Source of the DNA: a virus
Length of the DNA: 64,000 nucleotides
Reading direction: 5' to 3' (one strand)
Virus record (IMG/VR): IMGVR_UViG_3300020198_000013
Span: 1 to 64,000 of that record
The translations under genes were made by a program, and so were the position numbers. The notes beneath the pieces were generated by a model. The model was not told the origin of the DNA and did no database searches. It saw only the letters and a list, made by a program, of their open reading frames with translations. Within the stretch, counting starts at the first letter, position 1, and each line of letters begins with the position of its first letter. Positions 1 to 64,000 of the stretch are shown piece by piece.

Positions 1-297
1 GCGATAGAGGTTCTTCCTCCTCTTATTAGACAAATAAGTATAACGCTTGATATAACTACTAAAGATGGTGTCAACTTAACAGATGTTACTAATGACATCA
101 AGTCTATCGTAATTAATTATGTAAACTCACTGGGAGTTGGAGATGATGTTGTTCTTTCAGAAATAATATCAAGAGTCATGTCTATAAATGGAGTATATTC
201 AGCCACTTTTACAAACCCAGTTCCTTCTGAACAAACCATACCTATATATGATGATCAGAAGGCTTTCATATCTCCAGAGTTAATAAGCTTGTCTTGA
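1..297 (+). CDS. Baseplate J-like protein, C-terminal fragment
   Basis: The frame is open from the first base and ends with TGA at 295-297, so only the last 98 residues of a larger protein are visible. They read as an alternating beta/alpha domain (RQISITLDITTKDGVNLTDV, then a helix with DIKSIVINYVNSLGVGDDVV) ending in an acidic tail. This resembles the C-terminal part of baseplate J (P2 gpJ-like) wedge proteins, in which a repeated helix sits over the baseplate ring. The next gene follows 7 bp later, and its N-terminus resembles a gpI-like tail protein, the usual J-I order of contractile-tailed phages. The assignment rests on this short fragment and on context. Confidence 0.55.
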   Translation, partial: AIEVLPPLIRQISITLDITTKDGVNLTDVTNDIKSIVINYVNSLGVGDDVVLSEIISRVMSINGVYSATFTNPVPSEQTIPIYDDQKAFISPELISLS

Positions 298-304
298 GGT
301 TTGT

Positions 305-2440
305 ATGACGAATAATCGCAAAGCAAAAGATTCAATATCAGATCAGATGAATCCATATTTTAGGGTTCAGTTGAATCCTAATTGGAAAGCATTAATAGAA
401 GCAATTGGAGAATCTGATCAAGAAATAGCTGATCTTGTTCAAGAAGTTAGAAAACAATTTTTTGTAAGCACATCTACTCGTCCATATATAGATAAATTAG
501 CATCTAATGTTAAAATTAGTAGACCTAAAGTTGTTGGAATGGATGATCAAACTATGCGTAAATACATTCCAATACTGGCATATCAACCAAAACAAGTAAA
601 ATTAGTATTAGATCAATTATTAGATATTTTCTTTTTTAAAGAATCAACTACTGCTTTTGCAGAATCTTCAGTTAGTGAGCCTTTCTTATTAAAAAACGGA
701 TGGGATCTTACTTATCTTGTTGATAATTCAATTTTAGAAGAAATATATTTTAAAAGTGAAGATTTTGCAGATATATCTAATGCAACTGTCGACGAGGTTG
801 TAGCTTGCATAAATCGTCAAGCTAAAAAATCATTTGCAGTTGCATTTGATAATCGTATACAAAAAAAGAAATTTATAAGAATATTTACAAACACAATTGG
901 ATCAAAGGGATCTGTAGAAGTCACGGGCGGAAGAGCAAATATATCTATAAATTTTCCAGGTTTTATAGAAAATGCAGGATCTGGTTCTAGTACTAAATGG
1001 CAATTTTCAAAAATAGGTGATACTATAAAAATGCAACATGTACAAGGCTCGTCTCCTAGTTTAGAGTTTGTACAAGCTGGTGATGTTGCGATATTGGATT
1101 TTCCAAATAATTTTAAAAACAGTGGAAGTTTTATTATAAAAGAAGTAAATTTAAGTGATAACTATATTAAATTTACTAATTTATTTAGTACAGAAGGTAT
1201 TTTTGATCATTCTTTAGTTCCAGGATATTTTGTAAGATTTATTTCACCTAGAAAAAGTGTTGTCTATACTAGAGATAATAGATCAGTTGTTTGGGAAGCA
1301 GCTCCTGGTGAGATTGTTATAGAAATGCCATCCACTCCTCCGGTTGTTAGAAGAAAACTAAAAGGATCGGCCCACATAAATGGCCTAGTTGCTCCAATGA
1401 TTAATAGAATCTCAGACACATCTTTAGAGTTGGATGATGCATCTGATTGGCCTAATTCTGGCAAAATAGTAATCGAACCAACGCAAGAAATAAAAACACA
1501 TATTTTAACATCAATAGAAGATGATATTATATCTAAAAAAATAGAAGGAAGATATGATTGCACTGAATTAATTTTTAATTATACTAATAAAAATGGAAAT
1601 GTATTAAGTGGTATATCTCCAAATTTGCCATTTTCTGCAGACATTTTTGAATTAGATATTTCTAGTTTACAAAGAGATTCTAATAATATAGTAACAGTTA
1701 CAACAACAACTAATCATAATTTATCAGCTGGAACAGCCATTAGAATATATTCTGTAACAGAAACAACAAATGCAAATAATTTTAATGGAACATGGTTAGT
1801 TGACTCTGTTGTTAATTCTAATTCATTTAAATACAAATCCCTAGGTTCTCCTTCAGTTTTAAATGATGGAAAAGTAAGAATAGAAAAAATAGGCTTATCT
1901 AATAATGGAAGTCGTATTTATTTAAATTCAGCAATTATTAATACTAAAATAATAGGCCCAATGCTATGGGACACTGGGGCACCTTTTGTGCTTTCTTCTT
2001 ATACCGGTAAGACTATTACAGATATAAAATCTGGAAATATAGTATTAAACTTATCTATTGATCCATCAAACAACATACCTCAAGATCAGGGTTTTTTAAT
2101 TTTTGATTATGGACTAAAAACACAAGAAGGACCTGTTAGGTATCTTTACAAAGCCTCTAACTCTACCATTGTAATGGATCCTGCATATGTTTTTCAATAT
2201 AATCACCTGCCAGGATCTGAAATTGTCGCAATAAGAAGAAAAGGTGCACATGTATTAGATGGCCTTGGAAAGGAATACGGTTTTTATGTATCTGATCCTA
2301 GTGCGGCCAGAGAGGTTTTAAAAAGCTTAATATCGTCTGTAAAAAGCGTGGGAGTATATCTTAGATACATAATAAAATATCCAAATGTTGTCTATTCGGA
2401 ATACGATCTATATGGAGAAACTTCTAATTTATTAGATTGA
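305..2440 (+). CDS. Baseplate/tail structural protein (gpI-like N-terminus)
   Basis: 711 residues. The first ~110 residues (a helix around NPNWKALIEAIGESDQEIAD, then RPYIDKLASNVKISRPKVVG and RKYIPILAYQPKQVK) look like the helical N-terminus of tail protein I-type baseplate components. The following ~600 residues are beta-rich, Ser/Asn/Thr-rich and lack catalytic motifs, as expected for a virion protein that continues into a receptor- or fibre-attachment part. It lies 7 bp downstream of the J-like gene and upstream of fibre-like genes. The ATG at 305 is preceded by GAGG at 297-300. It most likely forms part of the baseplate periphery. The exact homologue is uncertain. Confidence 0.55.
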   Translation: MTNNRKAKDSISDQMNPYFRVQLNPNWKALIEAIGESDQEIADLVQEVRKQFFVSTSTRPYIDKLASNVKISRPKVVGMDDQTMRKYIPILAYQPKQVKLVLDQLLDIFFFKESTTAFAESSVSEPFLLKNGWDLTYLVDNSILEEIYFKSEDFADISNATVDEVVACINRQAKKSFAVAFDNRIQKKKFIRIFTNTIGSKGSVEVTGGRANISINFPGFIENAGSGSSTKWQFSKIGDTIKMQHVQGSSPSLEFVQAGDVAILDFPNNFKNSGSFIIKEVNLSDNYIKFTNLFSTEGIFDHSLVPGYFVRFISPRKSVVYTRDNRSVVWEAAPGEIVIEMPSTPPVVRRKLKGSAHINGLVAPMINRISDTSLELDDASDWPNSGKIVIEPTQEIKTHILTSIEDDIISKKIEGRYDCTELIFNYTNKNGNVLSGISPNLPFSADIFELDISSLQRDSNNIVTVTTTTNHNLSAGTAIRIYSVTETTNANNFNGTWLVDSVVNSNSFKYKSLGSPSVLNDGKVRIEKIGLSNNGSRIYLNSAIINTKIIGPMLWDTGAPFVLSSYTGKTITDIKSGNIVLNLSIDPSNNIPQDQGFLIFDYGLKTQEGPVRYLYKASNSTIVMDPAYVFQYNHLPGSEIVAIRRKGAHVLDGLGKEYGFYVSDPSAAREVLKSLISSVKSVGVYLRYIIKYPNVVYSEYDLYGETSNLLD

Positions 2441-2509
2441 TAGTTTACAATGTATAATTATTAAAGTTAACAGCACAAAATATAATAAAGTGCTTAATGG
2501 AGTTTGAAT

Positions 2510-5500
2510 ATGGCTGTATTATCTCGATTGCTGGTTGGTTCTCAACAACGTCTTGATTTGCCAGATGTTTTAGCAATCGAGTCGTATGTATCATCAGATT
2601 TTAAGAATTTAATAAAATCTTTTGTTGGATCATCGCCAATGATTCTTAAAGGATTTGAAGTAATAGACGCACCGCTTAGCATAAATCAGACAAATGTATC
2701 TATACGTGTTGCAGGTTCTGTTTTATACAATTCTCAATCATCTGCTGGCAGTTTCTTTTGTGGATTGGAAGAAGGACATCCATTAGCAACTCCACTTGTC
2801 CCTGATTTAAAAAACAATTCTACAAATTATGTCTATCTAACTCTCTCATCAGAGGGCTATGCTCAAGATACAAGAGCTTTTTGGGATGTTGACTTAAACA
2901 GTGGAGAGGGTGGTGAATTTAATCAAATAGTCAATACTCAATCTGTATTAAAAGTAGATATTAATGTATCTGTTTCAACTTTTCCAGATGGGACAATACC
3001 AATAGCAAAAATAGTAAAAGACGGATCCAGCATTAAAGAAATAATAGACTGTAGAAATATGATGTTTAGACTTGGATCTGGAGGCGTGTCTCCAGATCCA
3101 ACAAATAAATTTTCTTTTAGATCACTGCCATCTTTAACATATACAAGAGACGAGCCGCCTATTTCTGTGGCAGGAACATCTGCGCCATCTCCGTTTTTTG
3201 GAGGAGATAAAAACATCTTTTCATTAAAAGAATGGATGGATGTTGTAATGACTAAAATATTAGAACTTTCTGGAACAACATATTGGTATGAATCGTCTGC
3301 TGCTATAAGTTTACTTAATCTTTTTGATGACACGGTAGGAAGTTCAATAAAATCAAAAGGTCAATGGACACATGATTCTAGTGTAGCTGGAAAAGTAACA
3401 TGGTCAGAAGATATTATTTATCGCAAAATGAACGACCCAAGAGAGATAATAATAAGATCAAACGCAACAGGTATAACGCTCGACAATGATGAAGTTATGT
3501 TTGTGCAAATGATTAGAAATGAAAAAATAAATTCATTTAACACAAGTGTTGGTTTTGAAAATAATAAAAACTATATTAATGGAATACAAGGTTCTTTTTC
3601 CAATTTAAAAAAAGGTGATTGGGTAAAGAAAAATAGTGATAATGATAATTTATACTTAAGAGTAGAAGAATTTTATACAACCGAAGATTTAGCAAGCGGA
3701 GCTGGAGAGTCTGCGAATCTAGCTAGATCTGTTAAACTTAGCTCGACATATCAAGGAACAACTGAAACCTCTGTTCCAGCTGTGTATACAAGAGGCGTGT
3801 ACGAAAATCTTGATATACAAAAAGCAAATAGATCCACTTCAACAATGTGGCTTCTTGGTGGTGGTTTTTACTGGTTGGCAAATAGATCAGATACTGTGCA
3901 AAATATACAATCTATAACCCCTGTTTATTTAACAAATGTTAATATAAAAGAGTCAGATGGAAAAAGAGCAAAATTAGAATTTGCATCTAATCATGGTTTG
4001 TCTGATGGAGATAGGATTGTAGTATCTAATGCAGCAGCATATAATGGACTATATCAAGTAGAGGTTCAATCTTCTACTGTTGTAATAATAGAAACAGCAA
4101 TAACTACAAATTTATCTAATATTACAGTTAGTTGGGCTGTTGTAACTACTAAAGAAAGATACTCTGATGGACAATCTGGTGGCATATTGCTAGAATCTGC
4201 AAATCACGGATTTGAATCAAATCAAACAATTAAAATTACATCAACCGGAACTAACTATGATAGTTATAATTCTGGTTATTATAAAATAAATGTATTAAGC
4301 AATACTCAATTTCAAATTCCATATGATTCAAATACTACATATGTCGCACCCACTATTGGAATTGTAAATCAAGGCGTGGCTTCATGTGCTAGAATTAACT
4401 TAAGAACAGAATTTGGAGCTGTTAAGGTTATCCAAGGAGAATCTATTGATATCAATGAGCCAGATAGTGTCAATATATTAAGATTTATTGGCATGGATTC
4501 GTTATCTCAATCTTCTCCAGTTTATTCAATTCCTACTACAGATAACACTCTTCAAGGTTTTCAAAATTTCAATTCAGAATCTACAGATAGCGTAACAAGA
4601 AGACTTTCTAGATTGACATCCATGATGGCAGATCGAGTACAAGATCGTGGATCTATAACACATGGAAGAGTTACTTTTAGAAACGAAACATCTGGATCAG
4701 ATCAAATAATAAGCTCAAATGGCAATTTATATATAGAAAAACCCGGATCACCAAAACAAATAATTGATATTCCAGATTCTTTTAATTTATCAACAAATCA
4801 AGCATTAGTTGCTTCTATTAATAGAGAGTCCAATTCTACTATAATTCCAGTTGTAGAAACCCTGTACGATCCATTTTTGCTAGATGAAAATAAAATAATA
4901 TTATTTTATAGATTCAGCGACACATCAGTGTACTCATGGCAAGGTGTTGAGATAAAAAATTCTAGCTCATGGACATCTAATGATCATGAGAATGCTCAGA
5001 ATAAAAATATCACAGTAATAGACAAGGCTGGTGTTTCTTTTACAAAAACAACATCTAGTAGCGGTTATTTTTATTACAACAGTTCAAGCGGCATAATTAC
5101 CGTATCTATAAACGGATCTTCTTCAGATAACACCATAAATGTATCTGCTATTAATGCACTTTCACAAGCAACTAGAACATTATCAAATGGACAATGTGTC
5201 TGGTTAAGAATTAATAGAGTTAATAGTAAGACTTTCAACAATATTAATACAAGCTCAACATATCAAGACAGCGATACAAATGGTACCTTGTATATAACAA
5301 ATAAAGCAGATGTCCCTGTTGATGAGGACGTTTTTGTAATCTATGCTTTAGATAATTTAGTTCTTTCTACTCTTAATCACACATCTGCCGTTGGCAACAT
5401 ATATGAAGAAAAAAAGATAATAGGTATCGGCGGACTTTCTTTAGGTTCTTTAATAAAACTTCCACATGATTCTAGAAATAATAACGAACCTCAAGCATAC

Positions 5501-6376
5501 TCAAAAGGAGCTGGTCAATTAGAGGTTTATTTAAATGGTCAAAAATTAGTTAGAACAATTGACTGGGACGAAGACCCCTCGACGTCTAATTTTGATTTAG
5601 CAGACCAGATAATTATAAATCAAAACTTAGTAGAAGAAGATGTTTTAGTTTTTAGAATAGCATCTACTGGTGGTGTTTATTTCTCAAATGTAACAAATTT
5701 TACAGATTTACAAGATGCATATGATAATGAAAGATCAATAACAACAATTCCTGGTTTACCTGTTTTAATAGACGGGGGATCTGATGTTGCTCTTAAAATA
5801 GTTGGAAAAATAGAAATTGGAAACACCGATCCAGGAGAAAACTATAATTTAAATGTAAATGGAACTGCAAAATTTTATAATTCAAACGCCGGTGTGTCAA
5901 TTGAAGACGGCGGTATTAGATTTAACGAAACTGGTTCTTCTCCAAACTCTGTTTTATTAAAAGCATCTGATTCAATGCTTACTAATGTAACAATAAAACT
6001 TCCATCTACATCTGGACTTAATAATCAGATAATATCAACTGATGGACTAGGTTCTCTTGTTTGGATAGATAAAAATCCAAATATATTAGGACAGATGTCT
6101 AGTAATTTAGCATCTGGAACAATAGCAACAATAGATCCATTGGTTTATAGGAGTTTTATAGGACAGGTATCGATATTTATATCTTCAGTTAATAAGGCAG
6201 AAACTTTTCATTTAGTTGGCTCTAATAATGGAGTATCTTGGAAAATGAGTCAAACAACAGCTGGAGATTCTACTAATATAACAATTGCAATTGATAATAG
6301 TGGTTCTTTAACTTTTTCTGATCCAGTTTCTCAAGATAAAAATATTAAATTTGACTTATCAACACTGTTGATTTAA
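2510..6376 (+). CDS. Large virion protein, tail fibre or baseplate-associated
   Basis: 1288 residues from ATG 2510. I prefer this start to an in-frame TTG at 2504 because ATGGAG at 2497-2502 lies at normal spacing. The N-terminus (MAVLSRLLVGSQQRLDLPDV) is followed by long beta-rich stretches full of Asn, Ser and Thr. The last ~250 residues contain a fibre-type unit (LNVNGTAKFYNSNAGVSIED, GGIRFNETGSSPNSVLLKAS) like that seen in many trimeric fibre proteins. No enzyme motif is visible. It sits between a gpI-like protein and two further fibre proteins. The likely role is a long fibre or baseplate-proximal fibre. The family was not recognised. Confidence 0.5.
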   Translation: MAVLSRLLVGSQQRLDLPDVLAIESYVSSDFKNLIKSFVGSSPMILKGFEVIDAPLSINQTNVSIRVAGSVLYNSQSSAGSFFCGLEEGHPLATPLVPDLKNNSTNYVYLTLSSEGYAQDTRAFWDVDLNSGEGGEFNQIVNTQSVLKVDINVSVSTFPDGTIPIAKIVKDGSSIKEIIDCRNMMFRLGSGGVSPDPTNKFSFRSLPSLTYTRDEPPISVAGTSAPSPFFGGDKNIFSLKEWMDVVMTKILELSGTTYWYESSAAISLLNLFDDTVGSSIKSKGQWTHDSSVAGKVTWSEDIIYRKMNDPREIIIRSNATGITLDNDEVMFVQMIRNEKINSFNTSVGFENNKNYINGIQGSFSNLKKGDWVKKNSDNDNLYLRVEEFYTTEDLASGAGESANLARSVKLSSTYQGTTETSVPAVYTRGVYENLDIQKANRSTSTMWLLGGGFYWLANRSDTVQNIQSITPVYLTNVNIKESDGKRAKLEFASNHGLSDGDRIVVSNAAAYNGLYQVEVQSSTVVIIETAITTNLSNITVSWAVVTTKERYSDGQSGGILLESANHGFESNQTIKITSTGTNYDSYNSGYYKINVLSNTQFQIPYDSNTTYVAPTIGIVNQGVASCARINLRTEFGAVKVIQGESIDINEPDSVNILRFIGMDSLSQSSPVYSIPTTDNTLQGFQNFNSESTDSVTRRLSRLTSMMADRVQDRGSITHGRVTFRNETSGSDQIISSNGNLYIEKPGSPKQIIDIPDSFNLSTNQALVASINRESNSTIIPVVETLYDPFLLDENKIILFYRFSDTSVYSWQGVEIKNSSSWTSNDHENAQNKNITVIDKAGVSFTKTTSSSGYFYYNSSSGIITVSINGSSSDNTINVSAINALSQATRTLSNGQCVWLRINRVNSKTFNNINTSSTYQDSDTNGTLYITNKADVPVDEDVFVIYALDNLVLSTLNHTSAVGNIYEEKKIIGIGGLSLGSLIKLPHDSRNNNEPQAYSKGAGQLEVYLNGQKLVRTIDWDEDPSTSNFDLADQIIINQNLVEEDVLVFRIASTGGVYFSNVTNFTDLQDAYDNERSITTIPGLPVLIDGGSDVALKIVGKIEIGNTDPGENYNLNVNGTAKFYNSNAGVSIEDGGIRFNETGSSPNSVLLKASDSMLTNVTIKLPSTSGLNNQIISTDGLGSLVWIDKNPNILGQMSSNLASGTIATIDPLVYRSFIGQVSIFISSVNKAETFHLVGSNNGVSWKMSQTTAGDSTNITIAIDNSGSLTFSDPVSQDKNIKFDLSTLLI

Positions 6377-6388
6377 TGGAGAAAAGCG

Positions 6389-8197
6389 ATGGCTGATAAT
6401 TTTATAAATATAAAAAGTGGATTAAACATACCATCGTATCCAGATTTAATTTCATTAAATGCAATTTCAAATCCAAAGCCAGGTGATTGTGCTTTAGTAA
6501 ATGGTTTTTTATATATATACAACGACACAGTGTGGAATTCTATTGGAGCTGTTTATTCTGTTAATGAAAAAATTGGAAACGTAAATCTTACTACTATAGA
6601 TATACCAGAAGATCCATCTGGTCTTTACTATACAGATACTAGAGCAAAAACAGCCGCGATTGTTGATTCAACATCTGGATCACAAACAGATCAAGCTGCA
6701 TCTGTTTCTGCTATGAAGAATTATATAAATAGTGAAATTGGTATTGAAACTTCCAATAGAACATTGGCAGATTCTGCTTTGGTTAGCAAAAGCGGCGATT
6801 CTATAACTGGTAATTTAACTTTTTCTAATGGATCTGGCATTGAATCTACTTCTGATAATTCTGAATTAAATATTGGAACAACTTCTTATACTCACTCTGT
6901 AAATATAGGAACAGGCTCTCATGCTAGTTCTATAAATATAGGAACGGGAACAGGAACATCTACTATAAATATCGGAGCAGCTGGCGATACTGTAAATATC
7001 AATGGAGAGCTTACGTATGTTGGTGTTTCAAATTTAAATGTAACCGATAAAGATATAAATTTAAATGTTGGTGGGCCAGTTGCCTCTGGTGAAAGTTCTG
7101 GTGTTCATGTTGAAGAGGGTGGGATTATAACTGGTTATGTTCATGTTGCAAATTCTAGAAATAGCTGGGAAATAAAATCTCCAGCTAAAACCGGAACTAT
7201 TCAAATAACACCTTCTAATAATGCTTTTAATACAGAAATTGTTTCATCTTCAACTTCAAATAGAACAATAACGCTTCCAGATTTAACGGGCACGATTGCT
7301 TTAACGTCTCAATTAAATAATTATATTTTAAATTCTGAAAAAGCAACAGCATCTGGCATTGCTACACTTGATATCAATAGCAAATTAACATTATCTCAAT
7401 TGCCAAATCTTACAACTGCAAATATACCAGAAGATCCATCTGGTCTTTACTATACAGATGCTAGAGCAAAAACAGCTGCAGTTGTTAATTCAACCTCTGG
7501 AACACAAACAGATCAATCTGCATCTGTTTCTGCTATGAAGAATTATGCAATTTCAATATCTGAAAAAGCAGCAGCATCTGGCATTGCTACACTTGATATC
7601 AATAGCAAATTAACATTATCTCAATTTCCAGATTCAATTGCAAAACCAATAATCGCAGATCCTATTGGCAGTTCTAGTGGATCTTCGGGCTCTATAAGAT
7701 TAAAAGAATTAGCTGCTAATGGTAATAATTATGTTTCCTTTAAAGCACCTGATTTAATAAATGCAGATACAGCATGGACACTTCCTTCCCAAGATGGCAC
7801 AATAGGCCAGGTGCTTGCAACAGATGGTGCAGGAATATTGGAATGGAGAACAAGTGGAACCATTGCATCTACAGATACTGTAGCAGCAGCTGGTTATGCA
7901 TTGAATCCATCATCGGTTAATACAAAAACAACATCATATACTCTTACTTCTTTAGATAATGGAAAAGTAATTGTAATGGATAGTTCTTCTCCAGTAAATC
8001 TAACAATACCATCTGGTTTATCTGTTGGTTTTAATTGTATGATAATACAAACTGGAGCAGGCCAGGTTACACTTGTTGCAAGCGGTACAACGTTAAATTC
8101 TGTAAATGGTTTAAAAATAAGTGTACAACATGGTTCTGTTTCGGTAATGAGTTATGCTTTTAATGTTTTTAATATCTCTGGAAATGTTACATTTTAA
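6389..8197 (+). CDS. Tail fibre protein with internal repeats
   Basis: 602 residues, 12 bp downstream of the preceding fibre gene, with GGAG at 6378-6381. Two copies of a ~50-residue unit begin IPEDPSGLYYTD[TA]RAKTAA at DNA 6602 and 7424, each followed by a DQ[AS]ASVSAMKNY stretch. A second unit (ASGIATLDINSKLTLSQ) is also present twice, at DNA 7349-7401 and 7571-7623. The middle has serial SINIGTG/TSTINIGAAGDTVNIN strands typical of beta-helical fibre shafts. The C-terminus is a compact beta domain. It is likely a trimeric fibre shaft plus tip. Internal DNA repeats make unequal recombination plausible. Confidence 0.6.
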   Translation: MADNFINIKSGLNIPSYPDLISLNAISNPKPGDCALVNGFLYIYNDTVWNSIGAVYSVNEKIGNVNLTTIDIPEDPSGLYYTDTRAKTAAIVDSTSGSQTDQAASVSAMKNYINSEIGIETSNRTLADSALVSKSGDSITGNLTFSNGSGIESTSDNSELNIGTTSYTHSVNIGTGSHASSINIGTGTGTSTINIGAAGDTVNINGELTYVGVSNLNVTDKDINLNVGGPVASGESSGVHVEEGGIITGYVHVANSRNSWEIKSPAKTGTIQITPSNNAFNTEIVSSSTSNRTITLPDLTGTIALTSQLNNYILNSEKATASGIATLDINSKLTLSQLPNLTTANIPEDPSGLYYTDARAKTAAVVNSTSGTQTDQSASVSAMKNYAISISEKAAASGIATLDINSKLTLSQFPDSIAKPIIADPIGSSSGSSGSIRLKELAANGNNYVSFKAPDLINADTAWTLPSQDGTIGQVLATDGAGILEWRTSGTIASTDTVAAAGYALNPSSVNTKTTSYTLTSLDNGKVIVMDSSSPVNLTIPSGLSVGFNCMIIQTGAGQVTLVASGTTLNSVNGLKISVQHGSVSVMSYAFNVFNISGNVTF

Positions 8198-8214
8198 TAT
8201 AAAGAGAAAATATT

Positions 8215-10563
8215 ATGTTTTCTATACCAACCATGCACGGATCTTTGAGTAAATTGCTTCAAAAAGATTATAGTAATTTATTATTTAATGGAAGTATATA
8301 TTGCTCGACACAAGACGATCAGCATATTTATCTTGGTGGTGATTTTACAAATATAATTAATACAACACTTACAAAATCATATAGAAATGCATTAATTAAT
8401 AAATTAGATGGATCTTTAGTTAATTCTGTAGTTAGATCATATTTAAATGGAGATGTTAATTCTTACGCCATAGATGGCGAGTATATGTATATAGGTGGAA
8501 GTTTTACTAGTTATAATAATGTAACTAGAAATCGCATAGCTAAAATTAATATCCAAACTGGAATATTAGATTCCGTTTTTGATCCTGGAGACGGCTTTAA
8601 TAATAATGTTTTTTCAATTATTTTAGATGGGAATGATTTATATATATGTGGAAGTTTTAATAGATATAATAATATAATGGCACAAGGTTTGGTTAAAATA
8701 AACAAAACAACTGGTGCATATGATGGTTCTTTTAATACATCTACTGGTTTTGATTCTAGTGTTTATTCGATGTTATTAAATGGAAATGATTTATATATTG
8801 GTGGAGCTTTTAGCAGCTATAAAGGACAAACAAGAAATCGTTTAGTTAAAATTAATAAACTCACAGCAGCAGTTGATCCTGTTTTTGATATTTCTGGTGG
8901 ATTTAGTTCTAGTATATATACATTGGCTTTAGATGGCAATAATTTATATGTTGGTGGAGCTTTTAGCAGCTATAAAGGACAAACAAGAAATCGTTTAGCT
9001 AAAATTAATAAAGACACAGCTATTGAAGTGGATACAGTCGGTACTGGTTTTAGTACTACTAGTGGATTTGATTCCTCTGTTAATTCATTATTATTAGATG
9101 GAAACAATCTATATGCAGGTGGTATGTTTACAGCTTACAAAAATAAAGTAAGAGAAAGAATAGTCAAGATAGATAAAACAACAGCCGCAGAAGTAGATGC
9201 ATCTGGTACTGGTTTTAGTACTACTAGTGGATTTAGTTTTCAAATTAAAACCATGATGGTTGACGGCAATAATCTATATGTTGGTGGAGCTTTTAGCAGC
9301 TATAAAGGAAACACCAGAGGGCATATAGTTAAAATAAACAAAGACACAGCAGCAGAAGTAGATGCATCTGGTACTGGTTTTAGTACAACTAGTGGGTTTA
9401 ATAATGCTGTTTATTCAATGGCAAGCACACCATATGGTTTGTATGTTAGTGGTTCTTTTACCACTTATAAATTAGATAATTTTTTTAATCGTTCTCGTAT
9501 TGTTAAAATAAATAAAAAAACATCATTAATAGATACTGATTTTAATACATCTAGTGGTTTTAATAGTAGCGTTCTTTCAATACTTGTAAATGAAAATGAT
9601 CTATATGTTGGTGGTTCTTTTTCAGGTTATTCGTCAAATGATAGACAATATTTAGCTAAAATAAACAAAATTACAGCAGCAATTGATCCTGTTTTTGATA
9701 TTTCTGGTGGATTTAGTTCTAGTATATATACATTGGCTTTAGATGGCAATAATTTATATGTTGGTGGTCAGTTTACTTTCTACAAAGAAAACGCTAGACA
9801 ACGAATTGTTAAAATAGATAAAATAACAGCAGCAGAAGTAGATCCCAATGGCACTGGCTTTAGTACTACTAGTGGGTTTAACAATACAGTAAGATCGATA
9901 TTGTTAGATGGAAATAATTTATATGCGGGTGGTGTGTTTACAGCTTACAAAAATAAAGTAAGAGGAAGAATAGTCAAGATAGATAAAACAACAGCAGCAG
10001 AAGTAGATGCATCTGGTACTGGTTTTAGTAAAGGCGGAGACGTTGATCTCTCGTCTCCATTCGATCCAATTGTTTCTTATGGTTTTACTGATTATGTTAC
10101 AAGTTTACTTATAGATGGAAATAATATATATGTTGGCGGCGGTTTTAGCGGATACATGGATGGATTATCAACTATCATAACAAGCAATCTTGCAAAAATA
10201 AATAAAAACACAGCTATTTTAGAATCTTTTGGTGCTAGTTCAAAATTTAATAATCCAGTTAACTTGATTGCAATAGATGGTAATAATTTATATATTGGTG
10301 GTTTATTTACCTCATATTTATCTAACACTAGACAACGAATTGTTAAAATAGATAAAACAACAGCAGCAGAAGTAGATGCATCTGGTACTGGTTTTAGTAC
10401 AACTAGTGGGTTTAGTGCTCAAGTTTCATCTATTTTATTAGATAATAATTATATTTATATAAGTGGTAGTTTTACTACATATAAAAACAATTCAAAAACA
10501 CATTTTATCGTTCTTGATAAAAATAATATTTCTACTTCATTAAAATATTTTATATTAGGTTAA
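8215..10563 (+). CDS. Beta-propeller-like repeat protein, probable fibre or receptor-binding component
   Basis: 782 residues built almost wholly of ~50-60-residue repeats with the pattern 'SxLLDGNNLYVGGxFxxYKxxxRxRIVKIDKxTAAEVD', separated by GTGFSTTSGF linkers. I count 14 copies of the Y-[ILVA]-x-G-x-F signature. This resembles the delta-60/WD-like repeats of beta-propeller proteins; 14 blades would fit two seven-bladed propellers. There is no signal peptide and no catalytic motif. The preceding and following genes are fibre-like and a small membrane protein. A carbohydrate- or receptor-binding adhesin on the tail is the best inference. Several blades are nearly identical in DNA, so copy number may vary. 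Confidence 0.55.
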   Translation: MFSIPTMHGSLSKLLQKDYSNLLFNGSIYCSTQDDQHIYLGGDFTNIINTTLTKSYRNALINKLDGSLVNSVVRSYLNGDVNSYAIDGEYMYIGGSFTSYNNVTRNRIAKINIQTGILDSVFDPGDGFNNNVFSIILDGNDLYICGSFNRYNNIMAQGLVKINKTTGAYDGSFNTSTGFDSSVYSMLLNGNDLYIGGAFSSYKGQTRNRLVKINKLTAAVDPVFDISGGFSSSIYTLALDGNNLYVGGAFSSYKGQTRNRLAKINKDTAIEVDTVGTGFSTTSGFDSSVNSLLLDGNNLYAGGMFTAYKNKVRERIVKIDKTTAAEVDASGTGFSTTSGFSFQIKTMMVDGNNLYVGGAFSSYKGNTRGHIVKINKDTAAEVDASGTGFSTTSGFNNAVYSMASTPYGLYVSGSFTTYKLDNFFNRSRIVKINKKTSLIDTDFNTSSGFNSSVLSILVNENDLYVGGSFSGYSSNDRQYLAKINKITAAIDPVFDISGGFSSSIYTLALDGNNLYVGGQFTFYKENARQRIVKIDKITAAEVDPNGTGFSTTSGFNNTVRSILLDGNNLYAGGVFTAYKNKVRGRIVKIDKTTAAEVDASGTGFSKGGDVDLSSPFDPIVSYGFTDYVTSLLIDGNNIYVGGGFSGYMDGLSTIITSNLAKINKNTAILESFGASSKFNNPVNLIAIDGNNLYIGGLFTSYLSNTRQRIVKIDKTTAAEVDASGTGFSTTSGFSAQVSSILLDNNYIYISGSFTTYKNNSKTHFIVLDKNNISTSLKYFILG
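8873..8957 (+). repeat. Direct repeat within propeller gene (copy 1 of 2)
   Basis: About 85 bp starting ttgatcctgtttttgat recurs identically at 9683-9767, exactly 810 bp (270 codons) downstream in the same frame. Other blades are also near copies. Recombination between these two would delete or duplicate five blades in frame. Confidence 0.8.
9683..9767 (+). repeat. Direct repeat within propeller gene (copy 2 of 2)
   Basis: Second copy of the ~85-bp block at 8873-8957. It encodes the DPVFDISGGFSSSIYTLALD blade segment again. It lies in the same orientation and reading frame. Confidence 0.8.
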
Positions 10564-10565
10564 AA

Positions 10566-10766
10566 ATGTTAAAAATATTATACTCAAGAAGAACATTAAT
10601 AGCAATTGTATCAATGACTTATTTATTAATATTAGGATTGGTTGTAAAGGCAGATGTTGTTGGAGCAATGGTTATGATTGCAACATCTTTGGCTCTTGGT
10701 AATGCTGCAGAAGGTATTTTTAGTCAAGTTGGTATCAAACAAAAAAATAAGTCCGATATGGAATAA
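10566..10766 (+). CDS. Small two-helix membrane protein, candidate holin
   Basis: 66 residues, 2 bp after the propeller gene. A short basic N-terminus (MLKILYSRRT) is followed by a hydrophobic helix (LIAIVSMTYLLILGLVV), a charged turn at KAD, and a second hydrophobic helix (VVGAMVMIATSLALG). The C-terminus is hydrophilic (KQKNKSDME). Two short transmembrane segments with a charged tail fit a class II-like holin or another small phage membrane protein. No endolysin is recognisable nearby, so the lysis role is only an inference. Confidence 0.45.
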   Translation: MLKILYSRRTLIAIVSMTYLLILGLVVKADVVGAMVMIATSLALGNAAEGIFSQVGIKQKNKSDME

Positions 10767-10776
10767 ACTATTATTG

Positions 10777-10785
10777 TGATATGAT
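10777..10785 (+). promoter_or_regulatory. Extended -10 promoter motif
   Basis: TGATATGAT matches the TGnTATAAT extended -10 class. It lies in the intergenic space upstream of the Gly-rich fibre gene. No convincing -35 is seen. The same class recurs before other transcription units in the window. Confidence 0.45.
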
Positions 10786-10803
10786 AATAAAGACACACAC
10801 TTG

Positions 10804-10852
10804 GGGAGTTAACAAGTTGTGATATTAGTGCCATAAGTACTTGTCGTCTCCC
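10804..10852 (+). promoter_or_regulatory. Leader hairpin upstream of fibre gene
   Basis: GGGAG (10804-10808) pairs with CTCCC (10848-10852), and inside a 3x3 internal loop ACAAGT (10812-10817) pairs with ACTTGT (10839-10844). This leaves a 21-nt loop. It lies just downstream of an extended -10 motif, so it would fold at the 5' end of the transcript for the 835-residue fibre gene. The following T tract is weak, so it is not an obvious terminator. A leader structure or RNA stabiliser is possible. Confidence 0.35.
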
Positions 10853-10875
10853 TTTGGTTATAATAAGAGGTTGAG

Positions 10876-13383
10876 ATGACTATAAATAATAAATTAGATA
10901 ATCGCCAATCGAGACAGAGAGCAGCATTAGATCAGGTTAGTAATGAGACAGATCTTCGTCTTGATACTATATTAAATCTTGTTAATGATGAACTAACTCC
11001 ACCTCTAAGATTAAGAGCTGATATTCCAGGAACAAGATATGTTTACATAGATTCATATCAAGTACAAACCGCAGATGGATCAAGTGGTCATAAAAGAAAC
11101 AAATCAATACCACCCTTACAAGACAAGATTCCATCTTTCACTGGTGGAAACTTTCAATTGCCAAGCACAAGTGGTGGAAATATAACGGGTAGTGTTTTTC
11201 CAGTTGGTGTAACTTATACACTAAATATAACATCTGGTTTTTTTAGAAAAATGATTGTATCATTAGACTCTGATGGTAAGATTGTTCTTTCTTTTGGAAC
11301 AACGGAGTCTGTGACGGAAAGTTTAGCATCCATTCCGGCATCTGATTCTTCTACCTTTCCAATTGGAATTGTTGTTTTAAAAAATGAAGGTGGAACAATT
11401 AGAAATGTCTCTAGTGAACACATATATCAATTTACTGGAAACACTAATGCAGGCGCAGATGCAAATATAGTTAGAGTTAATAAATCAAATCATAATTTTG
11501 TAATTGGCGATGTTCTGTATTATAGCGGTTCTCAATATGAGAAAGCATTAGCTACTGTTTCTAACACATCTAATGTTGTCGGAATGGTTTCTAAAATAGT
11601 AGATACTAATAATTTTGAATTAACAACCGATGGAAGGGTTGTTGGAAGCATACTAGCTGAAAATGCAGGAGTTGCATTGACTCCGGGTTCAAAATATTTT
11701 TTAAGCGATTCTACTGCAGGTAGGGTAACTACAACTGCTCCAACTGTTGTTGGAAGAATGAGGGTAGAGCTAGGTCAGGCACTTGGTGCAACTTCATTTG
11801 CAATATCTCCTAAACTTGGAATCGTTGTTGGAAGTGTTTATGACAGTCCAAATTTAAGAACACAAGTGAACTTAACAGGTTCTTCGTCTGTTGAATCTAC
11901 AACTGTTATTCAAAATGTAAGTGGATATGATGGAGGCGAATTAGTTGGATTTGTAACTTTAGACGCCAATACGGATTATAAGTTTTATGTACAAGCTCAA
12001 TTCATTAAAAATAGTTCAAATATTTATGACATGGCTCGTCAAGTAACGGGCGATACTCCTCCACTAGGTTTTTCTATAACCATCACACCCGCAGGTGTTA
12101 TTCAAATAATACTTCCTACAATGGATGGATGGGTAAGTGGAAATATAGTTTATGCATTAAATGCACCCGCAATAGGAACAAGTTTTCCTTTAACAGTAAA
12201 CACCTCTAATATAACAACTAATTATAGAGAAGTAACATCTGCATACTCGTTGACTATTAATGATTATATGGTTGTAGCATCCGGAAGCAGTACCTATTCT
12301 CTTACTCTTCCCATTATTTCTGGTTCGGGTGTTTCTTATATCATTAAATCAAACATGAATTCTGGTATTGGTTTAACAGTCAATAGAAGCGGAAGCGATA
12401 CTTTTGGAGATGGGACCATATCTAAAGCCCTGTCAGCTGGGGAGGTTTTAAAGATAACAAGTAGTTCTAACAAATGGATAATTACTGATTTTTCACAAGA
12501 CATTGCTGCGGTGTCTAGTCCATCTTTAACTGGAGCAAAGATAACTGGATTAACCGCATCCAGAGCTGTTCAGGCGGATGCTAGTAAAAATTTAGTAAGT
12601 GCACCCTTTGCTCTTCCTGTTGGAGCAGGTTCTCTTTTACAGATTTTATCCTCTGGCGGAGATGGGACTTCTTCTTGGGTAACTCGTCCAAAAATAAGAA
12701 CTCAGACTTTCACATCTAATGGAAATTGGACGTGTCCTGCTGGTGTTGATACTGTATTAGTTTTTGGATGCGGAGGAGGGGGAGGTGGAGGTGGAGCTCA
12801 GTCAAGTTCACAAGGTCCACAGGGAGGAGGAGGATCTGGTTTTCAATCATATATTTCCTCTACCATACCGGGTCAGCTCTACTCGATCATAATAGGGGTG
12901 GGGGGAAGTGGAGGTGGATCTAGTGGTTTTAATGCTTCGTCTAATGGAGGTAACGGAGGATCTTCTTCATTTGGGTCTTCTGTTACTTTTCTAGGAGGAA
13001 AAGGTGGACGATATGTATTATGGATTCCAAATGGAACAGCAGGAGGAGGAGATGGCGGTGCTGGTTCTGATTGGGAGCCTATGTACAATGTAAGTTCATG
13101 GAACACTAGGGCTCAAGATGGGCAAAGAGGTTTTAATTCTGAAGGCGGTAGTGGTGGAGCAAATTATTCTTCGGCAAGCGGTGGCGGCGGCGGTGGCGGC
13201 TATACTGGAAGCGGTGGACATGGAGCTTATACCGTTTATACAGGATATCCTAATTATAATTATTTTTACTATCCAGCTACCAATGGAACCGGATACGGAA
13301 GCGGCGGAGGCGGTGGTGGAACTAATTATTCTACAGGCGGAAATGGCTCCTCTGGAATAGTAATAGTATGTTGGGTTGAATAA
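10876..13383 (+). CDS. Tail fibre with glycine-rich C-terminal tip
   Basis: 835 residues. The N-terminal part has a helix (NRQSRQRAALDQVSNETDLR) and then beta-rich modules. From about residue 610 the sequence QTFTSNGNWTCPAGVDTVLV leads into a long run of Gly-rich stretches (CGGGGGGGGAQ, GGGGSGFQSY and similar) ending SSGIVIVCWVE. That is the hallmark of phage-tail Gly-rich adhesin domains with packed polyglycine helices. The tip probably binds the host receptor. The gene starts at ATG 10876 after GAGGTTGAG. The next gene follows in 11 bp and may be a partner fibre. The G-rich coding strand produces long spurious reverse frames. Confidence 0.7.
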   Translation: MTINNKLDNRQSRQRAALDQVSNETDLRLDTILNLVNDELTPPLRLRADIPGTRYVYIDSYQVQTADGSSGHKRNKSIPPLQDKIPSFTGGNFQLPSTSGGNITGSVFPVGVTYTLNITSGFFRKMIVSLDSDGKIVLSFGTTESVTESLASIPASDSSTFPIGIVVLKNEGGTIRNVSSEHIYQFTGNTNAGADANIVRVNKSNHNFVIGDVLYYSGSQYEKALATVSNTSNVVGMVSKIVDTNNFELTTDGRVVGSILAENAGVALTPGSKYFLSDSTAGRVTTTAPTVVGRMRVELGQALGATSFAISPKLGIVVGSVYDSPNLRTQVNLTGSSSVESTTVIQNVSGYDGGELVGFVTLDANTDYKFYVQAQFIKNSSNIYDMARQVTGDTPPLGFSITITPAGVIQIILPTMDGWVSGNIVYALNAPAIGTSFPLTVNTSNITTNYREVTSAYSLTINDYMVVASGSSTYSLTLPIISGSGVSYIIKSNMNSGIGLTVNRSGSDTFGDGTISKALSAGEVLKITSSSNKWIITDFSQDIAAVSSPSLTGAKITGLTASRAVQADASKNLVSAPFALPVGAGSLLQILSSGGDGTSSWVTRPKIRTQTFTSNGNWTCPAGVDTVLVFGCGGGGGGGGAQSSSQGPQGGGGSGFQSYISSTIPGQLYSIIIGVGGSGGGSSGFNASSNGGNGGSSSFGSSVTFLGGKGGRYVLWIPNGTAGGGDGGAGSDWEPMYNVSSWNTRAQDGQRGFNSEGGSGGANYSSASGGGGGGGYTGSGGHGAYTVYTGYPNYNYFYYPATNGTGYGSGGGGGGTNYSTGGNGSSGIVIVCWVE

Positions 13384-13394
13384 GGAGAAATAAA

Positions 13395-14048
13395 ATGGCA
13401 GATAAATCTTTATTAGGTAGTTATAGCGATCCAACTGGTACATATACTTTTACGGGTCTTGGTCTTGTTCCAATTGGAACAATTTTGGCTATTGGTGATG
13501 CGGGAGCATGGGCGTTGCCGGCGAATGGTGCAATCAAAGATGGCTATGCACTATGCAATGGTCAAGAAAAACCCGCAGGAAGTGCGGCTGGGCTTGCGGC
13601 AAACTTGCCCAACTTAACCGACGATCGTTTTTTGCATGGATCAACGGCTATAGGAGGCACGGGCGGTTCCACGTCAAAAACGACCACGGGAATTGCCGCA
13701 AGTTTCGATAAAAACGTAATGAATACGAATCAAAACGCACATTTTCATAAATTGCCGTTCTGGGGATACACAAACGAGAGTGGTACGTTTGGTCAACTAA
13801 ACTTTACTATGAATACAAACCAAAATGGTCGTGGATATTATGGTGAAACTAATGTTGGTGGAAGTGCGGGTGCTATTGCATCTACTTCTTCTGTTATTAT
13901 CACACCTGCTAATGTAACTAATGTTAACTCGTCATCAGAATCAATTACATGGAACTCAGCCACCGTAACTACGACAATTACGCAAGGTACAATCGCCGAT
14001 ATTCGTCCCAACTATTTCAATGTTGTTTATGTCATGCGGGTTGCATAA
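13395..14048 (+). CDS. Tail collar-domain fibre protein
   Basis: 217 residues with a phage tail-collar domain: VPIGTILAIGDAGAWALPANG, then DGYALCNGQ, AANLPNLTDDRFLHG and a Gly/Thr-rich segment. It ends IRPNYFNVVYVMRVA, as T4 gp12-type and other collar proteins do. The domain forms the foot of short tail fibres. SD AAGGAG lies at 13382-13387. DNA at about 13490-13790 is clearly richer in G+C than the surroundings, including the 5' end of the same gene, which suggests domain acquisition. The last base overlaps the start of the next small gene (TAATG). Confidence 0.8.
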   Translation: MADKSLLGSYSDPTGTYTFTGLGLVPIGTILAIGDAGAWALPANGAIKDGYALCNGQEKPAGSAAGLAANLPNLTDDRFLHGSTAIGGTGGSTSKTTTGIAASFDKNVMNTNQNAHFHKLPFWGYTNESGTFGQLNFTMNTNQNGRGYYGETNVGGSAGAIASTSSVIITPANVTNVNSSSESITWNSATVTTTITQGTIADIRPNYFNVVYVMRVA

Positions 14049-14284
14049 TGGAATATAAAATTAAGTTTAAGCATATGACATCTTGGTTTTGGAAAAAAAT
14101 ACAAGCAGCTGGTCATTCTTATAATAAAGAAATTGATAAGTTAATTATCTTTAAAAAAGATGGATCTATTGAAGAGATACCAGAATGGTCTAAATGCTAT
14201 GTGAAACTTGATACTGATTTTATCTTAGCTCAAAAAAAGGATATGGAAAAAGAATCTGGCATTGATATTAAATTAAATGTTTAA
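14048..14284 (+). CDS. Small hypothetical protein
   Basis: 78 residues from ATG 14048, which overlaps the stop codon of the collar gene. The frame is open further upstream to 13949, but that part lies inside the collar gene and is a shadow. The protein (MEYKIKFKHMTSWFWKKIQA...) is basic and hydrophilic and has a DGSIEEIPEWSKCYVKLDTD segment. Translational coupling to the collar gene suggests a chaperone or partner for the fibre. The family was not recognised. Confidence 0.6.
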   Translation: MEYKIKFKHMTSWFWKKIQAAGHSYNKEIDKLIIFKKDGSIEEIPEWSKCYVKLDTDFILAQKKDMEKESGIDIKLNV

Positions 14285-14319
14285 TTATTTACAATATGTT
14301 TAATGTGTTTATTTGTTAG

Positions 14320-14328
14320 TATAACAAT
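14320..14328 (+). promoter_or_regulatory. Candidate -10 element (TATAACAAT)
   Basis: TATAACAAT lies 22 bp before a 37-codon gene. The same word or a one-base variant precedes the SSB gene (33387-33395) and the gene at 26422 (26385-26393). The spacing to the start codon is similar in all three. There is no clear -35. Confidence 0.3.
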
Positions 14329-14349
14329 ACTAATCAATGGAGAACTTTC

Positions 14350-14463
14350 ATGAGTAATATTATAGTCAAAGATACAACAACTGCTGTTTCTAATATACTT
14401 GAAACAATCAGACCCATGTCTGTGATTAAAAAAGAAGATCAACAGTTTTTAGTTGCTCAGTAG
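14350..14463 (+). CDS. Small ORF, 37 residues
   Basis: ATG 14350 is preceded by GGAG at 14339-14342 and by a TATAAC box. It encodes MSNIIVKDTTTAVSNILETI followed by RPMSVIKKEDQQFLVAQ and TAG at 14461-14463. Its end overlaps the 3' end of the convergent minus-strand gene by 7 bp. The good ribosome-binding site and own promoter-like box argue that it is real. It has no recognisable function. Confidence 0.45.
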   Translation: MSNIIVKDTTTAVSNILETIRPMSVIKKEDQQFLVAQ

Positions 14464-14858
14464 CTTTTTAACAATCCCCAAGTTATATCAATATACAGAT
14501 TTTCTTCTATATTGTTTTTTTCAACATAATCTCTTCCCCAGATTATATTTATGCCTTTAAGTCTCATATCATATATTATTTCTGATTCTGTAAAATCTAA
14601 AACCATCTTAGATTCATAATCAATCACATGTAGTCTTCTTTCAAGATCTTTGCAAAACTCATATATCCCTTGTCTAATTATCCAAAGACTGTTTGGTTGT
14701 ATTCTGTTACTTTTTATTAAAAGATCGTTTATATGATTTATTGTTTGATATATATGACTTTCAATATCTTCATTTTTAGTATTTTCTTTAGCGATTTTAT
14801 TTCTTTCCATCTTTCTTTTTATCATTCTATTTACAGAGTCTCTGCTTGTCCAACTCAT
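14457..14858 (-). CDS. Hypothetical protein, last gene of the leftward replication block
   Basis: 133 residues, strongly charged and mostly helical (MSWTSRDSVNRMIKRKMERN at the start, then WIIRQGIYEFCKDLERRLHV). It overlaps the helicase gene by 4 bp (ATGA-type coupling). It is transcribed with primase, the O-like protein and helicase, so an accessory replication role such as helicase partner or loader is possible. No family signature was recognised. Confidence 0.55.
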   Translation of the reverse strand: MSWTSRDSVNRMIKRKMERNKIAKENTKNEDIESHIYQTINHINDLLIKSNRIQPNSLWIIRQGIYEFCKDLERRLHVIDYESKMVLDFTESEIIYDMRLKGINIIWGRDYVEKNNIEENLYIDITWGLLKSY

Positions 14859-15931
14859 ATAATATCCTCTGTGTTTGATATTTTATCTTCAATACTTGAA
14901 GTTAATTCTTTTAACTTATCTAGATTCATCTTATCTCGAAGATCCTTTAACTCTTCCTTTGTAACATGTGAGAACATGCCGTTCTCGTATTTACATGATA
15001 TAGTAACTTCATTCTTAAAGAATCGACCTTTTGCAAGATAGAAATTAGAAACAGGCATACCTTTGACCTTTATTACTTCTATGACAGCTGCTGCTGCTTC
15101 ATATAGACCTCTTGCCCATTTAACACGTTGTTCAAAGTTTCTTTCGGTCTCGTCTGAATTTAATGGAACCAATTGTGTCATCAATACTACGGGTGTTTTT
15201 GCATGTTGTGCGTAATCAGTTATCATGTCTTTAAAATTATATAAAGCCATAGTTCTTTCTATAGTTGGATTTTTAACTGATTTAACAATTCGTTGAGCAA
15301 AATCTATAACTATACAAGAATACGAACCGGACCTATCTATTTCATGCAATAGTTTTTCTATTGCTTCTATTGTCGTAGATCCAACAGGATCATCTGCAAT
15401 AGTTATATTTGGTTCTATTTTTATAATTTCCATAGCTACCATTTTGCGAATAGATGCTGGCAACTTATCTTGAACATATTGATTAAAATCAATACCTAAT
15501 TCTGCACATGCAATTCGTGCATATATTTTTGCAGCTGTCTCTTCGTTTGAGATTACGAATGTTTTCTTTCCCTGCTTCATCAAGGCGTGCGCAATCGCTG
15601 CTGTTGTTGTTGATTTACCAGTACCAGATGCTGCACCTATTAAATACAAAGCACCGGGACATAATGGACAAACTGCTGACAAAGTTGGATTAATAAAAGT
15701 TACACTCTGCCTAATTAGAGCAGCGTCTCTCTCTAGAACGCCGATCATCTTTTTCGCATGTTCAGCACCTTTATTTGCCTCTATCTCTGAGAGAGAAAAA
15801 TCTCTCAATCTTTTATTTCTCTTCTCTGCTTCTTCAAATTTATTTACTTCAGCTTCTATTTTAGCTTGTTTAATTTTTTGTTCTTTTTCATATAACTCAG
15901 CACGAGACATTAGTTTAACAGCATCAGTCAT
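14855..15931 (-). CDS. DnaB-type replicative DNA helicase (RecA-fold)
   Basis: 358 residues. A charged coiled-coil N-terminus (residues ~10-60) precedes a RecA-like ATPase core. The Walker A is GAASGTGKST (99-108), motif H1a lies around FVISNEE, and Walker B is CIVIDFAQRI (~203-212). A glutamine-bearing strand (VVLMTQLVPLN) and a basic KGRFFKN segment near residue 320 correspond to H3/H4 of DnaB/T7 gp4 helicases. The usual DnaB N-terminal domain is absent. The hexamer would unwind the fork and act with the separate primase encoded two genes upstream. It overlaps the O-like gene by 8 bp. Confidence 0.8.
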   Translation of the reverse strand: MTDAVKLMSRAELYEKEQKIKQAKIEAEVNKFEEAEKRNKRLRDFSLSEIEANKGAEHAKKMIGVLERDAALIRQSVTFINPTLSAVCPLCPGALYLIGAASGTGKSTTTAAIAHALMKQGKKTFVISNEETAAKIYARIACAELGIDFNQYVQDKLPASIRKMVAMEIIKIEPNITIADDPVGSTTIEAIEKLLHEIDRSGSYSCIVIDFAQRIVKSVKNPTIERTMALYNFKDMITDYAQHAKTPVVLMTQLVPLNSDETERNFEQRVKWARGLYEAAAAVIEVIKVKGMPVSNFYLAKGRFFKNEVTISCKYENGMFSHVTKEELKDLRDKMNLDKLKELTSSIEDKISNTEDII

Positions 15932-16844
15932 TGTTGTCTCCCGTCAACTTCTTAAACTCGCGCATTATAGACTCAATAGCTGAATCTTCTGACAACATTG
16001 ATATCGCGGCATCCAAAGATAATTCTCCGTTCTTCTGAGGCTGTCTCTGTGATTCTTTTGATGCTTTCTTCTCAGGAGCATGTTTGATTTCTACGGGTGT
16101 TAACACGGCCATCGCAATTTCATAATCATCTGTTGCGAGTTTTACCGCAATGTCCTTACTCTTAGGTCCTATCCAAGGAGATAGGGCATCTTCTCTAAAT
16201 TTTCTAGGAAGATCGTTCTCTCCATATCCATGTGTGCGAATTGTTTCTAATAAATCTTCTAACAAAGATCTTCTTAAGTCAAAAGGTGGTCGCGGCGGAA
16301 GATTTGATTTCCAAGAAGCTAAAATCGCCCTAATTGACGGTTTGTCTTCTTTTGAATTTTTATTTTCTTCTCTCTCCTCTCTATTCTTATTCTCTTTATT
16401 CTTATTAGAGGCTGCTTTTTCAGCCCAGTACTGGGCGTCTTTTTCATCCCTGTACTGGGCTGCTTTTTCAGCCCACTGAAAATTATTAGACTTTTTATCA
16501 TCTCCTAGCATCTCTAAAATCTTAGAGTCTTGAATATAATAGAAATTTTTTGAAGGAAGACCTTTTTTCACTATATGAACAAGATTCATGGTCTGAAGTA
16601 GTTTGGTAGCTTGCTGTCTCATTTCCTTAGATAGATTAAGATCCATTTCTATTTGATCAGAAAGAACAAAAAAACCGCCATCTGAATCTAATTCATTATG
16701 GTTTTTAAAATAGTCTCTTCTTGAAAGAAGATCGGCTAATAAAAGAGCTGCGTCATTACTTTTTAATAATTTTGCTATTTTTTTATTAACCATCCAAAAA
16801 GCACCTTGATTTAAGGTGCTTGTTACAATATTAAAATCAATCAT
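15924..16844 (-). CDS. Replication initiation protein, lambda O-like winged-helix protein
   Basis: 306 residues. Residues 1-115 look like a winged-helix domain of phage replication proteins (NQGAFWMVNKKIAKLLKSND, EMRQQATKLLQTMNLVHIVK, NFYYIQD). A low-complexity Lys/Glu/Asn linker holds two and three-quarter copies of the 8-residue repeat WAEKAAQY. The C-terminal domain (residues ~170-306) could bind the helicase. The gene lies between primase and helicase. The DNA encoding the 8-residue repeat is a set of 24-bp iterons (see the origin entry), so the initiator probably binds within its own gene, as lambda O does. Confidence 0.6.
   Translation of the reverse strand: MIDFNIVTSTLNQGAFWMVNKKIAKLLKSNDAALLLADLLSRRDYFKNHNELDSDGGFFVLSDQIEMDLNLSKEMRQQATKLLQTMNLVHIVKKGLPSKNFYYIQDSKILEMLGDDKKSNNFQWAEKAAQYRDEKDAQYWAEKAASNKNKENKNREEREENKNSKEDKPSIRAILASWKSNLPPRPPFDLRRSLLEDLLETIRTHGYGENDLPRKFREDALSPWIGPKSKDIAVKLATDDYEIAMAVLTPVEIKHAPEKKASKESQRQPQKNGELSLDAAISMLSEDSAIESIMREFKKLTGDNND
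16359..16475. other. Candidate replication origin: 24-bp iterons beside pyrimidine-rich tract
   Basis: Two full 24-bp tandem units at 16428-16451 and 16452-16475 (each starting GTACTGGGC) plus the last 18 bp of a third at 16410-16427 are seen inside the O-like gene. They include the palindrome GCCCAGTACTGGGC at 16423-16436. Immediately next is a ~50-bp nearly pure pyrimidine, AT-rich stretch at 16359-16407. In lambda, iterons followed by an AT-rich region inside gene O form the origin. The match in layout is the basis of this inference. Confidence 0.45.
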
Positions 16845-16852
16845 AAAAACCT

Positions 16853-17740
16853 CTATGATCTTTTAACTTTTTCTAAAAAGAATTTAGCTAATTCTTCTTC
16901 GCCATTTTTTAAAAGATCGTTCCAATCTTTGTTATCTTCATCAATTAAAGCATAATGAGTACAGCAATTTTTATTTCTCATTTTATCAAGCATTTTAAAA
17001 CCAGCTTGATCACTATCGGGTGCGGCAATTACCTTATAACCAAGGTTTATAAGTTCTTTAAGTTTATCTGATTGATGTTCACTTAATCCAGAGCCACTTG
17101 TAGCTATACATTTAAAAGGATTTTTTAAAAAACCACCATATAATTGGTTTAATGACTGCTGAAGACTTATTGAATTAAAAGCACCTTCGGTGATAACTAT
17201 AGCTTTTATATTTGACAAAAACTGTCCTTGATTCCAACCATAAAAAAGATAACCGAGTCTTGTGCCTGGTAATGTTGTTATTTTTACCTCACTACCATCT
17301 TCCATTGTCCATGGAGATATTAAACGTATTTGTGCGCCTACAAAAGTGTTTTCATAATAATATGGAAAAACTATTCCATTCCATTCTTTATCATAATAAA
17401 GATCATTTGTAGGTTTAATTTTTCTCTTATTAAGATAAATTAAACCGTCATTTGATGACGGATCTGATAGACTAACAAATCTTTTTGGCCACGAAATAGC
17501 ATTAACTTCGTTGTTGCCAGCTTCTTCGAAATTTAGATCTGCTTTTAATAGCTCTGATAAAGAAACGCCAGAAACATGACAATACTCAAATATAGAGTAG
17601 CCTCTTTGACATACGCCTTGACACCACACCCATATTTCTTGAGTGTCTTTGTCTTTATGCCAATAAAGAGTTCTGTTGGCGTTTTTCTTATGAGCCTTGC
17701 AGATCAGACATATTCGTCCGAGTCTTGCAAGATTTTCCAT
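16853..17740 (-). CDS. DNA primase (zinc-binding domain plus TOPRIM)
   Basis: 295 residues. An N-terminal zinc-binding domain has Cys11, Cys14, His28, Cys40 and Cys44 (CLICKAHKKN, VWCQGVCQ). A TOPRIM domain follows, with IVITEGAFNS (~181-190, catalytic Glu185) and APDSDQAGFK (~240-249, metal-binding Asp242/Asp244). The layout matches the primase half of T7 gp4 or a short DnaG-like primase lacking the helicase half. It would lay down RNA primers for the DnaB-type helicase encoded downstream on the same strand. The start codon overlaps the stop of the small gene upstream (TAATG). Confidence 0.85.
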   Translation of the reverse strand: MENLARLGRICLICKAHKKNANRTLYWHKDKDTQEIWVWCQGVCQRGYSIFEYCHVSGVSLSELLKADLNFEEAGNNEVNAISWPKRFVSLSDPSSNDGLIYLNKRKIKPTNDLYYDKEWNGIVFPYYYENTFVGAQIRLISPWTMEDGSEVKITTLPGTRLGYLFYGWNQGQFLSNIKAIVITEGAFNSISLQQSLNQLYGGFLKNPFKCIATSGSGLSEHQSDKLKELINLGYKVIAAPDSDQAGFKMLDKMRNKNCCTHYALIDEDNKDWNDLLKNGEEELAKFFLEKVKRS

Positions 17741-17934
17741 TATTTATTCTCTTCTTGAGTCTGAGAGATTTCTTCTTGCTTGCCTGTTTTTAGATTTGTA
17801 ATTAAGATTCGAACACATCCAGTGTTTTTGTCCATAGCTTGAAGTTCGATTTTATATTCATCGCCAATGAAAAATGGACGACGCTTACTTAGCCACCAGT
17901 ACATTGCGGTTTCTATTTTACGATCTGTAGACAT
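17740..17934 (-). CDS. Small hypothetical protein, first gene of leftward block
   Basis: 64 residues, MSTDRKIETAMYWWLSKRRP followed by a beta-rich stretch (FFIGDEYKIELQAMDKNTGC, VRILITNLKTGK). SD GGAGGT (complement of 17943-17948) precedes the start. It is coupled to primase by TAATG. It is the promoter-proximal gene of the replication block. The small beta-strand core might be an OB-like or SH3-like fold, but no family is recognised. Confidence 0.55.
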   Translation of the reverse strand: MSTDRKIETAMYWWLSKRRPFFIGDEYKIELQAMDKNTGCVRILITNLKTGKQEEISQTQEENK

Positions 17935-17967
17935 TTCGTATAACCTCCATTATAAAAACATAATTAA

Positions 17968-17976
17968 ATTATACCA
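17968..17976 (-). promoter_or_regulatory. Extended -10 promoter for leftward replication block
   Basis: On the minus strand TGGTATAAT lies 34 bp before the first minus-strand gene, with GGAGGT in between. The predicted start point leaves a ~30-nt leader. It sits in the 55-bp divergent intergenic space shared with the UvsW-like gene. Confidence 0.55.
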
Positions 17977-17989
17977 CGAGATTTAATCC

Positions 17990-19393
17990 ATGAGAATAGA
18001 AATCCTTAATCATGTAATAAGGATAGACGATCCAGATAAAGAAATAGAATCGGATTTAATTAAAAAATTAACCTATACAGATAAGTCAAAACAATATCAA
18101 ATAAAAAAAATGCAAAAAAATCCATTTTCAATAAAATCTAAACTTTATCAAAAGTTAATAAATGAAGTTAATGGATCTTTAATTGAAAAAGTTGATAATA
18201 CTATTTTTGTCCCATCTGGTTTTGCTAAATATGTTATTGACTTAGTATCTAAAATTAAATCTGTTGAAATTATTGATTCAAGATACGAAACAGGTTCAAA
18301 CATTGCCCTACCGTGGGCAAGTGGTTCTTATTTACTTGAATTGAGAGATTATCAAAAAGAAGCCATCGACATAGCAGTATCAAATTGGCGAGGCATAATA
18401 AACTTTGCAACAGGTCTTGGAAAAACTAAAACAGCAATATCTTTAATACGAACACTAAAAAAAAAGACACTTATAATATGTCCATCAAACTCTGTTGCAA
18501 ATCAATTTAAAGACGAATTAATTCTTGCATTTGGTCAGAATAGAATTGGTTTTATAGGCGATAGTAAATTTAAACCTTCAGATATAACCGTATGTATAGC
18601 TGCATCTGCTAATAATCACATAGATAAAATAAAGAAATTTGATTTAGGTTTAGTTATATTTGACGAATGTCATCATTGTCCTGCCAATACCTTTTATTCT
18701 ATATCACAGGGATTGTCGCATGTTGGACGTATGTACGGATTAACTGCCACTTCTTTTAGATCTGATGGTAAAGATGTCATGATAACAGCAGATTGTGGAG
18801 ACATATTGGTTAAAAGAGATGCAGCATGGGGAATTGCAAATAACTGGTTAGCTCAACCATATTTTATAGTTAGAAAAGTAAATACAACAGGTTTTGATTT
18901 TAAAGATGACAAATTAAAATCATATAAAAATCATGTTTTAAATTCAAAAGAAATGACATCAAGAATAGAATCAGATGCTAAAAACTTTATACAAGCAAAC
19001 AAATCAGTACTTATATTAGTAGATGAGGTTGAGCATGGAGAATCTTTATCAAAAGCTCTAAAAATTCCTTTTGCTCAAGGTGAAGATAAACAATCAAATG
19101 AATATGTCGATCAATTAAACAAAGGTCTTATTCCTGGTCTTGTTGGAACAGATGGAAAAATATCAGAAGGAACAGATACTAGAAATGTAGATATTCTTAT
19201 ATTAGCTAATTTTAGTGCATCTAAAGGAGCCGTTTTACAAGCCGTAGGTAGAGGTCTGAGAAAAACAGATACAAAAAATCATGTTATAATTTTAGATTAT
19301 ATCCCAGCTGGATCTACTATGTTAAGTAGACATGCTAATCAACGTATTTCTTTTTATCAAGAAATTACGTCTAATATAAAATTGGTAGAATAA
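17990..19393 (+). CDS. SF2 DNA helicase, UvsW-like
   Basis: 467 residues. A ~110-residue N-terminal domain precedes a full superfamily 2 core: RDYQKEAIDIAVSNWRGIIN (Q-motif region), ATGLGKTKTA (Walker A, ~138-147), FDECHH (DEAH-type motif II, ~224), LTATSFR (motif III) and QAVGRGLRKT (motif VI, ~417-426). T4 UvsW and Rad25-type helicases have this arrangement. UvsW unwinds R-loops and branched recombination intermediates. The gene is divergent from the replication block and leads the rightward DNA-metabolism block. It ends directly at a G+C-rich non-coding segment. Confidence 0.8.
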   Translation: MRIEILNHVIRIDDPDKEIESDLIKKLTYTDKSKQYQIKKMQKNPFSIKSKLYQKLINEVNGSLIEKVDNTIFVPSGFAKYVIDLVSKIKSVEIIDSRYETGSNIALPWASGSYLLELRDYQKEAIDIAVSNWRGIINFATGLGKTKTAISLIRTLKKKTLIICPSNSVANQFKDELILAFGQNRIGFIGDSKFKPSDITVCIAASANNHIDKIKKFDLGLVIFDECHHCPANTFYSISQGLSHVGRMYGLTATSFRSDGKDVMITADCGDILVKRDAAWGIANNWLAQPYFIVRKVNTTGFDFKDDKLKSYKNHVLNSKEMTSRIESDAKNFIQANKSVLILVDEVEHGESLSKALKIPFAQGEDKQSNEYVDQLNKGLIPGLVGTDGKISEGTDTRNVDILILANFSASKGAVLQAVGRGLRKTDTKNHVIILDYIPAGSTMLSRHANQRISFYQEITSNIKLVE

Positions 19394-19660
19394 CATTTAT
19401 CAAGATACATCCCTCTTGGTGGCTTCCGTCGTCTTGGAGCTAGAAAAAAATGTTAGAGACATGGGGCATCGGTGCTCCAATGAAAGCTGATAGGTTATGT
19501 GTGTTCTGGTCTTTTCATCGCAAGATCCGTTGGCTTGGATATGTTTTAGGACCTTGTTATGGGTTTGGTCAGGCTTAAAAGCGGACCTCAGACGCAGCAA
19601 CCGAGCACAAATAGAAAAGACGTGCACACAAGGGTAAGTGTATAAAATGCCCATTATATT
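19394..19660 (+). ncRNA. Candidate structured RNA, unassigned
   Basis: This ~270-bp stretch has no convincing gene. Its G+C (about 40-50% by line) is well above the neighbouring genes, which is unusual for an intergenic region here. Visible pairings include TTGGAGC (19434-19440) with GCTCCAA (19474-19480), enclosing ATGT/ACAT (19450-19453, 19459-19462). An alternative long-range pairing is GTGCTC (19472-19477) with GAGCAC (19603-19608). It is followed by TATAAA-like sequence and the SD of the dUTPase gene. It does not match RNase P RNA or tmRNA core motifs. The strand is assumed from its neighbours. Confidence 0.35.
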
Positions 19661-19677
19661 TACTTAGGAGATTTTAA

Positions 19678-20106
19678 ATGAATCCAGAAAACAAATGTGC
19701 TAAACTTTGGAATCAAGAAGTCCCTAAATTAGAACACGATCAACAATCTTTAAATAAGATTTTTGAAATGCAAAAATCTCTACAACTTCGTCTTGGTCAA
19801 GATTTTTCTAAAATGACTCTTCATGAAAAAGTATCTTTAATAAAGGACAATTGGACTTCTTTAACATCAGAATATGTTGAATTATTAGAACGTCTTCCAT
19901 GGAAAGCATGGAAAAAATACTCTGATGAACAAAAAACAGATTGGATTTCCGAAGAACAAAAATTAGAAACATATTATGAAGTATGCGATATGATGCATTT
20001 TATGATAAATATTTGTTTATTAGTAGGCGTAGATGCAGATACAATGTGGAAGCTTTACTATACAAAGAATGCAGAAAATTTTGCTAGACAAGACAGAGGT
20101 TATTAA
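19678..20106 (+). CDS. Dimeric all-alpha dUTPase (dUTPase_2/MazG-like)
   Basis: 142 residues, all helical. It shows the acidic metal-binding motifs of the dimeric dUTPase family: E-x-x-x-L-x-E in SEYVELLER (64-72), E-x-x-D in YYEVCDMMHFM (99-109), and the C-terminal NAENFARQDRGY (131-142), close to the family's N-x-x-RQ-x-x-GY ending. These enzymes hydrolyse dUTP (some also dUDP) to dUMP, keeping uracil out of DNA. The start ATG 19678 follows TAGGAG at 19665-19670. It is the first gene after the candidate RNA. Confidence 0.75.
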   Translation: MNPENKCAKLWNQEVPKLEHDQQSLNKIFEMQKSLQLRLGQDFSKMTLHEKVSLIKDNWTSLTSEYVELLERLPWKAWKKYSDEQKTDWISEEQKLETYYEVCDMMHFMINICLLVGVDADTMWKLYYTKNAENFARQDRGY

Positions 20107-20130
20107 TTTTTACTTTATTGAGGTAAATGA

Positions 20131-20844
20131 ATGTCTTGTCTTTTTAATTCATCAATTAAAATATTTAACACAGATCCTATGGACAATTCTTCTATATGGC
20201 CTCATTCAGTTGAAATCTGCATAACTAGAGTACCTATAAGAAAAAGAGATGGGTATTCAGTAGATTTTATGAAAAATTTAGCCAATAAATTAAAAAATTC
20301 TATGGCACCAAATGGAATAGTTTTTCTTATATGCTACGCTCCGATGGAATGTAAATTTAGACCTTTTGAAATTGGAAGCGAAATGGCAAAAGTTGGTTTT
20401 AATCATATTGATAATATTGTTATAGAAAAAACTTGGTTACCTGGAAAAAGATCAGAAAATAATTTAGTAAATTCTCATGATTATGTTTTGTTTTTTTGTA
20501 ATGGTGATGTTTGGAAGATAGACAGATCTCCAATAAAACAATATTTAATGCTAGATGACTCAACTTCCTGTGTTGGGAATACGTGGCTGGTCGAAACAGG
20601 ATCTTTAGATGAAAGTTGCTCAGATGATCTCGCTACTTTGCTAATTAGAATGTCAGATCTTCTTCCAGGCAGTTCTGTTTTTGATCCATTTATGGGCAAT
20701 TCTGCAATATTAAAAGCCTGTCTTACAATGGGTCATTCTTTAATTGGATTTGAAACTGATAAAAGAAAAACAAAACAATATCAAAAAATAGTTGATGATT
20801 TTAAGAGAAAGGAACAAGATGCTATACGTGAAGTCCAAGACTAA
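20131..20844 (+). CDS. DNA methyltransferase-like protein with degenerate catalytic motif
   Basis: 237 residues. The fold order is that of beta-class N4/N6 amino-methyltransferases. The catalytic-motif position (31-42, ITRVPIRKRDGY) comes first, then a strand PNGIVFLICY, and near the C-terminus the SAM motif VFDPFMGNSAIL (183-194), followed by GHSLIGFETD. In active enzymes the first motif is S/D-P-P-Y/W, but here it reads R-V-P-I, and the G-x-G-T loop is G-N-S-A. It therefore probably cannot methylate DNA as family members do, although it may bind SAM or DNA. It overlaps the GroEL gene by 26 bp. Confidence 0.6.
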   Translation: MSCLFNSSIKIFNTDPMDNSSIWPHSVEICITRVPIRKRDGYSVDFMKNLANKLKNSMAPNGIVFLICYAPMECKFRPFEIGSEMAKVGFNHIDNIVIEKTWLPGKRSENNLVNSHDYVLFFCNGDVWKIDRSPIKQYLMLDDSTSCVGNTWLVETGSLDESCSDDLATLLIRMSDLLPGSSVFDPFMGNSAILKACLTMGHSLIGFETDKRKTKQYQKIVDDFKRKEQDAIREVQD

Positions 20845-22519
20845 GGATATTATTTCTTCATCAAATGATCTAGAAAAAATAGTTTTAGAAACTATTTCTA
20901 AAATAGCAGAAATAGCTGGAAGAACCTTAGGACCAGGAGGAAGACCAGTCTTGATTGAAAGAGAAGGTCTTCCTCCTCTAGTGACCAAGGATGGAGTAAC
21001 TGTTGTTAAAGCATTAGGATTGCCTAGTGCTTCTCATAATATAGTTTTAGATACATGTAAAGAAATCTCTTTAAATACAGCAAGAGATGCGGGAGATGGT
21101 ACTACAACTGCAATTGTTTTAGCTGATGCATTAGTTAAAGCTGGCAAGCAATTTATGAAAGAAAACCCTAAATATAATCCCCAGAGATTTGTAAATGAAT
21201 TAAAAGAATGTTATAAAAAAGTAGTTATTCCATATTTAAAAAATGTAGCAATATCTGTTAAAGACGAAGATCTTAAAAAGGTCGCGATGATCTCTGCAAA
21301 CGGAGATGATGAGATTGCAGACGTTGTTGTTAAAGCAGTATTGGCAGCTGGAGACGATGGGACAGTCTTAATACAAGAAGATCAAGGCGGAGGGATGAGA
21401 GTAGAGACAATAGATGGATATATAGTAACATCTGGCCTTCGTGATGTTGGTTCTATTGGTACTTCTTTTATAAACGACAGAGCAGGACAACGAGTAAGAA
21501 TGGATGAGGGTCTCGTTGTCTTGTTTGATGGAACATTAAATGACTTAGTTCTTCCTGCAGCAATTCAAACAGCTATAGAAAATGATCCATCTTATTTTGG
21601 AAGGCCAATAATAGTAATGGCTCATGGTTTTGCCGATCCTGTTATTGAGAAGTTTTTAGTTACATCAAAAGGCGGGGTTTCAGTTGTTCCCGTAATAGTT
21701 CCAAAATCTTCATTGGCAAATTCAAGAACAATGTTTTTATTTGACATGGCAGCGTATACGTCGGCCATGGTTATGAATCCCGCAACTGCTAATTCATTTG
21801 ATGTAAATAATTTTGGACACTTTACATCTGCTCGTATAAATACTTATGAAACATTTTTACAATGTGATTCTGATTCTGAACTTCTTGAAAATAGAGTAAA
21901 TGAATTAAAAGCCATATTAAATGATGCACACTCAGAGCATGATAGGTCTCATTTAAGGGCATCTATTGGCAAATTAACAGGTGGAATATCAACTGTATGG
22001 GTAGGAGGAATGACCGATGCAGAAGTTAGAGAAAGAAGAGATCGTGTTCAAGATGCTGTCGAAGCTGTTAGATCAGCCGTCGCAGAAGGAATTGTCGCTG
22101 GAGGAGCAGGTACGCATTTGGGGATTGTGGTGTGTATTTCTTCGATTAAAGATAGACCCAATTCCTGGAATGTAATGAGTCAAGCTTTGATGGCTCCATT
22201 TAAATTACTCATGCAAAATTGCGGAGAAGAAGATCAACTTGAAAAAGCTATAGAAAAAATAAAACAAAACATGGACTCTCAATGCAAGCCTTCTATTATC
22301 TTTGACGCCTCTGATCATAAATATACAAATCCGTATTCTTCGGGGATAATAGAGCCTGCAAAAGTTCACCGTGTGGCAATTGGAAATGCTATATCTGTGG
22401 CGTCTTTGCTTACAACACTAGGTGGATTGGTAGTCTCTCCTAGAGATTATAATTTGGAAACTCAATTAGAAGTATCTAGAGCAGCTTTTAAAGACATGAT
22501 TTCAGATACTGGAGAATAA
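20819..22519 (+). CDS. groEL: Phage-encoded GroEL-like chaperonin
   Basis: 566 residues from ATG 20819 with AAAGGAA upstream. The frame extends nine codons further upstream, but that part lies in the overlap. Conserved group I chaperonin elements are AGRTLGPGGRPVLI, TKDGVTVVKAL (catalytic Asp), ARDAGDGTTTAIVLADALV (ATP binding), VQDAVEAVRSAVAEGIVAGG (catalytic Asp398 equivalent) and a full apical domain. The GGM tail is missing. No GroES is visible in the window. Several large phages encode divergent GroELs that fold virion proteins. Overlap with the methyltransferase-like gene indicates co-translation. Confidence 0.9.
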   Translation: MLYVKSKTKDIISSSNDLEKIVLETISKIAEIAGRTLGPGGRPVLIEREGLPPLVTKDGVTVVKALGLPSASHNIVLDTCKEISLNTARDAGDGTTTAIVLADALVKAGKQFMKENPKYNPQRFVNELKECYKKVVIPYLKNVAISVKDEDLKKVAMISANGDDEIADVVVKAVLAAGDDGTVLIQEDQGGGMRVETIDGYIVTSGLRDVGSIGTSFINDRAGQRVRMDEGLVVLFDGTLNDLVLPAAIQTAIENDPSYFGRPIIVMAHGFADPVIEKFLVTSKGGVSVVPVIVPKSSLANSRTMFLFDMAAYTSAMVMNPATANSFDVNNFGHFTSARINTYETFLQCDSDSELLENRVNELKAILNDAHSEHDRSHLRASIGKLTGGISTVWVGGMTDAEVRERRDRVQDAVEAVRSAVAEGIVAGGAGTHLGIVVCISSIKDRPNSWNVMSQALMAPFKLLMQNCGEEDQLEKAIEKIKQNMDSQCKPSIIFDASDHKYTNPYSSGIIEPAKVHRVAIGNAISVASLLTTLGGLVVSPRDYNLETQLEVSRAAFKDMISDTGE

Positions 22520-22520
22520 A

Positions 22521-23207
22521 ATGACATTAGAATTTTTAAAATATATATTATCAAATCAATACATAAGATCTGCTTTATTGGTATTTTCTGGCATCCTAAT
22601 TGGATTAGCTTTTTATCCATCTAATGATAAAGTGGTTGAACTTGAATCTAAACTTTTACAAAAACAAACAGAAATAGCAAATCTTAAAATAGTAAATCAA
22701 GAAAAATTAGATGAATTAGAATCAAAACATAGACAAATAGAAACAATGTCTCAAGAAAGAATAAGAACATTAGAATCAGAAAATCAAAAATTAATAAAGA
22801 AAAAAAGATTCAAAAAAGTAGTAACTACTTTACCAGATGGTACTAAAAAAGAAGAAATTATAATAATAACAGATGAAATTGAAATAACAGAAAAACTTAA
22901 AAAATTAGAACAAGATTTATTTGAGAAACATCAAGAAGAGGTTTTTGTTTTAAAATCAAAACATAGACAAGCTATTTCTGAATTAAATAAATCGCATAGA
23001 AAAGAACTAGAAAAAAATATAGAAGAAAAAAATAAACAAATATCATCTTCTAAAAAAATAGGTCTTGGTTTGAGATATTCTTCTGATAATGCAATTGGTG
23101 GACACGTTCATTATCATGTGCTTGGTAATATATTCATGATGTCTGGACTTGATCTTGTTGATAAAACAAAACTTAGATATTCAATAGGTGTGGGATTGAG
23201 TTTATAA
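22521..23207 (+). CDS. Membrane-anchored coiled-coil protein
   Basis: 228 residues. An N-terminal transmembrane helix (SALLVFSGILIGLAFYP, ~18-34) is followed by ~140 residues of charged coiled coil with two SKHRQ repeats. The C-terminal domain is Gly-rich and beta-like (GLGLRYSSDNAIGGHVHYHV, RYSIGVGLSL). The topology (short N-in anchor, long periplasmic coil) resembles inner-membrane spanins, but it is longer than usual and not beside lysis genes. It starts 1 bp after groEL ends, so it is co-transcribed. The function is unknown. Confidence 0.5.
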   Translation: MTLEFLKYILSNQYIRSALLVFSGILIGLAFYPSNDKVVELESKLLQKQTEIANLKIVNQEKLDELESKHRQIETMSQERIRTLESENQKLIKKKRFKKVVTTLPDGTKKEEIIIITDEIEITEKLKKLEQDLFEKHQEEVFVLKSKHRQAISELNKSHRKELEKNIEEKNKQISSSKKIGLGLRYSSDNAIGGHVHYHVLGNIFMMSGLDLVDKTKLRYSIGVGLSL

Positions 23208-23554
23208 TGCCTAAGTACACATATAAATGTGATGATTGTAAAAATAAAAAACAATTATATAAAAAATCTAATGTTCTAAATATAGAATGCAACTGCGGAG
23301 GTCTTATGAACAGAGATGTTCCTATGACAACCTCTGCTTCTGTTAAAGAAAAAATAGATGATTATACAAATATATCAGTAGATCCAAATAATAAAGAAAT
23401 ACTTAACGAAAGATCTTTAGAGCACTTTTGGACTGTGTTGGTTCCAAGGCTATGCCAAGAGCATTCAATGGAACATTGTTTAAAAGAAGGATGGATGTAT
23501 ATAGACGAAAAAGGTCATGTTCAAATGCATACAAAACCTCCCCATAGGAGATGA
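23207..23554 (+). CDS. FmdB-like zinc-ribbon protein
   Basis: 115 residues. The N-terminus YTYKCDDCKNKKQLYKK ... IECNCGGLMNRD carries two Cys pairs (CxxC and CxC) in the arrangement of FmdB/regulatory zinc ribbons. The rest is helical and contains RLCQEHSMEHCLKEGWMYID. Its start overlaps the stop of the previous gene, and it ends 1 bp before the SbcC start. The context suggests an accessory of the SbcC/SbcD or GroEL group. The function is not known. Confidence 0.5.
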   Translation: MPKYTYKCDDCKNKKQLYKKSNVLNIECNCGGLMNRDVPMTTSASVKEKIDDYTNISVDPNNKEILNERSLEHFWTVLVPRLCQEHSMEHCLKEGWMYIDEKGHVQMHTKPPHRR

Positions 23555-23555
23555 T

Positions 23556-25301
23556 ATGCGAATCGTTTCTATTGATATTGAAAATTTTTTAAGTATAGAA
23601 AAAGCACATATTGACTTTAAAAATAATGGAACTCTTTTAATAGAAGGATGGAATCACGATACAAATTCCGCAAATGGAGCAGGTAAGACATCTATTGTTA
23701 CTGCTATATCTTTTATTTTATATGGCAAATCTCCTAGAATATCTGGATCTGGCTTTGTACGTAAAAACTGTAAAAATTCAACATGTAGTGCCATATTGCA
23801 TAAGAAAAATGATATTTATTTTGTTAAAAGAACAAAACCAGGTAGGTTTTTTGCTACAAAAAACAATTTAGAAATATCTGAAGAAGAATTTTATAAAGAT
23901 TTAATTTTAGATTATGATACTTTTTTATTGGTTCAATACTTTGCTCAAGGTCTTGGTCAACGCTTCTTAGATCTAAATGATACAGATCGTAAGGATCTTT
24001 TTATTAGGTTAACTAATTCATATAATTTTTCTAAAATAAAAGAAAACATAGACTTAGAGATAAAAGACTTAAATATAAAAAATAATGATCTTATTATTAA
24101 AGAGTCTTCTATATTGGCAAAAATTAATACATATAAAGAATCTGAGCAAAACATTGATGCATTATTGAAAGCACAGCAAAAAAATACGACATGCATAGAT
24201 GAAACTTTGATAAAAATAAAAGATTTAGAAAAAATAAAGAAACCAGATATTTCTAAAATAATAGATCTTCAAAACAAAACTCAATTAGAAATTGATAAAA
24301 TAACTCAAAACAAAGGAGCTTCTCAGCTTCTACGTAGAAAATTAAAACAAATAGAATTAGAACAACCACCAGAAGACCTGTGCGATGGTATTTGTCCATC
24401 TTGTTCGCAGGCAATAGATATAGTTAATGGAGATTTCTACAGACACGATTCCTCGTCCTTTGAGGCAAAAATAAAATCTTGGAACTTAAATAAAAAAAAT
24501 AAACTATTAGAAATGACAGAATCTATAAAAGAATTAGAATCTTCATTAAGCAAAGAAGAAGATTATAAAAACATAATAGACAAATGCCAAGATAAGATAA
24601 AAGAATTAAAAGATAGTTATATTAAAACAGAATCAAGACTTTTAGAATTAAAAAGTTTTATAAAATTAAAATACCAAGAACTTGAATCTATTAAGTCATC
24701 CATAGATTTTCAAAACAATTTATTAAACAATATTACTAAAAATCAAAATATTTTATTAAAAATATCAGAAGAAAAAAATGAAACAACAAATAAAATCAAT
24801 ATATTACAGACAGTTTCTCAAATAGTATCGCCAACTGGTATTCAGGCATATATACTTGATTCTGTTGTTGATACTTTTAATGATAAAATCAATTCAAATT
24901 TACAAGTTTCGTGGCCAAACTGCTCGTATGAGCTTAAAACATTTAAGGAAAACAAATCTGGCTCTGTTGTTGCAAAAATGTCGGATAATTTAACAATAAA
25001 CGGCGAATCTATGTCAGTAGGTGCTCTATCAGGAGGAGAGAGAAGAAACCTAGCACTTTCTATAGATCTTGCTTTATTAGATACTTATATTTCTTATTCT
25101 GGATTAGATTTAAATCCAATAATACTAGACGAACCATTTGATCATTTAGATTTTTCAAATAGATCAAGAATATTCGAGCTTTTGCAAGAGTCTTCAAAGA
25201 ATAGACAAATAATAGTAATAGACCATTCCTCTGAATTTAAAGCTCTTTTTGATAATATAATAACTGTTTCTAAGAAAAATGATATATCAACCCTATTGTG
25301 A
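23556..25301 (+). CDS. SbcC/Rad50-like ATPase (T4 gp46-like)
   Basis: 581 residues from ATG 23556, with ATAGGAG at 23544-23550. The Walker A is ANGAGKTS (~38-45). Two long coiled-coil arms flank a zinc hook CPSC (~281-284). The signature motif LSGGERRNLALS (~489-500) and Walker B PIILDEPFDHLD (~518-529) follow, with VIDHS as the His loop. With the Mre11-like nuclease at 36549 it should process DNA ends for recombination-dependent replication. It is shorter than bacterial SbcC but typical of T4 gp46. An upstream in-frame TTG lies inside the previous gene and was not used. Confidence 0.9.
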   Translation: MRIVSIDIENFLSIEKAHIDFKNNGTLLIEGWNHDTNSANGAGKTSIVTAISFILYGKSPRISGSGFVRKNCKNSTCSAILHKKNDIYFVKRTKPGRFFATKNNLEISEEEFYKDLILDYDTFLLVQYFAQGLGQRFLDLNDTDRKDLFIRLTNSYNFSKIKENIDLEIKDLNIKNNDLIIKESSILAKINTYKESEQNIDALLKAQQKNTTCIDETLIKIKDLEKIKKPDISKIIDLQNKTQLEIDKITQNKGASQLLRRKLKQIELEQPPEDLCDGICPSCSQAIDIVNGDFYRHDSSSFEAKIKSWNLNKKNKLLEMTESIKELESSLSKEEDYKNIIDKCQDKIKELKDSYIKTESRLLELKSFIKLKYQELESIKSSIDFQNNLLNNITKNQNILLKISEEKNETTNKINILQTVSQIVSPTGIQAYILDSVVDTFNDKINSNLQVSWPNCSYELKTFKENKSGSVVAKMSDNLTINGESMSVGALSGGERRNLALSIDLALLDTYISYSGLDLNPIILDEPFDHLDFSNRSRIFELLQESSKNRQIIVIDHSSEFKALFDNIITVSKKNDISTLL

Positions 25302-25307
25302 TATAAT
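25299..25307 (+). promoter_or_regulatory. Extended -10 promoter, possibly giving a leaderless mRNA
   Basis: TGATATAAT sits at the very end of the sbcC-like gene. The expected start point is around 25314, and the next ATG is at 25315 with no Shine-Dalgarno sequence. This combination suggests a leaderless transcript for the following gene. Confidence 0.5.
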
Positions 25308-25314
25308 AAACACT

Positions 25315-25743
25315 ATGAACAAGCTAGATGAAATTAAAGAAAAATTAAATTTATTAAAAGCAAACCTAATGCCAAGTCTGCGCATGCCCGGCCCTTCTAT
25401 TCCAAAACCTAAAACACCATCAATGGCTGCGTCTAGTAAAAAAAATCCAATAAAAGTAGCAGAGCAAATAAAATCACCAGAGGCAAAGCAATTTGCAATG
25501 AGAAGTGCTATTGCCCAAGTAAAATCTCAAACAAATCAATTAGCATTTAAATCTGAAGATTCAAATCAAAAATTTCATGTACTTATTGATAATCAACTAG
25601 TAAATCAAGAACCTATTAGTCAAGATGAAATAAAATCTAAGTATAAACCTGAAATAGAAACAGGCAGAATACAAATTGTTCCAATCGTACAGGAACAATT
25701 AAGCATGTCTCCTAGTGGACAGTGGCGGCTTAAAAAGGTGTAA
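25315..25743 (+). CDS. Hypothetical protein ending in GQWRLKK
   Basis: 142 residues from ATG 25315; upstream in-frame codons lie inside sbcC. It is Lys/Pro/Ser-rich at the N-terminus (MNKLDEIKEKLNLLKANLMP, RMPGPSIPKPKTP) and probably partly disordered. The C-terminus, MSPSGQWRLKKV, resembles the GQWSLxK tag seen in three proteins of the 55-60 kb virion region. Lack of an SD plus an extended -10 just upstream suggests leaderless expression. The function is unknown. Confidence 0.5.
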   Translation: MNKLDEIKEKLNLLKANLMPSLRMPGPSIPKPKTPSMAASSKKNPIKVAEQIKSPEAKQFAMRSAIAQVKSQTNQLAFKSEDSNQKFHVLIDNQLVNQEPISQDEIKSKYKPEIETGRIQIVPIVQEQLSMSPSGQWRLKKV

Positions 25744-25744
25744 T

Positions 25745-26383
25745 TTGAAAATAATATTAAGCTTTGATCCTGCAGAGTCAACTGGATTTGCTGTTGCTCA
25801 TGTAGATCAAAATGTTTGTAACATTGTAGAATATGGTTTTATCGATATAGACACCTCTTCCGTCTATATGGGAGATTGGTGCATCGATTTACAAAATAAA
25901 ATAGAAGAAATATCAAATAGAATCAAGCCAGATCAAATAGTTGTAGAGGATTATTTTTTTGGCAGTAGATTTTCTTCAGGGGCAAATGTAAACCCAGCGT
26001 ATAGAGCAGCTATACATATATGGTGTAGAAAAAAGAATCTTCATTATGAAATTTTAAACATATCTAATTGGAAAATTTTTATAGCAGGAAGAACGACTCC
26101 AACTAAAGAGCAAAAACAAAAATGGGGAAAAGAACCTGCAAAAAAACTAATGATTGTAGAATCTCTTTGGAAGAGATGGGGAATTAGATTTCCAAATCAT
26201 TCAATATCTTCAAGAACAAATAAACCAATAATTTTTAGATATGATATAGCAGATGCTGTTTCTCAAGCAATGTATGGAGCTTTTTTATTATATAAAACAA
26301 ATGTTTTTAATTGTCTAGTTGATGTCCCACAAGATATCGAGTTTAAGAAAAATAGCAAAAGAACATACACATATATTGAATAG
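25745..26383 (+). CDS. RuvC-like Holliday junction resolvase (RNase H fold)
   Basis: 212 residues from TTG 25745, chosen because AAGGTG at 25735-25740 gives normal spacing; a GTG at 25715 would lie inside the previous gene. Motifs of RuvC-type nucleases are KIILSFDPAESTGFAVA (first Asp, ~7), QIVVEDYFFG (Glu, ~67) and FRYDIADAVSQAMYG (two Asp residues, ~166-169). The enzyme would cleave four-way junctions before packaging, completing the UvsX/SbcCD recombination set. The GRTTPTKEQKQKWGKEPAKK loop is an insertion of uncertain role. Confidence 0.75.
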   Translation: MKIILSFDPAESTGFAVAHVDQNVCNIVEYGFIDIDTSSVYMGDWCIDLQNKIEEISNRIKPDQIVVEDYFFGSRFSSGANVNPAYRAAIHIWCRKKNLHYEILNISNWKIFIAGRTTPTKEQKQKWGKEPAKKLMIVESLWKRWGIRFPNHSISSRTNKPIIFRYDIADAVSQAMYGAFLLYKTNVFNCLVDVPQDIEFKKNSKRTYTYIE

Positions 26384-26384
26384 G

Positions 26385-26393
26385 TATAACAAA
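26385..26393 (+). promoter_or_regulatory. Candidate -10 element (TATAACAAA)
   Basis: TATAACAAA lies 29 bp upstream of the next start codon, followed by AAAAGGAGG. It is similar to boxes at 14320 and 33387. No -35 is evident. Confidence 0.3.
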
Positions 26394-26421
26394 AATAGAT
26401 CTTAAAAGGAGGATTTGTGAA

Positions 26422-26736
26422 ATGGCTAAGGAAAAGAAAATCAATTTAGGTAAAGCAGAACAGGTTCTTAGTAAAACCTTTTGTGATAATCACAAAGACG
26501 TAACCGAGGACGAGGCCGCGGATCTTGTTGTAAAAGCAGAGATGCGAGTTAAGGCATTAAAAGAAGAACGAGACAATGATGAAAAGCTAAAAGCCGCAAA
26601 GCAAATTGTCGCAGATCTGGGCTCTGGATACAAAGCTGCTATTGATTATGAAAAGGCAAAGATAGATTTCTTGTTAGAAAGAATTAGTGAAATTCAGAAT
26701 GATGAAGCAAATCCATCTTCTAGTTTAAAAGGATAA
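26422..26736 (+). CDS. Small helical phage protein
   Basis: 104 residues from ATG 26422 after the strong SD AAAAGGAGG. It is nearly all helical and charged (KINLGKAEQVLSKTFCDNHK, EDEAADLVVKAEMRVKALKE). A short DLGSGYKAAIDYEKAKIDFL segment is followed by a Ser-rich tail. DNA is slightly richer in G+C than nearby genes and the SD is strong, which suggests high expression. No function is recognised. It may be a DNA-metabolism accessory. Confidence 0.6.
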   Translation: MAKEKKINLGKAEQVLSKTFCDNHKDVTEDEAADLVVKAEMRVKALKEERDNDEKLKAAKQIVADLGSGYKAAIDYEKAKIDFLLERISEIQNDEANPSSSLKG

Positions 26737-26739
26737 TCT

Positions 26740-26976
26740 ATGTTTTATAGATTTTTTTTAATATATTTATTATTATTGTCTTCTAATGTTTTTGCAAAAC
26801 CTGTAAAAGAAACACCAAACAATTCCAAACCAACAGATTTACATTGCTATTATTCTTCATATAAATTAAAAAAGAATGAAGAAATGAAAGATGTAAAAGT
26901 GAAAATTTGTAGTACAGGTTCTGTTAAAACAGAAAAAAGTAAAAAATCATCACTTTCAGATAGAAAATCTAAATAG
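26740..26976 (+). CDS. Small exported protein with signal peptide
   Basis: 78 residues. MFYRFFLIYLLLLSSNVFA is a classic type I signal peptide with a likely cleavage after VFA (residue 19). The mature part is ~59 residues, basic and Lys/Ser-rich, with two Cys (LHCYYSS and KICSTGS) that could form a disulfide. It is the last gene before an intrinsic terminator. A phage protein sent to the periplasm or surface could act in superinfection exclusion or lysis control. That role is inferred only from localisation. Confidence 0.55.
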   Translation: MFYRFFLIYLLLLSSNVFAKPVKETPNNSKPTDLHCYYSSYKLKKNEEMKDVKVKICSTGSVKTEKSKKSSLSDRKSK

Positions 26977-27018
26977 TTTTTGTTTTACTTTTAAATACTT
27001 AAAAACATTTATTTGATG

Positions 27019-27024
27019 TATAAT
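27019..27024 (+). promoter_or_regulatory. -10 element overlapping terminator 5' arm
   Basis: TATAAT (preceded by TTGATG) has an expected start point near 27031, inside the 5' arm of the terminator stem at 27027-27047. Transcripts from here would lack most of that arm and so escape termination, while upstream transcripts would stop. Confidence 0.35.
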
Positions 27025-27026
27025 GA

Positions 27027-27058
27027 CCCTGTATGTAAAATACAGGGTTTTTAATTTT
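27027..27058 (+). terminator. Intrinsic terminator
   Basis: CCCTGTA (27027-27033) pairs with TACAGGG (27041-27047) around a 7-nt loop, followed by TTTTTAATTTT. It lies after the exported small protein and before the A1-like gene, ending the 17.99-27 kb transcription block. Confidence 0.75.
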
Positions 27059-27106
27059 GTTTATTATATAATAAATATAATATTGTATGTTATTAAGGAA
27101 AAATAA

Positions 27107-28711
27107 ATGAAAAAAGCAGATAAAAAAATTTCTATAATAAAATGTTATGCAAAATTAGCAAAACAATTAAAAAGACATGTACAAAATGAAGATTTAAATT
27201 CTGTTGGAATAACCAGAGATATGGTTTCCCATCATTTTGGATCTCTGTCGAATTTAGAAAAAATAGCAAGAGAAAAACATCCAGGATATTTTTTTGATGT
27301 AACAGTAGAGTCTCTTCATTCACCAAAGGCTCTGCAAGATCTTAGAGATATAGTTAAAAATAAAAAGAAATTTATAATAACAACGGCTGTCCAAGGGTGC
27401 GAAGTTCATAAAGACTTTTATAAGTCAATAAAACAATACTGCAATATGAACGATGCTCATTTATTAGTTATCGTTGCCTCTGACCCAGCAGCCTCTCATG
27501 GAGGAAAATGGGGAACAATATCTGCTCAGTTAGCAAATGAAACTATAATAATAGAAGATACTAGATTAAATTCCAATGTTTTTATTAGTACCATAAAACT
27601 ATCTGCAAAGCATATAGATCCCACAACCGGGCTTGGACGAATAGGTCAGAGAAATGGAACTTTCATATATGCTTCTCCTAAACAAAGGCTTAAACCCGTT
27701 CCCGTTAGTAATTCTAAACTACCTCATTTTATGATGACCACAGGGGCCATAACTTCTCCGGATTACAATACAGAATCATACATGTCACAACGCACTGCGT
27801 ATATCGCACAACATGATCATGTAATGGGTGCTGTTGTTTTTGAGATAGAAGACGATGAAACATATCACTTTACTCAAATACAAGCAGATTCAAGAGGTCA
27901 TTTTATAGATCGTGGTTATATATATAGACCAACAGGAAGATCCATAGTAAGACCAGAAGGTTTTGTGCTTGGAGATTGGCATTCTGGTGTCACAGATCCA
28001 ACCGCTAAACAAACATGGGAAGAAGTTTCAAAAGAAATGAAACCCAAAAGAATAATTCTTCATGATGCTTTTGATGGATTATCTATAAACCACCATGAAG
28101 AAAAAAACCACATATTAAGAGCTAAAAGATCAAAACTTGATCAACTTTCATTAGAAAATGAACTAAAAAAATTCTCACAGGATTTACTATATCTTTCAGA
28201 AATGTGTGATGAGCTCGTGATTGTCAAATCTAATCACGATTTGTTTTTAGCAAGATATCTGTCTGAGGGCAAGTACGTAAAAGATCCCTTGAATCATAGA
28301 ATATCTCTAGTTTTAGCATTAAAAATGCTAGATGGAGAAGACCCCCTAAAGGCAGCCGTTGAAATGAATATAGATAACGATACTAAAAAATTATCCAAAA
28401 TTAAATTTCTAAAAACAGAAGAAGATTATAAAATAGAAGGCATACAATGCGGAGCACATGGTCACCAGGGGCCAAATGGATCTAGAGGAAATGTTGCAAA
28501 CATGGAAATAGCATATGGAAATTCCGTAACTGGACATTCCCATTCTCCAGAAATATTGAGAGGAGCGTGGCAAGTTGGTACTTCTTCTTACTTAAAACTA
28601 GAATATAACTCAGGTGGAGCTTCATCCTGGCTTCATTCTTCCTGTTTGATATGGCCAGGAGGTACAAGACAATTGATAAATTCAATTAATGGAAAATGGC
28701 GCATTAAATAA
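27107..28711 (+). CDS. T5 A1-like metallophosphoesterase
   Basis: 534 residues, close to T5 A1 in size. The N-terminus holds a helix-turn-helix-like segment (SVGITRDMVSHHFGSLSNLE). A metallophosphoesterase core follows, with GDWHSG (~287), LHDAFDGLSINHHEE (~321-335), VKSNHDLFLARY (~379-390), CGAHGHQGPNGSRGN (~448-462) and TGHSHSP. These match the D/H metal sites of calcineurin-like enzymes. The C-terminal SSWLHSS ... GGTRQLINSINGKWR resembles the T5 A1 family. T5 A1 acts early in host DNA degradation and shut-off, so a role in host takeover is inferred. SD AAGGAA lies at 27095-27100. Confidence 0.6.
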   Translation: MKKADKKISIIKCYAKLAKQLKRHVQNEDLNSVGITRDMVSHHFGSLSNLEKIAREKHPGYFFDVTVESLHSPKALQDLRDIVKNKKKFIITTAVQGCEVHKDFYKSIKQYCNMNDAHLLVIVASDPAASHGGKWGTISAQLANETIIIEDTRLNSNVFISTIKLSAKHIDPTTGLGRIGQRNGTFIYASPKQRLKPVPVSNSKLPHFMMTTGAITSPDYNTESYMSQRTAYIAQHDHVMGAVVFEIEDDETYHFTQIQADSRGHFIDRGYIYRPTGRSIVRPEGFVLGDWHSGVTDPTAKQTWEEVSKEMKPKRIILHDAFDGLSINHHEEKNHILRAKRSKLDQLSLENELKKFSQDLLYLSEMCDELVIVKSNHDLFLARYLSEGKYVKDPLNHRISLVLALKMLDGEDPLKAAVEMNIDNDTKKLSKIKFLKTEEDYKIEGIQCGAHGHQGPNGSRGNVANMEIAYGNSVTGHSHSPEILRGAWQVGTSSYLKLEYNSGGASSWLHSSCLIWPGGTRQLINSINGKWRIK

Positions 28712-28724
28712 AAAAGGAAGATTT

Positions 28725-31700
28725 ATGCGAAATCTTCTGTTTCTAGATACAGAAACAACAGGTCTCGACTCCAGACGTCACGATATAATTCAATTAGCAT
28801 GTATTCCAATAATAAACGGCTCTAGGCAGCCTTATTTTAATGAATATGCAAAACCTAATGATTTTTCTGTGATTGAACAGGAAGCAATTTCTGTTCATGG
28901 AATAGATATTGAAAGAATGAAGACCTTTCAAGATCAGAGAAAGATGCTAGATAAGTTTATATCTTATATTAAGTCGTTTAATATTAAATTTACAATAGCG
29001 GGATATAATGTTGGTTTTGATAAGGGTTTTATTAGTGCTCTTTTTGCAAAACACAATATGTCATCTTTGTATCACGAGCTGTTTACGCCGGATACTCACG
29101 ATGTGTATCGTAGAATAAAAGCAATCAAAGAAAAAAACAACATAGGATCACTTAAACTTTCTAAAGCGTGTGAGATGTTTGGAATAGAAATCAATGCCCA
29201 TGATGCTCTTTCGGATATATCTGCAACAATAGATTTAGATATTATAGTTTCAAATTTATTACAAGACAATATTGAACATAAAGAACACATAGACATAGTT
29301 GATCATGTTTTTGAAGACTGTGCACATATTCATCTACATTCTGAATATAGTAATATAGATTCTATAATCTCAATAGAAGACTGGGCAAGATGGGCTTTAA
29401 AAAATAAAGTAAAATACATTTCTTTTCCAGATCACGGATGGGCAGTTTCTTTATTTAAATCATTAAATACTACTTCTATAGTGGAAAAAATAAATAAAGA
29501 AGATAGTTCTAATTACGATGTACAATTATTGACAATAGTTCCTGCAATCAGCATAAATGCTAAATTTGAAAATTCAGATTTCTTTTTTAGACTAAATGCA
29601 TGGGCAGTTTCTGATAAGGGTTACAAAAATCTTATCAAACTATCATCGCTTGGGTGGGATAACAAAACAATAGATGGCGATAATTATATTCCAGTTGTAA
29701 AAATTGAACAAATTAAAAAATATTTAGAAGGAGTTTTAATTGGGACAGCTTGCGAAAAAGGAGCACTTTCTAGCGTTATACATGGCAGTAGTACTGATGA
29801 AGTTGAGAGTACTTTATTGAAATTATATGAAATTTTTGGCAAATCACTAATAATAGAATTTTTACCAATTGACATATATAAAACATATGATCCTAAAATT
29901 GGTTTTAGAAGTAATAAAAACACAGATCTGATTCCAGATGGCAACCATGGAAAATTCATCAATAATGTTTTATTTAATTTTGTAAACAAATATAATGTAA
30001 ATTATATAGTTTCAACTGCTGCTCACTTTATAGACAAAGAAGACAAAATACTGCAAGACATTGTGTCGCGATCTTCGTTTAAAGATGGTCGTTATTTCTA
30101 CGAATCTAGACATCAAAAAAACTATTCTGAATGTTTTTCTATTTTAAATAGACATATTGGCGATAACTTTACTGTTGATTTTATGAAAAAAGCTATACAA
30201 AATGCAGAAAAAATAGGTGAACTTTCTAGTTCTATAAATATAAAACATGAATACCATCTGCCCAAAATCGACATTTCTGATTCTATAAAGAAAAAAACAA
30301 ATGACTACAATCAGCAACTTTATTATTTATTAATGGCAAAAATAAAAGAACATAATAGATGGATAGACGATCCCGTTTATATTGCCAGATTTAAAAAAGA
30401 ATTAGATGTAATATGGAAAAATGAAAAATTAAATTTTATACCATATTTCTTATTATATGAAGACATTGGAAGCTATGCAAGGTCCAACGGGATAATTCAA
30501 AACATAGGAAGAGGATCTGCTGGTGGTTGTTTGATTTCTTATTATCTAAAAATAATTCATGTAGACCCGATAAAGGAAGATATTCCATTTGAACGTTTCT
30601 TAAGCCATGCAAGAATAAGGGCAGGAAGTTTTCCTGATATAGATGCAGATTTTGGAGCAAGAGCGCCTATTTTGAAATATTTAAAAGAAAAATATAAACT
30701 TGGTTTTGCTCAAATAGGAACTATTCAAAAATTTAAAACAAAATATGCAATAAAAGAAACAATGTTTGCCATATATGGTAGAAATCGCAATGATTTTGAA
30801 ATTTTAGATATATGTAAATCCATACCAGACTCCCCGCAAGGGATAGATGAGTCTGATTTTTTATATGGCTACACCGATTCAGAGGGCGAATATCACACAG
30901 GCCACTTGCAGCAAAACAATCAACTTCAGGCGTTTTTTAAACAATATCCAGAAGCAGAAAAAACAGTAAGTAGATTAATTGGCTTGCCAAAAGAAATAGG
31001 ACGACACGCTTCTGCCTTTGTTATTTCGACATTGGATCTTTCTCATGAAAGAGTCCCTACTTTACAAATGGAAGACGATGAACTAGGTCAAGTAACTGTT
31101 ACTCAATTTGATGCTCTTATGATAGAAAAATTAGGTTTGGTTAAAGCAGATATATTACGAGTAACTACTATTAATACAATTAAAGAATGTGTGGATTTAA
31201 TTAAAGAAAGAACAAATAAAGATTTACTTGAAGAAGACGACAAAGGCGTGCAAGAAATATATAGATTACCAGAAGATCGAACAGTGTTTAAGGATTTCTA
31301 TGATAGAAAAACAGATTCATCGTTTCAATTTAACACAGATCTTATTAAAGGATATGTAAAAGAATTTGCACCAGAATCTATAAAAGACCTAAGCAATCTA
31401 ACCGCTCTTTGCCGTCCTGGTGCATTAGATGCTGCTTTTTTAGACACAACTGCAACTCAATATTATATTGATGTTAGAAATGGAAGAAGATCGTTAGAAT
31501 ATGTTCATCCAGATTTAGAATTAATTTTAAAAAAAACAAATGGTGTTTTCGTATATCAAGAAGATGTTATGCGCTTTCTAGTTGAATTTGTAGGTTATTC
31601 TTTAGAAAAATCTGATCAAATTCGTTCTGCTATTGCAAAGAAAAAACGCGACGTTATAATGAAAACATTTGAAGATGTTAGATCAGCATTAAAACCTAAA

Positions 31701-32708
31701 AACTGGACAGATCAACAAATTGAAACAATAAATCAACAAATTTTAGCTTTTAGCTCATATTCTTTTAACCTATCTCATAGTTTTTGTTATGGCAAATTAG
31801 GCTATATTAGTATGTATTTAAAACATTACTACCCATTAGAATGGTGGTCCAGTGAGTTAAATAATTCAGGAGAGCAAAAAATTAGACACTATGTAACTGT
31901 TTTAGGAAATATGATAACAGCTCCAACCCTCGCTGTTCCTTCTGATAGGTTTATAATAATGGAAGATAAAATAGCAGCCCCCTTATCTGTAGTCAAGGGA
32001 GTCGGAGCATCTGCCATTAAAGAATTAACTGCAAAAGGACCATTTAAAAACATAGATGATTATATTGAAAGAGTGGATCATTCAAAAGCAAATGCTGGTG
32101 TTTTTTTAGCATTAATTGCCGCTCGAGCTGTTGATTGTTTTATGGATAAGGATTTAGATTATATTTTGGCAAGAAAAAAAATAGTTGAATATTATTTTAA
32201 AAAAAGAAAAACAAAAAAAGTAATAGAAAATCCAAAAACAATGCTAGAGGTGTTTTTAGAAGAAAGAGAAATAAATAAATGTTTTAATAAAACAATTTTA
32301 TCAATTCCAGAAATTCAATCAATCGCATATAAAAACTGGCCCGCATTATCTTCAACTAATAGCAAGGCAATTCCAATGAGAATGGGTGATGTTATTGTTC
32401 TTGGTAATGTAAAAATTGCAAAGGGATTGTTGCAAAAACAAGATATTTCAGAAATAGGTTTTATTGGTTTGTATGAAGGATCTGAATCTAAATCTGGTAT
32501 TTCTAAAAAATCAGGAAGACCGTGGTCAAATGTTGTTGTAAAAATATCTGACGGCCTTTCTTCAATAGATTGCGTTTGGTGGGATAAGAATAAACCATTA
32601 AAATATAAAATAAATTCAATTGTATATATAAGAGGCAGACTTAAAACAGATTGGAAAGGAAACCCATCAATTGAAATAATGGATATAGAAAAGGTTGCAG
32701 AAATGTGA
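28725..32708 (+). CDS. DNA polymerase III alpha with fused N-terminal proofreading exonuclease
   Basis: 1327 residues from ATG 28725 (AAGGAAG upstream; the frame is open earlier but overlaps the A1-like gene). Residues ~1-175 form a DEDDh exonuclease (LDTETTGLD; AGYNVGFDKGF; HDALSDISATIDL). A PHP domain starts with IHLHSEYS (~200). The C-family palm has IGRGSAGG and the catalytic aspartates in FPDIDADFG (~636), followed by RHASAFVIST. A C-terminal OB fold contains SSIDCVWWDKNKPLKY and IRGRLKTDWKGNPSIEI. Exo and PHP/alpha on one chain recalls PolC, but here the exonuclease is N-terminal rather than inserted in PHP. No clamp loader or clamp gene is seen in the window. Confidence 0.9.
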   Translation: MRNLLFLDTETTGLDSRRHDIIQLACIPIINGSRQPYFNEYAKPNDFSVIEQEAISVHGIDIERMKTFQDQRKMLDKFISYIKSFNIKFTIAGYNVGFDKGFISALFAKHNMSSLYHELFTPDTHDVYRRIKAIKEKNNIGSLKLSKACEMFGIEINAHDALSDISATIDLDIIVSNLLQDNIEHKEHIDIVDHVFEDCAHIHLHSEYSNIDSIISIEDWARWALKNKVKYISFPDHGWAVSLFKSLNTTSIVEKINKEDSSNYDVQLLTIVPAISINAKFENSDFFFRLNAWAVSDKGYKNLIKLSSLGWDNKTIDGDNYIPVVKIEQIKKYLEGVLIGTACEKGALSSVIHGSSTDEVESTLLKLYEIFGKSLIIEFLPIDIYKTYDPKIGFRSNKNTDLIPDGNHGKFINNVLFNFVNKYNVNYIVSTAAHFIDKEDKILQDIVSRSSFKDGRYFYESRHQKNYSECFSILNRHIGDNFTVDFMKKAIQNAEKIGELSSSINIKHEYHLPKIDISDSIKKKTNDYNQQLYYLLMAKIKEHNRWIDDPVYIARFKKELDVIWKNEKLNFIPYFLLYEDIGSYARSNGIIQNIGRGSAGGCLISYYLKIIHVDPIKEDIPFERFLSHARIRAGSFPDIDADFGARAPILKYLKEKYKLGFAQIGTIQKFKTKYAIKETMFAIYGRNRNDFEILDICKSIPDSPQGIDESDFLYGYTDSEGEYHTGHLQQNNQLQAFFKQYPEAEKTVSRLIGLPKEIGRHASAFVISTLDLSHERVPTLQMEDDELGQVTVTQFDALMIEKLGLVKADILRVTTINTIKECVDLIKERTNKDLLEEDDKGVQEIYRLPEDRTVFKDFYDRKTDSSFQFNTDLIKGYVKEFAPESIKDLSNLTALCRPGALDAAFLDTTATQYYIDVRNGRRSLEYVHPDLELILKKTNGVFVYQEDVMRFLVEFVGYSLEKSDQIRSAIAKKKRDVIMKTFEDVRSALKPKNWTDQQIETINQQILAFSSYSFNLSHSFCYGKLGYISMYLKHYYPLEWWSSELNNSGEQKIRHYVTVLGNMITAPTLAVPSDRFIIMEDKIAAPLSVVKGVGASAIKELTAKGPFKNIDDYIERVDHSKANAGVFLALIAARAVDCFMDKDLDYILARKKIVEYYFKKRKTKKVIENPKTMLEVFLEEREINKCFNKTILSIPEIQSIAYKNWPALSSTNSKAIPMRMGDVIVLGNVKIAKGLLQKQDISEIGFIGLYEGSESKSGISKKSGRPWSNVVVKISDGLSSIDCVWWDKNKPLKYKINSIVYIRGRLKTDWKGNPSIEIMDIEKVAEM

Positions 32709-32815
32709 AGAATAAAAAATTTTACTATGCATTTTTTAAACTTTTGTATAAGATTAATATGATAAATTCAAAGATCCTGTCAAGGATATATTCTAATTAT
32801 TTGGAGGATGGTTTA

Positions 32816-33382
32816 ATGGATAGTGTTTTTATTAAAGTTGAAAAAAAGCCAGATTTTGTTTCTGATAAAGAATTAGTTATTACAAATCTAAATTTTCTAG
32901 ATGAAGTAAAAAAATGCAAAACCCCTAAGCCTGCTACTGATATTTTAGGTATTAATTATATTAGAAATGTAGCAGAAGAAATAGCTAAAAAATACGATAA
33001 TACATTCAATGCATATCGTAATATAGTTCCTTCTGAACATGTCGGGGTTCGATGTGAAACAGAAGAACAACTTGCTGTTGTAATTCAAAAAATGTTTCTT
33101 TCAACATATCCACAAATTTTAGATAAATATGTAGAACATCAATTAAGAAAAAGACCTATTTCTACAAGAGTTGTGTATGCAGTTGGCCATTTTAATAATT
33201 ATGATGTTTTTCTTAAATTAGGTATTTCAGAAATATCTGAAAAAGAATTAGATGCGTATATAGGGGATGCAAGGGCAGAAGCCGTGGAGACTATTGTTGA
33301 AAATGTAGAATTAAAAGAAACTGAATTAGAAAAAGAAGATAAATCAAATACATTTTCAAATTTTTTTAAACTTAAAAAATAA
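32816..33382 (+). CDS. Hypothetical protein between polymerase and SSB
   Basis: 188 residues from ATG 32816, chosen for the strong GGAGG at 32803-32807. The frame is open from GTG 32705 but has no ribosome-binding site there. The sequence is mixed alpha/beta (MDSVFIKVEKKPDFVSDKEL; EEIAKKYDNTFNAYRNIVPS; HQLRKRPISTRVVYAVGHFN) with a Glu/Lys-rich tail. It lies between the replicative polymerase and SSB, so a replisome accessory is plausible. No family was recognised. Confidence 0.5.
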   Translation: MDSVFIKVEKKPDFVSDKELVITNLNFLDEVKKCKTPKPATDILGINYIRNVAEEIAKKYDNTFNAYRNIVPSEHVGVRCETEEQLAVVIQKMFLSTYPQILDKYVEHQLRKRPISTRVVYAVGHFNNYDVFLKLGISEISEKELDAYIGDARAEAVETIVENVELKETELEKEDKSNTFSNFFKLKK

Positions 33383-33386
33383 TTTA

Positions 33387-33395
33387 TATAACAAT
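33387..33395 (+). promoter_or_regulatory. Candidate -10 element (TATAACAAT)
   Basis: TATAACAAT lies 27 bp before the SSB start codon, with CAGGAGG between. It is identical to the box at 14320. Confidence 0.35.
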
Positions 33396-33421
33396 CGCTT
33401 AAATAGGCACAGGAGGAAAAT

Positions 33422-34606
33422 ATGGCTAAGATTAGTTTAAATATGAATTCTCTTAAAGAGAAGAAAGAATGGAAACGACACGCTGTCAATAGTGGAGATA
33501 ATGTTTATAGAATACTTCCACCATTTGGCAATTCAGCAGATGGGTATCCATATCGTCGGTGGGTGCTTGTGTGGCTGACCGATCCTCAAACAGGTAGATT
33601 AAGACCATTTTCTTCTCCCTTTTCTTTTAATCAAAAACAATGTCCAGTTTATGATTATGTTAATCAATTAGAAAATTTATTTAAAAAAGAAGAAGCCAGA
33701 ATGGTGTCTTCTGGTGAATATTCTAAAGAAGAAATTAGAGAGTATCTTAAACCTATTTCTGAAATTCTTTGGAAAATAAAACCAAAAACAACATATCTTT
33801 ACAATGCATGTAACAAATCTGGAGAGGTTGGTCTTTTAGAGCTAAAGAAAACAGCACACGATGCGATTAAAAAACAAATGATGCAATATGTAACCGATTA
33901 TGGCCAAGATCCGACATCGCTCAACTCAGATGCAGACGATTCTGGTGTTTGGTTTAAAATTACTAGAACAGGAGAAAAAACAGATACAGAATACTCTGTT
34001 ACCAAGAATCAAATAAAGTATAGAGATCCTAATACAGGTAAGATTTCCTGGGCAGATGATCAAGAACCATTATCGGATAATGTTGTTGATAATTATGAAG
34101 ACTTAGGATATGATCTTTCTACAGTCTATCGTCAAATATCATATGATGAACTAAAAGAAGTATTGTTAGCAAACGTAGAGCCATTGATCAATGAATATCC
34201 AATTCTTAGAATAGAGGGTTTTGATGTTGTAAATAAAAATACTCGGAGTACGGCCAATGTGGTGGTTGATAAAGAACAAAAGGACGAAAGTCCGATACAC
34301 AAGGGCTCTCTATATACGAGTGTACGGTCCGTTCGCGGGCAAGCACATGATGATGGAAATCACTCTGGAAAGATTGAAAATCAAACCCAAAAACATGTAC
34401 AGATTCACGGACCTGGAAATCCTCAACGACAGGCTTTACATACTAACGTATCATCCAAAAAACCTATGGTTAAGATTCAAGAAGAAGATGAATCTGCTGA
34501 TGAGGATGTTTATCTAAAGCCTTTAAAGACTACTCAAAAAAATAATACAAAATTATCTACTCAAGATGATGTATTTGACTATGCAGACGCAATTTTAAAC
34601 AGTTGA
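33422..34606 (+). CDS. gp32-like single-stranded DNA-binding protein
   Basis: 394 residues. The N-terminal basic segment (MAKISLNMNSLKEKKEWKRH) is followed by an OB-type core starting NVYRILPPFG and PYRRWVLVWL and containing QKQCPVYDYV and VWFKITRTGEKTDTEYSVTK, the pattern of T4-gp32-type SSBs. A C-terminal disordered region of ~110 residues ends in an acidic tail (EEDESADEDVYL). It binds exposed ssDNA and recruits recombination and replication proteins. The following UvsY-like and UvsX genes make a standard SSB-mediator-recombinase set. The SD is a strong AGGAGG. Confidence 0.75.
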   Translation: MAKISLNMNSLKEKKEWKRHAVNSGDNVYRILPPFGNSADGYPYRRWVLVWLTDPQTGRLRPFSSPFSFNQKQCPVYDYVNQLENLFKKEEARMVSSGEYSKEEIREYLKPISEILWKIKPKTTYLYNACNKSGEVGLLELKKTAHDAIKKQMMQYVTDYGQDPTSLNSDADDSGVWFKITRTGEKTDTEYSVTKNQIKYRDPNTGKISWADDQEPLSDNVVDNYEDLGYDLSTVYRQISYDELKEVLLANVEPLINEYPILRIEGFDVVNKNTRSTANVVVDKEQKDESPIHKGSLYTSVRSVRGQAHDDGNHSGKIENQTQKHVQIHGPGNPQRQALHTNVSSKKPMVKIQEEDESADEDVYLKPLKTTQKNNTKLSTQDDVFDYADAILNS

Positions 34607-34612
34607 GGATAA

Positions 34613-34661
34613 GATGTCCATAGACATCGTTTCTATCGAGGGAGGCTTGGACTCCCTCGAT
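34613..34661 (+). promoter_or_regulatory. Tandem hairpins at the start of the UvsY-like gene
   Basis: GATGTC (34613-34618) pairs with GACATC (34623-34628) over a CATA loop, and this stem includes the ATG. Directly after it, ATCGAGGGAG (34635-34644) pairs perfectly with CTCCCTCGAT (34652-34661) over a 7-nt loop. The second stem is far more G+C-rich than its surroundings. Likely roles are translational control or mRNA processing between ssb and uvsY. Confidence 0.5.
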
Positions 34662-35084
34662 TTGCAAAAAATAGCTTCTTATACTAGAAAATTAACAGAT
34701 ATTGGGTCTAGTTTTAATAAAATGCTAGCTCCAAATTATCTTCGTGATTTTATAATTGGATATGATATATCATCTGTAATGTTGGCAAAGGCAATAGAAT
34801 ACGAAATGAAAGCAAAAACCGCAGTTGAAACAGCAGAAGCTATTGCTTATTTAGATAGAGCTCCAGATTATTTTAAAACTAAAAATGAAAAACCAACCGT
34901 AGAATCCCGAAAAGCATACGTTTCATTAGATCCCGATGTTCAAAAAGCAAAAGAAATACACGCCAGAGCTGTTGCGATGTGTTCTTTATTAAAGAATAAA
35001 GTTCAAGAATTTAGACATGCAATAGACATAACAAGAGATATGTCAAAAGACGGCTACTCAACTCCATATGAGGGGATGCGATAA
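34614..35084 (+). CDS. Recombination mediator, UvsY-like (inferred)
   Basis: 156 residues, mostly helical. The region AKAIEYEMKAKTAVETAEAI ... VSLDPDVQKAKEIHARAVAM and FRHAIDITRDM is reminiscent of T4 UvsY (helix, then 'VLSADKDV', then a long helix ending in a basic A-x-x-x-R-x-x-x-I-x-x-M run). UvsY loads the recombinase onto SSB-coated DNA. The strongest support is context: it sits precisely between SSB and RecA/UvsX, 7 bp after the former, and its end overlaps the next start (TAATG). The 5' end contains two hairpins. Confidence 0.45.
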   Translation: MSIDIVSIEGGLDSLDLQKIASYTRKLTDIGSSFNKMLAPNYLRDFIIGYDISSVMLAKAIEYEMKAKTAVETAEAIAYLDRAPDYFKTKNEKPTVESRKAYVSLDPDVQKAKEIHARAVAMCSLLKNKVQEFRHAIDITRDMSKDGYSTPYEGMR

Positions 35085-36190
35085 TGATAAATAAATGGAT
35101 GAGCAAACTTACTAAAGATTTTGGAAAAATAGCATCTGATTTAAAAAAGAAAGAACCTCAAACAATCCCATCATGGTCGCCTTCTCTTAATTGGGCAACA
35201 GGTATTGGAGGCTTTAGACCTGGTAAGATCAATATTTTATATGGACCAGAGAGTAGCGGTAAATCAATGTTGTCAATGATGGCACTGATTGAGTTGCAAA
35301 AAAGAGATCCAGAGGCAATTGCAATATGGTTTGATTCTGAATTTTCTTTTAATACTGATTTTTTTATAAGATTAGGCGGAGATGCAGATCGTTTAGTTGT
35401 TAGAAAAAGCAATGATCCATTAAATATATTTGACTATATTGGAGGAGAGCTCTTAGAACTTCTTCAAGATGGAGCTCCAGTAAAAGCAATTGTTATAGAT
35501 TCCATTAGATCAATTAGATATCCAAAAGATATTAAAAAACAATCAACAGATATGATAATGGGAGGCACCGGAGCAAACTATCTACCATCTGCATTTAAAA
35601 TGATTCTTCCTGTTATTAATGAACATGAGTTATTAACTTTTTGTATACAACAAGTTTCTATTCAAATAGATCCAATGAAAGCATTGAGAAATCCATATGT
35701 GCTTCCAGATGGTCAGTCGCTTAAACATGCAGCAGATTTGATGTTGGAAGTTACAAAATTAGATACAAAAAATGGAGTAATAGAACAAGGTGAGACAATA
35801 GCAGGAGGAGCTGCACAACTTGGTCACAAGGTACGTGTGAAAGTTAGAAAAAACCGCATGGGTATGCCTGCTAGAGTTGCACAGTTTACTTTTCATTATC
35901 AAAAAGGAATAATGGACACGGGTGGTGAGATTTTTGATTTGGGAAAATCATTAGGAATAATTAAGCATCCTGTAAATCCAGAAACAGGAAAAGAAAATAT
36001 GCAAATGTGGGTTTTTGAAAACGACCCACCTGTTAGAGGTGAACAAAATATCAGAAATCTTGTTATTAATAATAAATCTTTACAAGATAGAGTAATGAAT
36101 TCATGTTATTCTTTAAAAGATTCAAAAGTTGAATTAGATGAATTTGGCTTTGCAAATGATGTTGATGAGGATTTAGAAAGCATAGAGTAA
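35084..36190 (+). CDS. uvsX: UvsX/RecA-like recombinase
   Basis: 368 residues. The Walker A is GPESSGKS (~53-60). Other RecA-fold elements are AIWFDSEFSFNTDFFIRLGG, KAIVIDSIRSI (Walker B), a loop with MIMGGTGANYLPSAF, LLTFCIQQVS (the gln switch) and a basic region HKVRVKVRKNRMGMPARVAQ. T4 UvsX and phage RecA proteins have this organisation. It catalyses strand exchange and supports recombination-dependent replication with the SSB and UvsY-like proteins just upstream. It starts at ATG 35084, overlapping the previous stop, after GAGGGG. Confidence 0.9.
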   Translation: MINKWMSKLTKDFGKIASDLKKKEPQTIPSWSPSLNWATGIGGFRPGKINILYGPESSGKSMLSMMALIELQKRDPEAIAIWFDSEFSFNTDFFIRLGGDADRLVVRKSNDPLNIFDYIGGELLELLQDGAPVKAIVIDSIRSIRYPKDIKKQSTDMIMGGTGANYLPSAFKMILPVINEHELLTFCIQQVSIQIDPMKALRNPYVLPDGQSLKHAADLMLEVTKLDTKNGVIEQGETIAGGAAQLGHKVRVKVRKNRMGMPARVAQFTFHYQKGIMDTGGEIFDLGKSLGIIKHPVNPETGKENMQMWVFENDPPVRGEQNIRNLVINNKSLQDRVMNSCYSLKDSKVELDEFGFANDVDEDLESIE

Positions 36191-36191
36191 A

Positions 36192-36317
36192 ATGCAAAGT
36201 GATATTCCTATTAATGTAAAGTTAATGTATTTTTCATATCTATTATATAGAATGCATATTAATAGAGAAAGTTATTTTAAATATTTTCAATCATACCAAG
36301 ATGGGTTTTCTGGATGA
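36192..36317 (+). CDS. Small ORF, 41 residues
   Basis: ATG 36192 lies 1 bp after the recombinase stop. It encodes MQSDIPINVKLMYFSYLLYR followed by MHINRESYFKYFQSYQDGFSG and ends TGA at 36315-36317. The stop overlaps the next start codon (ATGA). There is no strong SD, but tight coupling on both sides argues it is translated. It is rich in Tyr/Phe and has no known function. Confidence 0.4.
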   Translation: MQSDIPINVKLMYFSYLLYRMHINRESYFKYFQSYQDGFSG

Positions 36318-36469
36318 CGAAAAACTCTAAAGAAAACATAAGATCTTATATTCTCTGCATAAGGATGGTTAAAATATTTATTAAATTAAAAATATATCAA
36401 AAAGAAACGGATTTATACAAATGGGCTCAACTTGTATACGATATGCCAAAAAAAATAACGCATATATAA
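36314..36469 (+). CDS. Small ORF, 51 residues
   Basis: ATG 36314 overlaps the preceding stop (ATGA). The product starts MTKNSKENIRSYILCIRMVK and continues as a basic, helical peptide with KWAQLVYDMPKK near the end; TAA is at 36467-36469. With the previous ORF it fills most of the 358-bp space between uvsX and the sbcD-like gene. The rest (36470-36548) is AT-rich with only a TATAAT-like box. The function is unknown. Confidence 0.4.
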   Translation: MTKNSKENIRSYILCIRMVKIFIKLKIYQKETDLYKWAQLVYDMPKKITHI

Positions 36470-36548
36470 ATAATAAAATAACTACTTATAATAATGAAAC
36501 AACAGCTTTTTTACAATTTTTAGTTCTTCTTAATAGGATTAGAATTAG

Positions 36549-37523
36549 ATGACTAAAATACTTTTTATTGGAGACATGCACTTAAGACATACTCATTTAC
36601 AACTTAGTAAAAGTTTATTAAAATGGATAGAAAATATCTATATTGAAAAAAAACCAGATATTATTGTAAATTTAGGCGATACCTTTGATACTCATTCTAT
36701 AATTCGTTCTGAGATTCTTTGTATTTTTGATGAGCATTTAAAAAAAATATCAAATCTAATGAAATCAAATGGATCATATATTTGTCTGTTAGGAAATCAT
36801 GATCAATATAAACCAAATTCATCTGAATTTCATGCTTTTAAACCTTTTTCATCAATAAAAAATATTTTAATAGCAGATTCTATTAAGGTTATAGAAAATA
36901 TAACATATGTTCCCTATGTTCATTCTAGGGAACTGTGGCCACAAACAGATACGTCTATAGTTGTAACTCATAATACTTTTATAGGAGCTGACTATGGCTA
37001 TAAAAAAGCAGATCATGGCATAGAGACAAAAGATATAAATGCCGACATCGTCATATCTGGACACGTTCATAAAAAACAAATACTAGATTCTATTATAAAC
37101 TATGTAGGAACTCCATATGCCATGTCGGCATCGGATGCGGATCAATCAAAGGGATTGTCATTATTTAACACTGAAACTTTTGAATTTGAATTTATAAAAT
37201 CACCATTTCCAATGTATAAAACAATAGAAATAAATACAGATGAAGAGATTCCAGATTTGGATGTTTTTAATCATTGGATAATGACAATTAAAGGACCAAG
37301 GGCTGAGATTAAAAATATATTAGAATCTAAACATGTAAATGACCTTAGAAAAAAGTGTAGTTTAACTATAAAAACAGAATCTATAGATAAAATAAAATCT
37401 GATAAAGTTTCTATTTTGTCAAAAGACATATCATCAATGTTAGATGAGTATCTTAATAAAGTTTATAAAGGATCTCAAAATAAAGATGAAATAAAAAAAA
37501 TAATATTACAAAACACAAGGTGA
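36549..37523 (+). CDS. SbcD/Mre11-like nuclease (T4 gp47-like)
   Basis: 324 residues. Calcineurin-like phosphoesterase motifs are in order: FIGDMHLRH (I), IVNLGDTFDTHS (II), LLGNHDQYK (III), VVTHNTF (IV) and VISGHVHKK (V). A C-terminal capping domain follows. It would pair with the SbcC/Rad50-like protein encoded at 23556 as the end-processing nuclease. In T4, genes 46 and 47 are adjacent; here they are 11 kb apart. An 8-bp inverted repeat (GTTCCCTA/TAGGGAAC, 36909-36933) lies within the coding sequence. Confidence 0.9.
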   Translation: MTKILFIGDMHLRHTHLQLSKSLLKWIENIYIEKKPDIIVNLGDTFDTHSIIRSEILCIFDEHLKKISNLMKSNGSYICLLGNHDQYKPNSSEFHAFKPFSSIKNILIADSIKVIENITYVPYVHSRELWPQTDTSIVVTHNTFIGADYGYKKADHGIETKDINADIVISGHVHKKQILDSIINYVGTPYAMSASDADQSKGLSLFNTETFEFEFIKSPFPMYKTIEINTDEEIPDLDVFNHWIMTIKGPRAEIKNILESKHVNDLRKKCSLTIKTESIDKIKSDKVSILSKDISSMLDEYLNKVYKGSQNKDEIKKIILQNTR

Positions 37524-37526
37524 ATT

Positions 37527-37958
37527 ATGAATGAAGAAAAAATAACTGAAATAATGGATCATATTCGTTGGACTTTGAATAATGGAATAGTTACTGATAT
37601 TGTTAAAAATAATTTATATATGTATGGATCTTTGGCACACAAGGATGTGAAGGCATTAGAAGTAGCTATTGATCCGTCTACTAAAATAGTAGACTATGTA
37701 ATCTATGGACCCGAGTCAATGTTAGATACTGTAACTAGGTATTATAGTATGAGGGATAAAACAGGACTTTTTAATCTATGGAGATTAAGAAGATTGTTAA
37801 AAAAACAAGGCAATTTAGATATAGATAGGATATTAAATGGATTCGTTAAAGATCTCTGTGGTCCTGGATGGAGGGCTACATACAAGCTAAAAAATATTAG
37901 CGAGTATGTAGAAAACACAGATGAAACAGAAACACATGGAGATCAGATTAAAAATTGA
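37527..37958 (+). CDS. Hypothetical protein
   Basis: 143 residues, 3 bp after the sbcD-like gene. N-terminal helices (MNEEKITEIMDHIRWTLNNG) are followed by a beta segment (STKIVDYVIYGPESML) and a basic helical part (LFNLWRLRRLLKKQGNLDID). The tail is acidic. The last ~37 bp overlap the next gene in another frame. It is located at the transition from recombination to packaging genes. No family was recognised. Confidence 0.55.
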   Translation: MNEEKITEIMDHIRWTLNNGIVTDIVKNNLYMYGSLAHKDVKALEVAIDPSTKIVDYVIYGPESMLDTVTRYYSMRDKTGLFNLWRLRRLLKKQGNLDIDRILNGFVKDLCGPGWRATYKLKNISEYVENTDETETHGDQIKN

Positions 37959-38340
37959 AAACGTCACAGATGATTTAGATATTAGACAAAGTATCTGGTT
38001 AGAGTATTTAGAAACAGACTCTGAAGATATTGATTCTATATGTAATAAATTGATAATTCAAAAAAAAATAGCTGAACAAATAGAAACTAATATAATAAAA
38101 TTAACTAAATCAAAGTCTTCAGATGATTTTTTAAACATATTAAATAGTTTTACAGAATTTGAACAAGATATTATATCTTTAATAGTAGTGGGTATTCCAA
38201 TAAACTCAATTGCGAAGTATAAAATGATAAAACCAATGAGGATAATACAGATTATTTCCTGTATTTCTTCAAACCCTGTTTGGAGAGAATACTTTGCAGA
38301 AAAAGAACTTAACACCAAGAGAAAAATACGGTTTAAGTAA
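37921..38340 (+). CDS. Hypothetical helical protein upstream of terminase
   Basis: 139 residues from ATG 37921, or 134 from ATG 37936; neither start has an obvious SD, so translation may be coupled to the overlapping upstream gene. The C-terminal half, EFEQDIISLIVVGIPINSIA and KPMRIIQIISCISSNPVWRE, could form a helix-turn-helix. Its 3' end overlaps the candidate small terminase by 47 bp. Overlapping genes just before the terminase suggest a packaging or regulatory accessory. Confidence 0.5.
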   Translation: MKQKHMEIRLKIENVTDDLDIRQSIWLEYLETDSEDIDSICNKLIIQKKIAEQIETNIIKLTKSKSSDDFLNILNSFTEFEQDIISLIVVGIPINSIAKYKMIKPMRIIQIISCISSNPVWREYFAEKELNTKRKIRFK

Positions 38341-38914
38341 TGATCAGGTTATTGAGGCCGAAAAGTATCTTAAAAAACACAAGACTGCTGGAATTCTCAG
38401 TAAACACGATGCAATGCCAATGTATGAGCTTTATATATTGGGATATACTTTTGAAGATATATCAAAAAGATACCCATCTATCCCATATGGGAAGATACTG
38501 TTAACCGCAGCTTTGAGTGGATGGTCTAAGGATAGGGAGGTTGTCGCAGCCTCTCTTTACGATCGTATTAAAACTAGAATAGTAAGATCGACAGTTGAAC
38601 AAGTTGAGTTCCTAACAGACATGATATCTGTTTCAAATGTAGAAACCTCTGAAGAAGTTAGAAAGTATCTTAATGATCCGGTTGGAAATCCTCCACCCTC
38701 TTTTAGAATTAAAACTATAAAAGATTATCAACAAGTAATAGACATGTTGGCCCAGGTAGCTGAATCTGTTAGGGGAATGGCAAATCCATCAAACGTAAGC
38801 AACGATAACAAACAAATACCACAAAATGAAATAAAAAAAATAAGTAAGAAATCAAAATCTTCAAGTGAAGAAGCTGTAATATTAGCTGAGTTAGTAGGTG
38901 ATACAAGTGAGTAA
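38294..38914 (+). CDS. terS: Candidate terminase small subunit
   Basis: 206 residues from TTG 38294, supported by GGAG at 38282-38285. An N-terminal helix-turn-helix-like region (YELYILGYTFEDISKRYPSI, ILLTAALSGWSKDREVVAAS) precedes a central helical part (VEQVEFLTDMISVSNVETSE) and a Lys/Ser-rich tail. Small terminases bind the packaging site through such DNA-binding domains and oligomerise through the central helices. It directly precedes and overlaps the TerL gene. The assignment rests on position and overall architecture. Confidence 0.5.
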   Translation: MQKKNLTPREKYGLSNDQVIEAEKYLKKHKTAGILSKHDAMPMYELYILGYTFEDISKRYPSIPYGKILLTAALSGWSKDREVVAASLYDRIKTRIVRSTVEQVEFLTDMISVSNVETSEEVRKYLNDPVGNPPPSFRIKTIKDYQQVIDMLAQVAESVRGMANPSNVSNDNKQIPQNEIKKISKKSKSSSEEAVILAELVGDTSE

Positions 38915-41900
38915 ATGCAGTGTGCCCGGTTGTGAAAGAGTGGTTTTAGCAAAAAATTACTGCAAACAACATTATAAAAAATTCATATCAAGACCTAAGG
39001 AAAGAGCTCAAAAAGCAGCCTTGGCAAAGGTTGTTAAAGAAAATAAAGAAATAGAAATAGAAATCAAACCTAAAGAAGCGATAGAGATAAAAGATCCTCA
39101 GATAAAGAGCAATATAAAGTTAACAGCCGAGCAATTAGAGAAGATATTTTTTTCTCCCTGTAGAACTGAGCAAGAATTAAAAAATTATATTAAATTCTTT
39201 TTCGGTCTTCATCTCCCCGATTTTAAGGTATCGAGATACGCGGATACGACGCCCTTCCATGCCATTTGGGAGGTGTATGACATAACAGTAAATAAAAACA
39301 ACCCTAAAAATATCCAAGAAATTCTATATGTTGCAGGACGTGGTAGCGGGAAGTGCGTTTTGCAAGACACTGAGATTCTTACGCAAAATGGACTTAAACG
39401 TGTACAAGACGTCAAGATCGGCGATGTGGTCTGGACAGGCTGGTCCTGGAGATCAGTAGTCCAGACCTTCGACGAGGGAATCAAAGACGGAGTCACTTTA
39501 ATCACCAAGTTTATGAGCAAGCACGGCGTGTGGTCGCTCACTGGTTCTTTAAAGCATCGCGTTCAGGCACTGCATCCAGAGACCAACAAGATCGACTGGG
39601 TATACATGAAAGATCTAACTCCTGGTCAGCTAGTCTATAGATCTATAGAATCCTTGGGCCATCTGGTGGACGTTTCTTCTAAGGACTACGATCTTGGCTG
39701 GGTTGCTGGCTGCATAGTCGGCGACGGTTGTGTGGGCAGAGGAACAAACACGAATATATCTATGTGTGCAAAAGACCCAGACCAGCTTGTACACTATGTG
39801 AGTCTGATAGACAGGCACCTAGGTGTGACGATAAACGTAAATTCCAGCTCTAAGTCTTCTGCTATAAAGAATGCGTCGTCTTCTACTAAGGCGTTCAGAG
39901 ACTTCTTTAGGACGTACGTCGAGGGTGAACTCTGCTACTTCAAGAAACTAAAGACATTAGACCACAGTCCAAGCTTCTTGGCTGGATTCATCTCCGGTCT
40001 GATGGAGACCGATGGGTCCAAGGACTCGATCACTCTAGCCAACCCAGAACTCATACAGCAGATAGCCAAGATCCTCAATGTCTTCGGCGTGCACTCTGTA
40101 ATAAATAAGAAGCGGAGAAAAGCGTCGACCACAAAGTTCGTAAAAGATCACATTGTCGAGTATCACTCGGTTGAGTACAAAACCCCGCTTCCAGAGTATG
40201 TAATGCCGCTTTTCTCTAAGCGCGATGCCTTTAAGGCGCACGCCGTCAAGATGAACGAACAGTTCCGATATCCTTCTAAGCTCATAAAGTCTTTTGCGGA
40301 CCACATAAAGCAAAAATACGAGATCGCAAACGGGTACTGGCGTTTAGAGGCCGGCAAGAAAACTCATTCCGAGATCAAGTACTCTAAGGATCTCTGGGGA
40401 TCCGGCGAGAAGTCTAAAGAGTCTTATGTCTATGGCCACAAGATCGACTACTTTATAAGTCTGGCCAACCGCTTAGAAGAGCACGAGTGGGCAGAGTATC
40501 TGTCTTTCATCAGAAAGGGTTGCTACGAGACCGTAGATACCATAACGTTCGGCAAGCACTATTTCTACGATCTAGAGGTAGACGTCGATCACGCGTACTG
40601 GTCGAACGGCTTCATCAGCCATAACACTCTCGGCATGGCTATTGCAGAATTGATGGTTCTACTGCATGATCAAAGAGACGTGGTACATGTTGGCGCAATT
40701 CTTTCTCAGGCAAAAAGATGCTATGAATATCAGCAGAAGTTTTTATTAAACGATAGAATTAAACCAATCGTTATGCCTCCTAAGACGCCAGAGGCATCTA
40801 GAATTCTTGAAAGAACAACAATGGAAAGATCTACGTTTAATGTATCTGGCGAAAAGATAACATTAGAAGTTCTTCCGTGTACATTGAAAGCATTAAACGG
40901 CCCACACGTTCCACTTGTTGTAGTTGATGAGATCGATACAGTATCTGGCGAGTCTGTCAAGGCATATAAGGAAATATCTGGAATGCTTGACTCAAAAAGA
41001 GGAAAAAGACCTCTTCGTGTTGGTATTTCGACTAGAAAAACTAGATACGGTCTGATGAATCAAGCTATTGAAAATGCAGAAAAACAAGGAAGAAATGTAA
41101 GAAGATGGACTGCATTTGAGTTTACAGAAAGATGTCCAGATTCAAGATCTGGAACTTCTAAAATAGAATTATTTATTGATCAAAATTCTTTTGATGTCAG
41201 AACAAGAAATGATTATGAAAGATTAGCAACTCAAAAACAAAAAGACTATGAAAGACATGAGATGTTTGAAGGGTGCTTGAAATGTCCACTTGCACCAATA
41301 TGCTTAGGTGATGCTAAAAAACAATCTTCTAAATCATCAATGTTAAAATCGATTGATGAACTTGCTCAAAAAGTCTTATCAGAAGGACCAGATTGGGCAA
41401 TGGCTCAGCTTATGAATTTAAAACCAAGTGTAGAAGGAATTATATATAAAGAATTTGATGAAAGAACCCATGTCAAAACATGGAATCAAATGTGGCTTAT
41501 TTTAACTGGTAAAGAGTTCCCTGGCGAGTGTGATCATGATATTTTTATAAAAAAATGTCACTCAATGGGACTTCAAGCATATGCAGGAATCGACTGGGGT
41601 TGGTCTAATCCACATACTTTGGTTGTATTTTTTGTAGACAGTAGAGAAAATATATATGTAGTTAGATGCGATGGTCAAACATACATATCAAGACCGGCAT
41701 GGATGCATATAGTAAAACATAAATGGCATAATAACTATAGAATTCAATTATATTTTCCTGATATGGCAGACCCAGGTGATGCTCAGGAAATGAGAAAAAT
41801 GGGTCTTCCGACTACAACTAACTCAGAAAAATCAAATATCAATGCAGGTGTTCAAGTTATTAAAAAATGGTTAAGAACACCAGGATCCAATGAGGCCAAG

Positions 41901-42287
41901 ATATTTTTTGCAGCTGAAACATGTAAGCCAATAATACAGGAATTTCAATTATATCATTTTAAAGCAGATGCAGCTGGAAACATGACAGATGACCCAGACA
42001 CAGAACATGATCACTGGCTCGACGCATTAAGATACTCTTTAATTAATTTATTTGGTAAAAATACTATAGTATTAGGATCTGCTGGCGTTGATATGGATGT
42101 TTCTAAAATAGTTGACTCTAGAGGTCATTTTATAAAACCACCTACTCCAGAGGAGTACGCAAAAGTTAATAATATACCTTTTAATTCAGAGTATTCTACT
42201 GATAATATAGGTAAAATAGGAAGGCTATCTGAATTAGATGAAGACAGCGAACAATCTTCTGAAGGTGGCTTTCTTTGGACTATGTAA
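38907..42287 (+). CDS. terL: Terminase large subunit interrupted by an intein
   Basis: 1126 residues from GTG 38907 (AGGTGA upstream; GTG 38898 is an alternative). A Cys/His cluster at the N-terminus (CSVPGCERVVLAKNYCKQHY) resembles a small zinc finger. The ATPase Walker A VAGRGSGK|T is split after Lys by the intein (39354-40625). After splicing the host protein is ~702 residues. Further host motifs are VPLVVVDEIDTVSGES (Walker B) and the RNase H-like nuclease domain with YAGIDWGWSNPHTLVVFFVD, DMADPGDA and HDHWLDALRYSLI. TerL pumps DNA through the portal and cuts concatemers. It is active only if the intein splices. Confidence 0.9.
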   Translation: MSKCSVPGCERVVLAKNYCKQHYKKFISRPKERAQKAALAKVVKENKEIEIEIKPKEAIEIKDPQIKSNIKLTAEQLEKIFFSPCRTEQELKNYIKFFFGLHLPDFKVSRYADTTPFHAIWEVYDITVNKNNPKNIQEILYVAGRGSGKCVLQDTEILTQNGLKRVQDVKIGDVVWTGWSWRSVVQTFDEGIKDGVTLITKFMSKHGVWSLTGSLKHRVQALHPETNKIDWVYMKDLTPGQLVYRSIESLGHLVDVSSKDYDLGWVAGCIVGDGCVGRGTNTNISMCAKDPDQLVHYVSLIDRHLGVTINVNSSSKSSAIKNASSSTKAFRDFFRTYVEGELCYFKKLKTLDHSPSFLAGFISGLMETDGSKDSITLANPELIQQIAKILNVFGVHSVINKKRRKASTTKFVKDHIVEYHSVEYKTPLPEYVMPLFSKRDAFKAHAVKMNEQFRYPSKLIKSFADHIKQKYEIANGYWRLEAGKKTHSEIKYSKDLWGSGEKSKESYVYGHKIDYFISLANRLEEHEWAEYLSFIRKGCYETVDTITFGKHYFYDLEVDVDHAYWSNGFISHNTLGMAIAELMVLLHDQRDVVHVGAILSQAKRCYEYQQKFLLNDRIKPIVMPPKTPEASRILERTTMERSTFNVSGEKITLEVLPCTLKALNGPHVPLVVVDEIDTVSGESVKAYKEISGMLDSKRGKRPLRVGISTRKTRYGLMNQAIENAEKQGRNVRRWTAFEFTERCPDSRSGTSKIELFIDQNSFDVRTRNDYERLATQKQKDYERHEMFEGCLKCPLAPICLGDAKKQSSKSSMLKSIDELAQKVLSEGPDWAMAQLMNLKPSVEGIIYKEFDERTHVKTWNQMWLILTGKEFPGECDHDIFIKKCHSMGLQAYAGIDWGWSNPHTLVVFFVDSRENIYVVRCDGQTYISRPAWMHIVKHKWHNNYRIQLYFPDMADPGDAQEMRKMGLPTTTNSEKSNINAGVQVIKKWLRTPGSNEAKIFFAAETCKPIIQEFQLYHFKADAAGNMTDDPDTEHDHWLDALRYSLINLFGKNTIVLGSAGVDMDVSKIVDSRGHFIKPPTPEEYAKVNNIPFNSEYSTDNIGKIGRLSELDEDSEQSSEGGFLWTM
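39354..40625 (+). mobile_element. Intein with LAGLIDADG homing endonuclease in TerL
   Basis: 424 residues. It begins with Cys (CVLQDTEILTQNGLKRVQDV, block A). Block B is the SLKH of GSLKHRVQ. The end YDLEVDVDHAYWSNGFISHN has the terminal His-Asn, and the +1 extein residue is Thr. Two LAGLIDADG-type motifs are present: LGWVAGCIVGDG (~114-125) and FLAGFISGLMETDG (~208-221), both keeping their acidic residue. G+C (about 45-50% in sampled lines) and codon use differ sharply from the AT-rich host gene, so it was acquired horizontally and is probably mobile. Confidence 0.92.
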
Positions 42288-42294
42288 TCCGGTA

Positions 42295-42303
42295 TGATAT
42301 ATA
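42295..42303 (+). promoter_or_regulatory. Weak extended -10-like element before portal gene
   Basis: TGATATATA lies 15 bp before the portal start codon, with AAGGGG between. It is a poorer match to the TGrTAyrAT class than other sites. Confidence 0.25.
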
Positions 42304-42317
42304 AGGGGATTTTGTAA

Positions 42318-44261
42318 ATGTCATGGTTTGAAGATTTAAAAAAATCAATACAAGACCGTCTTGTAGAAGATATCGAGCAAATGACCAAAGCAGACGCAGA
42401 TAAACTTCCAGAGAAGCCACAATCAGAAAATCAAGAATCAGGTCTTGTAAGAGGTAAGGCGATATTAACAGACCCTTATTTTGAACAAGCAAGTAATAAT
42501 TATTTTCTTTCAAAAAATAAAATAAGCAGAATATCAAATAGAACTCTTAGAGACATGTCTCAAAGAGATTGGCTTGTTAGCACAATCTTACAAATAAGAG
42601 CAGATACTGTTTTAAGATTTTCAAGACGTCCAGAGCGCAGATACGATATGGGTTTTCGTGTCGTCAAAAGAGATCACAGCGAGTCATTGTCTGAACAAGA
42701 TATTGATAATATAAATATGTTGGAAAGTTATATATATAATTGTGGCAGAACTGAAAATGTCCCCAAAGGACAAGAAATGCTTTTAGGTGAATTTTTAAAA
42801 TTAATAGTTAGAGATGGTCTTACTTTTGGATATGTGGCAGTTGAAAAAGTCTTAACAAGAACCGGGGCTCTTCATCGCTTCAGACCTCTTCCTGCTGAAA
42901 CAATGTACTTAATAAATCAAGCAATCAATAAAACAGTTGTAGAAGATCAAGTTAAAACTGCAATCAATATGTATCATACTAAAAAAAGCGACAATGATCC
43001 AAGGGCGGATGGGTATCTTGCGCCTAGAGAAATAGATTATTATAAGTATGTTCAATTATCAACAGACAATAGAGTTTTAAATGCCTTTGGTGATGAAGAC
43101 ATGGTGTTTAAATTATTTAATCCACAAAACTATGCTGACTCTAATGGATATTGCATATCTGTAGTTGAGCAGGCAATCATAATGATAACAAATCATCTAA
43201 ATATAGAGGCATATAATGCTAATTTTTTTACACATGGATATGCTGCAAGGGGTATTCTTCATTTAAAAGGTGCTGTTACTCAAAATACTCTTGCTTCTTT
43301 TAGAAGACAATTTTACAACACAATATCCGGATCCGCAAATGCTTGGAGAACTCCAATTGTTGCAGGCCTTGATGATGTTCAATGGGTTCCAATGTCGGGT
43401 TCTGCACGTGAGATGGAGTATATAAATTTTAATTCTCATATAATGAGAGCTATTTGCGCACAATTTCAAATAGATCCAATAGAAGTTGGATTAGATTATC
43501 TTACAACGGCAAACGGCAGAGCAAGTGCACAAGCTAAAGAATCTGGTCAATTTAAAATAACATACTCTCGTGAACGAGGTCTAATTCCCATATTAATGCT
43601 TGTTGAAGACTTATTTAATCAAGATATCCTACCTGCTTTAGACAAAGATCTTGCAGATAAATATAAATTTAAATTTGTTGGATACACAGATGACACGGCA
43701 ATGACTGATATAAGTCTTCGTCAGGCACAGATGACAGTTTTTTCTTCAATGAATGATCTTCTTCACAATGAAGAAAAAACACAAATAAACCACCCCGCTG
43801 CAAATCTTCCATTGAATCAATCTTTTTGGAATCTTGTTGAAAAAAACATGACCCGTGGAGAGATTCGTGAATTTTTCTTTGGAGATAAGGGAGCATCTAA
43901 AAGACCAGAGTTGCAATATCTTCCATCGGATCCGGCATTTTTATCTTGGAATCAGTTAATGATGACAATTAATGTTCAACAACAACAAAAAGAAATACAA
44001 AAACAACAACAGCAACAACAGCAACAAATGCAACAACAACAAATAAAACTTCAAGAAAGTCAAGAACAAAGAGAACAAGAAGCGCATGATCATCAGATAT
44101 CTGAGTCTAAACAAGAGCAAGCAAACTCTGTTGTAAGATCTCAAGATCTTTCTAGTCTACAAGATTTGGCTAGACAATACGGTGCCACAAAAGCAACAAA
44201 CATAGGCGGAAAAGAATTAAAAAATCCAATAAATACCCTTGAAGAAATAGAAAAAAAATAA
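42318..44261 (+). CDS. Portal protein
   Basis: 647 residues, following TerL. It shows portal-type features: an N-terminal acidic helix, QRDWLVSTILQIRADTVLRF, ATYPICAL-length loop regions, VWRTP-like NAWRTPIVAGLDDVQWVPMS, and YINFNSHIMRAICAQFQIDP, the stem/wing pattern of T4 gp20 and DUF935-type portals. The C-terminal ~90 residues are Gln-rich coiled coil with near-pure Gln stretches encoded by CAA repeats. The dodecamer forms the DNA channel and nucleates head assembly. SD is AAGGGG. Position directly after TerL and before the protease supports the call. Confidence 0.85.
   Translation: MSWFEDLKKSIQDRLVEDIEQMTKADADKLPEKPQSENQESGLVRGKAILTDPYFEQASNNYFLSKNKISRISNRTLRDMSQRDWLVSTILQIRADTVLRFSRRPERRYDMGFRVVKRDHSESLSEQDIDNINMLESYIYNCGRTENVPKGQEMLLGEFLKLIVRDGLTFGYVAVEKVLTRTGALHRFRPLPAETMYLINQAINKTVVEDQVKTAINMYHTKKSDNDPRADGYLAPREIDYYKYVQLSTDNRVLNAFGDEDMVFKLFNPQNYADSNGYCISVVEQAIIMITNHLNIEAYNANFFTHGYAARGILHLKGAVTQNTLASFRRQFYNTISGSANAWRTPIVAGLDDVQWVPMSGSAREMEYINFNSHIMRAICAQFQIDPIEVGLDYLTTANGRASAQAKESGQFKITYSRERGLIPILMLVEDLFNQDILPALDKDLADKYKFKFVGYTDDTAMTDISLRQAQMTVFSSMNDLLHNEEKTQINHPAANLPLNQSFWNLVEKNMTRGEIREFFFGDKGASKRPELQYLPSDPAFLSWNQLMMTINVQQQQKEIQKQQQQQQQQMQQQQIKLQESQEQREQEAHDHQISESKQEQANSVVRSQDLSSLQDLARQYGATKATNIGGKELKNPINTLEEIEKK
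43977..44042 (+). repeat. CAA/CAG trinucleotide tract (poly-Gln)
   Basis: A run of mostly CAA codons with some CAG and ATG/AAA encodes the Gln-rich segment near the portal C-terminus. Such tracts are prone to slippage in whole codons. Confidence 0.8.
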
Positions 44262-44316
44262 ACTAAAATAATAATACATAAAAGTATAATATTTATATCT
44301 GCAGGAGATTATAAAT

Positions 44317-45156
44317 ATGACTTTTGTAATAATTGAAGGTCTCGATCGAACTGCAAAGACAACGCTTGCTGGTCTTTATAATAAAAAAGGCTATAAAACA
44401 GTTCATTTTTCCGCCCCGGATAAGAAATATTTTCAAACCGGATACTCAGGTCCTTCTTATTTAGAAGATCTTGTGGAAATGTTTGTTTCTTTATCTGGAC
44501 AGGATGTTGTCTTTGATAGATCTCATTACGGTGAATTAATATGGCCTTATGTCTACAACAGAAGACCATTGTTAAATCATTTTGACTTAGAGATCTTAAG
44601 AGAAATTGAATCTCAAAATAAAACAGAATATATATTAATGCATGATCCAAATATAGAATCTCATTGGAGAAGATGTCTTCAGTATAAAGAGCCATTAACA
44701 CGAACACAATTTGATTCAGCTAGATCTATGTTTAATGATATGGCTAATCAATATGATTTTGTACAATTAACAATAGAAGATGTGGAAAATAAAATAGGAA
44801 TGTCTTTACTTGAAAAAGAGAAAGAAAAAATACAAATCTCAGATGCAGAGATGGCGTCATCGAAGAGCGAAGATACGGATGTGGTTTCTATTAGAAAAAA
44901 TAAAAGTGATATGTTACTTTCTCCCGAGCAATTAAAATTAGCAGAAGCAAATGCTATAAATCAAATTTTAATTGGAAGAATAGTAAAGAAAAAAGGTGAT
45001 CATTTTGATTCAATAGAACAAAAAATAAGAGATTTCTTGAATAATGAATTATCAAATTTACTGGGAACTACAATAAAAAACAATAATAATTTATTTTCTA
45101 ATGAAGAAATAGATTTTTTAAAAGCAGTTGTTAAAAGAATGAAGGAGAAAAAATGA
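44317..45156 (+). CDS. P-loop nucleotide kinase-like protein with C-terminal extension
   Basis: 279 residues. The N-terminal ~160 residues resemble thymidylate or deoxynucleoside kinases: FVIIEGLDRTAKTTLAGLY (P-loop), DVVFDRSHYGELIWP (DR[SH] motif) and a lid region HWRRCLQYKEPLTRTQFD. The P-loop reads G-L-D-R-T-A-K-T-T, keeping the Lys but replacing the Gly before it with Ala. The last ~120 residues are charged helices not found in small dNMP kinases. The gene sits between portal and protease, an unusual place for nucleotide metabolism. SD GGAG and a TATAAT box (44285-44290) precede it. Confidence 0.6.
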   Translation: MTFVIIEGLDRTAKTTLAGLYNKKGYKTVHFSAPDKKYFQTGYSGPSYLEDLVEMFVSLSGQDVVFDRSHYGELIWPYVYNRRPLLNHFDLEILREIESQNKTEYILMHDPNIESHWRRCLQYKEPLTRTQFDSARSMFNDMANQYDFVQLTIEDVENKIGMSLLEKEKEKIQISDAEMASSKSEDTDVVSIRKNKSDMLLSPEQLKLAEANAINQILIGRIVKKKGDHFDSIEQKIRDFLNNELSNLLGTTIKNNNNLFSNEEIDFLKAVVKRMKEKK

Positions 45157-45698
45157 AGATGGTAAATCAACAAAAAACAAATCAAATACAAAGAATTGAA
45201 ACTTTAGAAAAACATATTGAAAATTTATCAATGGCACTTAGAGTAAACCAAATACTATTAAAGCAAACAATAGACCAATTGCAGCCAATGCAATCAGAGC
45301 TAAAGACAAACACTAGTATACTTAGTGATTTTCAATATAGGGTTCTTGGATTGCAAAAATATCTTCCAATAAATAACGAGGAGCTAACTTCTATTGTCAA
45401 TGAATTAAAATCAACAGACTGGGATCGAGCATCTGACAAAGATGATTTAGATAAAAAACTTGAAAAAAAAGAATTTGTTTCATCAAAAAATGACATAGTT
45501 ATAATATCTTCTGTTGTATTGGAAGGAGAAAATGTTAAAGGCGGTATATTTAGATCAAAGATAAAATTAGAAGAAGCAGGCCAAGGTCTTGTTGATGTTC
45601 TTTTAAATAAAAAAGTAGGAGAAACAGTAGAGGCTGTGTTAAACGATGAGAAACATTTAGTAAGTTTATTAGGTGTTAGGACTACGAATTTAGAATGA
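45153..45698 (+). CDS. Hypothetical coiled-coil protein
   Basis: 181 residues, overlapping the kinase-like gene by 4 bp (ATGA) with AAGGAG at 45142-45147. The first ~75 residues form a coiled coil (QRIETLEKHIENLSMALRVN ...). The C-terminal ~90 residues are beta-rich and contain VVLEGENVKGGIFRSKIKLE and VGETVEAVLNDEKHLVSLLG. Position in the head module suggests a virion assembly protein. No family was recognised. Confidence 0.55.
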   Translation: MKMVNQQKTNQIQRIETLEKHIENLSMALRVNQILLKQTIDQLQPMQSELKTNTSILSDFQYRVLGLQKYLPINNEELTSIVNELKSTDWDRASDKDDLDKKLEKKEFVSSKNDIVIISSVVLEGENVKGGIFRSKIKLEEAGQGLVDVLLNKKVGETVEAVLNDEKHLVSLLGVRTTNLE

Positions 45699-46111
45699 AT
45701 GATACTAAAGAAAGATTTGATAAAAAATGCCCACGTCAGTTGAAAGACTATCCTAAGGGATATTGTCCATTAGCTGTTATTCGCCTAAAATGGCTTAGAT
45801 CTCTTGGTAGAGAGCCAACTGAAGAAGAAGAACTCAATGCTCCTGGGTGCAATTGGGCAATTAATCATCAAATGTCTAGTTATTGTTGGTTTGTTTATGA
45901 AACAAAATTTATGCCAGATTCTCCTGTATCCGATGTTGAAATAGCTGCTGCTTTAAACATTTCTATAGAAACAGTAAAACAAGTTGCAGATTCTGCAATG
46001 TCAAAAGTGCAATCTTCTGAACTCGTGGTAGAACTAAAGAAGACTTTAGACGGGGAGTCTATCGTTGATGAAGTTCTCGGAGTTGAAGATGAAGCAATCT
46101 ATTGCGAATAA
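45695..46111 (+). CDS. Protein with helix-turn-helix, sigma region 4-like
   Basis: 138 residues, overlapping the previous stop. Cys residues at KKCPRQLKDYPKGYCPLAVI and PGCNWAINHQMSSYCWFVYE could bind metal. The segment SDVEIAAALNISIETVKQVA is a good helix-turn-helix of the sigma region 4/LuxR type. It lies in the head module between portal and protease. Late transcription control or a structural role are both possible. Another gene in this window (52702) has a sigma region 2-like segment. Confidence 0.5.
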   Translation: MNDTKERFDKKCPRQLKDYPKGYCPLAVIRLKWLRSLGREPTEEEELNAPGCNWAINHQMSSYCWFVYETKFMPDSPVSDVEIAAALNISIETVKQVADSAMSKVQSSELVVELKKTLDGESIVDEVLGVEDEAIYCE

Positions 46112-46355
46112 AGATTTAAAATCTAAAAATCTTCCAGAGATTCAATTAAAAAATCAAGAATTAGAAGAAGATGAAGAATTAGAAGAAAGTCAAGAATTAG
46201 AAGAAGATGAAGAATTAGAAGATTTAGAAGATTTAGATTTAATGAACCCTTCTGATTTTATTGAATTAATAAGCAATAATTATATATGTAGAAAAAACAC
46301 TGGAAGATCTAGATTAAAACTCCACCCTAGTAAAATAAATATAAAAAATTACTAG
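46089..46355 (+). CDS. Small acidic repeat protein
   Basis: 88 residues from ATG 46089, chosen because GGAG at 46079-46082 lies at good spacing; upstream in-frame starts lie deeper in the preceding gene. The middle is highly acidic with repeats of ELEEDEELE, then LEDLEDLDLMNPSDFIELIS and a basic tail (RKNTGRSRLKLHPSK). A charged, probably disordered protein just before the protease could be a core or scaffold component or a DNA mimic. The function is unknown. Confidence 0.5.
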   Translation: MKQSIANKDLKSKNLPEIQLKNQELEEDEELEESQELEEDEELEDLEDLDLMNPSDFIELISNNYICRKNTGRSRLKLHPSKINIKNY

Positions 46356-46374
46356 TAATTAAACTAATAAGATC

Positions 46375-46383
46375 TGATACAAT
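46375..46383 (+). promoter_or_regulatory. Extended -10 promoter of prohead protease gene
   Basis: TGATACAAT lies 20 bp before the protease start codon, with AAGGGAG in between. It is identical to the site at 62645. There is no -35. Confidence 0.5.
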
Positions 46384-46403
46384 CTTATTAGAAAGGGAGT
46401 TTT

Positions 46404-47285
46404 ATGGCTACTAAATTTGATGCGGTTGCAGGATCTGAGTTAAGAGACATTCAAGGAGAAATTCTAGATGTCAAAGGCGCAGATATTTCAGAATTAGAAG
46501 CTGGTCAAGGAATTGTTAACGACAACCATAGCAATAAGCTACCCGATGTCATCGGTAGAGTAACTGGTGCAAAAAAAATATTTAAAGTAGAAGATTGCGA
46601 AAGTGATCGTCAAAAATATTTTTGGAATAAAATAAAAGCTCCATATATATATGTTACAGGTGAACTTTTTGACGATGAAGACCATAGATCAGCAAGGGCA
46701 GCGGCGGCTATATTAAGACATCAGCACAAAACAGATTCTCCACTTAAGCTAAAGTGCTCCGTAGAAGGAGGTATAGTAGAAAGAGGCGAGAAAGACGATA
46801 GAATTTTAAAAAGAACAAAAATTAAAGGTTTAGCATTGACCTTTACTCCAGCCAATAATGCAACTCTTGTTGAGGGAGTTGATTTAAATAAAAGCAATAA
46901 TCCACAAGAATTTGAATTAATAAAATCAATATCTCATCTAGCGAGAAAAGATGTTCCCTCTTTTATAGAAATGGCTGATACATTATCTGAAATTAAAATA
47001 TTATCAAATGTAGAAAAAATAAAAGAAACAATATTAACTTTAAAAAAAAATAACATAAATAAAGCATTAGTCGCTGGATATGGCTCAGCAGGATCTCCGA
47101 CAAGCCTAACTGGCGGCGGCGTTTTTCAAACTGAATCTATTGATACAAAATCAAATAAAAATCAGTATATAGAATGTCCATCATGTGGTAAAGAGCAACC
47201 ATATGTTGTATATCAAGTTAAATGTCGATCTTGTAATAAGCATTTTCCATTTGACACATTAGCTAAGTTCTTTATAAATAAATAG
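46404..47285 (+). CDS. Prohead maturation protease with capsid-like peptide and zinc ribbon
   Basis: 293 residues. The first ~165 residues resemble T4 gp21/HK97-type (S78) proteases, with His in VNDNHSNKLPDVIGRV (~41), Ser in LKLKCSVEGG (~118) and KGLALTFTPANNATLVEG closing the core. A helical linker leads to residues 219-247, which are 22/29 identical to residues 27-55 of the major capsid protein (both contain NKALVAGYG and QTES). The C-terminal 40 residues form a zinc ribbon (CPSCGK ... CRSCNK). The enzyme should cleave scaffold and capsid N-termini. The shared segment may be its own processing site. Confidence 0.8.
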   Translation: MATKFDAVAGSELRDIQGEILDVKGADISELEAGQGIVNDNHSNKLPDVIGRVTGAKKIFKVEDCESDRQKYFWNKIKAPYIYVTGELFDDEDHRSARAAAAILRHQHKTDSPLKLKCSVEGGIVERGEKDDRILKRTKIKGLALTFTPANNATLVEGVDLNKSNNPQEFELIKSISHLARKDVPSFIEMADTLSEIKILSNVEKIKETILTLKKNNINKALVAGYGSAGSPTSLTGGGVFQTESIDTKSNKNQYIECPSCGKEQPYVVYQVKCRSCNKHFPFDTLAKFFINK

Positions 47286-47331
47286 TTGTAATTAATTGAT
47301 ATTATTAAAGTCACGTTTAACTATAATAATA

Positions 47332-47340
47332 TGGTATATT
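47332..47340 (+). promoter_or_regulatory. Extended -10-like promoter before decoration gene
   Basis: TGGTATATT lies 45 bp upstream of the next start codon in an AT-rich intergenic space (47286-47385). The downstream genes are among the most highly expressed in a phage head module, which fits a dedicated promoter. Confidence 0.35.
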
Positions 47341-47385
47341 TAAGTATTGTCGTGGATGGTTTGCATTTGATAAAAGGAGCAAAAC

Positions 47386-47769
47386 ATGGCTAATTCTGTC
47401 CAGGTTCTTGATAAAGTGGCACGAAACCTCAATCAGCTAGGCGTTCCTGCTGTTCGTGGGGCTTCTTCAGTATCGGCTGCAGGACTTACTATATCTTATG
47501 TAAGCGCCTCGGTCCAATCTCCAATGGGTGGCGTTGACAAAGATGCTTCTCCATTTCTTGGTATTGGCGTTGCTGCGCCAGGTAAATTAAAAATCAAAGG
47601 TGCTGCTGGTGAAAATTCACTTGCTGCAATTTTGGACACTGCAGCGGCGGTAAATGTTCTTGCTGTTTGTTCTCGTTTTGCTAACAATCTCCAGATCGAA
47701 GCTGGTGATTCGGCATCAGTTCTTGTAGAACTCGCTGGTCATACAGATCTTTTGATGGTTGGTGAATAA
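47386..47769 (+). CDS. Probable head decoration or vertex protein
   Basis: 127 residues, Ala/Gly/Val-rich and beta-type (SVSAAGLTISYVSASVQSPM; GKLKIKGAAGENSLAAILDT; LQIEAGDSASVLVELAGHTD). Codon use and G+C (about 45%) resemble the capsid gene, as expected of an abundant virion protein. It lies between protease and scaffold. SD AAAAGGAG is strong. A decoration/cement protein is the best guess; a small tail or core protein is possible. No specific family was recognised. Confidence 0.45.
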   Translation: MANSVQVLDKVARNLNQLGVPAVRGASSVSAAGLTISYVSASVQSPMGGVDKDASPFLGIGVAAPGKLKIKGAAGENSLAAILDTAAAVNVLAVCSRFANNLQIEAGDSASVLVELAGHTDLLMVGE

Positions 47770-47787
47770 TATAAAAGGAGTTTTGCT

Positions 47788-48570
47788 ATGACTACAAAAT
47801 TAAGCAAAAGTCTCGCCGATCTCATTGATGAAACTCTAGCTGAAATCGAAGAACTAAAAAAGTCTGATCGTTTTTCTGCTGAAGAAATCGAACTTGGAGA
47901 AAAGTCAGCACAAGGCGGAATGGCTAAGGGCGACGAAGAGGACGATGAGAAAGACGAAGACGAAGACGAAGACGAAGAAGCTAAGAAAGCAGAAGACGAC
48001 GAAGACGAAGACGACGAAGAGCATGAAGAAGAAGATGAAGCCAAAAAAGCTGAAGAAGAATGCGAAAAAGCAGAAGCTGAAATGGCCAAGGCTGAAGATG
48101 AGTGCGAGAAAGCAGAGCATGCTTATTCAAAAGCGCTTAAAAAGCGTGAGATGTGTAAAGCAGAACTTGAGCATAAACTCAAGAAAAAAGAGATGAAAAA
48201 ACCTCACTGGGCTAAGAAATCAGAAGGTGTCAATCTCATGGTCAAAGAAGAAAAAGAGATGAAGAAGTCACTTGCAAAATCAATTGACGAAAGAATCTCA
48301 CCTCTTGAGACCAAACTTTCTCAAGTTTTAGATGTTGTTAAACAACTTGCAGATACCCCATTCCCACAGCGTGGACACACGTATCGTCAAATCCAGCCTC
48401 TTGCAAAAAGCACTGGAGATGTAGAACCTCTTAATAAGACAGCTGTTCTTAATAAACTTCTTGATCTTAAGAAGACTGGAACAGATGTCGATGCTGCAGA
48501 TGTGATTCGTGTAGAAGTTGGTGGAAATGGTGATCTTAACGAAGTTGCTAACAAATATGGAATTAAATAA
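47788..48570 (+). CDS. Scaffolding/prohead core protein
   Basis: 260 residues. After a helical start (SLADLIDETLAEIEELKKSD) there are ~130 residues of very acidic and Lys-rich coiled coil with DEDEDEDEE and AKKAEE runs. A helical C-terminal third contains SISPLETKLSQVLD-like heptads and LNKLLDLKKTGTDVDAADVI. Position directly before the major capsid gene and the coiled-coil composition match scaffold/core proteins such as T4 gp22, which are degraded by the prohead protease. The low-complexity DNA gives long spurious reverse frames. Confidence 0.75.
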   Translation: MTTKLSKSLADLIDETLAEIEELKKSDRFSAEEIELGEKSAQGGMAKGDEEDDEKDEDEDEDEEAKKAEDDEDEDDEEHEEEDEAKKAEEECEKAEAEMAKAEDECEKAEHAYSKALKKREMCKAELEHKLKKKEMKKPHWAKKSEGVNLMVKEEKEMKKSLAKSIDERISPLETKLSQVLDVVKQLADTPFPQRGHTYRQIQPLAKSTGDVEPLNKTAVLNKLLDLKKTGTDVDAADVIRVEVGGNGDLNEVANKYGIK

Positions 48571-48581
48571 GGAGAAAAATA

Positions 48582-50036
48582 ATGTACGCTGACGCTTTTA
48601 ATCAGATTATGCAGGGAATTGAACAAGGAGTGGTCTCTCAAGAAGAGATTGAAAACCTTAATAAGGCACTAGTAGCGGGATACGGTGGTGCTGGTCGTCC
48701 TACTGATCTAACCTATGGCGGTGTTATTCAGACTGAGTCACTTGAATCAACTCTTAAAGTTGTTACATTTGACATGAAGAATCTTAAACTCTGGCCAGCA
48801 ATCACAATCGACAAGGCTTATAACCTATTCGAACAATATAACCGTCTTGTTGGATATGGTTCAGATACTTCGCCCTATATTGCTGAAGGCGGAGCTGGAC
48901 AAGAATCAGATTCAACATATGTACGTGACGGACAGCGCATCGTGTTCTTCAGCAAGCGTCGTAAGGTTTCGCATCAGATGACTCTTGTTCGCACAACCGT
49001 TGGAGACGTTGTAGCTCAACAGGCTAAAGAAGGAACAATGGACCTTCTTAAAGATGTTGAACGTGAACTATACTGGGGACATGCTCACTTTGCAGATGCA
49101 TCTGGTGCTCAATCAGGTGCAACAGCTGATCTTCCAGTTAATTCACTTGCCATGAATGGCCTTCTACAACAAATCCTTAAGGGTGATCGTGATAGCCAAT
49201 TTACTTCAAAAGATTTTGAAGGTTGGGGCGCTGAGTCATCATCTGTTGTGAAGGATCTTGCTGGTCTTTCTTTTGCACAAGACGATGTTGAAGAACTTGC
49301 AGTTCGTGCTCTTGAAAATTTCGGAGCTCCAGATCAGCTTCACGCTGAGCCCGCTGCTGTTTCTACATTCGTTCGTCAATTTTATCCACAGTTCCGTTCT
49401 GAACCAGGTCTTGCTGGTCAAACTGTTGGTTATGACGTAGCAAATGTCACCACTACTGCAGGAAAAATTGCACTTAAACCAAGTCTTTTCCTACGTCCGC
49501 GCCAACAAGTTCGTCCAGCAGCTGCTTCAGCTTCTGCTCCTTCTGTTGCGGGTCTAAGTGTTTCTGGAGCTGCTGCAGGATCAGGATCAGCTCTTTCAGC
49601 TGGTAGTTATCATTATGCAGTAACTTTTGTTAATGACTTTGGCGAATCAGCTCCAATTTTAACTTCAGCACCAGTTTCAGTTACAGCTGGACAAGTTGTT
49701 GAATTGACTCTAGCTGGTTCTGTTCCATCTTCTGTCAAGCACATGAAGGTATATCGTGCCGCAAGTGGAGCTGCAGCTTCAACGGCGCAGTTTATCTCAA
49801 ATCATCGCGTGGGACTCTCCGCTATTAAAGATGCTGGTGCCAAGCGCCCTGGTCTTGGTGAAGCATTCCTTCTTGATATGCGTGCTGAAACAATGAAGTT
49901 TAAGCAACTTGCTCCTCTTGCTAAGATGAATCTTGCTGTGGTCACAACTGCACTTGAGTTTCTCTTGCTCATGTACGGAGCACTATTTGTTTACGCACCG
50001 CGATTCAATTGCGTAATGCGAAATGTTGGTAAGTAA
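48582..50036 (+). CDS. Major capsid protein
   Basis: 484 residues. An N-terminal ~50-residue arm ending NKALVAGYGGAGRPTDLTYG ... QTES is typical of T4-like/large-phage capsid proteins, where it is cleaved. A HK97-fold body follows (NLFEQYNRLVGYGSDTSPYI, KRRKVSHQMTLVRTTVGDVV, KDVERELYWGHAHFADASGA). Residues ~310-420 look like an inserted Ig/FN3-like domain (SAGSYHYAVTFVNDFGESAP, KHMKVYRAASGA) that may be exposed on the capsid surface. Codon use is shifted to higher G+C. SD AAGGAG precedes the start, and a strong terminator follows the gene. Confidence 0.88.
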   Translation: MYADAFNQIMQGIEQGVVSQEEIENLNKALVAGYGGAGRPTDLTYGGVIQTESLESTLKVVTFDMKNLKLWPAITIDKAYNLFEQYNRLVGYGSDTSPYIAEGGAGQESDSTYVRDGQRIVFFSKRRKVSHQMTLVRTTVGDVVAQQAKEGTMDLLKDVERELYWGHAHFADASGAQSGATADLPVNSLAMNGLLQQILKGDRDSQFTSKDFEGWGAESSSVVKDLAGLSFAQDDVEELAVRALENFGAPDQLHAEPAAVSTFVRQFYPQFRSEPGLAGQTVGYDVANVTTTAGKIALKPSLFLRPRQQVRPAAASASAPSVAGLSVSGAAAGSGSALSAGSYHYAVTFVNDFGESAPILTSAPVSVTAGQVVELTLAGSVPSSVKHMKVYRAASGAAASTAQFISNHRVGLSAIKDAGAKRPGLGEAFLLDMRAETMKFKQLAPLAKMNLAVVTTALEFLLLMYGALFVYAPRFNCVMRNVGK

Positions 50037-50061
50037 CAAATAGTTAATTTGATTGAATAAT

Positions 50062-50104
50062 ATTAAAACGATCAGTTAGAAATAGCTGATCGTTTTAATT
50101 TAAT
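50062..50104 (+). terminator. Strong terminator after major capsid gene
   Basis: A perfect 14-bp stem, 50062-50075 (ATTAAAACGATCAG) with 50086-50099 (CTGATCGTTTTAAT), closes a 10-nt loop. The A/T-rich ends supply U tracts on either strand, so it may work in both directions. It ends the head operon. Confidence 0.85.
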
Positions 50105-50171
50105 CACAACTAAGATCTGATTGCTAATATAGATGATAAAAAAAACCGAAATATTACTTATCGGTGACATG

Positions 50172-50180
50172 TGGTACAAT
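50172..50180 (+). promoter_or_regulatory. Extended -10 promoter
   Basis: TGGTACAAT lies between the capsid terminator and the next gene, 37 bp before its ATG. It restarts transcription for the 50.2-60 kb block. There is no -35. Confidence 0.5.
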
Positions 50181-50216
50181 AATATTACCCAAGCAAGTGC
50201 CTAGGAGATTTAAAGT

Positions 50217-50531
50217 ATGTCACGTCCCATAAACTTACCTGCCGGCTCTTCTAGAACCTCAGACGTTGGTTTGGTTTGGCGAGAAATAAAAAATGAAACA
50301 ATTTCTCTTCTCCAGTTTGAGGTTCCAAAATACTGTGCTATAAGAATACATCCAGAAATAGCTGGTTTAAAAGTATACTTTGATGGCGAACTAGCTGCAA
50401 CATTAAAAGTTTCTGAACTCATGTTATTTAACTCCGGCAGAGGATTACCAGATGGCAAAGACACCGTTACACTTGCGGTAACGGGTGCTTGTCAAATTCA
50501 GATTGGTATTGAAATAGATCGCGAAAGGTAA
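50217..50531 (+). CDS. Small beta-rich virion protein, possible decoration or neck protein
   Basis: 104 residues, predicted mainly beta (GLVWREIKNETISLLQFEVP; GLKVYFDGELAATLKVSELM; TVTLAVTGACQIQIGIEIDR). It is the first gene after the capsid terminator. SD TAGGAG lies at 50201-50206. Small beta proteins here are often capsid decoration or head-completion proteins. No specific family was recognised. Confidence 0.45.
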   Translation: MSRPINLPAGSSRTSDVGLVWREIKNETISLLQFEVPKYCAIRIHPEIAGLKVYFDGELAATLKVSELMLFNSGRGLPDGKDTVTLAVTGACQIQIGIEIDRER

Positions 50532-50535
50532 TATT

Positions 50536-51585
50536 ATGTTTTTAGAATCTTTTCGTGATTTATTAAATAAAAAAATAGTAAATCAAGAATTAAAAAAAAC
50601 ATTATTAAATACAACAGACTCTATCTTAATTGATCATGTCATAGAGACATTGGAAAAGATGGCTAGACATGCTCGTCAGTCAGCAAAAGAAAATATTAGT
50701 TTATCTAATTTTGTTTCTCAAATGGATCCAGATACAGACCATGCAGAGGCTCATTTTATAAGAGATGCAATGGGTCATCATGCCTCTCATTATAAGGCAG
50801 CTCTACAAGCAGGCAATCAAGATCTTGCAAACACACATGCAAAAGAATTCATTAAACTAGGACATCTTGCTCATAAAATAGAGAGAATAGATCCCAGTAA
50901 AATGAAATTTGATACAATAGACTTACAACCATGGCAAGCTACCAGATCAGATCTTTTTAGCGATCCCCATAAGACAAGTGGAGTAGATTTGACCGGCTGG
51001 AGATGTCATAAAAAAATGAAAGGCGGAAAAGACTTTTCCTGGCTTCAGAATCCTCCTCATGCATCTAGATCTAATGAGATTTTTTCTAAACCTCATGAGA
51101 CAATGACAAATCCAGACGGAACCGTTGAGCATCGTTTTCATAATGATGCATTTCCAATGGAGCATGTTAAGATAAATGGAAAACACATACCTATTGATGA
51201 CGACATAGATGTTTCTCATGGTCATTTTACACCCCATTCATTTGACATGCATCCAATAATGAGTGTTTTTGACGAATCTGCCTCTACACATACTCCCGAA
51301 AAAGCTTCATCATATCAAGACAGATTATCAAAATTTCATGATTCAGTTTGGGGAAAAAATCTTTTAGCAAAATTAGGGGAATTTATATCCCCTGAGCATG
51401 GAGCAGTCAGAGGCTCGACTGTGCATAAACCAGTTGAAAATCCATTACAAAAACCACAAGACAGAAATACACCAGCTTCGCTTGATAGCATTGCATCATC
51501 AGAAGAACAGAAACACAATGAGAATGTGTCCGATCTTCTTGCTGGTCTAGGTCTTGATAATTCAAATCTAGATGAAGAAAAATAA
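50536..51585 (+). CDS. Hypothetical virion-region protein
   Basis: 349 residues. It has a helical N-terminus with many His residues (MGHHASHYKAALQAGNQDLA). A central region contains GWRCHKKMKGGKDFSWLQNP, DGTVEHRFHNDAFPMEHVKI and DVSHGHFTPHSFDMHPIMSV, and a disordered C-terminus follows. High His and Lys content recalls proteins injected with, or packed beside, DNA. It is followed 11 bp later by a similar charged protein. No enzymatic motif or family was recognised. Confidence 0.5.
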   Translation: MFLESFRDLLNKKIVNQELKKTLLNTTDSILIDHVIETLEKMARHARQSAKENISLSNFVSQMDPDTDHAEAHFIRDAMGHHASHYKAALQAGNQDLANTHAKEFIKLGHLAHKIERIDPSKMKFDTIDLQPWQATRSDLFSDPHKTSGVDLTGWRCHKKMKGGKDFSWLQNPPHASRSNEIFSKPHETMTNPDGTVEHRFHNDAFPMEHVKINGKHIPIDDDIDVSHGHFTPHSFDMHPIMSVFDESASTHTPEKASSYQDRLSKFHDSVWGKNLLAKLGEFISPEHGAVRGSTVHKPVENPLQKPQDRNTPASLDSIASSEEQKHNENVSDLLAGLGLDNSNLDEEK

Positions 51586-51596
51586 CGGAGACAAAC

Positions 51597-52712
51597 ATGC
51601 CTGTTGGAGTTATAAAAACAAAAGCAGATCATAAAAAATGGAAAAAAGCAAAAAAGATTGTCGAAGAACAACACGGCGAAATACGCTGGCCTTTGGTCAT
51701 GCACATATATCAACAAATGGCTAAAGATGACGAACCAAAAGATAAAAATGTTTTAATTGAAAGAGCATTAGATAAACAAGGCAGAAAAGTCGTAATTCCA
51801 CAAGAGGTTCATGATGTGTTAAAACCAATGTGGGAGAGAGATAAAGATAAATTATTAACACCAGAACAAAAACAAAAATTAGAATCAATAAAACAAGCAA
51901 AACAAAGACGTTCTGAATTTAAAATAGTAAAATCAGCAGAAGAATTAAATTATGTAGAAAGTTCTTTAAAAAAAATAAAGCAAGAACTAGATGTTTTTTT
52001 TATTTTAGAAAAAGATGAAAAATCTGGATCAGGAGGATGGAAACCACCATCTGGTTTTGACCCCAAGACCCACCCAGACACAAGCGCATTAATGCTTATT
52101 CATGGATTAAATCCACGTGAAGCTTCTTTTATGTCTGGTGCTCATACTTCTAATGAGTATTCTAGAGGTAGGTACTTCAGACCAACCCCTCTATCTGAAG
52201 GAATGCTTGAACATGCTAAAAGAGTAGCTAAACAAAAATTTGAAGAACATGAGCAAAAAAGAAGAGAAACTGCAGATCCGGCTCAAAATCCAGATTTATT
52301 TTTACAACACAATGCTCAAAGTGTTCACAAGGGATTTAATGGTAATTTTCAAGATGATTTAAAGAATTTTAAAGAATCTGATGAATTTAAAAATTTATCA
52401 CAATCTGATAGACCTGGCAGAATCATGCAATGGAAAGCTGATTGGCAAAAACAAAACTTAGAAAATCAAAAACAATCAGCCGCAAAAGCAGCTGGACTGC
52501 ATAGTGAATTGGCAGATCATGCAAACACAGAACGAGCTAAAAAATTAATTGAGCAACGTGAAAACATATTAAGAGGCGGAGAAGGAGTTTCTGATTCTTC
52601 TTTTTCTGATAAGGTTAAAAGAGACACGCCAGATCATAGTGTAGATGAAGATTTAAGCGACGAAGACATGGAAGATATAAAAAATCTCGAGGAAGATGAT
52701 TATGGACGATAA
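51597..52712 (+). CDS. Hypothetical charged helical protein
   Basis: 371 residues. The N-terminal MPVGVIKTKADHKKWKKAKK and EEQHGEIRWPLVMHIYQQMA form a small helical domain. A long Lys/Glu helical region follows. A central segment reads KPPSGFDPKTHPDTSALMLI and GLNPREASFMSGAHTSNEYS. The C-terminus is acidic. SD GGAG is present. It is part of the translationally linked string 50536-54267. A virion or assembly role is inferred from position only. Confidence 0.5.
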   Translation: MPVGVIKTKADHKKWKKAKKIVEEQHGEIRWPLVMHIYQQMAKDDEPKDKNVLIERALDKQGRKVVIPQEVHDVLKPMWERDKDKLLTPEQKQKLESIKQAKQRRSEFKIVKSAEELNYVESSLKKIKQELDVFFILEKDEKSGSGGWKPPSGFDPKTHPDTSALMLIHGLNPREASFMSGAHTSNEYSRGRYFRPTPLSEGMLEHAKRVAKQKFEEHEQKRRETADPAQNPDLFLQHNAQSVHKGFNGNFQDDLKNFKESDEFKNLSQSDRPGRIMQWKADWQKQNLENQKQSAAKAAGLHSELADHANTERAKKLIEQRENILRGGEGVSDSSFSDKVKRDTPDHSVDEDLSDEDMEDIKNLEEDDYGR

Positions 52713-53430
52713 TACTATACATAAATATTTAGTAAGTAATTATATGCCATTAATGATTGGTGTTATAAGAAAAATGAAAAATAAGGGACTGATACCGCAA
52801 GATATGTCTCATTTGAGTCCAGATGAGTTATTTCTTGATCTTTATGAACCAGCTGTTCATGGTTTGATGAAGTCAATTCATACTTATGATCCTAATAAAC
52901 TATCTTTAAAAACCGGTAATAAAAAAAGTTTTATAGCACATGCTTGGAGCACGATAAGTGGAATAGTATCCGATCATCTTAAAAATAAAAACATAGCATC
53001 TGCAGATGTGAATTTAGCTAGAATTAATCAAGCTAAAAAAGAAAACGCATCAACTCAAACTATTGGTATTAAAGGACAAGGCATAGGTAGAGAGGTAGCA
53101 GAACATCTAGGCGGAACTGTTGGAGAAGAAGGAGAGGGGGTCGGTGGAGTTTCAGTTATTAGAAATCCAGAGCAAGAATTTGCAACAAGACTATCTCCAG
53201 AAGCTAAAAATATCCTCCAAGCAAAAATAGATAAAGCAAAAGCTAAACTTGGAGAAAAAACACAAACATCGTCAGATCAACCACCCGCCTTACCTTCACA
53301 GGTAAAGGAACCTTCTTCAACAGAGCCTCAAAAACCAAAGTTAATAATAAGACGCATGGCAAAACCAGATCAAGTTGATCGCATGGAAAGAATAGATGCT
53401 GCAAAAGCAGCATCTAAGAAGCCGGAGTAA
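52702..53430 (+). CDS. Protein with sigma-70 region 2-like domain
   Basis: 242 residues from ATG 52702 (GAGG upstream; an ATG at 52696 is too close to the SD). Residues ~5-100 resemble sigma region 2 in order and spacing: YMPLMIGVIRKMKNKGLIPQ, LSPDELFLDLYEPAVHGLMK, SIHTYDPNKLS, then KSFIAHAWSTISGIVSDHLK (compare 'eGYxGLmxAixxyDP...F.tYA...IrgaI.D.lR'). The C-terminal half is disordered and ends with KPKLIIRRMAKP, a motif shared with the 55960 product. It may direct late transcription or be a structural protein that borrowed the fold. It overlaps the previous gene. Confidence 0.45.
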   Translation: MDDNTIHKYLVSNYMPLMIGVIRKMKNKGLIPQDMSHLSPDELFLDLYEPAVHGLMKSIHTYDPNKLSLKTGNKKSFIAHAWSTISGIVSDHLKNKNIASADVNLARINQAKKENASTQTIGIKGQGIGREVAEHLGGTVGEEGEGVGGVSVIRNPEQEFATRLSPEAKNILQAKIDKAKAKLGEKTQTSSDQPPALPSQVKEPSSTEPQKPKLIIRRMAKPDQVDRMERIDAAKAASKKPE

Positions 53431-53433
53431 TAA

Positions 53434-54267
53434 ATGTCAATTACAGATTCTCAATACAATCCGCCGTTTCCTCATGCTGAGCTGAATCAAGAAACACCTC
53501 ATCCAGGGCGATATCTATCGCTTCCAACTGCTCAGACTTTAAGAAACACTAGTCTATTTGGAATACCGTTAAGATCTTCTTTGACAAATCAAGAAATGAG
53601 TGATGCTACTTTAGAAGATTATATTTTAAAATCAATATCTCAATTAGAGCACGAGTTAAACATATTCATAACACCTGTTCAATTTGAAGAGCGACATGAT
53701 TATATTCGTAAGTTGTTTCAAAATTCTTATGCTTTTTTAAAATTAAATAATGCTCCAATTTTAAATGTTCAACAAGTTAGACTTAGTTTTAGCAACCAAC
53801 AAGATCCACAACCAGCTTTTATAGAATTTCCATTAGAACATGTTTATGTGGATGCTCAAGAAGGTGGAATAAGACTTGTTCCAGCGTATGGGACATCTGT
53901 TTCTGGTTTTTTATTATCTGCCTTTGCTGGTGCGCAGATGCATGCTTTAATAGCAGCTGGATTAGATGTTTTTCCAGGAGCCGTTAGAGTTAGATACAGA
54001 GCAGGCTTTGATAAAGATAAGGTGCCTGCTGTTATAGTTGGAATAGTAGAAAAACAAGCAGCATTGTTTGCACTTACGACAATTGCACCACTCATATTTC
54101 CGTATAATTCAGTAAGCATAGGCATAGACGGCGTTAGCCAAGGCGTCGGTACACTTGGGCCTAATTTCTTACAAGCAAGAATACAGGAACTTCGTCAACA
54201 AATACAAGAAGAAAAAGAAGCAGCTAAGACATATTATTTAAAACGTACTTTGATTGATTTTATTTAA
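53434..54267 (+). CDS. Head-tail connector/neck-type protein
   Basis: 277 residues. A central part has INVEs typical of connector adaptors: helices (LEDYILKSISQLEHELNIFI, ERHDYIRKLFQNSYAFLKLN), a beta segment (AFIEFPLEHVYVDAQEGGIR), and VRVRYRAGFDKDKVPAVIVG followed by helix AALFALTTIAPLIF. That last pattern ('v.Y.aGF ... vP..i...i...aa') is common in gp6-like head-completion proteins. The C-terminus is a coiled coil. It may sit between portal and tail. SD GGAG lies upstream. Confidence 0.5.
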   Translation: MSITDSQYNPPFPHAELNQETPHPGRYLSLPTAQTLRNTSLFGIPLRSSLTNQEMSDATLEDYILKSISQLEHELNIFITPVQFEERHDYIRKLFQNSYAFLKLNNAPILNVQQVRLSFSNQQDPQPAFIEFPLEHVYVDAQEGGIRLVPAYGTSVSGFLLSAFAGAQMHALIAAGLDVFPGAVRVRYRAGFDKDKVPAVIVGIVEKQAALFALTTIAPLIFPYNSVSIGIDGVSQGVGTLGPNFLQARIQELRQQIQEEKEAAKTYYLKRTLIDFI

Positions 54268-54276
54268 AGGTGTAAA

Positions 54277-54966
54277 ATGACTGTTAAAAAAAAGTCTAAG
54301 AAAATAAATAAAGTTGAGATAAAAAATCCAGATGGTTCTATTTCTAGATACCCAGGTAAAGAACCGCTGATCAAACCTAAAAAAGATCTTTCTAAAACAA
54401 TTTTAGAAAGATGGGAACTTATAAAAGCTGCATTAAATCACGAAGACTCGTTTTTGCCAATGATAAGTCGACAAGCGGTTGTTGATATGAATAAGACGCC
54501 CGAGCAAGATGCCAAAGAGCAAGTGCCAGCGCAGCAAGAACAAGAATCTCAAGAAGACAAGCCTCAAGAAGACAAACCTCAAGAAGAGCAGCCTCAAGAA
54601 GAGCAAGGATCAGACAGCCAAGATCCTGAATACGATGAACAAAAATTAATTGAAATGCTTCAGCAGGAAGGATATTCCGATCAGGAAATAGCTCATATAG
54701 TTCATGGCCATGTTCCATCTCAACCTTCGCCAGAGGAACTTAAAAATATAGAACAGCATCAAAAACTTAGTCATAAAGATGATCTTCATGATGTTACAAT
54801 TGATCATCAAAAAGCAAACCACGATATAGAGTTGGATCATAAAAAAAGAATGCTAGATCTAGAGCGCGAGCATGCTAAAAAAGAAAAAGAAATGAGATTA
54901 AAGCATTTGGAAGAAGAATTAAAAACAAAATTAGAGCACCTAAAAAATAAACAATCACAACTATGA
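54277..54966 (+). CDS. Gln/Glu-rich coiled-coil protein
   Basis: 229 residues. The basic N-terminus (MTVKKKSKKINKVEIKNPDG) precedes a globular helical part (TILERWELIKAALNHEDSFL). A Gln/Glu/Pro low-complexity linker with repeated EDKPQEE units is followed by a small helix pair (EMLQQEGYSDQEIAHIVHGH) and a long terminal coiled coil (LDLEREHAKKEKEMRLKHLE). SD AAAGGTG is present. It is the last gene before a TATAAT box. It is probably a virion or assembly protein, family unknown. Confidence 0.5.
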   Translation: MTVKKKSKKINKVEIKNPDGSISRYPGKEPLIKPKKDLSKTILERWELIKAALNHEDSFLPMISRQAVVDMNKTPEQDAKEQVPAQQEQESQEDKPQEDKPQEEQPQEEQGSDSQDPEYDEQKLIEMLQQEGYSDQEIAHIVHGHVPSQPSPEELKNIEQHQKLSHKDDLHDVTIDHQKANHDIELDHKKRMLDLEREHAKKEKEMRLKHLEEELKTKLEHLKNKQSQL

Positions 54967-54974
54967 TATTGCTG

Positions 54975-54980
54975 TATAAT
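54975..54980 (+). promoter_or_regulatory. Candidate -10 (TGTATAAT)
   Basis: TATAAT preceded directly by TG lies 24 bp before the GTG start at 55004, in the 37-bp intergenic space. Confidence 0.35.
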
Positions 54981-55003
54981 CATATAGTATAAAAAGGTGT
55001 CTT

Positions 55004-55957
55004 GTGGAGAGGTTAATTAAATCAAAAAATGGTCAATGGTCATTGATAAAGGTGGCCGATGAAGTTAAAAATAGAATAGCTGAAAAGGTGTCTAGAATGG
55101 CCGAACAAGGTCAGGGAGATGTCAAAGCAAACACCTCAGAAAGCATTTACAACATCCCTAAAGAAGCAAAGGATTTCAATCCTCATATTCATTTATTTCA
55201 TCCCAACGCATCAGATCCTCTTCATAGATTAAATCAAGATGAGTGGCATAGTCATTTTCAAAACATGATGCAAAATGATAAATTAAACACTGATCAAATA
55301 GATACTCTGGAGGCAGAAAATAAGCGTCGTGACAATGTTATCCACATGGCGAATCAAAAAAAATCAAAAAAACCAGTCTTTGATCCAAGAGCTATAAAAA
55401 GAGGCGAGTCTGATGTAAGATTTGACAATGTAGATTATAAAGTGCGTATAGAAAGAGATTTTGGAGACATAGATAGAATGTCTCCCGAAGATAGAGAAAA
55501 AATTAAACAACAACACAACCTATCTACAGAAAACATAATGCAAAGAAAAGAACAACAAGAAAAGCAGCAAGCAAAAAATAAAGAACTTGCAGATAGCCAC
55601 GCTGCTGAAGTTGAAAGAGTCAAGCATGAAAAGTTTAAAGAAGCTCAAAAATCAATAATGAAAAATTTACCACTTAACGATAAAAAACAAATGGATGACC
55701 TTTATAAAAGAATATCCGGCAGTAAGGATCTTGCAGACAAAATATCAAGATACCTTCACATTGTACATGAAGTCAAACCAGATGGATCTGTTGCAAATAT
55801 TTCTTACCATCTTAAAAATCATGCTAGTGAACAGTTAAACGACTTCGTCACATCAATGCGCGGCGACAATGCTCCGTACACTGAAAATAGATTTGTAGGA
55901 TTAGACGATGTAAATCCACATGACACACCTAACTTGATTGATAAAAAGGGAGCTTGA
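55004..55957 (+). CDS. Virion-region protein with N-terminal GQWSL tag
   Basis: 317 residues from GTG 55004 (AAAGGTG upstream). The first 20 residues, beginning M-E-R-L-I-K-S-K-N-G-Q-W-S-L, nearly match the start of the next protein. The rest is charged and helical, with a His-containing segment (NPHIHLFHPNASDPLHRLNQ) and a domain after residue ~215 (KNLPLNDKKQMDDLYKRISG, IVHEVKPDGSVANISYHLKN). The function is unknown. The shared tag suggests common targeting, for example to the prohead. Confidence 0.5.
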   Translation: MERLIKSKNGQWSLIKVADEVKNRIAEKVSRMAEQGQGDVKANTSESIYNIPKEAKDFNPHIHLFHPNASDPLHRLNQDEWHSHFQNMMQNDKLNTDQIDTLEAENKRRDNVIHMANQKKSKKPVFDPRAIKRGESDVRFDNVDYKVRIERDFGDIDRMSPEDREKIKQQHNLSTENIMQRKEQQEKQQAKNKELADSHAAEVERVKHEKFKEAQKSIMKNLPLNDKKQMDDLYKRISGSKDLADKISRYLHIVHEVKPDGSVANISYHLKNHASEQLNDFVTSMRGDNAPYTENRFVGLDDVNPHDTPNLIDKKGA

Positions 55958-55959
55958 TA

Positions 55960-56508
55960 ATGGAAAAGTTGATAAAATCAAAAAATGGTCAATGGTCTTT
56001 AACAAAAGCAAAAGACTCCTCTGGAGACAACGACAACAACGAGATGCTAATGTCTCAACTTAAGCAGATTGTTCACCATGTTAAAGAATTGAATTCAAAC
56101 ATAGATAGATCGGGCAATGAGCCTGATTGGGTAAATGCTAAAATCACAGAGGCAGCAAAAGCATTGTCAGATGTTGCTCATTATATCGACGGTCTTAAAG
56201 ATGTTAAAAAGACCGAAGAAATGAAAAAAAATATGAATGATGATATGGAAAAAGAAATAAGAAGATTGCAAGCCAATAAAGATGCTGCTGGTAACTTTAT
56301 AAGACCTAGAGTCAAACCCGGTAAAGCAAATAGATTTATGCATGGTGGAGTTCAAGGTTGGAATCTATTTGATGAAAGAGTAGATGAAAAAATGCAAGGT
56401 AAGAAACCTAAAAAAGAGTCAACTGATAAAGCAAAAAGCATTCAACAACCAAATACTAAACCAAAAATAGTAATCAGAAGAAAAAAACCTAGCACAACTG
56501 AGGAGTGA
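55960..56508 (+). CDS. Virion-region protein with N-terminal GQWSL tag and IRR tail
   Basis: 182 residues from ATG 55960 with GGGAG upstream (an in-frame TTG at 55954 is less likely). It starts MEKLIKSKNGQWSLTKAKD. A helical body (MLMSQLKQIVHHVKELNSNI; EAAKALSDVAHYIDGLKDVK) follows. A GNFIRPRVKPGKANRFMHGG segment is then seen, and the C-terminus is TKPKIVIRRKKP, resembling the end of the sigma-like protein. The gene is coupled to its neighbours. The function is unknown. Confidence 0.5.
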   Translation: MEKLIKSKNGQWSLTKAKDSSGDNDNNEMLMSQLKQIVHHVKELNSNIDRSGNEPDWVNAKITEAAKALSDVAHYIDGLKDVKKTEEMKKNMNDDMEKEIRRLQANKDAAGNFIRPRVKPGKANRFMHGGVQGWNLFDERVDEKMQGKKPKKESTDKAKSIQQPNTKPKIVIRRKKPSTTEE

Positions 56509-56511
56509 TTT

Positions 56512-59217
56512 GTGTTTCAGAAGGATGAGGAGACAATCGACGTATTATCGACCCGTCATCTTGGTCTTATTCCAGAAGGCCATCCTGATCGTAAAAAAAT
56601 AGCTCAGCATATTAATAATCTAAGAACATCAAATCCAAATGAAGCAAGACGTTTGTATGATCGTTTCATAAGTGGTGGCGGTAGCTACATCAAAGATAAA
56701 TCTGAAATTAATATTAAAGTAAATAAATCAGAAAATAATATTAATTTAACTTTAAAAAATCATTTTGAAGGTTCTTCTACTTCTCCAACTGAGTACCACT
56801 ATTCGGTTCACAAAAATGGTGATGAAATTGGTCGTGCAATTGTCTTTGATAAAGACCCAAGATCAATACACTCTCAAGGCAAAGAAGGTGCTTCTTTAAA
56901 AGATATAAGAATAAAACCAGAACATCATGGCAAAGGATACTCTGAGCACATAATCAATTCACTTGTTGAAAAACATGGTCCACTTGCGTCCGATAGTAGA
57001 GGAAATATATCCGAAGCCGGACATAAGATGTTTAGTAAATATGGTTCTTCAATAAAATCAAAAGAAAATAAAGATTTATATATGTTTGGAGGATCTGTGA
57101 AAAAATATTTATCTACTGAAAAATTACCTTTGTATTCTGAGTACATAGAACCGCTACAAAAGGGCGAGAAGTTTCCTCATTTTTTGAATTTCATGGGTAA
57201 CCACCCTAAAGCTCGAGAAACAGCTCAATGGGTTGATGAAAATATAAAACACAGAAATTTGGCTGAGTTAGCTATGCGTCATGCAAAAACTAAGCCAGAG
57301 GGTCTTAACGACGAAGAAAAAACTCACATTAAGCACTTTAATGATTCACTGCATATGCCAGAAGTTCAAAAGGCTGCCGGTTCGATAACAAGTCAGCATG
57401 ATTTTTCTAGTGGAATTGAGCTATTGAAAGAAGCGGAATCTGCTTATCAAAAAAGACATGCAAAAGAAGCTCCTACGTTAGTTTCGACGGAAGGAGAAAA
57501 GTTATTAGATTTTGGCGATGGAGTTGGTGTTTATAGACTTCCGTTAAATGCAGACCGTAAAAATAAAAACGAAGCCACAGCTATGGGCCATTGTGCTACT
57601 CCACATAAAGGCGGGGAGTTGTGGTCTATTAGACGTGACCACGGTAATGGAATGGTTGAACCTTTAATATCCATATCGCACGAAGGCGGCTATCTTGGTG
57701 AAATGAAAGGAAAACATAATTGGAAGCCATCAGCAAAACATCACGGACATATTGCTAAGTTGTTGGCGTCCGATAAAATTAAAGGGTTTGTTGGAGGAGG
57801 GTATGCTCCAGAAAGCAACTTTGAAATTTCTGATTTAAGTGAAGGATTTAAGAATAAATTATTAGAATATAAGCCATCTTTAATTCAAAAAGTTTATAAA
57901 GAAAATTTGCCAGAAGGGTTTCAAGGAGACTATAATCATACTCCTGAAATTAAAAGTATTTTTAGTACAAGTGATTTAGCTGCTCAACAAAAATATTTAG
58001 CAAAAATTAGTGAAAATACGGACCAGCGTAGACGTGTTCTCTGGAGCGCAGCAACAAACCCACACACACACCCAGACATTCTTCACAAACTAGCAGAAGA
58101 CTCTGACCAAGATGTTGTCTGGAGCGTATCACATAACCCAAATACACATCCAGATACTCTCCACAAACTAGCAGAAGACTCTGACTACGGTGTTCTCTGG
58201 AGCGTATCAACAAACCCAAATACACATCCAGATACTCTTCACAAACTAGCAGAAGACCCTGGATACGAGTTACGCGAAAACGTAGCACTACACCCAAATA
58301 CACATCCAGATACTCTCCACAAACTAGCAGAAGACCCTTATGTTCGCAAAAGCGTAGCAACAAACCCACAATTCAAAAATTTACCGCTAGAAATACAACA
58401 AAAAGTAAGACCACTTGTAAATACACCTATTCAAAAAATTATTGCTATGATTAATGATGGAGAAAATAACCCAGACCCTGCTCATGAAGCAACAGAAGAG
58501 CTAAAATTACGCCGTCAAGAAAAATACGACAAAATTCTTTCTCCAGAAGGAAACTTAAGTGATATTCAGCATTTATCTGAATCACACAATAATAATATTG
58601 CAAGACGAGCTAGAAATGAATTAAAACGCAGAGGATTACAAAAATCAGATCTTGAGCATAGTTTAGAATTTGCTAAAAAATACAAATCTTTAGCCAAGCA
58701 TGCAGTAGATCAAGGAGACAAAGAAGGTGCTACTAAATATATGAAATCTTTATTAATTCATTTACAAAAAAGTTATCAATTTTTAAACAATGAAAGATTT
58801 GAAAAATCTCAAAAAAATCACCCTAAAGGTGGTCTTTCTAGAAAAGAAGCTAAAAAACACGGAATACATGCCGGCATAGAAACACACGATGAAGTTAAGA
58901 GAAAAGGTGGAGTAAGCAAACTATCTAACAAAACATCTGCTCGACGTAGAAGTTTTTGTGCTCGCCACTGTGGGATGAAGCGCAAGTTTCCTAAAGCATA
59001 CAAAGATAGGCAGTCAAAAGGAAACAAAGCACTCCGCGTATGGCATTGTGGATCTTGTTCTAATTGGCTTAAGAAATCAATTGGAGCAGATGATACAATA
59101 AAATTCTATGAAGATCAAGACAATTTAATAATAGAATTTGACAATGATGTTCCACATGAAATAGAAACACTTGTCGTCGCATCTATTCTAGCTAAAGGAT
59201 TTAAAGAAAATGAATAA
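56512..59217 (+). CDS. Multidomain protein: GNAT-like, PcfJ-like, LRV repeats, Cys/basic C-terminus
   Basis: 901 residues from GTG 56512 (GAGGAG upstream). Residues ~75-190 resemble a GNAT acetyltransferase (LKDIRIKPEHHGKGYSEHII). Residues ~320-460 carry a MGHCATPHKGGELWSIRRDH motif like the MGHC core of PcfJ-type proteins. Residues ~509-620 are four ~26-residue leucine-rich-repeat-variant units (NPNTHPDTLHKLAEDSD). The C-terminal ~130 residues include KGGLSRKEAKKHGIHAG and a basic Cys-rich RRRSFCARHCGMKRKFPKAY plus WHCGSCSNWLKK segment, a type found in other phage virion proteins. It overlaps the next gene by 8 bp. The combined role is unknown. Confidence 0.55.
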   Translation: MFQKDEETIDVLSTRHLGLIPEGHPDRKKIAQHINNLRTSNPNEARRLYDRFISGGGSYIKDKSEINIKVNKSENNINLTLKNHFEGSSTSPTEYHYSVHKNGDEIGRAIVFDKDPRSIHSQGKEGASLKDIRIKPEHHGKGYSEHIINSLVEKHGPLASDSRGNISEAGHKMFSKYGSSIKSKENKDLYMFGGSVKKYLSTEKLPLYSEYIEPLQKGEKFPHFLNFMGNHPKARETAQWVDENIKHRNLAELAMRHAKTKPEGLNDEEKTHIKHFNDSLHMPEVQKAAGSITSQHDFSSGIELLKEAESAYQKRHAKEAPTLVSTEGEKLLDFGDGVGVYRLPLNADRKNKNEATAMGHCATPHKGGELWSIRRDHGNGMVEPLISISHEGGYLGEMKGKHNWKPSAKHHGHIAKLLASDKIKGFVGGGYAPESNFEISDLSEGFKNKLLEYKPSLIQKVYKENLPEGFQGDYNHTPEIKSIFSTSDLAAQQKYLAKISENTDQRRRVLWSAATNPHTHPDILHKLAEDSDQDVVWSVSHNPNTHPDTLHKLAEDSDYGVLWSVSTNPNTHPDTLHKLAEDPGYELRENVALHPNTHPDTLHKLAEDPYVRKSVATNPQFKNLPLEIQQKVRPLVNTPIQKIIAMINDGENNPDPAHEATEELKLRRQEKYDKILSPEGNLSDIQHLSESHNNNIARRARNELKRRGLQKSDLEHSLEFAKKYKSLAKHAVDQGDKEGATKYMKSLLIHLQKSYQFLNNERFEKSQKNHPKGGLSRKEAKKHGIHAGIETHDEVKRKGGVSKLSNKTSARRRSFCARHCGMKRKFPKAYKDRQSKGNKALRVWHCGSCSNWLKKSIGADDTIKFYEDQDNLIIEFDNDVPHEIETLVVASILAKGFKENE
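58036..58374 (+). repeat. 78-bp tandem repeats encoding LRV units
   Basis: Four tandem units, three of 78 bp and one of 72 bp, share a nearly identical core (aatacacatccagatact). They encode 26-residue leucine-rich repeat variant units within the 901-residue protein. High DNA identity suggests recent expansion. Confidence 0.8.
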
Positions 59218-59857
59218 AGAATTAATAGAACTTTATAAATCAAAACCAGAACTAATAGACGAGCACAAGAAACTTGTTCAAGTTCTTCGCCACGGCACCG
59301 ATACTGAACAAAAAAAAGAAGCAGAACGTCAGCTAAAAGAACTTAAAGAAATGTTAAATAAAGAAGAGAAAAACTCTGATGATAAAAAAACACACTTGTC
59401 TACAGATGGAAAAACCTTTATCAATGGTTCTAGCATTAAAAAAATCTTAGATAGAGGGGTGAAGAATGGAGTGCAAACAAGAACATATGAAATGCATGAT
59501 GGATCTGTAAAAGAAGCATACTTTCCCCACTATGAAGAATTAAAAAATTCTCCTAATCATTATCAATTAAGTAAACTAACTAAAGAAGAATTAGAAAAAA
59601 GATGCTGGGAAGGATACAGACCCGTTGCCGGTAAAAAGCCGTATGAAAAGGGCTCTTGCGAACCTGTGTCAAAGCAAGAAGTGTTAAAAATAGAAAAAAA
59701 TGGCCAATGGTCTCTTGATAAGAGCAATAATATAAAACCTTTTGGTGAAAATATATTTGATACTACAGCAAATATTCAAAGAAAAGCTAAAAGACTTGGT
59801 GAGGTTCAAGAAGGAGTGGGTGCTAATCAAGCTGTTCATCCGTTCACAGGCCTTTGA
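59210..59857 (+). CDS. Virion-region protein with internal GQWSL tag, ending at an in-frame UGA
   Basis: 215 residues. A helical Lys/Glu N-terminus is followed by a domain (FINGSSIKKILDRGVKNGVQ; EMHDGSVKEAYFPHYEELKN; CWEGYRPVAGKKPYEKGSCE). The tag KNGQWSLDK lies at ~164-172. The frame stops at TGA 59855-59857 after VHPFTGL, but continues open without another stop to 60154. Homology of the downstream part to known proteins is not recognised. The true product could be 215 or, with read-through, 314 residues. It overlaps the preceding gene by 8 bp. Confidence 0.6.
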   Translation: MNKELIELYKSKPELIDEHKKLVQVLRHGTDTEQKKEAERQLKELKEMLNKEEKNSDDKKTHLSTDGKTFINGSSIKKILDRGVKNGVQTRTYEMHDGSVKEAYFPHYEELKNSPNHYQLSKLTKEELEKRCWEGYRPVAGKKPYEKGSCEPVSKQEVLKIEKNGQWSLDKSNNIKPFGENIFDTTANIQRKAKRLGEVQEGVGANQAVHPFTGL

Positions 59858-60154
59858 GGAACTGCTAATGAACAAGCAAAAAGAAAATCTCAAGAAGACA
59901 TTGAACAAAGCAAGAAAAAAGTAACTTCATACGATTTTTCTGGCGTCAAGCCAGAGCACCATGCTCAGGTTGTGGAAAGAATCAAAGCAGGAGAGGGTAT
60001 CGAGACTTTATCTGAACTTGGTTTGAAACAAATTATAAGCGATTCTGCTAGTGTTAAAAGAAAAGAAAAAGCTAGTAGAAAAAGAAAAAATAAATCAATT
60101 GATTTAGGTGTTCTAAAACTTAAAAAAAAGAAAAAACCTAAAAATAATATATGA
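59858..60154 (+). other. In-frame continuation after UGA (read-through extension or broken gene end)
   Basis: Ninety-eight sense codons follow the TGA in the same frame, then a final TGA at 60152-60154. The encoded sequence has normal composition for this region (SYDFSGVKPEHHAQVVERIK, AGEGIETLSELGLKQIISDS, then a Lys/Arg-rich tail). No start codon with an SD serves it; the first candidate is GTG 59972. A nonsense mutation, a base-calling error or UGA read-through would all fit. Confidence 0.5.
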
Positions 60155-60163
60155 TATTATAAT
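60152..60163 (+). promoter_or_regulatory. AT-rich -10-like element (TGATATTATAAT)
   Basis: TGATATTATAAT lies 27-38 bp before the next ATG at 60190, in a short intergenic space with AAAGG upstream of the start. It is a weak match to the extended -10 class. Confidence 0.3.
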
Positions 60164-60189
60164 TAATAATATTAATAAAGGTTTGTTTT

Positions 60190-60612
60190 ATGAACGATGA
60201 CAAAATAGATGATCTTAAAAAAGAAATGTCAGACGTAAGATATACCACGTCTCAAATAAATGAAAAAGTTAATGATATTAAATTAGATATTGCTTCTCAT
60301 GTTGCTGATTTTCGTGAACAAGTTGTAACACAAAAACACATGCAAGAAAATCTAAGCATGATTGCCAAGGCTCTTCAACAGAACACAGATAGTTTAATAG
60401 AACATATGGCAAGAACAAAGACAAATGAAGTTGCCATAGAAGAATTAAAAAACATATCCATCAATATTGATAAAAGATTAAGTCCATTAGAGATAAGTCA
60501 GATAGAAAAAAATACAATAAATAAAATATGGAAAAAAATAGGCTGGGCAATAGGAACAATTGCCACTCTAGTGTCTTTCGTGTATACAATATTTAATATT
60601 TTATCAAAATGA
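60190..60612 (+). CDS. Coiled-coil protein with C-terminal membrane anchor, XhlA-like
   Basis: 140 residues. A long charged coiled coil (residues ~1-105) is followed by a basic segment NKIWKKIGW and a hydrophobic helix (AIGTIATLVSFVYTIFNIL) at the C-terminus. This layout resembles XhlA/haemolysin-type phage proteins that work with a holin. It could equally be a membrane-docking virion protein. A second tail-anchored coiled-coil gene follows. No endolysin was found nearby. Confidence 0.5.
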   Translation: MNDDKIDDLKKEMSDVRYTTSQINEKVNDIKLDIASHVADFREQVVTQKHMQENLSMIAKALQQNTDSLIEHMARTKTNEVAIEELKNISINIDKRLSPLEISQIEKNTINKIWKKIGWAIGTIATLVSFVYTIFNILSK

Positions 60613-60646
60613 GTATAATTATGTTGATCATTGGAGATGTTTTTAA

Positions 60647-61366
60647 ATGGGAAAGATTTTAATAGGCAAAGATGATTCTTCTCTTAAAGAATCAAGTTTT
60701 AAAAAAGAAAATCAATTTGAAACATTATTTAATAAAATTAAAGATATAGAAACCCTTCTCTTTTCTTCAGAGAAAACCGATTATTCTTATGATGTTGATT
60801 TTAAATCATTATTAAAATCTCAAGATTTAAATAGTTTACAAGAAAATTTAAACAACATTGATAAAAAAACAAACGTTCTAGAAAAAACAGATTTTAAAAT
60901 AAAATCAATTCTAGAATCATTGGAGCTTTTTGCCTTAAATAATAACGAATTAAAAGAACTTATAAAACAAACATTGCAACATGTAAACGAACTCGAACTA
61001 AACTATATAAATCTTAACAATGCAGCAAAACAAGAATATATTAATTATTTTAAATTTTTGGAAATAAATTTAGTAAAAACACTAAATGAAATAAGCATTA
61101 TAAATTCAAAGATTGATGAGCAAAATAAAAACAATAAAAATAATTTTTTATTAGATAGTCTTGAAAAAATAAAAGAAGAAAATAACAACAACAATACTCA
61201 ATTAGCCATTTTATTAAATCATCTTATTGTTGAATTTAAAAATTTTAAAACAAATCAAGGTAGAAAAGAAGAAGAGGAGAATGTTAGACAAAAAAGATTA
61301 AAATTTATATTAAAAATTTGTATTACCTTAAATATTGTATCGGTTTTATTTGCATATTTTTTATAA
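60647..61366 (+). CDS. Tail-anchored coiled-coil membrane protein
   Basis: 239 residues, Asn/Lys/Glu/Leu-rich. Nearly the whole length is coiled coil (FEISLV-type heptads in LKSQDLNSLQENLNNIDKKT, NNNELKELIKQTLQHVNELE). The last ~20 residues are a transmembrane helix (FILKICITLNIVSVLFAYFL). It shares topology with the gene just upstream but not obvious sequence. SD GGAG lies upstream. The function is unknown. A heteromeric membrane structure with the upstream protein is possible. Confidence 0.5.
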   Translation: MGKILIGKDDSSLKESSFKKENQFETLFNKIKDIETLLFSSEKTDYSYDVDFKSLLKSQDLNSLQENLNNIDKKTNVLEKTDFKIKSILESLELFALNNNELKELIKQTLQHVNELELNYINLNNAAKQEYINYFKFLEINLVKTLNEISIINSKIDEQNKNNKNNFLLDSLEKIKEENNNNNTQLAILLNHLIVEFKNFKTNQGRKEEEENVRQKRLKFILKICITLNIVSVLFAYFL

Positions 61367-61391
61367 AACTTTAACATAAATGCGAGAGTTT

Positions 61392-61418
61392 TCATCTTTT
61401 AAGGAGGCTAAAAGATGG
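61392..61418 (+). promoter_or_regulatory. Hairpin with SD in the loop and start codon in the stem
   Basis: CATCTTTT (61393-61400) pairs with AAAAGATG (61410-61417). The loop AAGGAGGCT carries a full Shine-Dalgarno sequence, and the last three stem bases are the ATG at 61415. The structure could gate translation of the fibre gene. Confidence 0.55.
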
Positions 61419-62209
61419 CCGGAAATGCTACAAAATCTAGTTCTTTAACACATATAAGTCAAGCTACGCTTGATGAAATTAGTCAATCTGTTAAAACAAC
61501 CGTTTTAATTGATGGTGAACCAGTTAGTCATTCCAATCCCTTACCTATAGACGCAAACATAACAGTTCAATCTATTCAAACAACTTCTAATGTTAGAATA
61601 GAAGCCAACAACCAATCAGTAAGTGATTCAAATCCTCTTCCTGTATACGGTTCTGTTGATGTTGATGGATTAAAAGTAAATGGTTTTTATGTAAGTCAAT
61701 CAAATCCTCTACCTGTGGATCTAACAGATGTAGAAATTGCTGTTTCTTTAAATAAAAATTCAGATTCAGTTCAGTCTTTTCAGGGTGAGTCTTCTCCAGG
61801 GGTAGTTGTCCCATGGAAAGTCGAATCTGAGAATTTAGATATAAGAAACATAAACCATACAATAGATAGTATAAAAATAGGAAATGGATCGACTTTTCTT
61901 CATATCGACCAAGATGGAAGCATTAACACAGTCTCTGTATTAGAGCAAACTTATTTAAGTGCAAATATAATAGTAGGAACTTCTCAAATTGAAATTAAAA
62001 CAGGAATATCTAGATTAAGCAGTCGCAAGATGGTCAGTGTTCATAATTATGGTCCTAATATTATATACATAGGCCCCAGTGGAGTAACTTCGACAACGGG
62101 AAGACCTCTTTTTGTGGACCAGTGCATGGATATGCCAATAGGTAACATGGCTGTGTACGCTATTTCAGAAGAACCAGGAAATTCTATAATAGTTCAGGAG
62201 ATTGGTTGA
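61415..62209 (+). CDS. Virion/fibre protein with SNPLPV repeats
   Basis: 264 residues. The N-terminal half has three spaced copies of a S-x-SNPLP-[IV] unit (PVSHSNPLPIDANI, SVSDSNPLPVYGSV, YVSQSNPLPVDLTD). The C-terminal domain is beta-rich (KMVSVHNYGPNIIYIGPSGV, GRPLFVDQCMDMPIGNMAVY, NSIIVQEIG), like phage proteins that cap or connect fibres. It is coupled to the next gene by TGATG. SD AAGGAGG is in a hairpin loop. The family was not recognised. Confidence 0.55.
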   Translation: MAGNATKSSSLTHISQATLDEISQSVKTTVLIDGEPVSHSNPLPIDANITVQSIQTTSNVRIEANNQSVSDSNPLPVYGSVDVDGLKVNGFYVSQSNPLPVDLTDVEIAVSLNKNSDSVQSFQGESSPGVVVPWKVESENLDIRNINHTIDSIKIGNGSTFLHIDQDGSINTVSVLEQTYLSANIIVGTSQIEIKTGISRLSSRKMVSVHNYGPNIIYIGPSGVTSTTGRPLFVDQCMDMPIGNMAVYAISEEPGNSIIVQEIG

Positions 62210-62628
62210 TGATTAGAGTATCGCCAACAGCAAGATCAATTCCTTTCGATAAAATAAACTCTAATGTAAATTTTAATAATTTACAAGAAGCAGTTGAATC
62301 TTTAAATAGTGAAATAATAATTGTTCAAAATGAAACAGCAGCTGTATATGATTCTATAAAAGCATACAGAGATGAGTTCATTGTCACTCAAAGTGTGATT
62401 CAAAACGGAATTGAATTATCAGCGTCAAAGGTATCCGACATAATTCCTAATTCTGTAATTGCTTTTGTAGATAGAGTAGGTTTGTTTGAGAATTTTGATT
62501 TTCAATTAATAAATGGACCGAATGATAAGGTTAAATTTAACTTTCTTCAACAAGCAACAGATATTCAAAATGGCTTTGTAGAAGGCGGTGAGTATTTAAG
62601 AATTCATTATTTAACTAGATTAAAATAA
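62209..62628 (+). CDS. Small fibre protein with C-terminal beta domain
   Basis: 139 residues from ATG 62209 (TGATG overlap with the previous gene, CAGGAG upstream). A helical N-terminus (NNLQEAVESLNSEIIIVQNE) precedes a ~80-residue beta domain (EFIVTQSVIQNGIELSASKV, IPNSVIAFVDRVGLFENFDF, GGEYLRIHYLTRLK). That domain resembles the C-terminus of the next gene product in order of motifs, so the two are probably paralogous tips. It is likely a short tail fibre component. Confidence 0.55.
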   Translation: MIRVSPTARSIPFDKINSNVNFNNLQEAVESLNSEIIIVQNETAAVYDSIKAYRDEFIVTQSVIQNGIELSASKVSDIIPNSVIAFVDRVGLFENFDFQLINGPNDKVKFNFLQQATDIQNGFVEGGEYLRIHYLTRLK

Positions 62629-62644
62629 TCTAAGCCTGAAGTCA

Positions 62645-62653
62645 TGATACAAT
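62645..62653 (+). promoter_or_regulatory. Extended -10 promoter
   Basis: TGATACAAT, identical to the protease-gene site at 46375. The predicted start point, about 62660, falls inside the 5' arm of the hairpin at 62657-62684. Confidence 0.5.
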
Positions 62654-62656
62654 TAT

Positions 62657-62684
62657 CGTATCTTGATCCAAAAGGAGAGATACG
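62657..62684 (+). promoter_or_regulatory. Hairpin with SD in loop, abutting start codon
   Basis: CGTATCT (62657-62663) pairs with AGATACG (62678-62684) and encloses AAAAGGAG; the ATG follows at 62685. Transcripts starting at ~62660 would lose part of the 5' arm, so only read-through mRNA would form the full stem. Confidence 0.45.
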
Positions 62685-63728
62685 ATGGCTTTGCAAATTA
62701 AAAGTAAATTTATTCAAGATGAAGCAATTGATGGTGATAAACTTAAATTAAAATCAGGTCAAGCTGTCCGCTTGCGAAAAGCAGACAATACTGAAGTTCG
62801 TTTAATTGAACTTGATGAGGCTTCTGGAAAAGTAGAAGTACTTGGTCAACCTATTGCTTTAGAGGCAGCTCTTCTTCAAGAAGTACAAGATCGCATAGCT
62901 GGCGATGATGCACTAGACACAAGATTAGATATTATAGAAGGACCAGATACTCAAGCTGGATCTATTTTAAAAGCTTTAAAAGATGCAAAAGCATATGTAG
63001 ATGATGTTGTTGGTGTTTCTTCTACCGTTGTATCTACCTTTGCAAATCTTTCTACCTACATGTCAGATGGAGATGCAGCAACTGGCCTTATCAATAGTGT
63101 CGGTGCTGTTCGCGATGAGTTAGATGCAACTCAATCTGGTGCTGGATTAAATTCAAACGGTTCCTATTATGCAAATGGTTCAGCAAATTATATTGCAGCA
63201 GCTGTTTCATTAAAAGATGCTGATAATAAATTAGATGCTGCAATAAAAGCAGAAGAAGCTAGAGCACTAGCGGCCGAAGCAGCCGAAGCATCTGCTCGCC
63301 AAGCTGCAGATTCAGCTCTCCAATCTGATATAGATGCAGAAGAAGCTAGAGCACTAGCAGCCGAAGCAGCTCTCCAATCTGACATAGATGCAGAAGAAGC
63401 TAGAGCGTCAGGCGCAGAGACAGCATTAGATGGCCGCTTGGATGTTTTAGAAGCTCGTCTTTTTCGTAAACAAAAATTTACATTAGTAGCTCAAGATATC
63501 ACAAATGGATACGTTGAGCTTTCATTAGAAGCTATGGAAAATTCAATCGTGGCATCTGTTGGTCGTCTAATGATACATGAAGGAGTGGGAGAAGATTTTA
63601 CTGTTTCTGTTGTTGGTCCAGTTGGAGCTAAAAAAACTCGTATTACATTTGTGGGAAATTTAATTGAACCTAGTGAAGAAAAATTAGAAGCTGGTGATGT
63701 TTTATACGTTCGTTATATGAATGTTTAA
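62685..63728 (+). CDS. Tail fibre with coiled-coil repeats
   Basis: 347 residues. The N-terminal attachment-like domain (MALQIKSKFIQDEAIDGDKL, RLRKADNTEVRLIELDEASG) is common in phage fibres. A middle helical part ends in an Ala/Glu coiled coil with repeats of LQSDIDAEEARALAAEAA. The C-terminal ~85 residues form a beta domain (KFTLVAQDITNGYVELSLEA, NSIVASVGRLMIHEGVGEDF) similar to the preceding gene's C-terminus. It is probably a trimeric fibre with a knob. The SD is strong. Confidence 0.65.
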   Translation: MALQIKSKFIQDEAIDGDKLKLKSGQAVRLRKADNTEVRLIELDEASGKVEVLGQPIALEAALLQEVQDRIAGDDALDTRLDIIEGPDTQAGSILKALKDAKAYVDDVVGVSSTVVSTFANLSTYMSDGDAATGLINSVGAVRDELDATQSGAGLNSNGSYYANGSANYIAAAVSLKDADNKLDAAIKAEEARALAAEAAEASARQAADSALQSDIDAEEARALAAEAALQSDIDAEEARASGAETALDGRLDVLEARLFRKQKFTLVAQDITNGYVELSLEAMENSIVASVGRLMIHEGVGEDFTVSVVGPVGAKKTRITFVGNLIEPSEEKLEAGDVLYVRYMNV

Positions 63729-63748
63729 TAAATACTAATATTTCTATA

Positions 63749-63757
63749 TGATATAAT
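63749..63757 (+). promoter_or_regulatory. Extended -10 promoter overlapping terminator
   Basis: TGATATAAT, with the last bases entering the terminator stem. A start near 63764 would drop most of the 5' arm, so the new transcript avoids the terminator. Confidence 0.5.
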
Positions 63758-63799
63758 ATACACAAGTCATTTTTATAGATAACTTGTGTATATTTTTTA
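63756..63799 (+). terminator. Intrinsic terminator between fibre genes
   Basis: ATATACACAAGT (63756-63767) pairs perfectly with ACTTGTGTATAT (63782-63793), followed by a T-rich tail. The 12-bp stem has a 14-nt loop. It closes the transcript of the fibre gene upstream. Confidence 0.7.
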
Positions 63800-63828
63800 T
63801 AAAATACTTGTTTTTTAAAGGAGATAGT

Positions 63829-64000
63829 GTGAGTTTTGCTAAAAAATATGCAACAAGTCAATTAGGTGTCCTTGAATACAAAGGAACATGGAACGCAAAC
63901 TCAAATTATCCTTCTTTGACTAGTTCCGTTGGCGACAAAGGTGATTATTATATTGTATCTGTTGCTGGTGCAGCACCATTAAATGGAATAACCGATTGGC
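63829..64000 (+). CDS. Tail fibre protein, N-terminal fragment
   Basis: The frame opens at GTG 63829 after AAAGGAG (63817-63823) and runs off the window after 57 codons. It reads GVLEYKGTWNANSNYPSLTS, then SVGDKGDYYIVSVAGAAPLN and GITDW. The pattern 'GTWNAxxNxPxLxSxxGxKGDYYxVSVAG' is widespread in phage fibre shafts. More repeats are expected beyond the window. Confidence 0.6.
   Translation, partial: MSFAKKYATSQLGVLEYKGTWNANSNYPSLTSSVGDKGDYYIVSVAGAAPLNGITDW

Follow-up and report, generated by a model that had tools for sequence, protein, structure and literature searches.

In herpesvirus assemblins, a catalytic domain is followed by cleavable sites, and cleavage takes place at A|S rather than K|S. 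Processing of phage head proteins has also been described. In phage T4, gp21 cuts after L/I-x-E (PMC9026906), and a capsid targeting sequence carries cargo into the head (PMC9026906, PMC9958956). The protease gp245 of SPN3US sheds a 64-residue C-terminal propeptide (PMC10052503), and gp175 of phiKZ undergoes C-terminal processing too (PMC9026906). The purpose of the removed parts has been stated as open (PMC9026906, PMC5694885). Here, a 64,000-nucleotide stretch of viral DNA, referred to as the window (positions 1 to 64,000 of IMG/VR virus record IMGVR_UViG_3300020198_000013), is analyzed, in which the tail of the head maturation protease carries a copy of the N-terminal arm of the major capsid protein. 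The comparisons described below suggest a single recognition peptide shared by both proteins, which would mark the cut and probably serve to dock the enzyme within the growing head.

The head genes of the window follow the order portal, protease, scaffold and capsid, with extra ORFs between the portal and protease genes and in front of the scaffold gene (Table 1). Searches of the 127-aa ORF against Pfam and PHROG profiles returned no family match. The capsid protein is of the SPO1 type, with 31% identity over 99% to that of Goe26, and it matches Gp6.1 in PDB entry 9vel with an E-value of 1e-54. The phage is not filed in the Herelleviridae; it is the head genes that were compared, at about 30% identity.

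Table 1. Head genes of the window and features of the protease and capsid proteins that are discussed in the text.
Feature	Position	Strand	Basis
Portal protein	42318..44261	+	Pfam Phage_portal E 6e-16; phrog_12
Prohead (head maturation) protease, 293 aa	46404..47285	+	phrog_1028 head maturation protease, E 1e-15
Protease catalytic domain, aa 1-158	46404..46877	+	H42 and S119 invariant among relatives
Predicted release site K163|S164 in protease	46890..46895	+	Conservation; fits [LIVMF]-x-K|[SA]
Predicted site K174|S175 in protease	46923..46928	+	Conservation among relatives
Capsid-arm copy in protease tail, aa 219-247	47058..47144	+	Alignment to capsid
Predicted cut K220|A221 in protease	47061-47066	+	First residues of capsid-arm copy
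Cys4 zinc-ribbon-like domain of protease, C258 to C277	47175..47234	+	Invariant cysteines, ordered AF2 model
127-aa ORF between protease and scaffold, perhaps decoration protein	47386..47769	+	Position only
Scaffold-like acidic protein, many K-S/K-A sites	47788..48570	+	SPO1-like gene order
Major capsid protein, 484 aa	48582..50036	+	phrog_752 E 1e-58
Capsid N-terminal arm peptide, aa 27-55	48660..48746	+	Counterpart of protease tail copy
Predicted cut K28|A29 in capsid	48663-48668	+	Homologous to K24|S25 of phage 812-type capsid

By family match and predicted fold, the window protease is classed as an assemblin/S78-type head maturation protease. The S78 profile of Pfam (Peptidase_S78) does not match it, though it matches the enzymes of SPO1, P100 and 812. 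Herpesvirus assemblins (4v07, E 3e-4) are the top PDB matches of the window protease's AF2 model, although the whole-chain TM-scores are low, and the model also matches viral prohead proteases. H42 and S119 are invariant across six distant relatives and 42 relatives from the window's lineage. The pLDDT values are mostly 80-96 in the catalytic domain and about 90 in the ribbon, whose cysteines C258, C261, C274 and C277 are invariant in 42/42 aligned relatives; all Pfam ribbon matches to this domain stay below the cut-off. Between these two ordered domains, pLDDT falls below 50 over residues 222-249, so that the copy is predicted to be disordered, as expected for a linear motif. The AF2 model of the capsid protein has a mean pLDDT of 47 and is usable only at about residues 321-420.

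The first-pass annotation of the window had reported that 22/29 residues are identical between protease positions 219-247 and capsid positions 27-55, in otherwise unrelated proteins. This identity was reproduced and the coordinates of both ORFs are correct; the proteins are indeed unrelated outside the peptide, with an assemblin-like predicted fold and phrog_1028 membership on one side and phrog_752 on the other. BLASTP of the whole protease against the whole capsid scores 51.6 bits (E 9e-12), and the match extends weakly upstream, to protease residues 191-248 and capsid residues 3-56. The local alignment score is 123, whereas 2000 shuffles average 35 and reach 68 at most. When the capsid was searched by tblastn against its own 70-kb virus record, the protease was the sole other match.

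The first reading had also called for a search of protease genes from related large phages, and the shared peptide is present in many of them. Using tblastn, the window protease matches Myxococcus phage Mx1 and Herelleviridae, and the window capsid matches Herelleviridae, Mx1 and Pseudomonas phage Touem01. The same pairing, in other wording, is found in SPO1 (protease KSLEAGYEVDPEKMEGGDVFRKESL, capsid KALEAGHTVNPLDLEGGGAFRVESL), Listeria phage P100 (protease KSWTTGHGTTPDTQVNAGALRRESL, capsid KSFTTGYGITPDTQTDAGALRREFL), Staphylococcus phage 812, further Herelleviridae and Mx1 (protease KAMEAGNFNAAPSTLQGGSALQSES, capsid KAMEAGNFNAKPSTLVQGSAMQIED), as well as in Touem01-type phages of Gram-negatives (in Touem01, protease KSLEAGYGSDMANLSGGSAMRMQSL, capsid KSLQAGYGSDMNDLSGGSALRIQSL). 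An independent profile search gave the same picture, with the protease tails of SPO1 and P100 matching the major-head-protein profile phrog_752, and in the PDB the P100 protease matches nothing but capsid N-arms at values below 0.001. In Thermus phage Lalka27b the copy is weak, yet at the right place, and it is degraded in Aerococcus phage AVP, Morganella phage Mecenats66 and two Lactobacillus phages. Comparison of protease with capsid gave no significant copy in HK97, T4, Bacteroides phage DAC19, Chryseobacterium phage MA9V-3 and MT835500. Three related Bacteroidota-type phages thus manage without a capsid-arm copy. Judged from these comparisons, the capsid-arm copy is conserved across a large group of phages. 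No earlier report of it was found in the open-access literature, which is weak evidence, as most subscription journals lie outside that search. In two records, the place that is matched by the SPO1 protease carries the label major capsid protein.

Several observations point to the bond that is cut. In PDB entries 9row, 9rox and 9roz, the 439-residue capsid chain starts, as entered by the depositors, at S25, and over its start the chain is identical in sequence to the phage 812 capsid. The deposited form therefore begins after the lysine in VVK|SFQTGYG, where the shared peptide has its first residues. No paper on the capsid N-termini of A511 or SPO1 was found in the open-access literature. The equivalent lysine of the window capsid, K28, is invariant across seven distant capsids. 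In 24 scaffolds, K-S occurs 188 times versus 66 expected, and the reversed dipeptide is near expectation in most of them. Of the scaffold K-S sites, 80% have L, I, V, M or F at P3, two residues before K, versus 20% in the background, and a hydrophobic P3 is present at the copied site in 56/56 lineage proteases and 61/61 lineage capsids. From these patterns we infer the cleavage motif [LIVMF]-x-K|[SA]. The window scaffold contains [LIVMF]-x-K-[SA] seven times versus 1.1 expected (p 0.002), and the window protease contains exactly three motif sites, all conserved. At 163/164, just beyond the predicted catalytic domain of the AF2 model, K is kept in 42/42 and S in 38/42 relatives; at 174/175, these counts are 37/42 and 41/42. 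The third site, K220|A221, heads the capsid-arm copy. In P100, the Pfam S78 match stops at K170, which is the first residue of its copy.

These results bear on the earlier proposal that both proteins carry one processing site, at which the protease removes its own zinc-ribbon tail while it trims the capsid. For the capsid, the homologous 812-type N-terminus and the motif speak in favor of it; for the protease, the cut is plausible and predicted. As predicted here, the site has to be moved to the start of the peptide, so that most of the peptide lies downstream and QTES is not the site. A K|A cut at 220/221 would remove the ribbon tail. As two more conserved K|S sites lie upstream, the copied site may not be the only one at which the tail can be removed. 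The comparison with T4-like arm cleavage, made in the same annotation, is not supported: the relatives are of the SPO1/Herelleviridae type, T4 and HK97 show no significant copy, and the motif evidence points to K|[SA]. T4-like L/I-x-E processing at QTES was rejected on the basis of the motif enrichment and the 812-type N-terminus.

It could be argued that the copy is a cleavage site and nothing more, with both proteins needing an extended recognition sequence for efficient cutting, without docking or inhibition. The bond and motif common to both proteins would fit this, but the greater part of the conserved stretch is found far beyond the bond, on its downstream side, dozens of scaffold sites have the short motif alone, and the two other conserved K|S sites of the protease lack the extension. 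This explanation is considered improbable. Since the scaffold sites have only the short motif, the long, lineage-matched stretch downstream is not accounted for by the active site and would call for another binding function. Of the possible second roles for this stretch, docking to a partner that also binds the capsid arm is the most likely.

The age of the copy was addressed using codon use and lineage matching. In the window, third codon positions are equal in 8/22 of the identical residues, and in five phages the protease and capsid copies encode the same residues by different codons (counts only). This difference in codon choice indicates an old copy that selection has maintained. On the same counts from five phages, recent duplication or gene conversion was rejected. 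The transfer of a domain from capsid to protease that was first suggested is, as a recent event, likewise at odds with the diverged codons and the group pairing test described below, which point to an old, lineage-matched feature. The copy is likely to have arisen when part of the capsid gene was duplicated, long ago, into the protease gene. The similarity of 49-67 residues between protease and capsid in SPO1, EalM132, LysYB1 and Goe26 is what such a duplication would leave, and the copy could in principle be its neutral remnant. However, the residues are kept despite diverged codon choice and the peptide persists in nearly all proteases of the window's lineage, so that a neutral remnant is very improbable.

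This persistence was determined in a sample of 80 capsid loci and 80 protease loci from the window's lineage, among which there were 70 distinct proteases whose 3' end is intact. The peptide is kept in 69/70 of these, 68 by a strict pattern and one (L127) with KALSAGVG; the sole protease without it (L157) is a truncated 227-aa frame. The ribbon is present in 65/70 by a strict pattern. Identity per column is 0.64 in the peptide versus 0.43 in the preceding linker. This linker tolerates large inserts, with the window protease having none: lineage proteases of 900-1007 aa have HEAT or LRV repeats inserted there, and many of about 550 aa hold an extra linker domain. In one of the latter (L060), the domain weakly resembles an SLT transglycosylase, below the Pfam cut-off, and the linker domains of four other ~550-aa proteases gave no Pfam match.

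For the matching between proteins, 23 phages were assigned by the analyst to nine deep groups, and pairing tests were used instead of a peptide tree. The own-group sum of protease-capsid scores is matched by no other of the 362,880 group pairings. In 18/23 phages, the protease copy is closer to the phage's own capsid than to the protease copy of any other group. Phages within one group match each other's capsids about equally well, and no residual pair-by-pair co-variation was found inside the window's lineage (partial r -0.07). At the level of sequence, this shows that the wording of protease and capsid is matched by lineage and not by individual phage.

Taken together, a mechanism can be proposed in which the copy has two jobs. 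In the protease precursor, a catalytic domain with the assemblin fold would be followed by one or two K|S sites for release and a variable linker; next would come the copy, with K|A or K|S at its head, and last a small C-terminal domain, which in the window would be the Cys4 ribbon. The scissile bond at the start of the copy would be the one that the protease also cuts in the capsid. As the motif [LIVMF]-x-K|[SA] is also abundant in the scaffold, the enzyme could shed its tail, trim the shell and digest the scaffold together. The roughly 25 conserved residues downstream may bind the same partner as the capsid arm does, with the scaffold and the inner shell surface as the likeliest ones. This binding would be the enzyme's ticket into the assembling head, and the K|A cut would then free the enzyme. 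The scaffold, the inner shell surface and a protease exosite are candidates for the docking partner, and targeting into the prohead by the copied peptide, which the first-pass annotation had raised, is compatible with the data. The proposal as a whole, with the copy as both shared scissile bond and docking peptide and with cuts in the window capsid and in the protease, is considered somewhat more probable than not.

The main rival of this two-job mechanism is a built-in pseudosubstrate, which would act as a brake: the tail copy would sit in the substrate cleft, or at an exosite, of its own or a neighboring protease molecule, until the crowded capsid arms in the closed prohead displace it and switch the enzyme on. 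In favor of this, the copy resembles a substrate and has the predicted bond at its start, and in T4 the N-terminal region of gp21 blocks the active site before activation (PMC9958956). However, the blocking part in T4 is N-terminal, and AF2 leaves the peptide disordered and outside the active site; docking of the peptide was not seen in this monomer run, which is a weak test of binding to capsid, scaffold or a second protease. In addition, hundreds of residues can be inserted between the enzyme and the peptide in the lineage, which a tight self-block would accommodate less readily. Such a brake is judged unlikely.

The preferred reading, in which the peptide marks the cut and docks the enzyme, may extend beyond the window. 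In tailed phages from a broad group, among them all Herelleviridae subfamilies in the sample, the lineage-matched capsid-arm copy could be a removable tail that serves as a general capsid-mimic loading ticket, sometimes carrying large fused domains, with release timed by the cut of the same bond; this is put forward tentatively, at a little below an even chance. As the peptide is common to enzyme and substrate and is also present in the laboratory phage SPO1, it can be tested by point mutants and reporter fusions. The predicted motif covers a large group that includes phages for therapy and food safety, and the places labelled major capsid protein that match the SPO1 protease may concern annotators.

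Compared with known systems, the locus most resembles Bacillus phage SPO1 (protease gp3.2, scaffold gp3.3 and capsid gp6.1) and other Herelleviridae, with which it shares the protease and capsid families (phrog_1028, phrog_752), the capsid-arm copy in the tail, the K-S-rich scaffold and the order portal-protease-scaffold-capsid, which was checked against SPO1 and P100. Unlike the Herelleviridae enzymes, which have a small C-terminal region, the window protease ends in a Cys4 ribbon, and the ORF between protease and scaffold is a further difference. The closest named protease is that of Mx1, with 34% identity and a match that runs through the copy; it continues for about 950 residues after the copy, without a ribbon. 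The predicted fold of the window protease is similar to herpesvirus assemblin, for which we know of no capsid-arm copy. Self-removal of a C-terminal propeptide, as predicted for the window protease, is a property of SPN3US gp245 and phiKZ gp175, although gp245 cuts after A-x-E (PMC10052503), unlike the predicted K|[SA] of the window. T4 gp21 and the capsid targeting sequence likewise involve removable peptides in head proteins (PMC9026906, PMC9958956).

In one relative of the window (L127), the tyrosine of the AGYG motif in the shared peptide is missing from both proteins: the capsid, alone among the lineage capsids compared in lacking this tyrosine, carries AGAG, and the protease has AGVG at the same position. 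Such a joint change of the two sequences is suggestive, but it is a single case. The SPO1 protease was also found to match places in MZ501262.1 (H165) and OQ420427.1 (H210) that both records label as major capsid protein, and perhaps the shared peptide is the cause of this label.

The stretch of the protease between the catalytic domain and the capsid-arm copy is an insertion hot-spot for domains. HEAT or LRV repeats are inserted there in five long proteases (L020, L027, L047, L063 and L092), and a weak SLT transglycosylase-like match, below the cut-off, lies in the same stretch of L060. If the copied site, the cut predicted at the start of the shared peptide, is used, the protease could bring such inserted domains as cargo into the head. 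The protease of Mx1 extends for approximately 950 residues C-terminal to the copy, and this extension has no match in Pfam or NCBIfam.

In the window capsid, the AF2 model is folded with confidence only over residues of about 321-420. This segment consists mainly of strands and also matches other virion proteins, features that point to an Ig-like domain inserted into the capsid. A LAGLIDADG-type intein seems to lie within the ORF of the terminase large subunit, judged from a LAGLIDADG match above the Pfam cut-off and an intein splicing match below it.

Coordinates of the features discussed
Feature	Sequence	Positions	Length	Matches
Terminase large subunit ORF	Window	38898-42287	1129 aa	
ORF in portal-protease interval	Window	45695-46111	138 aa	Sigma-70 region 3/4, weak, below cut-off
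Folded capsid segment	Window	49542-49841		
SLT-like match	L060	7860-8285		
Mx1 protease ORF	L001	4003-7722	1239 aa	
MA9V-3 protease/scaffold-like ORF	L006	6195-7793	532 aa	
Labeled major capsid protein	MZ501262.1	124197-124940		SPO1 protease
Labeled major capsid protein	OQ420427.1	9150-9872		SPO1 protease

The capsid-arm copy is absent from DAC19 and MT835500, yet these have no protease-scaffold fusion. It is likewise absent from Chryseobacterium phage MA9V-3, in which a single ORF joins the protease to scaffold-like sequence, as would be expected if fusion to the scaffold makes the putative docking peptide unnecessary.
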